Shown here: positions 1 to 39,764 of the stretch, in pieces | Layout of the letters: each line of letters opens with the position of its first letter | Position numbering within the stretch: the stretch's first letter is position 1 | DNA from: an uncultured Fidelibacterota bacterium | Lineage (GTDB): Bacteria > Fidelibacterota > UBA8477 > JABMPR01 | Length of the DNA: 39,764 bases | NCBI GenBank assembly: GCA_937888365.1 | Contig: CALBFA010000046.1 | Location: 1-39,764, forward strand | Direction: 5' to 3' | Made by a program: the position numbers and the translations under genes | The notes under the pieces: model-generated | Databases searched by the model: none | The model's input: only the letters and a program-made list of their open reading frames with translations | Told to the model about the DNA's origin: nothing

Positions 1-66
1 GGTTGGTGGTGGTGTCACTTTGGAATCTGACAAAATAGTGACTTCACCAATCTTTAATTTTGGCAT
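1..66 (-). CDS. Start of a small gene of unknown function (partial)
   Basis: Only the first 22 codons are inside the window, reading leftwards and starting MPKLKIGEVT. I do not recognise the protein. The start is well supported: AAAGGAG sits 7 nt before the ATG. The leader and first residues resemble those of the gene at 645-1034, which starts MPKAKTK, has AAAGGGAG at the same distance, and has a similar ATAGTTCTT stretch further upstream. The two may be co-regulated or derived from one another. It lies within the putative integrated element. Confidence 0.5.
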   Translation of the reverse strand, partial: MPKLKIGEVTILSDSKVTPPPT

Positions 67-473
67 AGTAAACTCCTTTACATGTGAGGTCGGTTTATTC
101 CGAAGCACTCACTAAAAGGGAAAGAAGAACTATGAGGGGGAACAGAACCCAAAAAAAAAGGAAGAAAAAAAAGAAACACAAAACCAAGACCAAAGAATGT
201 TAAAATCCAATATCCAAAATTGGACAAACAGATTGGTTGGATAGCTCAAACGCAGTCATAGCAACGCTTTCAGCGAATCCAATAAAGATTAGTCCAAAAG
301 GGGTATTGGATGCTGTAAGTCGTTGATACTCAGGCAAGTCCAATATCCAATAGCTCTCTATATACATATTCTTGTTGGAATATTAAAAGATACACTCTAT
401 TCCAGGCCGTTTAGACAACAAAAAAAAAGATTAGAAAAGGCTGTTTAGAAAAGGCTGTTTAGAACTGACAAGT

Positions 474-590
474 AAAAAATAATGACGGAAGCTAGGGCAG
501 TGATTACCCTAGCCTTAGAACTATGCGATATACTCTCGCGTGTACCGCATTCCGTCACGTGCTAACCAGTGAGCGATTATAGCTCCTGGC
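474..590 (-). ncRNA. Candidate structured RNA (three-way junction plus hairpin)
   Basis: By hand folding, TGACGGAA (483-490) pairs with TTCCGTCA (550-557). This closes a junction that holds a perfect 7-bp hairpin (491-497 with 507-513) and a second hairpin (524-533 with 540-549, one mismatch). Next to it, 566-574 pairs with 582-589 with a single bulged base. On the minus strand the closing stem is followed by TTATTTTTT, which looks like a terminator tail, so minus-strand transcription is favoured. I match it to no known RNA family. Alternatives are an origin of transfer or a folded recombination site; the strand and function are inference. Confidence 0.35.
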
Positions 591-601
591 GCAATACTTA
601 T

Positions 602-638
602 AAAAACAACCCCTCAAGCGGAATGCTCAAGGGGTTGT
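602..638 (-). terminator. Intrinsic terminator of the 129-aa gene
   Basis: On the minus strand 638-625 pairs with 619-606 to give a 14-bp stem (two G-U pairs) with the loop ATTCC. A run of five T follows. It lies just after the stop codon at 645, so it ends the transcript of the 129-aa gene. The plus strand has no T-run after the hairpin. Confidence 0.88.
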
Positions 639-644
639 AAATGG

Positions 645-1034
645 TTATGCAATACTACTTGCTAGTGCAAGAACACTAGCGGATAGTGATTGCTTTGGTT
701 TCTCTATGAATCTAGCGGATGTCACATGACCATAAAGCTCAGTCCAAGTGTCATGCTTGGAACTATCCAACTTAAACTCGGTGAATTCAAACACCAATTT
801 TAAGTTGTTCTTGCTAGCATGTGCTAGCATCTTTTTTGCTGTCTCGATATCTTTATCGAGAATAGCGTATGATATATGATCTACGGTATCTTCACCGCGT
901 CTCATATATCCAAGAAAGTTTGATATGGTACGGGCTTCGCCCGTGTTCATATCGTTAAACGTCCTAATATCGCCAAGTGCATTGACGATAAATGTTGTTA
1001 TTTCAACTGTTGCTTTTGTTTTTGCTTTAGGCAT
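645..1034 (-). CDS. Small protein of unknown function (129 aa), integrated element
   Basis: I do not recognise this protein. It starts MPKAKTKATVEITTF and has no signal peptide or membrane segment. It is charged, with a central part rich in K, D and E, and ends in a small-residue tail (SLSASVLALASSIA). The start is supported by AAAGGGAG 7 nt upstream, and a strong intrinsic terminator follows directly, so it is probably a one-gene transcript. The leader resembles that of the partial gene at 1-66. A DNA-binding or accessory role for the mobile element is possible, but nothing in the sequence shows it. That it is a real gene rests on its start signals, its terminator and its length in an otherwise gene-poor stretch. 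Confidence 0.7.
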   Translation of the reverse strand: MPKAKTKATVEITTFIVNALGDIRTFNDMNTGEARTISNFLGYMRRGEDTVDHISYAILDKDIETAKKMLAHASKNNLKLVFEFTEFKLDSSKHDTWTELYGHVTSARFIEKPKQSLSASVLALASSIA

Positions 1035-1214
1035 GGTAGACTCCCTTTGTCAATTAATATTTGTGATCACAGTTCATCTGCAATCAATCGAAAGCAAAAA
1101 CAAAAGAACTATGAAATCATAAGAGATATGTGAAGAGAAGAAGAACTGTAATCACAATACCACAATCATAGAGAAGAAAGAGAATAGAGAAAGAGAATAG
1201 AGAAATACAAAGAG

Positions 1215-1263
1215 AGAAAGAAAAAGAAATGAAAAGACCTCCTTATTCTTTCTTTTTCTTTCT
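1215..1263. repeat. Polypurine/polypyrimidine inverted repeat
   Basis: The 15 bases at 1215-1229 (AGAAAGAAAAAGAAA) are the exact reverse complement of 1249-1263, with a 19-base spacer. A second CT copy lies at about 1277-1294. Each arm is all purine or all pyrimidine, so a cruciform or an RNA hairpin could form, but a chance match in a biased region is also possible. Confidence 0.5.
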
Positions 1264-1590
1264 TTTAAGCGGAACCTTTTCTTTCTTTTTCTTTTAGAGC
1301 TCTTTCTTTAAATTCAATACCATAACCATAGAAAAGAAACAGAACCAAGAAATACAAAGAGAGAGAGAAAGAAACAGAAGTATTCTTAAACATAATGAAA
1401 TAGGAACATAAGATAGAGAATAGAGAAGTATTCTTAGAACTTAATATTCATAAAGAAATAATCATTATAGAGTATGGAATCGAGTATGGAGTAATAGTAA
1501 AGCTATCACCTACCCACTCTAACTTCTTCAATATCAATACGTTACGAAGTAATTAGTAACGAGAATAGATGAAAAGACGAAACCACTAGT

Positions 1591-1617
1591 ACGAGTGAGT
1601 GCGAAGCACGAGTGAGT
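1591..1617 (+). repeat. Paired ACGAGTGAGT direct repeat
   Basis: Two exact copies of ACGAGTGAGT (1591-1600 and 1608-1617) flank GCGAAGC, and a small palindrome GTGCGAAGCAC spans the junction (1599-1609). It is the only clear non-low-complexity motif in its neighbourhood. No function can be assigned. Confidence 0.5.
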
Positions 1618-1733
1618 ACTACAACAATCATCTTCTTCTTCTTTGTTTATGATGCATCTCGATTGTTACCTTTGTGTTTGTGTATGATTGTTTCTATTCT
1701 TTGTTCTCTTTTACTTTACATACTGAGACTAAA

Positions 1734-1972
1734 CCAATACCATTGTTTATTCTACTTGATAGTTATATGCTAACCAATTACCGACCCCAATACCATTTTA
1801 ATGTACCCACCCCGATTATACTTAACAAGTCTCACTCCCAATCTCATTCATTTTTTTATTCTCTCTCACTCCCAATGTGATTCTTTTTTTTTGTTCTTTA
1901 TTCCAATACCATTGTTCCCTCTTGTGTGTGGTTATGGTTTTGTTTTTTTTTACAGAAACCAATACCATTGTT
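1734..1972 (+). repeat. Dispersed CCAATACCATT repeat, four copies
   Basis: CCAATACCATTGTT occurs exactly at 1734-1747, 1903-1916 and 1959-1972, and a shorter CCAATACCATT at 1787-1797. Spacings are 53, 116 and 56 bp, all near multiples of half the longest. Weaker CAATACCA versions occur at about 1155 and 1314. All lie in the same orientation. They could be iteron-like or protein-binding sites of the mobile element. Confidence 0.6.
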
Positions 1973-2181
1973 AGGTTTATAATATGACAATTATTTTTTT
2001 TATATTTTTTTAAAATAAAATTTGATAATGGAGTTGCACTTTTTAAATTTCTTTCGAAACGAAGTGAGAAAGATTCTGTTAATTTTTAAAAAGCTTTTAC
2101 ATGACCAAGGTTCTTTCTTTTCTTTATGTTACTTTCTTTTCTTTCTTTAAAATCGTGAAAATCGTGAAAATGTTTTTTTGA

Positions 2182-3165
2182 TTAATTTTCGAGAATTTGG
2201 GCGATATTGATGTAATCGGATTTGAGTAATCTCAGGTAGTGTTTTTCGGTGATGGTAACGGATGAGTGTCTGAGGTATTTTGATACTTCATAGATACCAA
2301 CACCACGTTTAATGAGAATGGCCCCACATGTTCGTCTGAATGAATGTGCTGTGAAAGGTATGTTAAGGGTATTGGATATGGCTTTGATATGATCTTTGAC
2401 GTATGAGTAGTGATAATTGAAAAGGAGTGGTTCAGTTCCACGTCTTCGTTCAATAATTGCACTCGCATCTTTATTCAACCAAAGCTTTTCGTGAGATTTA
2501 TTGTTTTTAGTGTCTAGGAGCTCGATGTAGGCCGTATGAACCTGTTCCCAAGGTGTATGTATCACTTCGCGTATTCTCGCGCCTGTATGCAATAATACTG
2601 TCATGAGTTCTCTTAGGTCTTGGTCTGCAGCTTCCATAATGAGCTTGAGTTGTTTATCATTTAGCCAGGTTGCTTTGCTATCGATTAGATGTTCCGACTG
2701 TAGATGCCATTTAGGGGTCTTGGTAATGACTTCTGTTTCCTTGAGCCAGTTGACAAATGCTCGGGTATGACGAATAATGGAGTTGTAGGTGGCTGTAACT
2801 TTAGTCCTGAGCATCTTACTTTGCCACTCTTGGTATAGGGAAATGGTGATGTCTTCGGGATGAGAATGACCGTATTCGTTGACGAAGTATTTAAGCAGGT
2901 GTAGGTATGTCTCATAGGAAGATTTCTTCACTGTGACCTGTTTATATTCCAAAAAAGATAGGTAGTAGGATTCAATTGTCTTTGTAGGCTTTGGTGGTGG
3001 AAATTCTTTCTCTATAGTTTCCTGAGCCACGTACTTTGCAAGGAGTCTTTTCGCCTGTGTTTGGGTGACGTGGGCGGTGACCTGTTTTTCTTTTCCGTCA
3101 ACCGTATATCGGATCAGCCAACAAGGTTGATTTTTCGCTTTTTCGTTCTTTATGAGTTTTGCCAT
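2182..3165 (-). CDS. Tyrosine recombinase / integrase
   Basis: Site-specific DNA recombinase of the phage-integrase family (327 aa). Residues 1-50 resemble an arm-type DNA-binding domain, about 60-160 the core-binding SAM-like domain, and 170-320 the catalytic domain. The catalytic set is complete: R197 in TGARIRE, a lysine near 223 in the beta-hairpin, H274-x-x-R277 in HSFRR, H300 in LRHSS and nucleophile Y310 in EKHYLRL. The gene points away from tRNA-Pro, with its start 179 bp from the tRNA 3' end. The gap between them holds direct and inverted repeats suited to integrase binding. It most likely integrates and excises the element to its left. No sign of truncation. Which element type it serves cannot be told. 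Confidence 0.95.
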   Translation of the reverse strand: MAKLIKNEKAKNQPCWLIRYTVDGKEKQVTAHVTQTQAKRLLAKYVAQETIEKEFPPPKPTKTIESYYLSFLEYKQVTVKKSSYETYLHLLKYFVNEYGHSHPEDITISLYQEWQSKMLRTKVTATYNSIIRHTRAFVNWLKETEVITKTPKWHLQSEHLIDSKATWLNDKQLKLIMEAADQDLRELMTVLLHTGARIREVIHTPWEQVHTAYIELLDTKNNKSHEKLWLNKDASAIIERRRGTEPLLFNYHYSYVKDHIKAISNTLNIPFTAHSFRRTCGAILIKRGVGIYEVSKYLRHSSVTITEKHYLRLLKSDYINIAQILEN

Positions 3166-3219
3166 AAATCAAAATATGATAGCAGAGTATAGGTGTCAAT
3201 TGGTATTATGCCCATAAAC

Positions 3220-3243
3220 ACGTCACCAAATACGTCACCTAAT
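3220..3243 (+). repeat. Tandem 12-bp repeat between integrase and tRNA
   Basis: ACGTCACCAAAT (3220-3231) is followed directly by ACGTCACCTAAT (3232-3243), an 11/12 match, and an inverted partial copy AGGTGTCAAT lies at 3191-3200. Lying between the integrase start and its presumed target, these are good candidates for arm-type integrase sites or an operator of the integrase gene. Confidence 0.6.
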
Positions 3244-3292
3244 CGCGTATTTTAGGGGTAAAAATGGGGTATTTTGGGCATATTTCGGACTT

Positions 3293-3314
3293 GGGGAAAC
3301 TCTCTCGTTTCCCC
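3293..3314. repeat. 8-bp inverted repeat GGGGAAAC/GTTTCCCC
   Basis: A perfect palindrome with a 6-base spacer lies 31 bp from the tRNA-Pro 3' end. On the minus strand it would form a hairpin just after the tRNA, but no T-run follows, so terminator function is doubtful. A recombinase or excisionase site is the alternative. Confidence 0.5.
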
Positions 3315-3344
3315 GTAACTCTCTGATTCTTAGTGACTTAGCTG

Positions 3345-3419
3345 TCGGAATGGGGAGATTTGAACTCCCGACCTCTTGACCCCCAGTCAAGCGCGCTAAC
3401 CGGGCTGCGCTACATTCCG
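3345..3419 (-). tRNA. tRNA-Pro (anticodon GGG)
   Basis: The 75-nt sequence folds as a standard cloverleaf: acceptor CGGAATG/CATTCCG with discriminator A, D-arm GCGC/GCGC, anticodon stem CTTGA/TCAAG with loop CTGGGGG, and T-arm GGGAG/CTCCC with loop TTCAAAT. The anticodon is GGG, reading proline CCC/CCU. CCA is not encoded. The 3' part is the probable attachment site of the element at 1-3344, which would then have restored the 3' end on insertion. Confidence 0.95.
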
Positions 3420-3482
3420 ATATATTTTAAAGCGAGGGAATTAAATCGAGATACGGTTTAAATACAAGATTGATATCAAAGA

Positions 3483-3896
3483 TTATTCGATTATTTGAAC
3501 CAATGATTCTAATTCATTTTTCAAACGCGTTAAAAAAGCAACATATTGATCTTTTAATGAGTCGTTAGTTTGCGTATCATTCGATGGTTTGCTTCCATTC
3601 GAGTCCTTATTAAGAGCAAGGCTTGAGATATCATAGGCTAAACCTGCACTATGAATTTCTTTTAGCTTCTGACGTGCGCCATCAATGGTGTATTTGCGCT
3701 CATACAACAGAATCTTTATAAACTGAATAAGCTCGATATCTTTTTCGCGATAGGTACGATTTCCTGATCGATTCTTGGCAGGCGTAAGTTGGGGAAACTC
3801 GGATTCCCAGTATCTTAGGACATACTGCTTTAATCCTGTTATGGTGCTTACTTCTCCAATTGAGTGATAAAGCTTCTTAATATTTGGATTTGTCAT
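3483..3896 (-). CDS. MerR-family transcriptional regulator
   Basis: A 137-aa DNA-binding regulator. Residues 9-80 form a MerR winged helix-turn-helix: YHSIGEVSTITGL, then YVLRYWESEFPQLTP, then RTYREKDIELIQFIKILLYE. The C-terminal 55 residues are polar, lack the cysteines of metal sensors and end in a short helical, probably dimerising segment (FLTRLKNELESLVQIIE). This short form is common in FCB bacteria and its target is generally unknown. AGGTG lies upstream of the ATG. It is divergent from smpB with 154 bp between, where it may act. The effector cannot be inferred. Confidence 0.9.
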   Translation of the reverse strand: MTNPNIKKLYHSIGEVSTITGLKQYVLRYWESEFPQLTPAKNRSGNRTYREKDIELIQFIKILLYERKYTIDGARQKLKEIHSAGLAYDISSLALNKDSNGSKPSNDTQTNDSLKDQYVAFLTRLKNELESLVQIIE

Positions 3897-4050
3897 AATT
3901 TATTCACCTAATATTATCATTCATTTAAACCATCACTTTAAAGTAACATTCTTAATAGGTATTAATCAAGGCATTAATACAATATTTTCATATTATTTTA
4001 AATCAGAGAGCTTCCTTGTAAAATCATTGTAAAAATCTATTTTGTCGCCC

Positions 4051-4521
4051 ATGATGGAAACAGAACACATAAAGATTGTCGCAAAAAATCGCAAGGCTTT
4101 TCACAATTACGCCATACTCGAAAAATTTGAAGCCGGTATTTCCTTAAAAGGCACCGAAGTCAAATCGATACGGGATGGGAAAGTGACGCTGGGCGAAGCT
4201 TATGCGCGTCCGCAAAGAGGCAATATTATGCTGATTAATATGCATGTAAATCCTTGGGACACGGCTAATAAGTTTGACCAACACGATCCAACACGACCCC
4301 GACAACTTTTATTGCATCGACGTGAAATACAAAAAATTATTAAAAAGATAGAAGTCAGTGGCCATACCCTCGTGCCTCTCATGCTTTATTTTAAACAAGG
4401 ACGACTAAAAATTCAACTCGCCCTCGCTAAAGGAAAAGACTTACATGACAAACGAAATACATCCATCGAAAAAGATGCGAAGCGTGATATGGATAGAGCA
4501 CGCAAAAATAATTTTGAATAG
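4051..4521 (+). CDS. smpB: SsrA-binding protein SmpB
   Basis: SmpB binds tmRNA and delivers it to stalled ribosomes in trans-translation. Visible family features are KNRKAFHNYAILEKFEAGI, the GTEVKSIR segment, the EAYA..GNIMLINMHVNPW core and the basic tail DKRNTSIEKDAKRDMDRARK, which reaches the decoding centre. The length (156 aa) is normal. The reading frame is open back to a TTG at 4042; ATG 4051 (or 4054) is the likelier start, although no clear Shine-Dalgarno precedes it. tyrS follows 15 bp later, so they are probably co-transcribed. The tmRNA gene itself is not in the window. Confidence 0.96.
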   Translation: MMETEHIKIVAKNRKAFHNYAILEKFEAGISLKGTEVKSIRDGKVTLGEAYARPQRGNIMLINMHVNPWDTANKFDQHDPTRPRQLLLHRREIQKIIKKIEVSGHTLVPLMLYFKQGRLKIQLALAKGKDLHDKRNTSIEKDAKRDMDRARKNNFE

Positions 4522-4536
4522 AATTAGGATATAAAT

Positions 4537-5751
4537 ATGAAATTCCCAGCAATCAATGAACAGATGGACGCTTTGAAGCGTGGCATTGATACACTCATTT
4601 CGGAAGATGAACTCGTCAAGAAACTCCAACGTGCAGAAAAAACGAATACGCCCCTTAAAATTAAACTTGGCGCTGATCCAAGTCGCCCCGATTTGCATAT
4701 TGGACATGCGGTTCCCTTGCGAAAATTAGCGCAATTTCAAGAATTTGGCCACGAAATCCAACTCATTATTGGCGATTTCACCGCATCAATTGGTGACCCG
4801 ACAGGGAAGAACAAAACACGTCCGCCCATAACGCTGGAACAAGCCCGCGAATACGGTAGCTCCTATATGGAGCAAGCAAAACTTATTCTCTCTGATAAAA
4901 ATTTGAATGTGGTCTATAATTCTGATTGGCTCGGCAAAATGACATTTCATGATGTCATTAAATTGTCAGCTAATTATACGGTGGCTCAAATTTTAGAACG
5001 TGACGATTTCTCGAAACGCTATAAATCGGGATCGCCTATTTCACTCCATGAATTCCTATATCCATTGGCCCAAGGACAGGATTCGGTCTATTTAAGGTCT
5101 GATGTCGAGCTGGGTGGTACGGATCAATTATTTAATCTTCTCGTAGGCCGCGAGCTTCAGCGCGCCAATGGTTTAGAGCCACAAGTGGTCATGACATTTC
5201 CCCTCCTCGAAGGTACTGATGGCGTTGAAAAGATGTCAAAGTCATTGCATAATTATATCGGATTGACAGATGCGCCTGACCAAATGTATGGAAAAATATT
5301 GTCGATTCCCGATGAGCTTATTATCAAGTATTTCACATTAGCCACAAATATGAATCTTGATGAAATTCAATCGCTGGATGACGCCATGAAAAAGGGTGAA
5401 AATCCCCGCAACGTCAAAAGAAGATTAGCGCGGGATATCATTGCAATCTATTACAATGTGGACAAAGCCCAGGAAGCAGAGAAGGCATTTGATAATCTCT
5501 TTATTAAAAAAGATATACCGGATGACATGCCTGAAACCCACATAAAATGCGCTGATGAAATGAAGTTGATAAGCGTTTTAGTTGAGAATCAAATACTATC
5601 CTCAAATGGGGAAGTGCGACGCATGTTTAAGCAAAACGCCATCTCCATCAACGGCGAAAAAGAGAGTGATGAAATGTATAAATTTAACGAATGTGGTGAA
5701 TTCGTTGTTAAAGTCGGAAAACGTAAATTTTTAAGGATTCTATGCGTATAA
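4537..5751 (+). CDS. tyrS: Tyrosyl-tRNA synthetase
   Basis: Class I aminoacyl-tRNA synthetase that charges tRNA-Tyr. The HIGH signature is at residues 54-57 in PDLHIGHA and KMSKS at 232-236. The tyrosine pocket region (SDVELGGTDQLFNLLVGR) is clear, and residues about 340-404 form an S4 RNA-binding domain. At 404 aa it matches the TyrZ-like subgroup. AGGAT precedes the ATG. The 3' end overlaps the next gene by 10 bp, so the phosphatase is translationally linked to it. Nothing unusual in the catalytic residues. Confidence 0.97.
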   Translation: MKFPAINEQMDALKRGIDTLISEDELVKKLQRAEKTNTPLKIKLGADPSRPDLHIGHAVPLRKLAQFQEFGHEIQLIIGDFTASIGDPTGKNKTRPPITLEQAREYGSSYMEQAKLILSDKNLNVVYNSDWLGKMTFHDVIKLSANYTVAQILERDDFSKRYKSGSPISLHEFLYPLAQGQDSVYLRSDVELGGTDQLFNLLVGRELQRANGLEPQVVMTFPLLEGTDGVEKMSKSLHNYIGLTDAPDQMYGKILSIPDELIIKYFTLATNMNLDEIQSLDDAMKKGENPRNVKRRLARDIIAIYYNVDKAQEAEKAFDNLFIKKDIPDDMPETHIKCADEMKLISVLVENQILSSNGEVRRMFKQNAISINGEKESDEMYKFNECGEFVVKVGKRKFLRILCV

Positions 5752-7406
5752 TTATAATTCCATTTTTAGTATTTTTATTGAGCACGTGCTCATTAATGCA
5801 TCATGAGACATCACAAAATATCCCAAAACTGTTGGTTTTTATTTCTATTGATGGCTTAAATGCCGACGCTTTTAGCATTTTGAAAGACGAATATTCCGGA
5901 GGATATAGAACCTTACTTGATAAAGGTACATTTTACACCGAAGCGTTGCATGATCATGCTGCAACAGAGACAGGACCTGGCCACTCCGTTTTGTTATCGG
6001 GACAATATCCTGGCGAAAAAGGCGTACTCGGGAATAATTTCTACCATAGCATATTGGAGAAAAAGATTTATTGCATCGTTGATGACAGCGCAACATCAGT
6101 AGGAGGCGGAAGACCCGTTTCTTACCAACGTATTCAGGGCGGTACGTTTGGTGATTGGTTGAAAAATGCCTATCCTGAGAGCAAAGTATTATCGGTTTCG
6201 GGGAAAGACAGAGCCGCTGTATTGATGGCTGGGAAACATCCAGATGGCGCTTATTGGTATAACTGGGATAGTACAGGCTTCGGTACGTCGTCTTATTATG
6301 TTGATGCCTTACCTACCTATATTTCTGATTTTAATGCGAAATTACGACCCAATGATTTTAAAGATAGTCTCTGGACAAAACTAAAATCCGATGATTTCTA
6401 CACGAAATATGGTCGATCCGTCGATAATTATTTTTATGAGCGAGATTGTTCTAATCGTACGGATGCTTATGAAATGAATAAAAAAAAGCATTTCCCAGCT
6501 TTTCCACATCGCGTTACCTATGAAGAGAATGGTTTTGATGATGACTATTATTCTGGTTTCGGATTTACGCCATTCTTAGACAAAATTACTATCGAACTCG
6601 CCGAAGAAATTTTAATCAATGAAAATTTAGGCAAGGATGCATCACCGGATGTATTAATTTTAGGGCTCTCTTCGACGGATATTATTGGACACACAGCGGG
6701 TTCGTTTAGTCACGAATATCTAGACGTACAGCTGCGCATTGATGCAATGCTAGGTGAGTTTATGTCTCATGTAAATGCCATTGTTGGCCAAGATGTCGTC
6801 TATGTTTTGACATCTGATCATGGCAGTATTCCCTTGCCAGAATACTTACAAGAAAAAGGGATCGCAGCGAGACGAATTGGCAAAGATATTTCCGCATTTA
6901 AAAAGAACTTCAAAAGCATTATCGATCTAGATTATGGTCAATATTCTGACATATTTATCGAATGGAATTATTTGCAGCCAGCAATCCGAAATGATAAAAA
7001 GCTCGTAAAACGATTGGACAAACAATTGCGTTCTTTCGCAAAAGAAGCAGACTGGATAGAAGCCATCTATTCGCGACAACAAATTTTGCAAGATGAAAGC
7101 ACATTAGATCGAATTGGAAAACTCGTTAAACATAGCTGGAATCCCAACTACGGACCAGACTGGGTTATTATATCAAAGGAAAATTTACTCGGTCTAAGGA
7201 TGCCAAAAGGTACAAGTCATGGAACACCGTATCGCTATGATCAACGTGTTCCGCTCATTTTTATGAGTGAACATTTTGAACCTGGTATTGAAATTCAAAA
7301 AAATGTGCGGACGATTGATATAGCACCAACTCTTGCGGAACTATTTAATATTTCTGTTTTGGATTCAATCCCAGGCAAGAGTTTGCTCATTAACGAAATG
7401 GAATAA
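5742..7406 (+). CDS. PafA-like alkaline phosphatase superfamily lipoprotein
   Basis: A 554-aa periplasmic phosphatase or phosphodiesterase of the nucleotide pyrophosphatase (NPP)/PafA branch. The N-terminus has a lipoprotein signal with lipobox LSTC16. The metal site is visible: D37 in SIDGLNAD, the nucleophile region TETGPGH (residues 75-81, T77 the likely nucleophile), STDIIGH, TSDHG and GTSHGTPYRYDQRVP near the C-terminus. This set is typical of monoesterases that release phosphate from organic esters, but monoesterase and diesterase members are hard to separate by eye. It overlaps tyrS by 10 bp. No Pho-box-like repeat is evident. Confidence 0.88.
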   Translation: MRIIIIPFLVFLLSTCSLMHHETSQNIPKLLVFISIDGLNADAFSILKDEYSGGYRTLLDKGTFYTEALHDHAATETGPGHSVLLSGQYPGEKGVLGNNFYHSILEKKIYCIVDDSATSVGGGRPVSYQRIQGGTFGDWLKNAYPESKVLSVSGKDRAAVLMAGKHPDGAYWYNWDSTGFGTSSYYVDALPTYISDFNAKLRPNDFKDSLWTKLKSDDFYTKYGRSVDNYFYERDCSNRTDAYEMNKKKHFPAFPHRVTYEENGFDDDYYSGFGFTPFLDKITIELAEEILINENLGKDASPDVLILGLSSTDIIGHTAGSFSHEYLDVQLRIDAMLGEFMSHVNAIVGQDVVYVLTSDHGSIPLPEYLQEKGIAARRIGKDISAFKKNFKSIIDLDYGQYSDIFIEWNYLQPAIRNDKKLVKRLDKQLRSFAKEADWIEAIYSRQQILQDESTLDRIGKLVKHSWNPNYGPDWVIISKENLLGLRMPKGTSHGTPYRYDQRVPLIFMSEHFEPGIEIQKNVRTIDIAPTLAELFNISVLDSIPGKSLLINEME

Positions 7407-7587
7407 TGTTACAACAAAATTTCTCACAATCTTCAGTCAGATATGGCAGGACATACGTAACAGACATCACTGGCATAATCTTTTTTATTCAAAACGATAT
7501 ATTTGTGACAACAATAATTTAAGTTTAAAAATGACGCTAAAGTTTTTACATATCGAGATGAAATTATTTTAAAAAGGAGAGGGAATA

Positions 7588-8475
7588 TTGTTAACGCTTA
7601 GAAATATAAATAAAGAATTTGAGTCCGTTTCGGCAGTTTCTGATGTCTCGTTCGAAGTTAATGCAGGACGAATATTTGGATTTCTGGGTCCCAACGGAGC
7701 AGGAAAAACGACAACGCTTCGTATGATAATGAATATTATTCAACCGGATACAGGTGAAATATTTTTTAACGGCAGTATTCAACGTCCTGAAAATAGAGCA
7801 TTTGGCTATTTACCCGAAGAACGAGGATTGTATCAAAAGTTTACCCTCGTCGAAGTTTTGGAATATTTTGCAAAACTCCGAAACGTAAGCAATCCTAAAC
7901 CACTCATAATGAATTTATTGGAAAGGTTCAATTTAAGCGACCGAGCAGAGAACAAAGTCTCTGAACTTTCAAAAGGGAATCAGCAAAAAATCCAATTTAT
8001 CAATACGATTTTACATGATCCACAATTCATCATTATGGACGAACCATTTTCCGGCTTAGACCCTGTCAATCAGCTACTGATGAAAGAGATATTGGATGAA
8101 CTCAAGAGTAGAGGTAAAACCATTATTTTAAGCTCTCATCAAATTGATCAAGTCGAGAGAATTTGTGATGACGTCGCCCTTATTAATAGGGCAAAACTCG
8201 TATTATCAGGTGATTTAAAAACGATTAAGCGTCAATATGGCGAGCCAATTCTCAAGATAAGTTTTGTTGACGAAACACTGATTCATCACAAGAAGATTGC
8301 AGAACTCGGCGGTAGCATTAAAGATAACTTTGTCATATTTAAAGTTGATACGGCATTGGAAAGTAAACACATTATTTCTGAAATAATTGAACTTGGTGAA
8401 ACAAAAGAGATAAAAAAAGCGGAGCCTTCCTTAGAAGAAATTTTCATAAAACTTGTTCAAGGAGATATCTCATGA
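7588..8475 (+). CDS. ABC transporter ATP-binding protein (NatA-like)
   Basis: The ATPase subunit (295 aa) of an ABC-2 exporter. Walker A GPNGAGKTT is at 34-42, followed by a Q-loop region, the signature LSKGNQQK (the LSGGQ equivalent), Walker B FIIMDEPF with the D-loop SGLDP, and the switch histidine in LSSHQ. Residues about 215-295 are the C-terminal domain (DUF4162-like) common in NatA-type ATPases. The start is a TTG with a strong AAGGAGAGGG in front; no ATG fits. The stop overlaps the permease start (ATGA). Na+ or lipid/drug export is possible; the substrate is not shown. Confidence 0.93.
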   Translation: MLTLRNINKEFESVSAVSDVSFEVNAGRIFGFLGPNGAGKTTTLRMIMNIIQPDTGEIFFNGSIQRPENRAFGYLPEERGLYQKFTLVEVLEYFAKLRNVSNPKPLIMNLLERFNLSDRAENKVSELSKGNQQKIQFINTILHDPQFIIMDEPFSGLDPVNQLLMKEILDELKSRGKTIILSSHQIDQVERICDDVALINRAKLVLSGDLKTIKRQYGEPILKISFVDETLIHHKKIAELGGSIKDNFVIFKVDTALESKHIISEIIELGETKEIKKAEPSLEEIFIKLVQGDIS

Positions 8476-9710
8476 ATTTCTGGACTATCGCAAAAAAAGA
8501 ATTCCTCATTCGTATAAAATCGAAATGGTTTATTTTTGGGACTTTTGTTATGCCCATCCTGATTCTGGGGATGTCTTTAGGCGCTAATTTATTAAGCGCA
8601 ACAGGGGCAATGTCCGACACAAAATCAATTGTACTATTTGACGAAACAGGTCTTTATGGCGAAAAAATAATCAACGCTATCGAGGACGAGAATCAAGGCA
8701 ACGAATCCCGATTGATGGATATAAAATTAGAAACTTCACCTCTTGAAAGCGTCAAGGATGATTATACGACGCTTGTAACATCAGGGGGCATAGAAGGCTA
8801 TTTTCTTCTACCTGCAGATTTTAATGAAACCCTCGAAATCCGCTATTATTCCTCGGGAAAAGGGGCGGGAATCAATCGTCATGTAAGAGAATTTAGAACA
8901 ACACTCAACGCAATATTATTTGATATTAATATCGAAAAATTTCAAATTTCACATGAAGTTATGAAGGCTTTAGAGAATAAAACGCATGTAAAATCATTTG
9001 ATATTGCGTCGGAAGGAGAGTTGAGTGAGGCGGAAAAAATTGCGAAGTTTATAACGCCCTTCATGTTTCTTTTTCTGCTCTTCATGGGCGTATTTACAGG
9101 CGCTCAACAATTAATGAGAGCTATCATTGAAGAAAGAGCCAGTCGCGTGATTGAGATTATTTTATCCACCGTAAGTCACATGGAATTATTGGGCGGAAAA
9201 ATTTTAGGAATGGGCATGTTGGGTCTCACTCAATCAGCAATCTATCTTATCGTCGGCTTCTTTGTATCAAACTATTTTGGTATTTCGGTGATTTCAGGAC
9301 CCATTGTCGTATTATTCCTTCTTTATTATGTGCTGGGCTATCTTTTCTACGCCTCCATATTTTCGACGATGGGCGCATTATTTGAATCAGAGCAGGAAGC
9401 CCAGCAAGCCGTGAGTGTTGTTACGGTGATAGCAATCATTCCAATGATGATGTGGTTTATGGTATTGGAATCACCCAATAGCACACTCGTGAATGTACTA
9501 TGCTATTTTCCTCCTGTGACACCTTATTTTATGATTCTTAAAGTCGCGATTGGTGAAACCACTGTGACGCAAACAATTCTAACGTTGAGCGTACTTTTAA
9601 TCTCAACACTAGCAGTGTTAAAAATTGGCTCAAAAATATTTGAAACGGCCATATTAATGTACGGAAAAAGAGTCACTTTACCCGAGATTTTACGTTGGAT
9701 AAAGAGCTGA
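8472..9710 (+). CDS. ABC-2 type permease (NatB-like)
   Basis: Membrane subunit (412 aa) partnering the ATPase just upstream, with a 4-bp ATGA overlap. One membrane helix lies at about 20-42, followed by an extracytoplasmic domain of about 140 residues (50-185). Five or six helices then run from about 190 to 390, as in the NatB/ABC-2 membrane 3 family. The conserved coupling segment ERASRVIEIILSTVSHMELLGGKILG is present. Substrate unknown; Na+ extrusion is the classic role of NatAB, but antibiotics or lipids are equally possible. Confidence 0.9.
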   Translation: MNFWTIAKKEFLIRIKSKWFIFGTFVMPILILGMSLGANLLSATGAMSDTKSIVLFDETGLYGEKIINAIEDENQGNESRLMDIKLETSPLESVKDDYTTLVTSGGIEGYFLLPADFNETLEIRYYSSGKGAGINRHVREFRTTLNAILFDINIEKFQISHEVMKALENKTHVKSFDIASEGELSEAEKIAKFITPFMFLFLLFMGVFTGAQQLMRAIIEERASRVIEIILSTVSHMELLGGKILGMGMLGLTQSAIYLIVGFFVSNYFGISVISGPIVVLFLLYYVLGYLFYASIFSTMGALFESEQEAQQAVSVVTVIAIIPMMMWFMVLESPNSTLVNVLCYFPPVTPYFMILKVAIGETTVTQTILTLSVLLISTLAVLKIGSKIFETAILMYGKRVTLPEILRWIKS

Positions 9711-9719
9711 TTCAAAGTC

Positions 9720-9747
9720 TTGACATGTAGAGTCGTAAAATTACCTT
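9720..9747 (+). promoter_or_regulatory. Candidate sigma70-type promoter of the thioredoxin gene
   Basis: A perfect TTGACA (9720-9725) is followed after 16 bp by TACCTT (9742-9747), a weak -10. It lies just after the ABC permease stop and 39 bp before the thioredoxin start. The spacing equals that of the strong promoter at 10213. Confidence 0.45.
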
Positions 9748-9785
9748 CGTCCCGCAATGATACTTAGATATAAGGAATAAATTAA

Positions 9786-10112
9786 ATGTCAGACACAGTA
9801 AAAGAATTTACAGATGCAACTTTTGAGGAAGAAGTTATTCAATCAGATATACCCGTAGTTGTTGACTTTTGGGCGGTTTGGTGCATGCCATGCAAGATGA
9901 TTGCTCCAATCGTCGAGGAAATTTCTAAAGAATATGCTGGCAAGGTTAAAGTTGGAAAACTTGACGTTGATAATAATCCCGCTACCGGTCAAAAATATGG
10001 CATTCGTTCAATTCCGAGTGTGCTTATTTTTAAAAATGGCGAAGTTGCGCAAATGGTCATTGGAGCCGTTCCAAAAGCTCAGATTGTCGCAAAACTAGAA
10101 GCCGTTCTTTAA
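9786..10112 (+). CDS. trxA: Thioredoxin with CMPC active site
   Basis: A 108-aa cytosolic disulfide reductase. The thioredoxin fold is complete: VVVDFWAVWCMPCK (W32-C33-M34-P35-C36), the KLDVDNNPATGQKYGIRSIPSVLIFKNGE segment with its cis-proline, and a final amphipathic helix. The active site is CMPC instead of the usual CGPC; the middle pair tunes redox potential and partner choice, so it may act on a restricted set of partners. It is a single-gene unit, closed by a strong terminator. Confidence 0.95.
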   Translation: MSDTVKEFTDATFEEEVIQSDIPVVVDFWAVWCMPCKMIAPIVEEISKEYAGKVKVGKLDVDNNPATGQKYGIRSIPSVLIFKNGEVAQMVIGAVPKAQIVAKLEAVL

Positions 10113-10132
10113 ACATAGCCATACACACTAAT

Positions 10133-10169
10133 AAAAGGAGTTTAGCATTAAGCTGAACTCCTTTTTTTT
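10133..10169 (+). terminator. Intrinsic terminator after thioredoxin
   Basis: AAAAGGAGTT(T)AGC pairs with GCTGAACTCCTTTT around the loop ATTAA, giving a stem of about 14 bp. It runs into eight T. It lies 20 bp after the thioredoxin stop and insulates it from the thiamine unit downstream. Confidence 0.93.
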
Positions 10170-10212
10170 ATAAACAAACGCACACCTTTATTCTTTTCAT
10201 CAAATAGCTTTC

Positions 10213-10240
10213 TTGACTCCACATTAATTAAATCTATAAT
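10213..10240 (+). promoter_or_regulatory. Strong sigma70-like promoter of the TPP riboswitch transcript
   Basis: TTGACT (10213-10218), a 16-bp spacer and a perfect TATAAT (10235-10240). The expected transcription start (about 10246-10248) falls on the first base of riboswitch helix P1, so the RNA would begin with the aptamer. Confidence 0.8.
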
Positions 10241-10246
10241 GAAACG

Positions 10247-10327
10247 CTTTTTGGGGTGCTAGGATAGGTTTCCTAGCTGAGAAAAACCCATTGAACCTGA
10301 TCTGGATAATGCCAGCGGAGGGAGAAG
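10247..10327 (+). promoter_or_regulatory. TPP riboswitch (THI-box) with built-in ribosome-site control
   Basis: The conserved THI elements appear in order: GGGGTGCT, a P3 hairpin (AGGATAGGTTTCCT), GCTGAGAA, ACCC, TTGAACCTGATCTGGAT, AATGCCAGCG and GGAGGGAGA. P1 pairs CTTTTT(10247-10252 region) with GAGAAG (10322-10327). The only Shine-Dalgarno for the next gene, GGAGG (10317-10321), lies in the conserved core and abuts P1. TPP binding should therefore hide it directly and stop translation. There is no separate expression platform or terminator hairpin before the start codon at 10332. Confidence 0.97.
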
Positions 10328-10331
10328 ATTG

Positions 10332-12677
10332 ATGCGTACAAGTCCTTTTTTATTTTTAATCATTTTTATTTTTGCAAGTCAACTATTTTCACAAACTAGG
10401 TTTGAGGGATACATTTATGACAATATCTCACAAAAGCCTTTGGTTGGAGCGAATATTACAATGGGTGATCGAGGAACCATGAGTGATAAGGAGGGCTATT
10501 TTTCCTTCGTTTCGGAATCGACGGGTCCTTTAATCATTCAATATATCGGTTACAAAACACAATCGATTTCATCATTTACACATGGGATGAAAATATATTT
10601 AGAGCCGATCCTTATTCGTACCCAAAGTATCGTTGTTAAAGGTGGGTATGTGAATGAGACACTTACGAATCAAAACGCGAGTATTGCCATATTTGATACA
10701 CAAGAGCTAAAGAAATCAAAAGCACAACATTTTCAAGGCTTAATGAATCAAATTCCCAATCTTAATTTTGCAGGCGGAACATCCAGACCTCGCTATTTTC
10801 AAATTCGTGGAATCGGCGAGAGGAGTCAATTTGCTGGAGAAGGCAGCCCTGTTTTCTCTGTGGGATTCCTTTTTGACGATTTTGATATGACAGGGATGTC
10901 CATGAATTCATTCCTTTTTGATATTGATCAGGTGGAAGTATTTCGTGGACCGCAATCATCTGTATTTGGCCCATCCGCCATCGGAGGGTTGATTTACATG
11001 CGCTCAAAAGACATCCCCAAAGATTTAGAAGTGAATTTTAAATTTTCAGCAGGAAATTATAGATTGCTAGAAAAAGCATTTTCAATTGGGACATCGCATT
11101 TTAATAATTTATACGCACATCGCCTTATGGTGCTTAGTTCTCGCCACAACGGTTTTCGTGAGAATAAATATTTGAATCGGGATGATACGAACGGCAAAAA
11201 CGAATTTATGATGTACTATAAGGGAAAAATTCAATCGACATCGAACATCATTACAAATTTTGCCGTATTAAAATCTATGGCTAAAAATGGCTATGATGCC
11301 TGGTCGCCTGACAATAAACGCGTCTCATATGCGGACCAACCTGGCGTCGATCATCAAGATCTCGATGGTTTTTCTGCGAATACAATATGGACACCTAGCG
11401 GGGACCATTTATTAAAAATAAGTTACGCGCAAACGCAATCCAAAATGGTTTATAGTTACGATAGTGATTGGGGAAATAATATTTATTGGGCACAAGAACC
11501 CTATAATTTTGATCCCGTTGTAGAAGGTTGGGAATATTCGTTTTTTGATGAAACGTTCCGAGACAGATTTACTCAATCCATGGATTTAAAATGGAATTAT
11601 TTGCCAAAGAATAAAGATTATAATTTAACGGCTGGATTCTATATTAAAAATTTAACCGAATCTGATTCTGCGACAGGGTGGTTATTTGGCGGCGATGATT
11701 TTAGTTTATTAAGTGAGTATAATATTGGCTCTATTTCAAGTTATATACAATATCAAAATCAATGGACATCAAAATTCTCGTCTTTATTTAATATTCGTGG
11801 AGAAATGAGGAACACAGATTATAATGACGACAATGATGTAAATTCTGTTACGATTGATTCGCTCTTGGGATGGAAAGCCAGTTTTGATTATCAGCTAACA
11901 GATCATGCAAAAATATTTTTTAGTGCGGCTCGCGGCTACAAAGGTGGTGGCATTAATCAACATCCTAAATTATCCGATGAGAATCGACCTTATAGTTCTG
12001 AAACCATGGATAATTTTGAAATTGGATTGCGAAGTATTGGCGAAAATTATCAAATAGCATCAACAGCATTTTATGCGATTCGACATCACCAACAAGTAAA
12101 TTTGAGCCGTCAACAAAATGAAAATGACCCCAATAGTTTCGTTTATTTCACATCGAATGCAACGTCAGGAAATCAATCTGGCCTTGAAATAGAAGGGGAA
12201 TATGTGCCACATAAAAAATGGACAATTAAAACGGCTATAGGATTTTTAAAAACACATGTTGATGCCTATGAATTTAAAGTTGATTCATTAACGACACTTC
12301 AACTTGGTGACAGAGAAATAGCCCAGGCTCCGCGTTATAGTTTTCAAGTGAGCGCTGAGTTTAGACTTTCGAAATCGCTTCAAATATCCATCAGTGCAAA
12401 CGGGAAAGACGCATTTTATTATTCTGACAGCCATGATGAAATAAGTCAGGCCTTTACCTTAATGAATGCGGATATTAGCTATCAATTCAAAGATTTTACA
12501 ACTTCACTTTGGGTCAAAAATTTAATGGATGTTGAGTATGGTGTTCGCGGATTTTATTTTGGTGTAGAACCACCAAACTACGAAGATAAGCTATATATTG
12601 GATTAGGCGATGCGCGTCAAATGGGTATAACGTTTGAATATTCACCTGATATGCGTGCTTATTTTAAGAAAAATTAA
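10332..12677 (+). CDS. TonB-dependent receptor, probable thiamine importer
   Basis: An outer-membrane active importer (781 aa). It has a signal peptide (residues 1-22, ending near SQLFSQ), a carboxypeptidase-regulatory-like domain (about 24-90, FEGYIYDNISQKPLVGANI), a plug domain (about 110-240, with NQIPNLNFAGGTSRPRYFQIRG) and a 22-strand-type barrel to the C-terminus. The TPP riboswitch directly in front shows that it is repressed when thiamine pyrophosphate is plentiful. The substrate is therefore most likely thiamine, its phosphate or a pyrimidine precursor. A TTG at 10329 is the alternative start; the ATG is better. A 122-bp gap separates it from the next gene. Confidence 0.92.
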   Translation: MRTSPFLFLIIFIFASQLFSQTRFEGYIYDNISQKPLVGANITMGDRGTMSDKEGYFSFVSESTGPLIIQYIGYKTQSISSFTHGMKIYLEPILIRTQSIVVKGGYVNETLTNQNASIAIFDTQELKKSKAQHFQGLMNQIPNLNFAGGTSRPRYFQIRGIGERSQFAGEGSPVFSVGFLFDDFDMTGMSMNSFLFDIDQVEVFRGPQSSVFGPSAIGGLIYMRSKDIPKDLEVNFKFSAGNYRLLEKAFSIGTSHFNNLYAHRLMVLSSRHNGFRENKYLNRDDTNGKNEFMMYYKGKIQSTSNIITNFAVLKSMAKNGYDAWSPDNKRVSYADQPGVDHQDLDGFSANTIWTPSGDHLLKISYAQTQSKMVYSYDSDWGNNIYWAQEPYNFDPVVEGWEYSFFDETFRDRFTQSMDLKWNYLPKNKDYNLTAGFYIKNLTESDSATGWLFGGDDFSLLSEYNIGSISSYIQYQNQWTSKFSSLFNIRGEMRNTDYNDDNDVNSVTIDSLLGWKASFDYQLTDHAKIFFSAARGYKGGGINQHPKLSDENRPYSSETMDNFEIGLRSIGENYQIASTAFYAIRHHQQVNLSRQQNENDPNSFVYFTSNATSGNQSGLEIEGEYVPHKKWTIKTAIGFLKTHVDAYEFKVDSLTTLQLGDREIAQAPRYSFQVSAEFRLSKSLQISISANGKDAFYYSDSHDEISQAFTLMNADISYQFKDFTTSLWVKNLMDVEYGVRGFYFGVEPPNYEDKLYIGLGDARQMGITFEYSPDMRAYFKKN

Positions 12678-12720
12678 ATAGATGAGAAGGCATAAGCTAT
12701 TTATGAGCTAATATGATTTT

Positions 12721-12741
12721 ATTATTTTACATGAAAATAAT
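12721..12741 (+). promoter_or_regulatory. AT-rich hairpin in the thiamine unit
   Basis: ATTATTTT pairs with AAAATAAT around ACATG, in the gap between the receptor gene and the YkoF-like gene. All pairs are A-T, so it is weak. It may be an mRNA processing or attenuation element, or have no role. Confidence 0.25.
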
Positions 12742-12799
12742 CCTTTTAGAAAATCAATAATGTGGTATGCTCAAATGAAAAAATGAATAAGGACAAACG

Positions 12800-13051
12800 A
12801 TGAAAATTTCAATAGATTTAAGTTTATACCCACTTTCCGAGGATTATAAAACCCGCGTAAAAGCTTTTAGAGCCGCGATTGAAAGTTATCAACCTGCAAT
12901 AGAAATTAAACGCAATGCCATTAGCACCCAAATATTTGGTGAATATGACACCGTAATGGATATTATTCAACGTGAAACAAAAGCTCTATTTCTTGATGGC
13001 AATAAATATTCATTAATTGCAAAAATTATTAACAGCGATTTACGAAAGTGA
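12800..13051 (+). CDS. Single-domain YkoF/UPF0045-like thiamine-binding protein
   Basis: An 83-aa soluble protein. The ferredoxin-like YkoF/MTH1187 pattern is visible: a first strand (ISIDLSLYPL), a helix (DYKTRVKAFRAAIESYQ), then the hallmark AISTQIFGEYDTVMDIIQRETKALF. YkoF of Bacillus binds thiamine or its pyrimidine moiety, and the short YqgV/MTH1187 relatives are single-domain. There is no signal peptide, so it acts in the cytosol. Its position behind the TPP-regulated receptor supports thiamine or HMP binding or carriage. AAGGAC precedes the ATG. The stop overlaps the frame of the next gene (GTGA). Confidence 0.75.
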   Translation: MKISIDLSLYPLSEDYKTRVKAFRAAIESYQPAIEIKRNAISTQIFGEYDTVMDIIQRETKALFLDGNKYSLIAKIINSDLRK

Positions 13052-13062
13052 TTGATGAAGTT

Positions 13063-14124
13063 ATGAAAAATATTGTTTTCCACATTAATAGCGATTCTGA
13101 TGCGATTTCGATGTTGCCCATCATTCGGCACTATGAGACAAAAGAGTTACCCTTTAGTATTATTTATTCAGGAGACTCCCACACACGTAAGTTGATGTCC
13201 TCTATACGAATGCCCGCTGCACAATTCTATCTACCTTCCATACGAACGAGTCAATCAGATGATGCATCATTCATTGCTCTCATGAATGATTCATTATTGC
13301 CGGTAGAGACGGCCTGTATCGTTTTATCGGCTGATTCCGATGAATCTTTCCTCATGGCGTGGTATGCAAATCGAAACGATATACCCGTCGCGGTTCTTCA
13401 TGCTGGTTTTCGGAGTGCAAACCGACATAATTCCATACGAAAACAACGCGAAGCCCTCGATCATTTAGGGACAAGGCTCTACATTTCTGCACCGGAAGAT
13501 TATATTAATCTCATTACAGAAGGTTTTCTTGATGACTCATTGCATGAGCTTGGAAATCCAATCGTTGATACACAAGCCATGCATTTGCTCGACATCGAAA
13601 ACTCTGATGACGTCGAATCCCTCGGTTTGAAGAAGCAGGAATATATACTTATTCATATTGTTGAGAGCGTACATCCATTGAATTCAAGGCAGAATTATAA
13701 AAAGGTATTGAGTCAATTATTACGCTATATGCCTGTCGTAATGAGTCGACAAATAGATGAAAATATTGAGGATAGCGAATTCCAAAATGATGAATTTCGA
13801 TTCTGCGATTCTCGCGATTATCCGACCTTTTTAAAGCTCCAGAAAGAAGCAGCCGTTGTTGTTACAAATTCAATATTGACGCAACAAGAAACGACTTCCC
13901 TTGGTGTCCCATGTCTTTCCCTAGATGACGATACATTGTGTCCAGTGACCATTATTAAAGGCACTAATTTGCTTGTTGGTAAGGAAGGCGAAGAACTCTT
14001 AAAGCATGTTTCTTCTATTAAGGAGGGCAATCAAAAACAATCGGGACTTGTGTCTAATTGGGACGGTTTTGCAGGTAAACGAATCGGCGACGATATTATT
14101 TCATGGATTTCAAAACATGATTGA
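13063..14124 (+). CDS. Degenerate UDP-GlcNAc 2-epimerase-like protein
   Basis: About 353 aa with the WecB/NeuC two-Rossmann (GT-B) outline. Matches are VLHAGFRS (cf. HVEAGLRS), APEDYINLITEGF, ELGNPIVDT (cf. VTGNPVVD) and VVTNSILTQQETTSLGVPCL...GTNLLVG (cf. SGGIQEEA..LGKPVL...GTN.LVG). However, the catalytic glutamate of HVEAG is a histidine, the SGG loop is NSI, and TERPE is TLCPV. It may bind a nucleotide or nucleotide sugar without normal epimerase activity, or use another substrate. The frame extends to a GTG at 13048 that overlaps the previous stop; ATG 13063 starts the Rossmann strand better. Its place in a thiamine-controlled unit is unexplained. Confidence 0.7.
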   Translation: MKNIVFHINSDSDAISMLPIIRHYETKELPFSIIYSGDSHTRKLMSSIRMPAAQFYLPSIRTSQSDDASFIALMNDSLLPVETACIVLSADSDESFLMAWYANRNDIPVAVLHAGFRSANRHNSIRKQREALDHLGTRLYISAPEDYINLITEGFLDDSLHELGNPIVDTQAMHLLDIENSDDVESLGLKKQEYILIHIVESVHPLNSRQNYKKVLSQLLRYMPVVMSRQIDENIEDSEFQNDEFRFCDSRDYPTFLKLQKEAAVVVTNSILTQQETTSLGVPCLSLDDDTLCPVTIIKGTNLLVGKEGEELLKHVSSIKEGNQKQSGLVSNWDGFAGKRIGDDIISWISKHD

Positions 14125-14410
14125 ATTTATCTATAAAATCAGACCTGTTCGTACGGAAATGCTTGTCAAAAGCACTCAGAAAGAAGACGAAATAATAGCA
14201 TTACATTTGCAATATTTAAAAAATCTGTATGAGCAAGGTGTCGTCACATTTGTGGATCGAACTTTAAACCCTGATGAAAAGAGTTTTGGTATGGTTGTTT
14301 TTACGTCAGAAAATGAGAGAATCGCCAAATCAATTATGCTGGAAGATCCCGCAATTAAAATGAATGTTATGTTGGGGAATGTTTATCCTTTTAAAACAGT
14401 TTTCAGATAA
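14117..14410 (+). CDS. YciI-like (YCII) domain protein
   Basis: A 97-aa protein starting MIEFIYKIRPVRTEML. It has the dimeric alpha/beta-barrel pattern of YciI proteins: strand, helix (DEIIALHLQYLKNLYEQGVV), strand (SFGMVVFTSE), helix (RIAKSIMLEDPAIK), then NVMLGNVYPFKTVF. YciI relatives are small cytosolic proteins of mostly unknown activity. The true start is the ATG at 14117 overlapping the end of the epimerase-like gene by 8 bp; a longer frame to 14006 is only antisense or overlap. Its stop abuts the stop of the opposing gene with no spacer. Confidence 0.75.
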   Translation: MIEFIYKIRPVRTEMLVKSTQKEDEIIALHLQYLKNLYEQGVVTFVDRTLNPDEKSFGMVVFTSENERIAKSIMLEDPAIKMNVMLGNVYPFKTVFR

Positions 14411-14794
14411 TTATTTAGGTATAGTAACTGATTTTAACCATTCTAAAGCAATTTCATACGAAGAAAACATCTTAAAATAGTAATTATCTGTAAGAATTAG
14501 TTGCTGATACAACATTGCAATAGCGGTGTTTGATGGTGTATCAATGACGGATGTATTGACAACATATCCATATTCTAATTGAGCACTATTTACAGAATCA
14601 ATGATCATTGGTAATTCTTCAGGATCGATTCTAAAATTACACAGTCTTGCATCGGTTAGAATCTTTAGTCTTCGAGGGTAGTCAACACTAGATTTCATCA
14701 TTTTATAATATTCTAGTATGTCATTAGTGTTAATATCGCCTGAAAAATTTGATTCTAAAATATTTGTGTCTGGGTTAAATTTACTGACTATAAT
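14411..14794 (-). CDS. Small conserved protein with apparent non-AUG start
   Basis: The reading frame has an ATG only at 14701 (96 aa), but runs open for another 31 codons upstream with sensible protein (VSKFNPDTNILESNFSG.INTNDILEYYK). No ATG, GTG or TTG occurs in it. A GGGAG (14802-14806) lies 7 nt before an ATT at 14794, so an AUU (or neighbouring AUC) start giving 127 aa is likely. The full form resembles a widespread FCB family of about 125 aa (strand, helix, RLKILTDARLCNFRID, ..TAIAMLYQQL.., YYFKMFSSYEIALEWL) with a SpoIIAA/STAS-like layout. The function is unknown. A dyad lies 24 bp upstream. Confidence 0.7.
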   Translation of the reverse strand: MIVSKFNPDTNILESNFSGDINTNDILEYYKMMKSSVDYPRRLKILTDARLCNFRIDPEELPMIIDSVNSAQLEYGYVVNTSVIDTPSNTAIAMLYQQLILTDNYYFKMFSSYEIALEWLKSVTIPK

Positions 14795-14817
14795 GATTGA
14801 ACTCCCGTTTCTTTAAT

Positions 14818-14836
14818 ATGTCTATATATTAGACAT
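14818..14836. promoter_or_regulatory. Operator-like dyad
   Basis: ATGTCTA (14818-14824) and TAGACAT (14830-14836) form a perfect 7-bp inverted repeat around TATAT. It sits 24-42 bp before the presumed ATT start of the leftward gene, where an operator or promoter would be. The rest of 14837-15024 is AT-rich and shows nothing else. Confidence 0.4.
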
Positions 14837-15024
14837 TATTAAATCTTTCGCAAGAAATCAATATTTTAATATTATACCCTAATAATGAATAATAGCTACA
14901 TATTGGGTGATATAAGACTCGATTTATAATTATTATAGATTTAAGAAAATATTCAATTTATGCAATAAAACGTGAAAATGCTTCAAAATATTTCACCCTC
15001 ATTTAGGCGTTTCGATTGGACCCT

Positions 15025-15783
15025 CTACTTTTTATAGACCATTGTAGCTGACGCTTGCGCCGTGGGTAAAATAATAATATCGGCAATTTGTACATGGGCG
15101 GGACGTGTTGCAGAAAAATAGATTGCTTCTGCAATATCTTTTGCAAGAAGCGGGTCATAGCCTACATAAACACTTTTTGCCAATGCTTCGTCGCCTTCAA
15201 ACCGAACCAATGAAAATTCTGTATCAACTAATCCAGGTGACACGGCCCCAACACGAATAGGCGTAGCCATTAAATCCATTCTTAAGCTTTTGGTGATGGC
15301 ATCCACAGCGTACTTTGTGGCACAATAAACGGCGCCCCCTGGATACGCTTCATGGCCTGCTATGGACGATAAATTGATAATAGTGCCTGAATTTTGTTTT
15401 TCCATGATAGGTACCACAGCATTTAAAAGATGGAGTACGCCTTTTATATTTGTATCAATCATCGCATCGATGGCATATTTTGCCGTTTCATGAGCTTTAT
15501 CTCGTCCAATGGCTAAGCCAGCATTATTGACCAGTACATCGATGTGTGAAAAACTCTCTGGTAGTGAATCAATCGCGTTTTCAACTTCAGATGGATTTTG
15601 AATATCAGCGACAAGCACATGCACTTGGACACCATATTTCCCACTCAAGTATTCCTTCATTTCCTCGAGTCTATCTTTACGTCGCGCCATAAGAATAAGA
15701 TTCCATTGATTCTCTGCAAAAAGTTCAGCCGTTGCTTCACCGATTCCGGCTGATGCGCCCGTAATTAAAACTGTTTTTAGCAT
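15025..15783 (-). CDS. Short-chain dehydrogenase/reductase (YdfG-like)
   Basis: A 252-aa classical SDR oxidoreductase. The cofactor site TGASAGIG is near residue 8, MARRKDRL favours NADP(H), NNAG is near 87, the catalytic Ser is in NLSSIAG and the Tyr-x-x-x-Lys in YCATK. The profile resembles YdfG, which acts on 3-hydroxy acids such as serine or 3-hydroxypropionate. It starts 1 bp after the stop of the symporter gene, so it is the last gene of that transcript. No clear terminator follows. The substrate is not certain. Confidence 0.92.
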   Translation of the reverse strand: MLKTVLITGASAGIGEATAELFAENQWNLILMARRKDRLEEMKEYLSGKYGVQVHVLVADIQNPSEVENAIDSLPESFSHIDVLVNNAGLAIGRDKAHETAKYAIDAMIDTNIKGVLHLLNAVVPIMEKQNSGTIINLSSIAGHEAYPGGAVYCATKYAVDAITKSLRMDLMATPIRVGAVSPGLVDTEFSLVRFEGDEALAKSVYVGYDPLLAKDIAEAIYFSATRPAHVQIADIIILPTAQASATMVYKK

Positions 15784-15784
15784 A

Positions 15785-17149
15785 TTAAATTTCTCCCATT
15801 TGATTTGAATATTTTGCGTATATCCAGATAAAAATACTTGCGATAATACCTGGATAAAAAGGTTCTAGATTAAAAAGGTAGTGCCATTGATCAACTTTCG
15901 CAAAAGACATCCACAAAAAACTTAAAAGGGGGGTGGCGATGAGATTTAAACGAAGGAGTTTCCATGATATTTGATATTTTGGATAATAGGACGAAATGAC
16001 AGGAAAGAGGAGTGCTGGTATCGTGAGTGTCCCAAGTGTGTACCATAGAGAGACGATGCTCGGTAAAAATATGGCTAAAATAATCCCCACAAAAAGTGTG
16101 ATAAATATGCCAAGATTATTTTGATTTCTTTGAGATTGAATGTGTGAAAATTGTGTGGGGAATAAATCATGGATGAGTGTTGTTCCTGATATTAAAGCCG
16201 TCGAATCTAATGTGGACATGATGGTTGCGCTGAGACCTATTACAAAGAGTCCGAAGAGGCCTGGCGGCAAAACCATTTGCCCTAATGCTAAAAATGAAAG
16301 GGAGGCGACGCTATTCTGAGGTAATAAATGAAACGCGTATAAGCCTGTTAATGTCGTTAAAATATCGAATAGTAGCCAAAATATCACGGCATAGAGGATG
16401 CCTTTTTTCGCTGTTTCTGGATTCGGCGTGGCGTAAATCCTTTGATGGAAACCAGGATCAATAAGTGTCCATGATGCGATAAAAAACCACACTAATATGT
16501 AGGTCCAAGATTGACCTCCATTGGCCTGAGTATGAGATTCAGGCAATGCTTTAAACAGTTCAAATGGACTAAGATATTGCGTCGAAAGAATGAATATTAT
16601 CGTGAAAAAGCCAAGAAACATCAGTATAAATTGAATCACATCTGTACGAGCAACAGATGCTAGACCGCCATTAAAAATATAGAGTGTCGAAATCACTGTC
16701 CCAATGATGATGGCATAGTGTAATTGTATCCCAAAATAGAATTGAATAAAGAGTCCAATCCCAACAATATAAGGCGCGGGAGAAGATAAAATGAAAACCC
16801 AAATGGCACTCATTGACCTAAGACTTTTATGCCTTTTACCCAGTAATTCTGGGATTGAAAACACATTTGATTGATGTGCTTTTTTCGCAAATATCAAGGC
16901 GAAAATAATTCCAAATATAGTATAGGGGAGTCCAAATATTATCCAATTTGAGACGCCATAAGAATAGGTATATTCGCTCACACCAAAAATACCGCCATAC
17001 CATGATGATACAAGCGTCATGACAAAAATAGGAAGCGTTAAACGACGTCCCATGAGAATATATTCGAAGGAATCACTTTTTGATTTCTTCCAAAAACCAA
17101 CAACTAGAATAAATATGAAGTAGCTAATTATAAGGACATTATCAAACAT
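15785..17149 (-). CDS. Sodium:solute symporter (SSS), possible thiamine transporter
   Basis: A 454-aa inner-membrane protein with about 13 hydrophobic helices. The SSS hallmarks are GRRLTLPIFVMTLVSSWYGG and the segment ATIMSTLDSTALISGTTLIHDLF, which carries the Na2-site serines. SSS members carry sugars, amino acids, pantothenate and other solutes with Na+. It follows the thiamine pyrophosphokinase gene by 118 bp in the same direction and faces the TPP-controlled unit. Thiamine or HMP uptake is therefore a reasonable inference (PanF-like SSS proteins called ThiV have been predicted as such). No THI-box precedes it, and the Shine-Dalgarno is poor. The leader has a direct repeat ATACTTTA. Confidence 0.88.
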   Translation of the reverse strand: MFDNVLIISYFIFILVVGFWKKSKSDSFEYILMGRRLTLPIFVMTLVSSWYGGIFGVSEYTYSYGVSNWIIFGLPYTIFGIIFALIFAKKAHQSNVFSIPELLGKRHKSLRSMSAIWVFILSSPAPYIVGIGLFIQFYFGIQLHYAIIIGTVISTLYIFNGGLASVARTDVIQFILMFLGFFTIIFILSTQYLSPFELFKALPESHTQANGGQSWTYILVWFFIASWTLIDPGFHQRIYATPNPETAKKGILYAVIFWLLFDILTTLTGLYAFHLLPQNSVASLSFLALGQMVLPPGLFGLFVIGLSATIMSTLDSTALISGTTLIHDLFPTQFSHIQSQRNQNNLGIFITLFVGIILAIFLPSIVSLWYTLGTLTIPALLFPVISSYYPKYQISWKLLRLNLIATPLLSFLWMSFAKVDQWHYLFNLEPFYPGIIASIFIWIYAKYSNQMGEI

Positions 17150-17267
17150 TGTCTAAAGTATCACTTAAAGTATTATGCATCGACAAAAAAGGACGTCGAG
17201 CTTAAAAGTGTTTTTGAATATATTTTGAATACTATTCGTTTAATAGTAAGTCTCACAGCAAAAATAA

Positions 17268-17888
17268 TTAAAGTCTCGTTTTAAGTACAGAGACATATAC
17301 AATACCGTCGTCGATTTTAATTTCAACATTCTGTTTCATGGTTTTGTTCGATTGGCTAAACCCAATTTCCGTATTGAAGTCGTGACCTTTTAAATTCCAC
17401 TGCAAACCATTTGTCGTAACATTTCGGGCATTTTCAAATGGGATGATACTTATAATTGTATTAATCTGTAGTTTTTTTGAGAAATGAAAGGTGGGCGTAA
17501 CACGGTAGATCGTTTCATATTTTCCGTAAATAATAATTGAAATATGTGCATCGATGCGTGAAATAATATGCATATTATTCATTAAATGATCAAATCGTCC
17601 ACCTGTTGCACCGATAACTTTGAGTTTTGAAATAGCGGGATATTTGGCAAATACAAATTGCAAAGCCTTCTGAAAATCAGTTAAGTTTTGATTTAGAATA
17701 TTGATAGTGCGCGAATCCGATTCCATGAAAGTGCTATCGAAATCACCGACAACATAATGTGGAACTAAATTCAGTTTATTTAGATGACGAATGCCTCCAT
17801 CAGCAGCGACAATGATTGCGTCTTTGTCGATATCATTGTTTTCAAACGTGTCACTAAATTCGCCATTTAGGCTAAGGATGAGCTCCAT
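17268..17888 (-). CDS. thiN: Thiamine pyrophosphokinase
   Basis: A 206-aa cytosolic enzyme that transfers pyrophosphate from ATP to thiamine, making TPP directly. Family motifs are ADGG (29-32), VGDFDS (47-52), LTDFQKAL (the usual D-K-T-D-x-x-K-A site, 69-76) and GATGGRFDH (93-101). The C-terminal beta-sandwich that binds thiamine follows (about 130-206, with the TTNGLQWNL and NQVEIKI-like strands). A pyrophosphokinase implies salvage of preformed thiamine, which fits the TonB receptor and YkoF-like protein nearby. Its start lies 9 bp after the kinase stop. Confidence 0.93.
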   Translation of the reverse strand: MELILSLNGEFSDTFENNDIDKDAIIVAADGGIRHLNKLNLVPHYVVGDFDSTFMESDSRTINILNQNLTDFQKALQFVFAKYPAISKLKVIGATGGRFDHLMNNMHIISRIDAHISIIIYGKYETIYRVTPTFHFSKKLQINTIISIIPFENARNVTTNGLQWNLKGHDFNTEIGFSQSNKTMKQNVEIKIDDGIVYVSVLKTRL

Positions 17889-17897
17889 AGCATCAGT

Positions 17898-19319
17898 TTA
17901 ATAAGTGAAGTAACTTTTACCAATAAATTCTCGTAAAATAGACGTGCCGGGTACAAATTTATCTGGAATCCGATGAAAGAAGGAAAGTAGCGTGATGAGA
18001 CGGTCTCTAACAGTTGACTTTGGAGCTTGTCTCAACAACGGTAAGGCATATTGACGTAATACTGACATTTCATAAACGAGAGCCGAATTAAACATGGCAT
18101 CAGCTTCTTCTTGATAAGGGAATATATTATGCATTTCACCGTAGCGAACAGATTGCCAACGATTGAGAGTGTCTTCAACAGAATAACCTCTAAAATTATA
18201 GTCACGCACCATGCGACGAATTAAGCGACTGTCAGAAGTCGAAATAGGGTGAAAATTATCCATATTTAGGCTGGTTAAAGCCGAGGTATAGATGCGATAA
18301 AACGTTTCTTTAGAAATATTCGCTGACAAAGCCGGATTCAACCCATGTATGCCTTCGATTATAAGAACCTCATTTTCTGCAAGTGTAATCGTCTCCTCAG
18401 TTTCTTGGCCTTCGCCTCGTTGAAAATCGTATTCACGCTTAAAAATGGGTTCTCCATTTTCAAGCTTTTTGAAATCTTGTTGAAGAAGCGAAATATCCAT
18501 GCAATCAATGCTTTCAAAATCGAGGGTCCCATCAGGAAGGGGAATCATTTTCTCGCGAGAAATAAAATAGTCATCCATGGAGAGTAATTTTGAATTAATT
18601 CCATTCACTCTCAACTGTATTGCTAAGCGTTTCGTAAAGGTTGTTTTCCCTGAGGAAGAGGGCCCTGCAATAAAAATAAATTTTATCTTGGGTCGTTTGA
18701 GGATGCCATCAGAAATCGCTGCGAGTTGTTTTTCATGTAAACCTTCTGCAACCCAAATCATTTCTTTAAAGCCATGGGTTTCAATTTGCTCATTAAGCTC
18801 AGAAATGGATGGAATTTTTAAAACTCTCGCCCAATCTTCACTTGATTTCATGGCTTTAAAAAGTTTTGGGTAGGTCACAAAAGCAGGAAATCGTTCTTGA
18901 TCTTTCTTACCAATGCGCAAAACAAAGCCATTCTCATAAGGAACGAGATCAAAATCAGGTATGTTTTCTAAATCGAGGGTTGTGAATTCAAAAGATGGAG
19001 CTTCAAAACCATTCAATCGGAGTAAGGGTGGCTTTTTACCTTGGAATTTTGGTGCATGAAGATGTTTCCAGTGAATCGGTAATGTTTTGTTATATTGAAT
19101 TTGATTGTCAGAGTTTTTGAGTTCCCACATTTTCGCTACAATATCGCTCAAGCGACTCGTATTAATGGGGCGTTCTTCTTTCATAACGCCAAAATAACCA
19201 TCGGCGAAAGAATGATCAATTACGGGTGTTAAATCGTTTCCGTATAGTGCATGAGTAGCCGCCGAAAATAGAAATATAATGGCTCTACGATTGTGTCTAT
19301 CTCTTTCAATACCGTACAT
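17898..19319 (-). CDS. Uridine-kinase-like nucleoside kinase, short form
   Basis: A 473-aa protein. Residues about 1-190 correspond to the ThrRS-like second domain found at the N-terminus of a bacterial nucleoside kinase family. Residues 200-473 are a P-loop phosphoribulokinase/uridine kinase domain, with GPSSSGKTTF at 209-218, MDDYF, the D-F-E-S-I-D/REYDFQRG region and IIEGIHGLNP. Relatives are about 550 aa with an extra N-terminal TGS domain; it is missing here. The ATG directly follows the parvulin stop (TAAATG), and the two frames are the same. Natural substrate unknown, probably a nucleoside. Confidence 0.87.
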   Translation of the reverse strand: MYGIERDRHNRRAIIFLFSAATHALYGNDLTPVIDHSFADGYFGVMKEERPINTSRLSDIVAKMWELKNSDNQIQYNKTLPIHWKHLHAPKFQGKKPPLLRLNGFEAPSFEFTTLDLENIPDFDLVPYENGFVLRIGKKDQERFPAFVTYPKLFKAMKSSEDWARVLKIPSISELNEQIETHGFKEMIWVAEGLHEKQLAAISDGILKRPKIKFIFIAGPSSSGKTTFTKRLAIQLRVNGINSKLLSMDDYFISREKMIPLPDGTLDFESIDCMDISLLQQDFKKLENGEPIFKREYDFQRGEGQETEETITLAENEVLIIEGIHGLNPALSANISKETFYRIYTSALTSLNMDNFHPISTSDSRLIRRMVRDYNFRGYSVEDTLNRWQSVRYGEMHNIFPYQEEADAMFNSALVYEMSVLRQYALPLLRQAPKSTVRDRLITLLSFFHRIPDKFVPGTSILREFIGKSYFTY

Positions 19320-19595
19320 TTATTTTTGTCCCGTTTTTTTTATTAGATGAAAACCGAATTGAGTTTTTACGATTTTCGAGATGCGTCCAGAGCTTAATTT
19401 GCTCGTTGCGGCTTCAAATTCTTTCACCATCTGTCCAGGTCCAAACCAACCTAAATCTCCACCTTTACTTTTGCTTGGACAAGTGGAGTATTCTTTCGCG
19501 AGGCTCTCAAATTTGCCACCTTTTGAAATCATATTCAAAATTGATTCTGCTAATTTTCTATCTTTTACCAGTATATGACTTGCGCGCCATTCCAT
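19320..19595 (-). CDS. Parvulin-type peptidyl-prolyl isomerase
   Basis: A 91-aa single-domain PpiC/rotamase protein that speeds cis-trans isomerisation at proline. It has ASHILVKDRKLAESIL, the FESLAKEYSTCPSKSKGGDLGWFGPGQMVKEFE block and the final TQFGFHLIKKTG strand. No signal peptide is present, so it is cytosolic, like E. coli PpiC. It heads the leftward unit (parvulin, kinase, TPK, SSS, SDR). It shares its frame with the kinase, separated by one UAA. Confidence 0.94.
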   Translation of the reverse strand: MEWRASHILVKDRKLAESILNMISKGGKFESLAKEYSTCPSKSKGGDLGWFGPGQMVKEFEAATSKLSSGRISKIVKTQFGFHLIKKTGQK

Positions 19596-19660
19596 GATTA
19601 CTCCTAAAATAATGCATTATCACAAAATATTTCATTTTTTCTTCATCGTGTTCTTTAGAC

Positions 19661-19687
19661 AAAAAAGTCCCGAGAAAATCGAGACTT
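19661..19687 (-). terminator. Terminator of tRNA-Arg
   Basis: On the minus strand AAGTCTCGA pairs with TCGGGACTT (one G-U) around TTTTC and runs into a T-run. It lies 8 bp after the tRNA 3' end, so it ends that transcript. Confidence 0.85.
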
Positions 19688-19694
19688 GTATCTG

Positions 19695-19768
19695 TACACC
19701 GGAGAGGATTCGAACCCCTGACCTCTTCGTCCGTAGCGAAGCATTCTATCCAACTGAACTACCGGTGC
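19695..19768 (-). tRNA. tRNA-Arg (anticodon ACG)
   Basis: A 74-nt cloverleaf: acceptor GCACCGG/CCGGTGT (one G-U), D-arm GTTC/GAAT, anticodon stem CTTCG/CGAAG with loop CTACGGA, T-arm AGGGG/CCTCT with loop TTCGAAT, and discriminator A. The anticodon is ACG, expected to be edited to ICG by TadA. CCA is not encoded. Confidence 0.95.
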
Positions 19769-20144
19769 AGTATATTCTTTTCAGAAAGCGGGCGAATATA
19801 TAAGAGAGTCTAGGGTTCGTCAATATGTTTTAATACGACTGGCTATTTAACAATCATCTATTTCTATCGATTTGAATTTTGATTATTGATAATTATAAAA
19901 ATCATGATTCCGCTGTAGTCATGATGTCATACTTTATAAAAATATATAGATAATATCCTGTTATTATAGTAGTTATACTTTCACGGTAATCATTATAAAA
20001 TTAAAATATTCCTTATAAATTGTATAATAATTATGAAATAAAGGCATCAGAAAAAACGTGTCGTGAAAGATGATTTACTTTCATCTAGCAAAAGGAGCAT
20101 GTTGTCGAAAATACGTAAATAATTAATGCATTTTATAAGAATAG
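19769..20144. other. AT-rich intergenic region before the efflux operon
   Basis: No gene is seen. It contains ATCATGA and TCATGAT as a spaced inverted repeat around 19900-19925, a TATAAT-like box at about 20022 and the dyad at 20064. It probably carries the promoters of tRNA-Arg (leftward) and the MarR-RND operon (rightward). Confidence 0.55.
20064..20083. promoter_or_regulatory. Candidate MarR operator
   Basis: TGAAAG (20064-20069) and CTTTCA (20078-20083) form an inverted repeat with 8-bp spacing, the size expected of a MarR-family operator. It lies about 70 bp before the marR start. This is consistent with autoregulation, but a 6-bp arm can arise by chance. Confidence 0.4.
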
Positions 20145-20150
20145 TTGTAT

Positions 20151-20657
20151 ATGCAACCAATGAAAATATTAGAGCATAATCACGAAGATTTTAGACTCAC
20201 CCAATTGATGGGAATTGTTACGCGGCATATGAAATTGGCCATTAATAAAAATATCGCCAGAGAAAATATTCAGCTAGAATTTCAGCATTGGATTATTTTA
20301 AAATACTTAGATTCGAATACAGGTTCTCCACAATGTGAAATAGCAAAACATGGGAAAAAGAACAAAACGAGTATTACGCGAATGATAAATACGATGGAGA
20401 AAATGGACTTAGTCGTTCGAAAATCAAATAAACTTGATAAACGTAATAGACTCATCTTTTTAACGCCAAAAGGACATGCTTTATCTGAATCTGTTACACC
20501 CATTGTATTTCGAACTATTGATGCGATTGAAAAGGGTATTGATAGTCGTGAGGTAATAATTGCTGAAAATGTCTTATTTAAAATGTTTGAAAACATAAAA
20601 TTATTAATGAGTGAACCGCTAGAAAACTCACAAAATCAAGAGGAACAGCATGTTTAA
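20151..20657 (+). CDS. MarR-family regulator of the RND efflux operon
   Basis: About 168 aa. The winged helix-turn-helix is clear: HWIILKYLDSNTGSPQCEIAKHGKKNKTSITRMINTMEKMDLVVRKSNKLDKRNRLIFLTPKG, with D-K-R-N-R in the wing. Flanking helices form the dimer interface. MarR proteins usually repress an adjacent exporter and release DNA when a small compound binds. It overlaps the adaptor gene by 8 bp, heading a four-gene unit. A TTG at 20145 and ATG 20160 are alternative starts; none has a strong Shine-Dalgarno. Confidence 0.9.
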   Translation: MQPMKILEHNHEDFRLTQLMGIVTRHMKLAINKNIARENIQLEFQHWIILKYLDSNTGSPQCEIAKHGKKNKTSITRMINTMEKMDLVVRKSNKLDKRNRLIFLTPKGHALSESVTPIVFRTIDAIEKGIDSREVIIAENVLFKMFENIKLLMSEPLENSQNQEEQHV

Positions 20658-21810
20658 TAAATACAAAAGTATTATCATAACAGTTATCATACTTTTATTG
20701 GGGCTTCTTATCGCAAATTACTTGAGCAAACAAAAGAAACCGGGGAAAAGAAGTACCGCCACAACTTCTTTAATACGCACAGTTGAAACCATTGAAGTTA
20801 AAAACAAAGCGATCACACTTAGCATTCCGATAACAGGAAAAGTTAGAGCTGTTAATAAAACCGAGTTATACGCTGAAGTGACTGGCGTGATGAGTGAGGG
20901 AAAAGCACCTTTCAAAGAAGGTGTTCATGTAAAAAAAGGTGATGTCTTAATCGAAATCAATGATGATGAAGCGCGACTCAATTTACTATCTCAAAAAAGT
21001 AATTTTTTAACACTTATTACGCAAATATTACCTGATATTAAACTTGATTTCAGTAAAAATTATACAAGGTGGGAAAGATATCTCGCCGAATATAAACTCG
21101 AAAACCCCATCGCTCCTTTACCTGAACCAGCTACAGAAAGTGAAAAATATTTTTTAGCAACGCGCAATCTTTTTAGTCAATACTATGCCATTAAAAGTGC
21201 TGAAGTTCGTTTAGATAAATACACTCTTTTAGCACCTTATGACGGCGTAATCATTTCGAGTTTTATTAACCCTGGTACGGTTGTGAGAGCAGGTCAAAAA
21301 CTTGGGGAATTCATAAGCCAAAATCATTACGAATTGGAATGTGCTGTTAGCATGCAAGACATCAAAAATTTAAAAATTGGCAGTGAAGCGGTTCTAAAAT
21401 CTGATGATGTTTCATCCCTTTGGAACGGCAAAATACAACGCATGAGTGAAGTCATTGATGCAGGTACACAATCCGTCAAAATCTTTATTCTGATTGAAGA
21501 AAATCATCTTAAAGACGGTATGTTTTTAAGCGGATACATAAAAGGCTCGTTGATTGAAAATGCCTTTGAGATACCGCGCAAACTCATTTTACCTGGGAAT
21601 TCGATTTACATAGTCAAAGATAATGAACTTCATTCACAGCCTATTTCTCTCATTAAAGTTCAAGAGGAAACCAGCATTATTAAAGGTTTAGATAATGGGG
21701 ATTTGATTTTAAAAGAAAATTTTGCAGGAGCCTATGATGGCATAAAAGTTCAGACCATGCGTTCTGTCGCAACCCAAAATGAAAAAACAAAATCAGAGGT
21801 GCGTAAATGA
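20650..21810 (+). CDS. RND efflux periplasmic adaptor (membrane fusion protein)
   Basis: A 386-aa HlyD/AcrA-type adaptor linking an inner-membrane pump to an outer-membrane channel. An N-terminal membrane anchor (about 7-25, IIITVIILLLGLLIANYLS) is followed by a barrel-sandwich (lipoyl-like) half (GKVRAVNKTELYAEVTG, VKKGDVLIEIND). A short hairpin comes next, then the second lipoyl half (LLAPYDGVI) and beta-barrel strands. The coiled-coil hairpin is short, as in FCB relatives. It overlaps both neighbours and so is translated with the pump. Confidence 0.92.
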   Translation: MFNKYKSIIITVIILLLGLLIANYLSKQKKPGKRSTATTSLIRTVETIEVKNKAITLSIPITGKVRAVNKTELYAEVTGVMSEGKAPFKEGVHVKKGDVLIEINDDEARLNLLSQKSNFLTLITQILPDIKLDFSKNYTRWERYLAEYKLENPIAPLPEPATESEKYFLATRNLFSQYYAIKSAEVRLDKYTLLAPYDGVIISSFINPGTVVRAGQKLGEFISQNHYELECAVSMQDIKNLKIGSEAVLKSDDVSSLWNGKIQRMSEVIDAGTQSVKIFILIEENHLKDGMFLSGYIKGSLIENAFEIPRKLILPGNSIYIVKDNELHSQPISLIKVQEETSIIKGLDNGDLILKENFAGAYDGIKVQTMRSVATQNEKTKSEVRK

Positions 21811-24800
21811 GGAAATTGATTGAATATTTCATAAAATATCCAGTCAATGGGAACATAATACTCGTTCTAATTCTCATTTTTGGATATTTTGGTCTTAGTA
21901 GCATGATGACGACTTTTTTCCCAGAAATGGAAAGTCGTGTTGCCCTCGTTCAAGTAATGTATCCAGGTGCATCACCCGAAGAGGTTGAAGAAGGCGTCAT
22001 CCTTAAGATTGAAAACAATCTTAAAGGACTTTCAGGTATCGAACGTATTTCCTCAATCTCCAACGAAAATACTGGAACCGTAACTGTCGAAATTCAAAAA
22101 GGATTCGATATAGGCAAAGTTCTTCAGGATATTAAAAACGCCGTTGATCGTATTAATTCCTTTCCGGTGGATATGGAACCACCCGTCATATTTCTATCTG
22201 AAATGCGTGATTTCACCATTAGCCTCGCATTAAAAGGTGACGTCAGTCTTAAAATACTGAAGAAATATGCGCAAAAGATTGAGACCGATTTATTAGCGTT
22301 AGATGGCATTTCAAAATTAACCATCGACGGTTATCCTAACGAAGAGATTAGTATTCGTTTTAAAGAAGATGCATTAGATGCCTATAATTTAACCCTAGAT
22401 CAAGTCGTCAGAGCGATTCAAGCTGACAATTTAAACATGACGGGGGGCATGATAAAAGGTGTGGATGAAGAACTTCTTGTCCGGGCATATTCAAAAAAAT
22501 ATACGGCTGATGATTTGAAACCAACCGTTATCAAGGCAACGTCTGATGGGCGCATCGTTCGTTTAGGGGATGTCGCTACCGTCACTGATACCTGGGAAGA
22601 ATCACCCAGCAAAACATACTTTAATGGCGTTCGTTCTGTCGTTATTACGGTTAATAAAACAATTTCCGAGGACTTATTAGCCATTTCAGCTAAAGTCCGT
22701 GGATACGTTGACGAATTCAATGTAAAAGATTCGCCTGTGGAATTGAGCATCGTGCGAGATGGTGCTGTTATATTGCGTGCACGCATTGATTTATTGACAT
22801 CAAATGGCATGTTTGGCGCCACGCTGGTTTTGGTTTTTCTAGCATTATTTCTAAACATGCGTCTCGCGCTATGGGTCGCACTGGGCATACCTGTCTCATT
22901 TATGGGTATGTTTATGATTGCTGGAATGATAGGATTAACCATTAACGTTATGTCCTTATTTGGGATGATTTTAGTCGTCGGAATTCTCGTTGATGATGGA
23001 ATTGTCATCGCCGAAAATATCTTTAGCCATCATGAACGGGGAAAATCAAACTTAATCGCCGCAATTGATGGAACCATGGAAGTCTTACCGGCTGTATTTT
23101 CTGCCATTATGACAACGGTTGTTGTCTTTGCCATTTTCTTTTTTCTTGATGGAAGAATGGGCGAATTTATGTCGGATATGGCATTTGTCGTGATCTCGAC
23201 TCTGCTTTTTTCACTTGTTGAAGGTGGATTTATTTTGCCAGCCCATATTGCCCATTCAAAAGCATTGAGTAAGACATTAAAACCCAATAAAGTAGAAATC
23301 ATTATGGGTCATTTTCTTCAAAATCTTCGTGATAAAGTTTATAAGCCCATTTTAGAATATTCTATTAAACATAAAACTATCGCATTAGCCGTCATTACCG
23401 TATTACTTTTTACAGTTTTTGGCGCTATAAAAGGTGGTTTTATTCGGACTACCTTTTTCCCATTTATCGATAGAGACAATATTACAATAAGTATTGAAAT
23501 GGATGCCGGGACACCTGCTGATATTACGGAACAACGTTTACGCGTTATTGAAGAAGCGACATGGATTGTGAACCAACAATTTAAAGAGGAACGCAAAGAT
23601 CATCTTGATATCGTTACGTCTGTTCAATTAAGCGTCGGTCCTTCAACGCATGCTGGAAGCATAAAAATAGTTTTATTAGATGGCGAAAGTCGCAATTTAC
23701 CAACATTTTCAATCACAAGTGCTTTGCGAAAACAGGTAGGTCCTATTCTTGGAGCACAAAAAGTTTCATACGGCGTTGGTGGAAATTTTGGTATGCCTGT
23801 TTCCATTAGTTTACTGGGAAATGATTTTAACGAGCTTCAATCTGCGAAAGAAAAATTAAAAGCCGACCTATCTGAATTATCCGCCATAAAAGATATCGTT
23901 GATAATGATCAACAAGGTCTTCGCGAGGTTAAAATTACGCTCAAAGACAAAGCATATCTCCTTGGTTTGAATCTCCGCGATGTTGTATCGAAAGTACGCC
24001 AAGGTTTTTTCGGAATGGAAGTTCAACGTTTGCAGCGTGGTCTAGACGAAGTGAAAGTTTGGGTCAACTACGGTCAAGATGATCGCTCGTCAATAGGCAA
24101 ACTTGAGAATATGAAAATTAGAATGAACGATGGACGCGAAATTCCCCTAAAGGAAATAGCCACATTTCAAATGGAACGTGGAATTTTGGGCATTAATCAC
24201 CTGGACGGAAAACGTGAAGTGCGTGTAGAAGCTGAGATGACAAATCCAACAGCCTCCGTCACAGACGTCATGTCTGATATTAAAACCAATGTAATCCCTG
24301 AAATTTTGACCCATTATCCAAGCGTTTCTGTTTCCTATGAAGGTCAAAGCCGTCAATCTGCAAAAATGGGCGCATCCGTCGCGCGTGTTTTTCCAATAAT
24401 TTTGATTCTAATGCTTTCAATCATCGTTTTTACTTTCAGATCATTTGCACAAACTTTAATCATTTTCTTAATGCTACCTCTTGGATTCATTGGTGTAGGG
24501 TTAGGGCATTTTATCCATAATAATGCAATTTCCGCACTTTCGGCCTACGGAATTTTAGCGCTTGTTGGGATTATGGTAAATGATGCATTAGTCCTTGTGA
24601 CAACATTCAATAATCTCATAAAAGAAGGAATGCCATTCATAGAAGCCGTCAAAACTGCGGCTCTATCAAGGTTTAGAGCAATTTTATTGACGTCTCTAAC
24701 AACTATTGCAGGTTTAGGACCCCTCATTTTAGAGAAGAGTTTGCAAGCTCAATTTTTAATCCCGATGGCTATTTCCGTCGCCTATGGTTTACTCATCGCA

Positions 24801-24944
24801 ACTCTCATCACATTAGTCATTTTACCCGTAAGTATTGTTATTATGAACGACTTAAAACGACTCTTAATACGAATGTGGACGGGTGTTTGGCCAACGCCAG
24901 AGTCCGTCGAACCCGCTTATAAAGAACTTCAGGAACAAATATGA
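21807..24944 (+). CDS. RND multidrug efflux pump (HAE1-like)
   Basis: A 1045-aa proton-driven inner-membrane exporter, the full length of AcrB-type pumps. The 12-helix layout shows the first helix at 13-35, two large periplasmic loops (about 40-330 and 560-880), and the TM4 proton-relay motif GILVDDGIVIAEN near residue 390. The opening FFPEMESRVALVQVMYPGASPEEVEE is typical. Substrates can be drugs, detergents or lipids and are not shown. It overlaps the adaptor and the channel gene by ATGA, giving a complete tripartite set. Confidence 0.95.
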   Translation: MRKLIEYFIKYPVNGNIILVLILIFGYFGLSSMMTTFFPEMESRVALVQVMYPGASPEEVEEGVILKIENNLKGLSGIERISSISNENTGTVTVEIQKGFDIGKVLQDIKNAVDRINSFPVDMEPPVIFLSEMRDFTISLALKGDVSLKILKKYAQKIETDLLALDGISKLTIDGYPNEEISIRFKEDALDAYNLTLDQVVRAIQADNLNMTGGMIKGVDEELLVRAYSKKYTADDLKPTVIKATSDGRIVRLGDVATVTDTWEESPSKTYFNGVRSVVITVNKTISEDLLAISAKVRGYVDEFNVKDSPVELSIVRDGAVILRARIDLLTSNGMFGATLVLVFLALFLNMRLALWVALGIPVSFMGMFMIAGMIGLTINVMSLFGMILVVGILVDDGIVIAENIFSHHERGKSNLIAAIDGTMEVLPAVFSAIMTTVVVFAIFFFLDGRMGEFMSDMAFVVISTLLFSLVEGGFILPAHIAHSKALSKTLKPNKVEIIMGHFLQNLRDKVYKPILEYSIKHKTIALAVITVLLFTVFGAIKGGFIRTTFFPFIDRDNITISIEMDAGTPADITEQRLRVIEEATWIVNQQFKEERKDHLDIVTSVQLSVGPSTHAGSIKIVLLDGESRNLPTFSITSALRKQVGPILGAQKVSYGVGGNFGMPVSISLLGNDFNELQSAKEKLKADLSELSAIKDIVDNDQQGLREVKITLKDKAYLLGLNLRDVVSKVRQGFFGMEVQRLQRGLDEVKVWVNYGQDDRSSIGKLENMKIRMNDGREIPLKEIATFQMERGILGINHLDGKREVRVEAEMTNPTASVTDVMSDIKTNVIPEILTHYPSVSVSYEGQSRQSAKMGASVARVFPIILILMLSIIVFTFRSFAQTLIIFLMLPLGFIGVGLGHFIHNNAISALSAYGILALVGIMVNDALVLVTTFNNLIKEGMPFIEAVKTAALSRFRAILLTSLTTIAGLGPLILEKSLQAQFLIPMAISVAYGLLIATLITLVILPVSIVIMNDLKRLLIRMWTGVWPTPESVEPAYKELQEQI

Positions 24945-26257
24945 AAAAAATAATATTGATAACGCTATTCTCTGTGTCCTTGGCACTTAATGCACAGACC
25001 TCACTAACCTTGCGAAATGTCGTGACGGAGGCCTTTAAAAATAATCATAAAATCGTTATTTTAAATAATAGCCAAGCTGTACTGAATAATTTGGCGACAC
25101 GTGGGAATGCCGGTCTTTTGCCAAATATTTCCTTATCAGCTAATACGAATGTGAGTTCTATGGATTATTTTGGAACATCTATTTCAAATGGCTCAACATA
25201 TTCTGAAAAAGGTATAAATGGTCAATCTTCAGGTGCAAATGTGAGCGTTCAATACACATTATTTAATGGGTTTAACGATTATTGGACCTATGAAAAATTG
25301 CAAACGAGTCGAGATGTTGGATATTGGCGAAATCGAGATTTAATCGAGCAAACGATTGTAGGCGTCATCAAAGCATATTACAATGTTATACAATTAAGTG
25401 AACAATTAGATATCTCGCATCAAACTCTTGAGATTTCGAAAGACCGTTACAGTCGCGCTTTAAATCGGTCAAAGCTTGGTAGTGCATTGTCGATAGATTT
25501 ATTAAATGCAGAAGTTGATATTAATACGGACAGTTTAAATGTATTAAACGTGGAGCTGTATTTGGAAAACGCCAAACGTCAACTCAATTATTTGATGGGA
25601 CGAGACATTAATATTGCTTATACAATTGAAGATTCAGTGACTTTTGAGGAAAGAATCGAATACGATAATTGGTACACAATGGCATTATCTGAAAGTGCAA
25701 ATTTAAAAGTTTCATCCTACGAATTAGAAAGTGCCAGAATAGATGAATCTATTTCTAGGGCTAGTTATCTACCGAAATTATTCTTCACTGGCGCTTATAA
25801 TTATAATAATAGTGAAAGTGCCTTGTCACAGTATAGTCCTTTGGAAAGCAACGGCTATTCGGCAAATTTGGCATTAAGTTATAACATATTTTCTGGCTAT
25901 AGAGGCCGCATTCAACGCCAAAATGCAAAAATACTAAAGGCATCCAAGGAAGAAGCATTAGAAGATTCAAAAAAAGTACTGGAGCGTGATGTCTCCAATG
26001 CGTTTGCCACGTATGACAATCAATTGCGTGCCATGGAAATTGAACGTAAACATGTTGAAACCGCTGGAATTAATTATTTACGAACGAAAGACTTATTTGG
26101 TCTTGGGCAAGTCACAAATACGCAATTTCGTGAGGCACAACTTAATTTGGCGCGTGCAAAAAGTCTTTTAACAAGCGCTCGATACAATGCAAAGTTTGCG
26201 GAAATCGAACTTCTCCGTCTCAGCGGTGAATTATATTCTAGACTCGACGAGAATTAA
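24941..26257 (+). CDS. TolC-like outer-membrane efflux channel
   Basis: A 438-aa outer-membrane channel partner of the RND pump. It has a signal peptide (about 1-19, ending LALNAQ) followed by two internally similar halves, each with a long coiled-coil helical hairpin. Features include the LTLRNVVTEAFKNNHKI opening and YNIFSGYRGRIQRQNAKI, the FCB version of the second-half start. The start overlaps the pump stop (ATGA). A weak hairpin (AGCTC...GAGCT, about 26284-26305) with a T-rich tail follows and may end the operon. Confidence 0.92.
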   Translation: MKKIILITLFSVSLALNAQTSLTLRNVVTEAFKNNHKIVILNNSQAVLNNLATRGNAGLLPNISLSANTNVSSMDYFGTSISNGSTYSEKGINGQSSGANVSVQYTLFNGFNDYWTYEKLQTSRDVGYWRNRDLIEQTIVGVIKAYYNVIQLSEQLDISHQTLEISKDRYSRALNRSKLGSALSIDLLNAEVDINTDSLNVLNVELYLENAKRQLNYLMGRDINIAYTIEDSVTFEERIEYDNWYTMALSESANLKVSSYELESARIDESISRASYLPKLFFTGAYNYNNSESALSQYSPLESNGYSANLALSYNIFSGYRGRIQRQNAKILKASKEEALEDSKKVLERDVSNAFATYDNQLRAMEIERKHVETAGINYLRTKDLFGLGQVTNTQFREAQLNLARAKSLLTSARYNAKFAEIELLRLSGELYSRLDEN

Positions 26258-26406
26258 TTTTGATTAGAATCCATTTTTATAATAAGCTCCTTTTCATGCG
26301 AGCTATTTATATATTTTGACAACTATTGCATTAAATTAAGCAATATAAGAAATATTGGCATATTTTTAGATGAATGAGGATGACATGAAAAATTCTGGAG
26401 ATAACA

Positions 26407-27915
26407 ATGAGTAAACTAGTCGCAAATATTATTGGCAGACGCCCAAAAAATCTACAGCGAAGTGATTTGTTGAATTTTATAAAAGAACACGAATTAAAGC
26501 GTATTACCTTCCATTATACTGCTGGAGACGGACGATTAAAGGAATTGATACTACCGATTAACTCTATGGATTATGCAGAGCGTGTTTTAGCGGCTGGAGA
26601 GCGCGTTGACGGTAGTTCGTTGTTTAAGGGAATGGTTGGGACGGCTTCCTCGGATCTTTACGTTGTGCCCGTCTATGCAACGGCTTTTATCAATCCTTTC
26701 GATTCAAAAAGCATCAATTTTATATGTCGATTTCTTAATAAGAATGAAGAACTCGCAGAATTTTGTCCTGATAATATTCTTAAACATGCGAGTGATACTT
26801 TATTTAAAACTCATGGCTTTGAATTATGGGCTTTAGGTGAATTGGAATTCTATTTGATAGGGAAACAGGAACATGATCAATATCCCATGGAGTTTCAATC
26901 AGGCTATCATACGTCGGCACCTTATTCGCGCTACATGGACATCGTCAAGGAAATGTTAGAGCACATTTCTGACATTACGGGAAAAGTCAAATATGGTCAT
27001 TCTGAAGTCGGCGTCATTCACAACATTGTTAGCGAAGATTTAACTGTAAATGGTAAATATGCTGAACAATTTGAAATTGAATTCTTGCCTGCGCCCATAG
27101 AATCTGCGGCGGACTATATGACGCTCGCCAAATGGGTTGTTCGAAATGTAGCTTATAAATACGACCTTCTGGCTACTTTTGCACCTAAAATTGAGGAAGG
27201 TTACGCTGGAACGGGTCTTCATTTTCATCTCGAATTACTTGAGAATAACAAAAATATAATGACAAAAGACAATGGAGATTTATCAGATATTTCTAAAAAG
27301 GCGATTGGTGGTCTATTAAAATTTGCGCCAAGTTTAACAGCATTTGGGAACACGGTTGCATCATCTTATTTGCGACTAGTTCCGAATCAGGAATCGCCGA
27401 CAAAACTCTTTTGGAGCGATTTAAATCGATCCGCTTTGGTACGCGTACCTTTAGGATGGAAAAAAAGCGAAGATATGGCGAGTAAGATAAATCATCGCTT
27501 AAAAGACATCTATAAATCGCCCTTCAAAAGACAGACTATTGAGCTACGAAGCGCTGACGGATCTGCATTTATACATCTGCTCTTAGGGGGCATAACAATA
27601 GCGATACAATGGGGTTTAGATTCCCCGGATGATGCATTGGTCATTTCAAAAAAATGTTATGTCAATAAAAGCGCCCATTCAAAAATAAAAGATTTGGCAT
27701 CTTTACCGCCAAGTTGTGCAATTTCTGCCAATCTTTTACAGGAAAATATGTATTTATATGAGAAACAGATTCCTAAAAACATCCTCGAGTGGGTCATTTT
27801 AAAATTAAAGGCCCAAAATGACGAAACGCTTATTTCTGAGATAGAATCGATGGAACAAAAAGACAAAGCATTGAGAAGAAGATCACTCATGCATAAAGTT
27901 TTACACATAGGTTAA
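26407..27915 (+). CDS. Glutamine synthetase family protein
   Basis: A 502-aa member of the GlnA family (ATP-dependent amide formation from glutamate and ammonia, or a similar gamma-glutamylation). Visible are the N-terminal beta-grasp domain with DGSS (68-71), the first metal site GELEFYLIG (144-152), EQFEIEFLPAP, the second glutamate/histidine site GTGLHFHLEL and the NRSALVRVP arginine site. No recognisable adenylylation tyrosine loop is obvious. The gene stands alone. It differs from standard GlnA enough that a gamma-glutamylpolyamine or other amine ligase is a possible alternative. Confidence 0.85.
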   Translation: MSKLVANIIGRRPKNLQRSDLLNFIKEHELKRITFHYTAGDGRLKELILPINSMDYAERVLAAGERVDGSSLFKGMVGTASSDLYVVPVYATAFINPFDSKSINFICRFLNKNEELAEFCPDNILKHASDTLFKTHGFELWALGELEFYLIGKQEHDQYPMEFQSGYHTSAPYSRYMDIVKEMLEHISDITGKVKYGHSEVGVIHNIVSEDLTVNGKYAEQFEIEFLPAPIESAADYMTLAKWVVRNVAYKYDLLATFAPKIEEGYAGTGLHFHLELLENNKNIMTKDNGDLSDISKKAIGGLLKFAPSLTAFGNTVASSYLRLVPNQESPTKLFWSDLNRSALVRVPLGWKKSEDMASKINHRLKDIYKSPFKRQTIELRSADGSAFIHLLLGGITIAIQWGLDSPDDALVISKKCYVNKSAHSKIKDLASLPPSCAISANLLQENMYLYEKQIPKNILEWVILKLKAQNDETLISEIESMEQKDKALRRRSLMHKVLHIG

Positions 27916-28291
27916 GTAAACTATCTCCGTTTTTGAAAAGAATTCAAAACCCTATCATTTAACGAATAAAAATGGTCATTGAAAATGACCGCACGGGCAA
28001 TAATTGCGTTTTTCGTGAGTCGTTTGTTAACCCAATAAAAGGAACAGATAGACGATACGTCGAAAGATTAAGCGCAAGCATAGATATTAATCTACAAATG
28101 AATACTTTATCTATAAACCAACTTCATAAGCTTGAGTGTTGATAAAAAATAAATTTGTTCATTAATATTACGAAAATATGTTGAAATCTTGTCAGAAATA
28201 ATTAATAGAGTCCTCGCAAGTGTTTTATGATACTAAGGAATTATAAGAGAAATTGCTTACAATACTAATGATTGGAAAATAATAGAAAAAT
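27916..28291. other. Intergenic region with hairpins before the peptidoglycan operon
   Basis: No gene is seen. A perfect hairpin GGTCATT-GAA-AATGACC (27974-27990) lies 59 bp after the glutamine synthetase stop, then GCAAT-A-ATTGC and TTTTT (to about 28012), which could be a terminator. The rest is AT-rich leader or promoter DNA for the operon that begins at 28292. Confidence 0.55.
28139..28168 (+). promoter_or_regulatory. Candidate promoter of the peptidoglycan operon
   Basis: TTGATA (28139-28144), 18 bp, TAATAT (28163-28168). It lies 124 bp before the glycosyltransferase start. In such AT-rich DNA other matches exist (for example TTGAAA at 28181 with TAATAG at 28203). Confidence 0.3.
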
Positions 28292-29773
28292 ATGAATACT
28301 GACAAAACCACCGCACTTATTATACATACAGATAAAGTATCGCGTGATGATATTAATATTAATGGACTTAGTGGTGATTCTATTGCTTATTTTAAGTATA
28401 ACGAGACACATTTATCCGAACTCGAAGCATTATTAAAAAAATGCAATCAAGATAGATTACTTATCGTAAATGCTTGTCAGTATGCCATTACTTTTAAAAA
28501 CAGCGCCCTTAAGCTCTTAAACATGGTAGCGGATACTCATAAAAACTGGAGCTTTATCTATTCTGATTATGAAATCGTCGAATCGAATGGTAATATCAAC
28601 GAACCAAAACTTTTAGATTATCATAAGGGTCGAGTGCGAAGTGACATGGACTATGGGTTTGCTTTTTTAGTGCATGTTGATGCATTGAAAAAAGTGCTTC
28701 CTTTTTCCCCCGAAACTAAACAACATATTTTTTGGGACTTGCTTTTAAAATTGAGCCAAATTAATAAGCCAGTACATATTGCAAATAGATATTCAGGTTC
28801 CTTATATAGCGTTAATAAAAAACAAGACGAACAAAATGTTTTTGCTTATTTAATGCAAAGCAAATCTTCCCAACTTGAATATGAGGCACTGTTAAATCAT
28901 CATTTAAAAGCCATCAATGCATATTTAGCACCGAATCAAAATATTTCTGAGGTTCCTTATTTTGAGGAAACATTTCCTTTAGACGCTTCCATTATTATTC
29001 CCGTTAATAATCGACCTGAATTTATTGGTACTGCCATTCATTCAGCATTGAATCAAACCATAAAAAAAGTTGAAGTCATTGTTGTTGTTAACGGTGGCGA
29101 AAAAGATACGACAATCAACGAAGTGAAGCGTTATCAAGAAGGGGGAGACCTCTATGATGCCACAAAACCAAACGTAAAATTAATAGTGCATGATATCAAT
29201 AATATTGGGCTATGTATTAACGCAGGGTTAGAAATCGCTGAGGGCAAATATTATGTCCAGCTAGATTCAGACGACCTTCTTTACGAAGATGCAGTTGAAA
29301 AACTTATTGCTGTTTATCAATCTGATGAAACAATAGGGATGGTCATCGGTTCTTATGACGTTTGGGAATTATCGAAAGAGACGAAAACGATTTCAAGGCT
29401 TCAATCAATTCCTGTCGTTACGCATGATGAATGGACTTCAGAAAATGGACGAAATAACCTATTAAGAATTAATGGCGCGGGTGCACCTCGATCATTTTAT
29501 ATCAAACTAGCCAAAGATTTAGGTTACTTGGATATGAACACTAGCCCAAGAGCAAGGAATTATGGTGAAGATTATGATTTTGTTTTACGTATGAGTGAAA
29601 ATTATACCATAGGTCGAGTTTGGGATCCTATTTATAAAGTTGTGCGACACGACGGTGGGACAGACCATAATGCTGATATGAATACAGTTGATAGAAATAA
29701 TAACGCAAAAGATGGCATGAGACGAGCCGCCATCAATAGACGTCAAAAAATAAATGGAGCGCATAATGGATGA
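28292..29773 (+). CDS. Two-part family 2-like glycosyltransferase
   Basis: A 493-aa protein. Residues about 228-480 are a GT-A (GT2) domain: SIIIPVNNRPEFIGTAIHSALNQ, an N-terminal nucleotide site, and the metal-binding DSDD in YVQLDSDDLLYEDAV. Residues 1-220 look like a second, degenerate GT-A-like module (WSFIYSDYEIVESNG, then a GRVRSDMDYGF segment) without an obvious catalytic motif. No membrane segment or signal peptide, so it is cytosolic. It opens the operon and overlaps the sugar kinase gene by 8 bp. Donor and acceptor are unknown; transfer in cell wall or polysaccharide recycling is an inference from neighbours. Confidence 0.82.
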   Translation: MNTDKTTALIIHTDKVSRDDININGLSGDSIAYFKYNETHLSELEALLKKCNQDRLLIVNACQYAITFKNSALKLLNMVADTHKNWSFIYSDYEIVESNGNINEPKLLDYHKGRVRSDMDYGFAFLVHVDALKKVLPFSPETKQHIFWDLLLKLSQINKPVHIANRYSGSLYSVNKKQDEQNVFAYLMQSKSSQLEYEALLNHHLKAINAYLAPNQNISEVPYFEETFPLDASIIIPVNNRPEFIGTAIHSALNQTIKKVEVIVVVNGGEKDTTINEVKRYQEGGDLYDATKPNVKLIVHDINNIGLCINAGLEIAEGKYYVQLDSDDLLYEDAVEKLIAVYQSDETIGMVIGSYDVWELSKETKTISRLQSIPVVTHDEWTSENGRNNLLRINGAGAPRSFYIKLAKDLGYLDMNTSPRARNYGEDYDFVLRMSENYTIGRVWDPIYKVVRHDGGTDHNADMNTVDRNNNAKDGMRRAAINRRQKINGAHNG

Positions 29774-30962
29774 TATCATTCTAATCGGAGTTGATGGTGG
29801 TGCATCAAAAGTTCTTGCACATTCAGTCGAAATTGGAACAGATCCACTTCGTTTCTTCCCCGTAAAGCCTATAATTGAGGTGAGTTACAATAAGCAAGAA
29901 AAGTACTCAAGCAAATTTAAACCTGTTAATCTAGCCCAACAACTCAAAGACTTAAAGCAAGGTAGTGTTGTGCCGACTAAAGATGAAGTGGAACAGGGTG
30001 AAGCCATCATAATGGCATTTAAAAAAACACTCACAACTATTTTATCGATACAGAATCCTGGAAAGAAAAAAATCATTATTGGCGTAGGTATGCCTGGCTT
30101 AAAAACCCCACGTAAAAGAGGTATTTCTGCTATGGCCAACGGTCCTAGAATGCCTCAATTTTTGACAACACTCGAAAAAATGTTAGTCGAAGATGGATTT
30201 GATAATATTGAAAAAATTCATGCCCTCGGTTCGGATGCAGACTATTGTGGATACGGAGAACGCTATGGCGATCAAGGCAGTATTCGCGAATGTAAAAATG
30301 CTTATTATCTCGGCATTGGTTCAGGTGTGGCTGACGCCATTTTAATTGATGGCGAAAATATACCATTTGATGATATTCAAACTTGGATTCCCAAAGCTTG
30401 GGAAATGACCTATGACGAAACACATTCATTCGAAAACATCATCTCTGCAAAGGGTATTCAACAATTATATGCCGATAAAACCGATCAAACCACTGAAGAA
30501 ATTGAAGCTCAGGAAATTTATCCTTGGCAAATATATGAAAAAGCGAAAGACGGTGATACTATAGCAATTGAGGTGACAGAACTTGTCGCTGAAGGTTTAG
30601 CCTCATTAATATATCAACGTATTACTGCTTTAGGTGTTGGAGATGCTTCAGTATCACTTATTTCAAATAATCATGAAATCGTAGATCAACACCCTCATGT
30701 AGGAAAAACTTTTGATAAATTTGTTATTGGCCAACGATTAGGTGATATCTGGGGGAATTTGGATTTTTATCCATTACTAAGAAATCGAGTCAATATTTTG
30801 ATGAGCCGAAAACTAATTGATGGCGAGTTACCAACGCGTATCAGATCAGCTTATCTTTCTGGCAACAATCGATTTAAAGAAGAGTTGATTGTGCACTCTG
30901 AGCTTCGTCATGCACCTGCATTAGGAGCGGCAGTTGATGCCTATCTCAACTGGACTAAATAA
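29766..30962 (+). CDS. ROK-like sugar kinase (ASKHA fold)
   Basis: About 398 aa. The phosphate-1 loop LIGVDGGASKVLA is at the N-terminus. The sugar-site region VGMPGLKTPRKRGISAMANGPRMPQF, the catalytic aspartate region LGSDADYCGYGERYG and the adenosine segment YLGIGSGVADAILIDG follow in the ROK order. The zinc-binding cysteines of many ROK kinases are absent. It would phosphorylate a free sugar in the cytosol. Given NamZ and symporter neighbours, MurNAc or GlcNAc are the likely substrates. ATG 29766 is chosen because it starts at the conserved strand; a longer frame to 29754 exists. It overlaps the SpoIID-domain gene by 26 bp. Confidence 0.78.
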   Translation: MDDIILIGVDGGASKVLAHSVEIGTDPLRFFPVKPIIEVSYNKQEKYSSKFKPVNLAQQLKDLKQGSVVPTKDEVEQGEAIIMAFKKTLTTILSIQNPGKKKIIIGVGMPGLKTPRKRGISAMANGPRMPQFLTTLEKMLVEDGFDNIEKIHALGSDADYCGYGERYGDQGSIRECKNAYYLGIGSGVADAILIDGENIPFDDIQTWIPKAWEMTYDETHSFENIISAKGIQQLYADKTDQTTEEIEAQEIYPWQIYEKAKDGDTIAIEVTELVAEGLASLIYQRITALGVGDASVSLISNNHEIVDQHPHVGKTFDKFVIGQRLGDIWGNLDFYPLLRNRVNILMSRKLIDGELPTRIRSAYLSGNNRFKEELIVHSELRHAPALGAAVDAYLNWTK

Positions 30963-32226
30963 GAGTACTATTTCTGTAGGAATAATCCTACCCGAAGACA
31001 ATATAAAAGCAATCGTGCTTCAATGGGTTCATGATCTTGGCGTCAAATGTGACGTCGATAATCTTTCATGTCGAAAAACAATTATTGATGTCCATCAAGA
31101 TAGCTTGCACGTTGATGGTAAACCCTTTGATGGCATTTTCCATATAAGTTCTTCTGACAAACTGCGCGAAATCAAACCCAAACTCGGCATAAAGATTACC
31201 CCCGTCATCGCTGGACGCGGTTTCCATTGGCAAAAAAGGATTGATGCTATTTTTCCAGGGTTTCTTGAAATAAAGATACAAAATGGCAATTTAATGGTTA
31301 TCAATGAGCTGAGTATCGAAAGCTATGTTGCCTGTGTTGCTACGTCTGAAATGGGTGCGAAAGCGCCTATCAATTTATTGGCAGCTCAAACGATTGTCGC
31401 GCGATGCTGGGCTTTGGCATTTATCGAAAAAAAACATATTGATTTGGGCTTTGATGTCTGTAACGATGATTGTTGCCAACGCTATCAAGGGACAACATAT
31501 TTGACGGAATATTCATTAAATGCAGCGATTATGACAGAAAATGAAGTCGTTGTTTTTAACAACGAAGTGATTGATGCTCGTTATTCAAAAAATTGTGGTG
31601 CCGTTTCCGAAGCGGCTGATAAAGTGTGGGATATTGAACCCATTCCATATCTAATTGTCCAAAATGACCGACGTAAGCAAACAAAAAATAATGACGAATC
31701 TTTCGATGATATTCTTCTTATAAATGATGCATATTGTGCTTCATCACGATTCGAAAATATCAATTTATCCACTATGCTAGGCCATGTTGATAAATCAAAC
31801 GAATACTATCGATGGACCGCTCATTGCCTTAAAAGTGATATTTTAGATGCTATAAATAATGACTTTTCATTGGGTTGGGATAAGCTATTAAATTTCAATA
31901 TCCTTAATCGCGGTAAATCAGGAAGAATCACAAAACTCGAACTTGTTTGTGAATCCAATGCCGTGAGACAAACGTTTGTATTACATTCAGAATACGATAT
32001 TCGAAAATATTTACACACCTCATTCTTATATTCATCAGCCTTTAAACTGAAAAATAAGGACACGGTTTTAAATGATGATGCCTTTATTCTCGAGGGAGCA
32101 GGTTGGGGGCATGGTGTGGGTCTATGTCAAATGGGGGCACTTGGAATGGCACTTGACGGCATTCATTATCATGATATCCTTTTGCATTATTTCCCAAACA
32201 CTGCCATTACAAAACTAAACCTATGA
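30937..32226 (+). CDS. SpoIID/LytB-domain protein without signal peptide
   Basis: About 429 aa. The SpoIID core is clear: LSIESYVACVATSEMGAKAPINLLAAQTIVARCWAL (the S-E-M glutamate being the catalytic acid of SpoIID lytic transglycosylases), then YSKNCGAVSEAADKVW and WGHGVGLCQMGALGMA. The family cleaves bare or modified glycan strands of peptidoglycan. There is no signal peptide or transmembrane helix near the start, unlike enzymes that act on the wall. It may act on cytosolic sugars or fragments, or use another export route. ATG 30937 lies inside the kinase gene; the stop overlaps namZ (ATGA). Confidence 0.88.
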   Translation: MPISTGLNKSTISVGIILPEDNIKAIVLQWVHDLGVKCDVDNLSCRKTIIDVHQDSLHVDGKPFDGIFHISSSDKLREIKPKLGIKITPVIAGRGFHWQKRIDAIFPGFLEIKIQNGNLMVINELSIESYVACVATSEMGAKAPINLLAAQTIVARCWALAFIEKKHIDLGFDVCNDDCCQRYQGTTYLTEYSLNAAIMTENEVVVFNNEVIDARYSKNCGAVSEAADKVWDIEPIPYLIVQNDRRKQTKNNDESFDDILLINDAYCASSRFENINLSTMLGHVDKSNEYYRWTAHCLKSDILDAINNDFSLGWDKLLNFNILNRGKSGRITKLELVCESNAVRQTFVLHSEYDIRKYLHTSFLYSSAFKLKNKDTVLNDDAFILEGAGWGHGVGLCQMGALGMALDGIHYHDILLHYFPNTAITKLNL

Positions 32227-33476
32227 GACGAGTAGGACTCGCATTTAGCCTCGTTTATTTTGCATTTCTTATGAATAGTTGTACCCTAAAACCAAATCCG
32301 ACAGCTTTAAGAGATGAATCTTCAAAACCTGTACTGAATGGCCTGGATGTTTTGTTAACACATCGTACCTATTATGATTCGAGCCGGACTGGACTCTTTA
32401 CCAATCAAACAGGCGTGACGAAAGATCTAAAATCAAATTACATCGTTTTGAGTGATATTTTTAATTTGAAACTAATATTTTCGCCTGAACATGGATTATA
32501 TGGCGCTGAGAATGCAGGTGATGTAATAGATGAGTCAGGTGACAAACAGGATGATATAGCAATAATCTCAACCTATGGTTTAAGTCCCAAAAGAATTTCA
32601 CCTTATCTTGATAGTTTAGATATTATCATTTTTGATATGCAAGATACAGGCATTCGCGCTTATACGTATATCTCTTCTTTAGCGTATATCATCCAAGCTA
32701 CAAACGGCAAAAATATTAAACTCATGGTCTTAGATCGACCCAATCCAATTAATGGCCTCACTATCGAAGGGAATGTCCTCAACGACTCCTTGATTTCATT
32801 CGTGGGTATTTTTCCCATGCCATATCGCTACGCCATGACAATAGGTGAATTAGCGCTTATGTTTCGTGACGACATGGCGCCTAATCTCAATGTTGAAGTC
32901 ATCAAGATGGAAAATTGGAAACGATCCATGGACTTTAATGAGACGGGATTAGTATGGGTGCCGCCATCGCCCCATGTCCCACATCCCGAAACGATTTATA
33001 CAATGATAGCCACAGGCGTATTTGGTGAACTCGGTACATTGCATGAAGGTGTCGGAAATCCCGCCCCCTTTGAATATGCCGGCGGTCCATGGATAACGAA
33101 TCCAGTCGAATATGCCGACGCACTTAATCAATTGAATCTACCTGGAATCGTATTTAGAGCCGCATTTTGGAAACCCTATTATGGAAAATATAAAGGCCAA
33201 ACTGTCGGCGGAGTCCAACTCCACATTATAAATATTAAAACAGTACGACCTTATTTAGTGGGTCTTTGCTTGCTGCATATTCATCAAACGCTTTATCCTG
33301 AAATTGATCTATTTGAAAATCAAAATCGCTGGGATATGTTTGCCAAAGTCACAGGCTCAAATGATATTCGATTGAGCTTAATGGCAGGGAAATCCCCATT
33401 AGAAATTGAATCTCAATGGCAATCAGATATACGCTTATTTATGAAAAAACGCTCGAAATATCTCCTTTATGATTAA
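32223..33476 (+). CDS. namZ: NamZ exo-beta-N-acetylmuramidase lipoprotein, first copy
   Basis: A 417-aa DUF1343 protein. NamZ enzymes release MurNAc from the non-reducing end of peptidoglycan glycans. The signal peptide ends in lipobox MNSC, so it is a lipoprotein. Family marks are NGLDVLL, GLFTNQTG, FSPEHGLYG, the DMQDTGIRAYTYI segment, DRPNPI and the WVPPSPHVPHPET block. The length is normal. It overlaps the SpoIID gene by 4 bp and the GH18 gene by 8 bp. It would supply MurNAc for the symporter and kinase of the same operon. Confidence 0.93.
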   Translation: MRRVGLAFSLVYFAFLMNSCTLKPNPTALRDESSKPVLNGLDVLLTHRTYYDSSRTGLFTNQTGVTKDLKSNYIVLSDIFNLKLIFSPEHGLYGAENAGDVIDESGDKQDDIAIISTYGLSPKRISPYLDSLDIIIFDMQDTGIRAYTYISSLAYIIQATNGKNIKLMVLDRPNPINGLTIEGNVLNDSLISFVGIFPMPYRYAMTIGELALMFRDDMAPNLNVEVIKMENWKRSMDFNETGLVWVPPSPHVPHPETIYTMIATGVFGELGTLHEGVGNPAPFEYAGGPWITNPVEYADALNQLNLPGIVFRAAFWKPYYGKYKGQTVGGVQLHIINIKTVRPYLVGLCLLHIHQTLYPEIDLFENQNRWDMFAKVTGSNDIRLSLMAGKSPLEIESQWQSDIRLFMKKRSKYLLYD

Positions 33477-35916
33477 AGGTTATTACATGTTATTTCTATT
33501 TATATTATTCTCCAATCTCGCATTTGGACAAAACTTAGTCGGTCCACATGCCGAGCAAGCCAATCAATTTAGGTACTTAGCAAAAGATTTATCGCTCGAT
33601 AAAGAATTTGATTACAATGAAGCTATAGAACCGCTGGTTCAACGATCAACCAGTCAAGATCGCGTCGTTTTTGGCTATCATCCCTATTGGGAAGGCTCTG
33701 CATATCAACAATATGACTGGAGCAAACTCACTCATATTGCTTATTTTGGTGTCGAAATGGATCAAGATGGAAATCTTACGAATTCGCATTCATGGCCTGT
33801 ATCCACTTTAATTAATATGGCCCATACTAATGGCGTAAAAGTCATATTAACCGTTACCAATTTTTCATCTTCTCAAATCGGGAGCATCATTGGTTCCGCA
33901 ACGAATCGACAACGCGCTATCACAAACCTTGTTAATGCCGTATCGGCTGGGAGCGCCGATGGTGTTAATGTCGATTTTGAATTCGTTCCCAGCTCAGGGA
34001 AGCAAAATTTCAATACCTTTATGAACGAACTCACACAAGCATTTCATAGCCAAATTCCTGGCTCCGAAGTATCCATTGCCATGCCATCTGTCGATTGGAG
34101 TAATGCCTATGATTATAACTATCTCTCGGACCATTGTGACGGATTAATGATTATGGCCTACGGTTATTCTTGGGGCGGTTCAAGCACGGCTGGCCCAATA
34201 TCACCCCTCAATTCTGGTTTTTTTTCACATTACATTAAAGTCGATATTAATACCTACTTAAACGCGACGGGGGGAGATCCATCTCAATTAATTTTAGGAT
34301 TGCCTTGGTATGGATTCGATTGGCCCGTCAGTTCAACTTCAATGTTAGCACCGACGACAGGAACAGGGTCTGCTGTCATTTATAGCACTGCGGTTTCCAG
34401 AGCGGCAAGCTATGGAAAAAATTATAATAATGATGCACCTTCCGCTTGGTATCAATATAGCAACGCATCTCAACTGCATCAAGCTTGGTATGATGATGCC
34501 ACGAGCCTTGAAGTGAAATATCAATATGCCGTTGATGAGAATCTCAAAGGCATTGGCATTTGGGCATTGGGTTATGATGGAAATCGTGACGAAATCTGGA
34601 TGGGTTTGAATATTCTACAAGGAAACGATATTCCGCCTAATAAACCTTCAGGTTTTATCGTTCGTAATCTGGGTGGCAATCTCGTCCAGATCTTGGCCGA
34701 TTCCGTTCAATATGCCGACGAATATCATGTTTATCATAGTTTTGATGCGCTTCAATTTGATTCACTAACATCAAGTTCAACGCGATACATGCTTCTACAA
34801 AATCTTACACCAGATGTCATCCACTATTTCAAAATCAAGACATCAAACCAGTCCGGGAGCAGCGGTTTTACCGAAATATTAGCGACGGTACCAAAAGTTG
34901 ATGCCTCAAAAGTTTTGGTTGTGAACGGTTTCGAGCGCATTGCTGGTACTGTAAACAACTTGGATTATATTAAAGAACATGGCCCTTCAATACTGGAATA
35001 TGGATTAGGTTTTGATGCAGCGAGCAACGACGCTGTCGCAAATGGCGTGTTACCTCTAACGAATTATAGTATCGTCGATTGGATTTCTGGCGAAGAAGGC
35101 TCCGTGAATACAACTTTTTCCTCTGAAGAACAAATTAGAATCCAGGAATACTTAGAAAGCGGCGGCGCATTTTTAGCATCCGGATCCGAAATTGGTTATG
35201 ATTTAGTCGAAAAAGGAAGCATATCCGATGTCCAATTTTTTCAAAATTATTTCAAAGCAAATTACGTAACGGACAATACACAGTCTTACGGACTTAAAGT
35301 CGGAAATGCCGGCATATTTGATGGTATAGGGACGCTATCTTTTGATAATGGACAACATGGTAGTTACGATGTCGATTATCCCGACGGTATCCGTGGAACG
35401 GGTGGAGCAATTGCGAGTTTGGCTTATGATAATGTGAATGCGAGCAACGTTGGCTATGCAGGAATTCAGTACTCAGGAACTTTTGGAAACGCCGATATGG
35501 ATGGCGCGATTGTCTATGTAGGCGTCGGTCTGGAAACAATCTATCCCGACACATCACGACATGAACTATTTGCACGCATTCTCGAATTCTTAGAAACAAA
35601 TGGATCAATTTCTCCGGAGACGCCTAGTCCAAATACACTAAGTTTATATACGCTGTATCCCAATCCAACAATCGATGAAATTAATATTGACTTCGAATCA
35701 GCTATAGGAATCGACGTTACAGTACGTTTATTTGACATATTGGGAAGACAACGCTATACCGAATCATTGCGTACTTTTGATATTTTAACGCATCGTATTT
35801 TAAATTTCAATCAACTATTTGATGAACATATGGCTGCGGGTCTCTATTTTATCCAGCTTTCATCAGGTGACATTCGAACAACGCAAAAATTTACCTATTT
35901 GCCCAAAGAGAACTAA
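33469..35916 (+). CDS. Secreted GH18 glycosidase with type IX sorting domain
   Basis: An 815-aa protein. Signal peptide 1-20 (ending FGQ); a GH18 domain about 65-385 of the YaaH/SleL kind with the motif DGVNVDFE (164-171, catalytic E171) and the MIMAYGYSWGG tyrosine segment; an fn3-like module about 390-475; a GAT-like domain about 475-700 (KVLVVNGFERIAG...GGAFLASGSEIGYDL), seen in FCB amidases; and a C-terminal sorting domain from about residue 727 (LYPNP...AGLYFIQLSSG). GH18 of this kind cuts GlcNAc-MurNAc or chitin bonds. It acts outside the cell or on its surface via type IX secretion and sits between two NamZ genes. Confidence 0.9.
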   Translation: MIKGYYMLFLFILFSNLAFGQNLVGPHAEQANQFRYLAKDLSLDKEFDYNEAIEPLVQRSTSQDRVVFGYHPYWEGSAYQQYDWSKLTHIAYFGVEMDQDGNLTNSHSWPVSTLINMAHTNGVKVILTVTNFSSSQIGSIIGSATNRQRAITNLVNAVSAGSADGVNVDFEFVPSSGKQNFNTFMNELTQAFHSQIPGSEVSIAMPSVDWSNAYDYNYLSDHCDGLMIMAYGYSWGGSSTAGPISPLNSGFFSHYIKVDINTYLNATGGDPSQLILGLPWYGFDWPVSSTSMLAPTTGTGSAVIYSTAVSRAASYGKNYNNDAPSAWYQYSNASQLHQAWYDDATSLEVKYQYAVDENLKGIGIWALGYDGNRDEIWMGLNILQGNDIPPNKPSGFIVRNLGGNLVQILADSVQYADEYHVYHSFDALQFDSLTSSSTRYMLLQNLTPDVIHYFKIKTSNQSGSSGFTEILATVPKVDASKVLVVNGFERIAGTVNNLDYIKEHGPSILEYGLGFDAASNDAVANGVLPLTNYSIVDWISGEEGSVNTTFSSEEQIRIQEYLESGGAFLASGSEIGYDLVEKGSISDVQFFQNYFKANYVTDNTQSYGLKVGNAGIFDGIGTLSFDNGQHGSYDVDYPDGIRGTGGAIASLAYDNVNASNVGYAGIQYSGTFGNADMDGAIVYVGVGLETIYPDTSRHELFARILEFLETNGSISPETPSPNTLSLYTLYPNPTIDEINIDFESAIGIDVTVRLFDILGRQRYTESLRTFDILTHRILNFNQLFDEHMAAGLYFIQLSSGDIRTTQKFTYLPKEN

Positions 35917-35919
35917 TGT

Positions 35920-37287
35920 ATGGCACATTCAAAACCAACAAAACAAGAAATTTCTATGCAATTCCGTAACTATATTTTATGCATGCTCATTTTACTTTTA
36001 GCAAGTTGTGCCCGCACATCGTCTGATAAAATTACGCCTAATGCGAATCAACCTATCGATAATCAAGAAGAAGTCGCAATTCCTAAAATCCACGTGAAAT
36101 CGGGTCTCGATGTCTTAATCGAGATGAATTACGCGCCGCTTCTCCACAAAAATGTCGCTATTGTGACGAATCATACGGCGATGAGCGCATCAGGAGAACA
36201 TTTGCTTGATTTAATTTCCCAGCATCCAGACATTAATCTCGTCGTCATTTATGGACCGGAACATGGTCTCCGCGGCAATGCATCAGCAGGGGCAAAGGTC
36301 AGTAATGGAATTGACGAGAAAACTGGCGTGAAGGTCCTTAGCCTCTATGGCAAAAACCGTAGACCTGATAGTTTAGCGACTTTAGGAGTCGATCTCGTCA
36401 TTTTCGATATTCAAGATATTGGCGCACGATTCTATACCTATATTTCGACAATGGGTTATGTAATGGAAGCCTGCGCAGAACAGAATATTCCACTCTTTAT
36501 TCTGGATCGAATGAATCCTATTTCAGGCAAAATCAATGGACCAATTTTAAATAATGACTATAAAAGCTTCGTCGGCATGTATCCGATTCCCATACAGCAT
36601 GGCATGACGACTGGCGAACTCGCTTTGATGATTAAAGGTGAAGCTTGGATCGAAAATGTAAAATCATTGAAGTTACGCGTTATAGAAGTCCAAGGCTGGA
36701 ATCGTGACATGATTCAATCTCAAACTTCAAGCGATTGGATTTCGCCATCGCCGAATATGCGCAATTTGAACGAAGCATTATTGTATCCCGGGCTCTGCTT
36801 GATTGAAGGAACGAATGTGTCGGAAGGGCGTGGCACTGATTTTCCTTTCGAAAGAATTGGTGCGCCATTTATCAACGGAAAAACCATCATTGCAGCGAGT
36901 GAAACATGGGGGATTGAGGGCATCGAAATAGAAGCAATCGAGTTTACACCTATTTCAATGCCGGGTCGATCCGAGCATCCTAAATGGGAAAATGTACAGT
37001 GTTTCGGTATTCACTCTCGCGTAACAGACATCCACACATTTGATGCCATTAAATATACGGTTAAGTTGTTGACGTTTTTCCAAAACGAATATCTAGATCA
37101 ATTCGTGATAAAAGAAAAGTCTTTAAATCGACTTTGGGGTGATGACTCATTAACAAAACTATTGCATAAAGACATCACGCAAGAAGCACTTTTTGAGGGC
37201 ATTGAAAAAGACATCACACATTTTAAATTATTGAGTTCAACATACTTATTATACCCTCAACTTACTGACAAACATGAATTTAAATAA
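35920..37287 (+). CDS. namZ: NamZ exo-beta-N-acetylmuramidase lipoprotein, second copy
   Basis: A 455-aa paralogue of the gene at 32223. The DUF1343 marks are conserved: SGLDVLIEMNY, VAIVTNHTA, YGPEHGLRG, FDIQDIGARFYTYI, DRMNPI, WISPSPNMRN and GTDFPFERIGAPF. The lipobox LASC indicates a lipoprotein. ATG 35920 has a weak AAGAGA in front; ATG 35956 would start directly at the signal peptide and is also plausible. The two NamZ copies differ clearly, so they may prefer different chain lengths or peptide decoration. It ends 9 bp before the symporter. Confidence 0.93.
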   Translation: MAHSKPTKQEISMQFRNYILCMLILLLASCARTSSDKITPNANQPIDNQEEVAIPKIHVKSGLDVLIEMNYAPLLHKNVAIVTNHTAMSASGEHLLDLISQHPDINLVVIYGPEHGLRGNASAGAKVSNGIDEKTGVKVLSLYGKNRRPDSLATLGVDLVIFDIQDIGARFYTYISTMGYVMEACAEQNIPLFILDRMNPISGKINGPILNNDYKSFVGMYPIPIQHGMTTGELALMIKGEAWIENVKSLKLRVIEVQGWNRDMIQSQTSSDWISPSPNMRNLNEALLYPGLCLIEGTNVSEGRGTDFPFERIGAPFINGKTIIAASETWGIEGIEIEAIEFTPISMPGRSEHPKWENVQCFGIHSRVTDIHTFDAIKYTVKLLTFFQNEYLDQFVIKEKSLNRLWGDDSLTKLLHKDITQEALFEGIEKDITHFKLLSSTYLLYPQLTDKHEFK

Positions 37288-37296
37288 GAGGTAAAT

Positions 37297-39255
37297 ATGG
37301 TTTTATCATTTTTAGATTGGTCAATTATCGGTGTTTACATTCTCTTTTCTTTAGGCGTTGGTGTCTATTTTTCAAAAAGAGCTAGTGCTAGCACGGAAGA
37401 ATATTTCTTATCAGGAAGAACCTTACCTTGGTGGGTTGTTGGGACGTCAATGGTGGCAACAACCTTTGCCGCCGATACGCCTTTAGCCATTACTGAATTT
37501 GTTCGTGGACCGGGGATTTGGCAAAATTGGTTTTGGTGGAATCAACTCCTGGCAGGACTTTTAGGCGTTTTTCTATTCTCACGACTCTGGCGACGTGCCG
37601 AAGTTTTAACCGACAACGAATTGCTGGAATTACGCTATTCAGGCAAACCTGCTGCCTTTTTACGTATGTTTAAAGCTGGGTATTTTGCCATACTTTACAA
37701 CTTTATCGTGATGGGCTGGGTTATTAATGCGATGGCTTCTGTTGCGGCTGTAATGTTAAATATTGACCATTGGACTGCTGTTTGGGTCAGTGTTTTTATC
37801 AGCCTCATTTATGCAATGCTTTCTGGCTTTTGGGGAGTTGTCGTAACGGATTTAGTTCAATTTTCCATTGCCATGTTTGGATCAATTGCCCTCGCTGTGA
37901 TTGCTGTTTCGCACTTTGGCGGGATGGACGTCGTTATTGAAAGATTAACAAGCCTCGTCGGTGTCAAAGCGGAGTTATTGCAGCAAGCGGATGCATTGAA
38001 ACTACAAATAGCATCTGCTTCAGACTCATTAATAACAGGATTACCGGAAAAATTAGCCGCGCTGGAAAAAACCATATCTACAACACCGAATATTACGGAA
38101 AATACCATGAGTTTTATTCCTCCTGTACCCGACGCAGGTTTCTTTACGCGGGCTTTCTGGGAATCCCCATTCTCTAAATTTATTGTATTCCTTACGATGA
38201 TGTGGTGGTCAACGCATAATACAGACGGCGGTGGATATATTATTCAACGCATGAGTTCTGCTAAGAATGAGAAACACGCATTAATGGCGACACTTTGGTT
38301 TAATCTTATGAATTATGCTGCAAGAGTTTGGCCTTGGGTCGTTGTTGCGTTGGTTTCCCTATTGATGTTTCCAGATTTGTCGGGACACGAACTTGGCGAA
38401 AAAGCGGGTTATCCCCTCGTCATGCAAACACTGCTGACATCGGGGATGCGAGGCATTTTAGTCGTTTCTTTCTTGGCGGCCTTCATGTCAACAATTGACA
38501 CCCATTTGAATTGGGGAACGTCCTATATGTTAAACGACATTTATATCCGCTTTATGAGACCTGAAAAATCCTTCTCAGACAAGAAAACAGCCCAAAAACA
38601 TTATATCTTTGTCACACGTATTTTAACGGTTGTGATGATGATTTGTGCCGCTTTTGTCGCAACAAAAATGCAAAGTATTGGAAAAGCATGGGAATTTGTT
38701 TACGCCATGGGAGCAGGAATTGGACTCGTTTTAATTTTACGCTGGTTCTGGTGGAGAGTCAATGCATGGACGGAAATTGCAGCATTGTCAACATCCGTTG
38801 TTTTGACGATTATTATGGAAACCGTTTCGTATTTTCAAACTGTTGCAGCAGGCGAGACCTATCATTTATTTAACAGAGCACCTCAATTATTGGGGATGTC
38901 TTTGCAAATACATCATAAGCTTCTCATCATTGTTCCAATCTCAATTACGGTTTGGCTTATTGTAACGTACTTGACCAAGCCGGAAGATAACGAACGCTTG
39001 AAAGAATTCTATGCACGCGTTCATCCAGGTGGTTGGTGGGGACCTGTTGCGAAAGATTTAGCGGTTTCAGCTTCTCCTGTGAGTCGTGGATTTATTGGTA
39101 ATTGGATCGCAGGTGTCGCGCTTGTTTGGGGCGCTACCTTCGCAATTGGCAATTTATTATTTGGACGAATTGGCATGGGTTTGACATTGTCTGCGGTTGC
39201 GGCTTTTGGATATTTTTGGATTTATAAATACACAATTTCGAAATTACATGATTAG
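37297..39255 (+). CDS. Large sodium:solute symporter, probable amino-sugar importer
   Basis: A 652-aa SSS-family inner-membrane protein with about 14 helices. Marks are FLSGRTLPWWVVGTSMVATTFAADTP near 40-70, NTDGGGYIIQRMSSAKNEKHAL, and AAFMSTIDTHLNWGTSYMLNDIY with the Na2-site serine. Between two helices, about residues 210-275, it carries a polar, Leu/Ala-rich insert (ELLQQADALKLQIASA...EKLAALEKTIS) that looks like a coiled coil. AGAGG precedes the ATG. In this operon it is the natural importer for MurNAc, GlcNAc or disaccharides released by NamZ and GH18; this substrate is inferred. Confidence 0.9.
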   Translation: MVLSFLDWSIIGVYILFSLGVGVYFSKRASASTEEYFLSGRTLPWWVVGTSMVATTFAADTPLAITEFVRGPGIWQNWFWWNQLLAGLLGVFLFSRLWRRAEVLTDNELLELRYSGKPAAFLRMFKAGYFAILYNFIVMGWVINAMASVAAVMLNIDHWTAVWVSVFISLIYAMLSGFWGVVVTDLVQFSIAMFGSIALAVIAVSHFGGMDVVIERLTSLVGVKAELLQQADALKLQIASASDSLITGLPEKLAALEKTISTTPNITENTMSFIPPVPDAGFFTRAFWESPFSKFIVFLTMMWWSTHNTDGGGYIIQRMSSAKNEKHALMATLWFNLMNYAARVWPWVVVALVSLLMFPDLSGHELGEKAGYPLVMQTLLTSGMRGILVVSFLAAFMSTIDTHLNWGTSYMLNDIYIRFMRPEKSFSDKKTAQKHYIFVTRILTVVMMICAAFVATKMQSIGKAWEFVYAMGAGIGLVLILRWFWWRVNAWTEIAALSTSVVLTIIMETVSYFQTVAAGETYHLFNRAPQLLGMSLQIHHKLLIIVPISITVWLIVTYLTKPEDNERLKEFYARVHPGGWWGPVAKDLAVSASPVSRGFIGNWIAGVALVWGATFAIGNLLFGRIGMGLTLSAVAAFGYFWIYKYTISKLHD

Positions 39256-39309
39256 GTTTTTTTCTTTGATAGAATAAATAACGCTAACCGATAGGATGGA
39301 GGTTTAATC

Positions 39310-39681
39310 ATGACAAAATCTAGTAAGGGCGGCCTCTTCTGGGCACCGCGAATATTTACGATCCTTTTAGTGCTATTTTTGAGTTTATTTGCCCTCGATG
39401 TTTTTGAAGAATCCAAGGGCGTTCTCGATACGCTCATGGCGCTCACACTCCACTTAGTGCCAACATTTCTTATTCTCTTACTTCTCGTGTTCGCATGGAA
39501 AAGGGAATTGATTGGCGCCATAGCATTTTCCGTAATGGCTATTGCCTATGTTGTAATCATGTGGGGACGTGGCTTTCCGTGGGTAACGTATGTTGTAATC
39601 TCAGGTGCGTTTCTCCTGAACGCAACTCTGTTTTTCTTCTCATGGCGACAACGGTTGCGCGAGGATAAAACTGTAACGTAA
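39310..39681 (+). CDS. Small four-helix membrane protein of unknown function
   Basis: A 123-aa protein with four hydrophobic helices (about 12-34, 42-63, 70-90 and 93-115) and short basic ends, starting MTKSSKGGLFWAPRIFTILL. It resembles a family of small bacterial membrane proteins of unknown function (DUF). GGAGG lies 8 bp before the ATG. It follows the symporter by 54 bp and probably ends the operon; a small hairpin (AAGCA/TGCTT) after its stop is too weak to call a terminator. Confidence 0.75.
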   Translation: MTKSSKGGLFWAPRIFTILLVLFLSLFALDVFEESKGVLDTLMALTLHLVPTFLILLLLVFAWKRELIGAIAFSVMAIAYVVIMWGRGFPWVTYVVISGAFLLNATLFFFSWRQRLREDKTVT

Positions 39682-39710
39682 GCATCTTGCTTGCGGATAT
39701 TTAAAAATAA

Positions 39711-39764
39711 GGGAGTGTCAAAATAACTGGGTCTGAAAGGGCCGTAATGAGTTGTGTGATAGAG
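39711..39764. mobile_element. Possible terminal repeat of an IS256-like element (edge)
   Basis: GGGAGTGTCAAAATAACTGG resembles the G-x-GTGTCA-A-rich inverted repeats at IS256-family ends. No gene, target duplication or second end is inside the window, so this is only a motif resemblance. Confidence 0.25.

Follow-up and report, generated by a model that had tools for sequence, protein, structure and literature searches.

A folded minus-strand block with a terminator-like end and a hyper-structured neighbouring gene in an integrative element of an uncultured Fidelibacterota bacterium

Phage P4 has a small structured immunity RNA in an integrative element, ahead of primase-helicase genes. An integron attC site is a single hairpin whose base carries the R boxes RYYYAAC / GTTRRRY. 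PLE satellites also encode ncRNAs (PMC7567579). GOLLD, ROOL, and OLE are densely structured large RNAs of mobile or phage elements and are often found near tRNA genes (PMC12286853). In this study, we analysed a stretch of 39,764 nucleotides (the window; contig C46) from an uncultured Fidelibacterota bacterium, in which an earlier note had pointed to a highly structured block at positions 474-590. The features of the locus are listed in Table 1.

Table 1. Features at and around the folded block (window positions; C81, second contig)
Feature	Position	Strand	Details or basis
Start of 126-aa gene (MPKLKIGEVT...) opening the downstream operon	1..66	-	continues on C81 (L057 12287-12656)
Segment repeated at C81:8818-8887	315..388	.	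74 nt, 73% identity
Third related repeat GGCCGTTTAGAC	404-415	.	related to the repeats at 431..463
Tandem 14-bp repeats TTAGAAAAGGCTGT (x2)	431..463	.	possible protein-binding sites or iterons
Predicted leader RNA or small RNA, ~97 nt	473..570	-	12-nt 5' tail, three-way junction, U-tract; folds, promoter-like site
Terminator-like tail GUC-AUUAUUUUUU	474-486	-	14-mer GTCATTATTTTTTA also at C81:9024-9037(-)
U-tract / T-run TATTTTTT	481-474	-	read from sequence, directly 3' of closing stem
Three-way junction	558-482	-	two hairpins inside closing stem
Closing stem of three-way junction	558-551 / 489-482	-	5' arm GUGACGGA, 3' arm UCCGUCAU; RNA folds
Inner hairpin 1	550-523	-	8+2 bp; RNA folds
Inner hairpin 2 GGCUAGGGUA-AUCAC-UGCCCUAGCU	514-490	-	10 bp, loop AUCAC; RNA folds
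Flanking bulged stem	590-566	-	present in sequence; loop = -10 hexamer 581-576
Promoter-like site TTTATA-17-TATAAT	604-576	-	directly upstream of predicted RNA; -10 hexamer 581-576
14-bp intrinsic terminator of 129-aa gene, with T-run	606..638	-	terminator scan
Orphan 129-aa gene, hyper-structured mRNA	645-1034	-	coding score, fold versus synonymous shuffles
Tyrosine integrase	2182..3165	-	PF00589, E 4.9e-14
tRNA-Pro(GGG), presumed integration site	3344..3419	-	3' end beside integrase

Fold and strand of the block

The minimum free energy of the block was -49.6 kcal/mol on the minus strand (z -6.3) and -42.0 kcal/mol on the plus strand (z -5.3), and on neither strand was any of 200 shuffles as stable. 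The structure therefore exceeds chance, as the earlier note had proposed. The stems that it had named (the closing stem, two inner hairpins, and a bulged flanking stem) were all present, as was the T-run on the minus strand. Its statement that nearly every base pairs was overstated, since about 55% (plus strand) to 63% (minus strand) of the bases were paired. A 37-codon ORF overlapping the block (445-558, minus strand, GTG start, hydrophobic C-terminus) lacked a ribosome-binding site and was rejected.

A G-U pair on one strand is an A-C mismatch on the opposite strand. The stems contained 8 internal G-U pairs on the minus strand versus 4 on the plus strand, and the single A-C mismatch of inner hairpin 1 on the plus strand corresponded to an internal G-U pair on the minus strand. 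The closing stem measured 7 bp on the plus strand and 8 bp on the minus strand. In the first 3.4 kb, a scan of the minus strand for promoter-like sites with at least 9 of 12 matches found only three, namely the one upstream of the block and two in front of the integrase. The -35 hexamer (TTTATA) of the site upstream of the block is weak, and its spacer resembles the spacing of the host's own promoters. Host sigma-70-type promoters were read by eye before tRNA-Arg (TTGACG-17-TATATT) and before a TPP riboswitch (TTGACT-16-TATAAT). This riboswitch (window 10242-10340, plus strand) belongs to the host chromosome and immediately precedes a gene for a TonB-dependent receptor. The stem 590-566 may be an operator-like palindrome instead of part of the promoter. 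The stronger fold, the G-U count, and the upstream promoter-like site together point to the minus strand as the best reading of the block.

The block DNA occurred once in its own genome. Against Rfam 15 at the gathering threshold, the window gave only two tRNAs and the TPP riboswitch, and relaxed thresholds on 380-700 and 1-2200 gave weak matches far below threshold. As the earlier note had expected, the block thus matched no known RNA family, at gathering score or among the weak matches. Searches of 245 related genomes and of viral contigs, GTDB contigs, phages, and plasmids likewise returned no homologue. A covariance model made from the single sequence found only weak matches in 244 genomes, and the two best alignments lay in apparent SecY-coding DNA. 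The block would be an orphan structured RNA, presumably transcribed and functional. It is extremely unlikely that the stems are functionless palindromes that arose by chance or as a mutational by-product, growing through template switching in an element that changes slowly or is single-copy. A single sequence with a homologue found nowhere would fit such an origin, but the stability unmatched by any shuffle, the promoter and U-tract in register with the fold, and the reading frame retained by the adjacent gene argue against it.

The hyper-structured stretch and the 129-aa gene

The best-folding 110-nt windows of the whole 40 kb were located at about 200-950, partly inside the neighbouring coding gene. 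The 500 nt at 475-974 of the minus strand folded at -200 kcal/mol versus -115 kcal/mol for shuffles, a difference of about 85, and formed one chain of near-perfect hairpins. Across about 80 kb covering the window and the element, the next most deviant region lay 30 kcal/mol under its shuffles. The structured stretch is far larger than the block, which forms its end, and consists mostly of ORF 645-1034. What had been described as a block of 107 bases has real stems, but it is the distal end of a hyper-structured stretch of ~500 nt that includes a coding gene.

None of 3000 no-stop shuffles reached the codon score of the 129-aa ORF, and a frame would stay open by chance in about 3 of 10,000 cases. 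The ORF is genuinely a coding gene. Its mRNA fold had a z of -8 against synonymous shuffles that preserve the protein and the codons; the sense strand was more structured than the antisense strand, and pieces of control genes were near 0. The other genes of the operon described below had a mean z of -2.4, compared with -0.4 for host genes. Selection for RNA structure across the operon was rejected because genes of other integrative elements also had negative values (by eye, about -0.9), which leaves the 129-aa gene as the one clear outlier in mRNA structure. In another integrative element, a small coiled-coil-like gene near the integrase (L048:8566-8949, plus strand) had an mRNA z of -6.3 against synonymous shuffles.

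Homologues of the 129-aa protein were not found in viral contigs, GTDB contigs, phages, plasmids, the phylum, or the PDB. Its AlphaFold2 model (pLDDT 51) was too weak to name a fold, and Foldseek returned only insignificant OB-fold matches. An OB-like fold is possible, with low confidence.

We considered whether the whole of 1034-475 is a single functional large ornate RNA like GOLLD or ROOL, with a protein encoded in it; we regard this as very unlikely. Extreme structure over ~500 nt beside a tRNA-borne integrative element speaks for it. However, Rfam gave no match, a terminator lies in the middle of the stretch, the ORF is genuinely coding, and the structure consists of local hairpins and not of a tertiary architecture. 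It is also distinctly improbable that the stretch is a dual-use RNA, in which nearly every base of the mRNA of a gene of ~129 codons, and of the three-way-junction RNA behind it, has been fitted into one continuous hairpin chain while a protein is still encoded. The hyper-structured gene is a more surprising lead than the block. If selection on its RNA is real, it would be among the clearest cases from DNA elements of a coding sequence under very strong RNA-structure selection.

The element, its operon, and the terminator-like end

The earlier note placed the block after a terminated gene in a mobile element. Both parts agreed with our analysis: gene 645-1034 on the minus strand ends in the 14-bp terminator, and the tyrosine integrase directly adjoins the 3' end of tRNA-Pro. 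Because of this adjacency, the assignment of window 1-3344 to an integrative element is supported. A second tRNA-Pro end on contig C48 proved to be a chance match; the gene around it reads as a TonB-type receptor. Between the integrase and the 129-aa gene, a long non-coding stretch contains repeated CCAATACCATTGTT-type motifs (window 1734-1976) and long purine-rich and pyrimidine-rich tracts (window 1100-1500).

Position 1 of the window is a contig end, and window 1-55 is identical to the end of contig C81 (12.7 kb, L057). We infer that this identity is the expected assembly overlap and that C81 continues the element; the join of C46 and C81 rests on this single overlap of 55 nt. The minus strand of C81 carries the 126-aa gene, a RadC-like gene, a DnaB/PriCT-type primase-helicase, and two small genes, and the orientation of the replication genes fits an operon downstream of the block. 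The block probably lies between the terminated gene 645-1034 and the replication operon of the element. For the 126-aa protein no homologue was found, and its sole match was a chance match to a protein that reads as a phage tail protein. The plus strand of C81 carries an AAA_25 ATPase and a complete type I restriction-modification system, with HsdM, HsdS, and HsdR at L057:409-6422.

The repeats at 431-463 and 404-415 are possible protein-binding sites or replication iterons. The segment 315-388 recurs once, only within its own element, and thus stands at both ends of the replication operon; the two copies are possibly replication or regulatory sites. We also weighed whether the structure acts as DNA. 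Its hairpins could belong to an ssi/oriV-like origin, for replication or for single strands, or could form a single-stranded promoter that works while the element is single-stranded. The stems are near-perfect Watson-Crick stems, hence both strands fold; direct repeats lie at 431-458, the segment above is repeated at both operon ends, the element carries a primase-helicase and the AAA_25 ATPase, and the neighbouring 129-aa protein may, with low confidence, be OB-like. In contrast, the greater structure of the sense strand and the G-U pairs favouring the minus strand argue for RNA, and the Pfam matches included no recognised relaxase or rolling-circle Rep. We therefore consider a DNA-level role unlikely.

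The closing stem at 558-551/489-482, followed by UAUUUUUU, has the G+C-rich stem and U-tract of an intrinsic terminator. The stem closes a three-way junction, whereas an intrinsic terminator has a simple short-loop hairpin, and a simple terminator scan did not list the block. At C81:9024-9037 on the minus strand, the exact 14-mer GTCATTATTTTTTA follows a hairpin of 9+5 bp with the same stem foot, GAC/GUC; this hairpin looks like an ordinary terminator that closes the operon at its far end. The 14-mer had only four copies in the 2.5-Mb genome, two of them within the 16-kb element; of the two outside, one reads as coding and one has no comparable hairpin. The recurrence of the tail behind a hairpin of the same element supports termination as the probable 3' function of the block. 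The proposal of an unknown structured RNA is partly supported: the non-coding fold exceeds chance, but its 3' end resembles an intrinsic terminator more than an unknown fold as such. An 18-nt identity to the foot of the block (TAAAAAATAATGACGGAA) was also seen at L084:969-986 on contig C76, where it overlaps a gene end and has no comparable hairpin.

Our leading interpretation, held with somewhat less than even confidence, is that the block is a minus-strand leader RNA of ~97 nt for the replication operon, ending in a branched intrinsic terminator and acting as an attenuator or a small RNA. RNA polymerase would start at ~570 from the TATAAT promoter, and the transcript would fold into a compact three-way junction. 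Polymerase would then stop at the U-tract 481-474, either every time or in a share of the transcription rounds, and some read-through would reach the operon. The branched terminator would attenuate the 126-aa gene, the RadC-like gene, the primase-helicase, and the two small genes, and the released RNA would possibly persist as a stable small RNA. The promoter-like site and the U-tract are in register with the fold, and the ends of the RNA are predicted from the sequence. Multibranch stems are unusual as terminators, the -35 hexamer is weak, and the plus strand also folds well; these points speak against the leader-RNA model.

It is rather doubtful, though worth weighing, that the block is instead the outer 3' end of the transcript of the 129-aa gene, forming a second composite terminator and an RNase-resistant structure on a continuous RNA of ~992-475. 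The single hairpin chain over 475-974, with its exceptional energy, and the terminator tail shared with C81:9024-9037 favour such a composite end. However, the strong 14-bp terminator with its T-run already closes the gene at 638-606, and the promoter-like site lies between this terminator and the block. If the leader-RNA reading is true, an integrative element about which little is known would have, in its control region, a regulatory RNA without relatives that ends in a branched terminator.

Comparison with known systems

The three-way junction of the block had no R boxes when read from the sequence, and integron attC was rejected. The block resembles the Frpo and ssi single-strand promoters and origins in being a hairpin-rich stretch near replication genes, but its structure favours the RNA-sense strand and conjugation genes were not seen. 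It shares with GOLLD, ROOL, and OLE its dense structure in a mobile element near a tRNA gene. It differs in its size of ~97 nt and in that the larger structured part is protein-coding, and the consensus of these families was not found in it, with no Rfam match.

The likeness to the P4 immunity RNA is that of a small structured RNA ahead of the primase-helicase genes of an integrative element, and the PLE ncRNAs (PMC7567579) are likewise comparable as small structured RNAs in an integrative element. The element and the sequence of the block are unrelated to those of P4 and PLE as far as tested. The block RNA formed no significant duplex with nine translation starts of the element, and no complementarity exceeded 10 nt except for the A/T-rich terminator tail. 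Action as a P4-type immunity RNA or a trans antisense RNA is not supported, as complementarity to leader sequences was not found.

Intrinsic terminators and leader attenuators share with the block a stable stem followed by a U-tract, located between a promoter and an operon, and the tail of the block is common to an apparently ordinary terminator of its own element. Ordinary intrinsic terminators have a simple hairpin ahead of the U-tract, whereas the stem at this place in the block encloses a three-way junction. No leader peptide, ligand, or antiterminator was identified, in contrast to leader attenuators. On the dual-use reading, judged improbable above, the neighbouring gene and the RNA behind it would be a structured coding RNA in a bacterial DNA element and would resemble the structured genomes of ssRNA phages.
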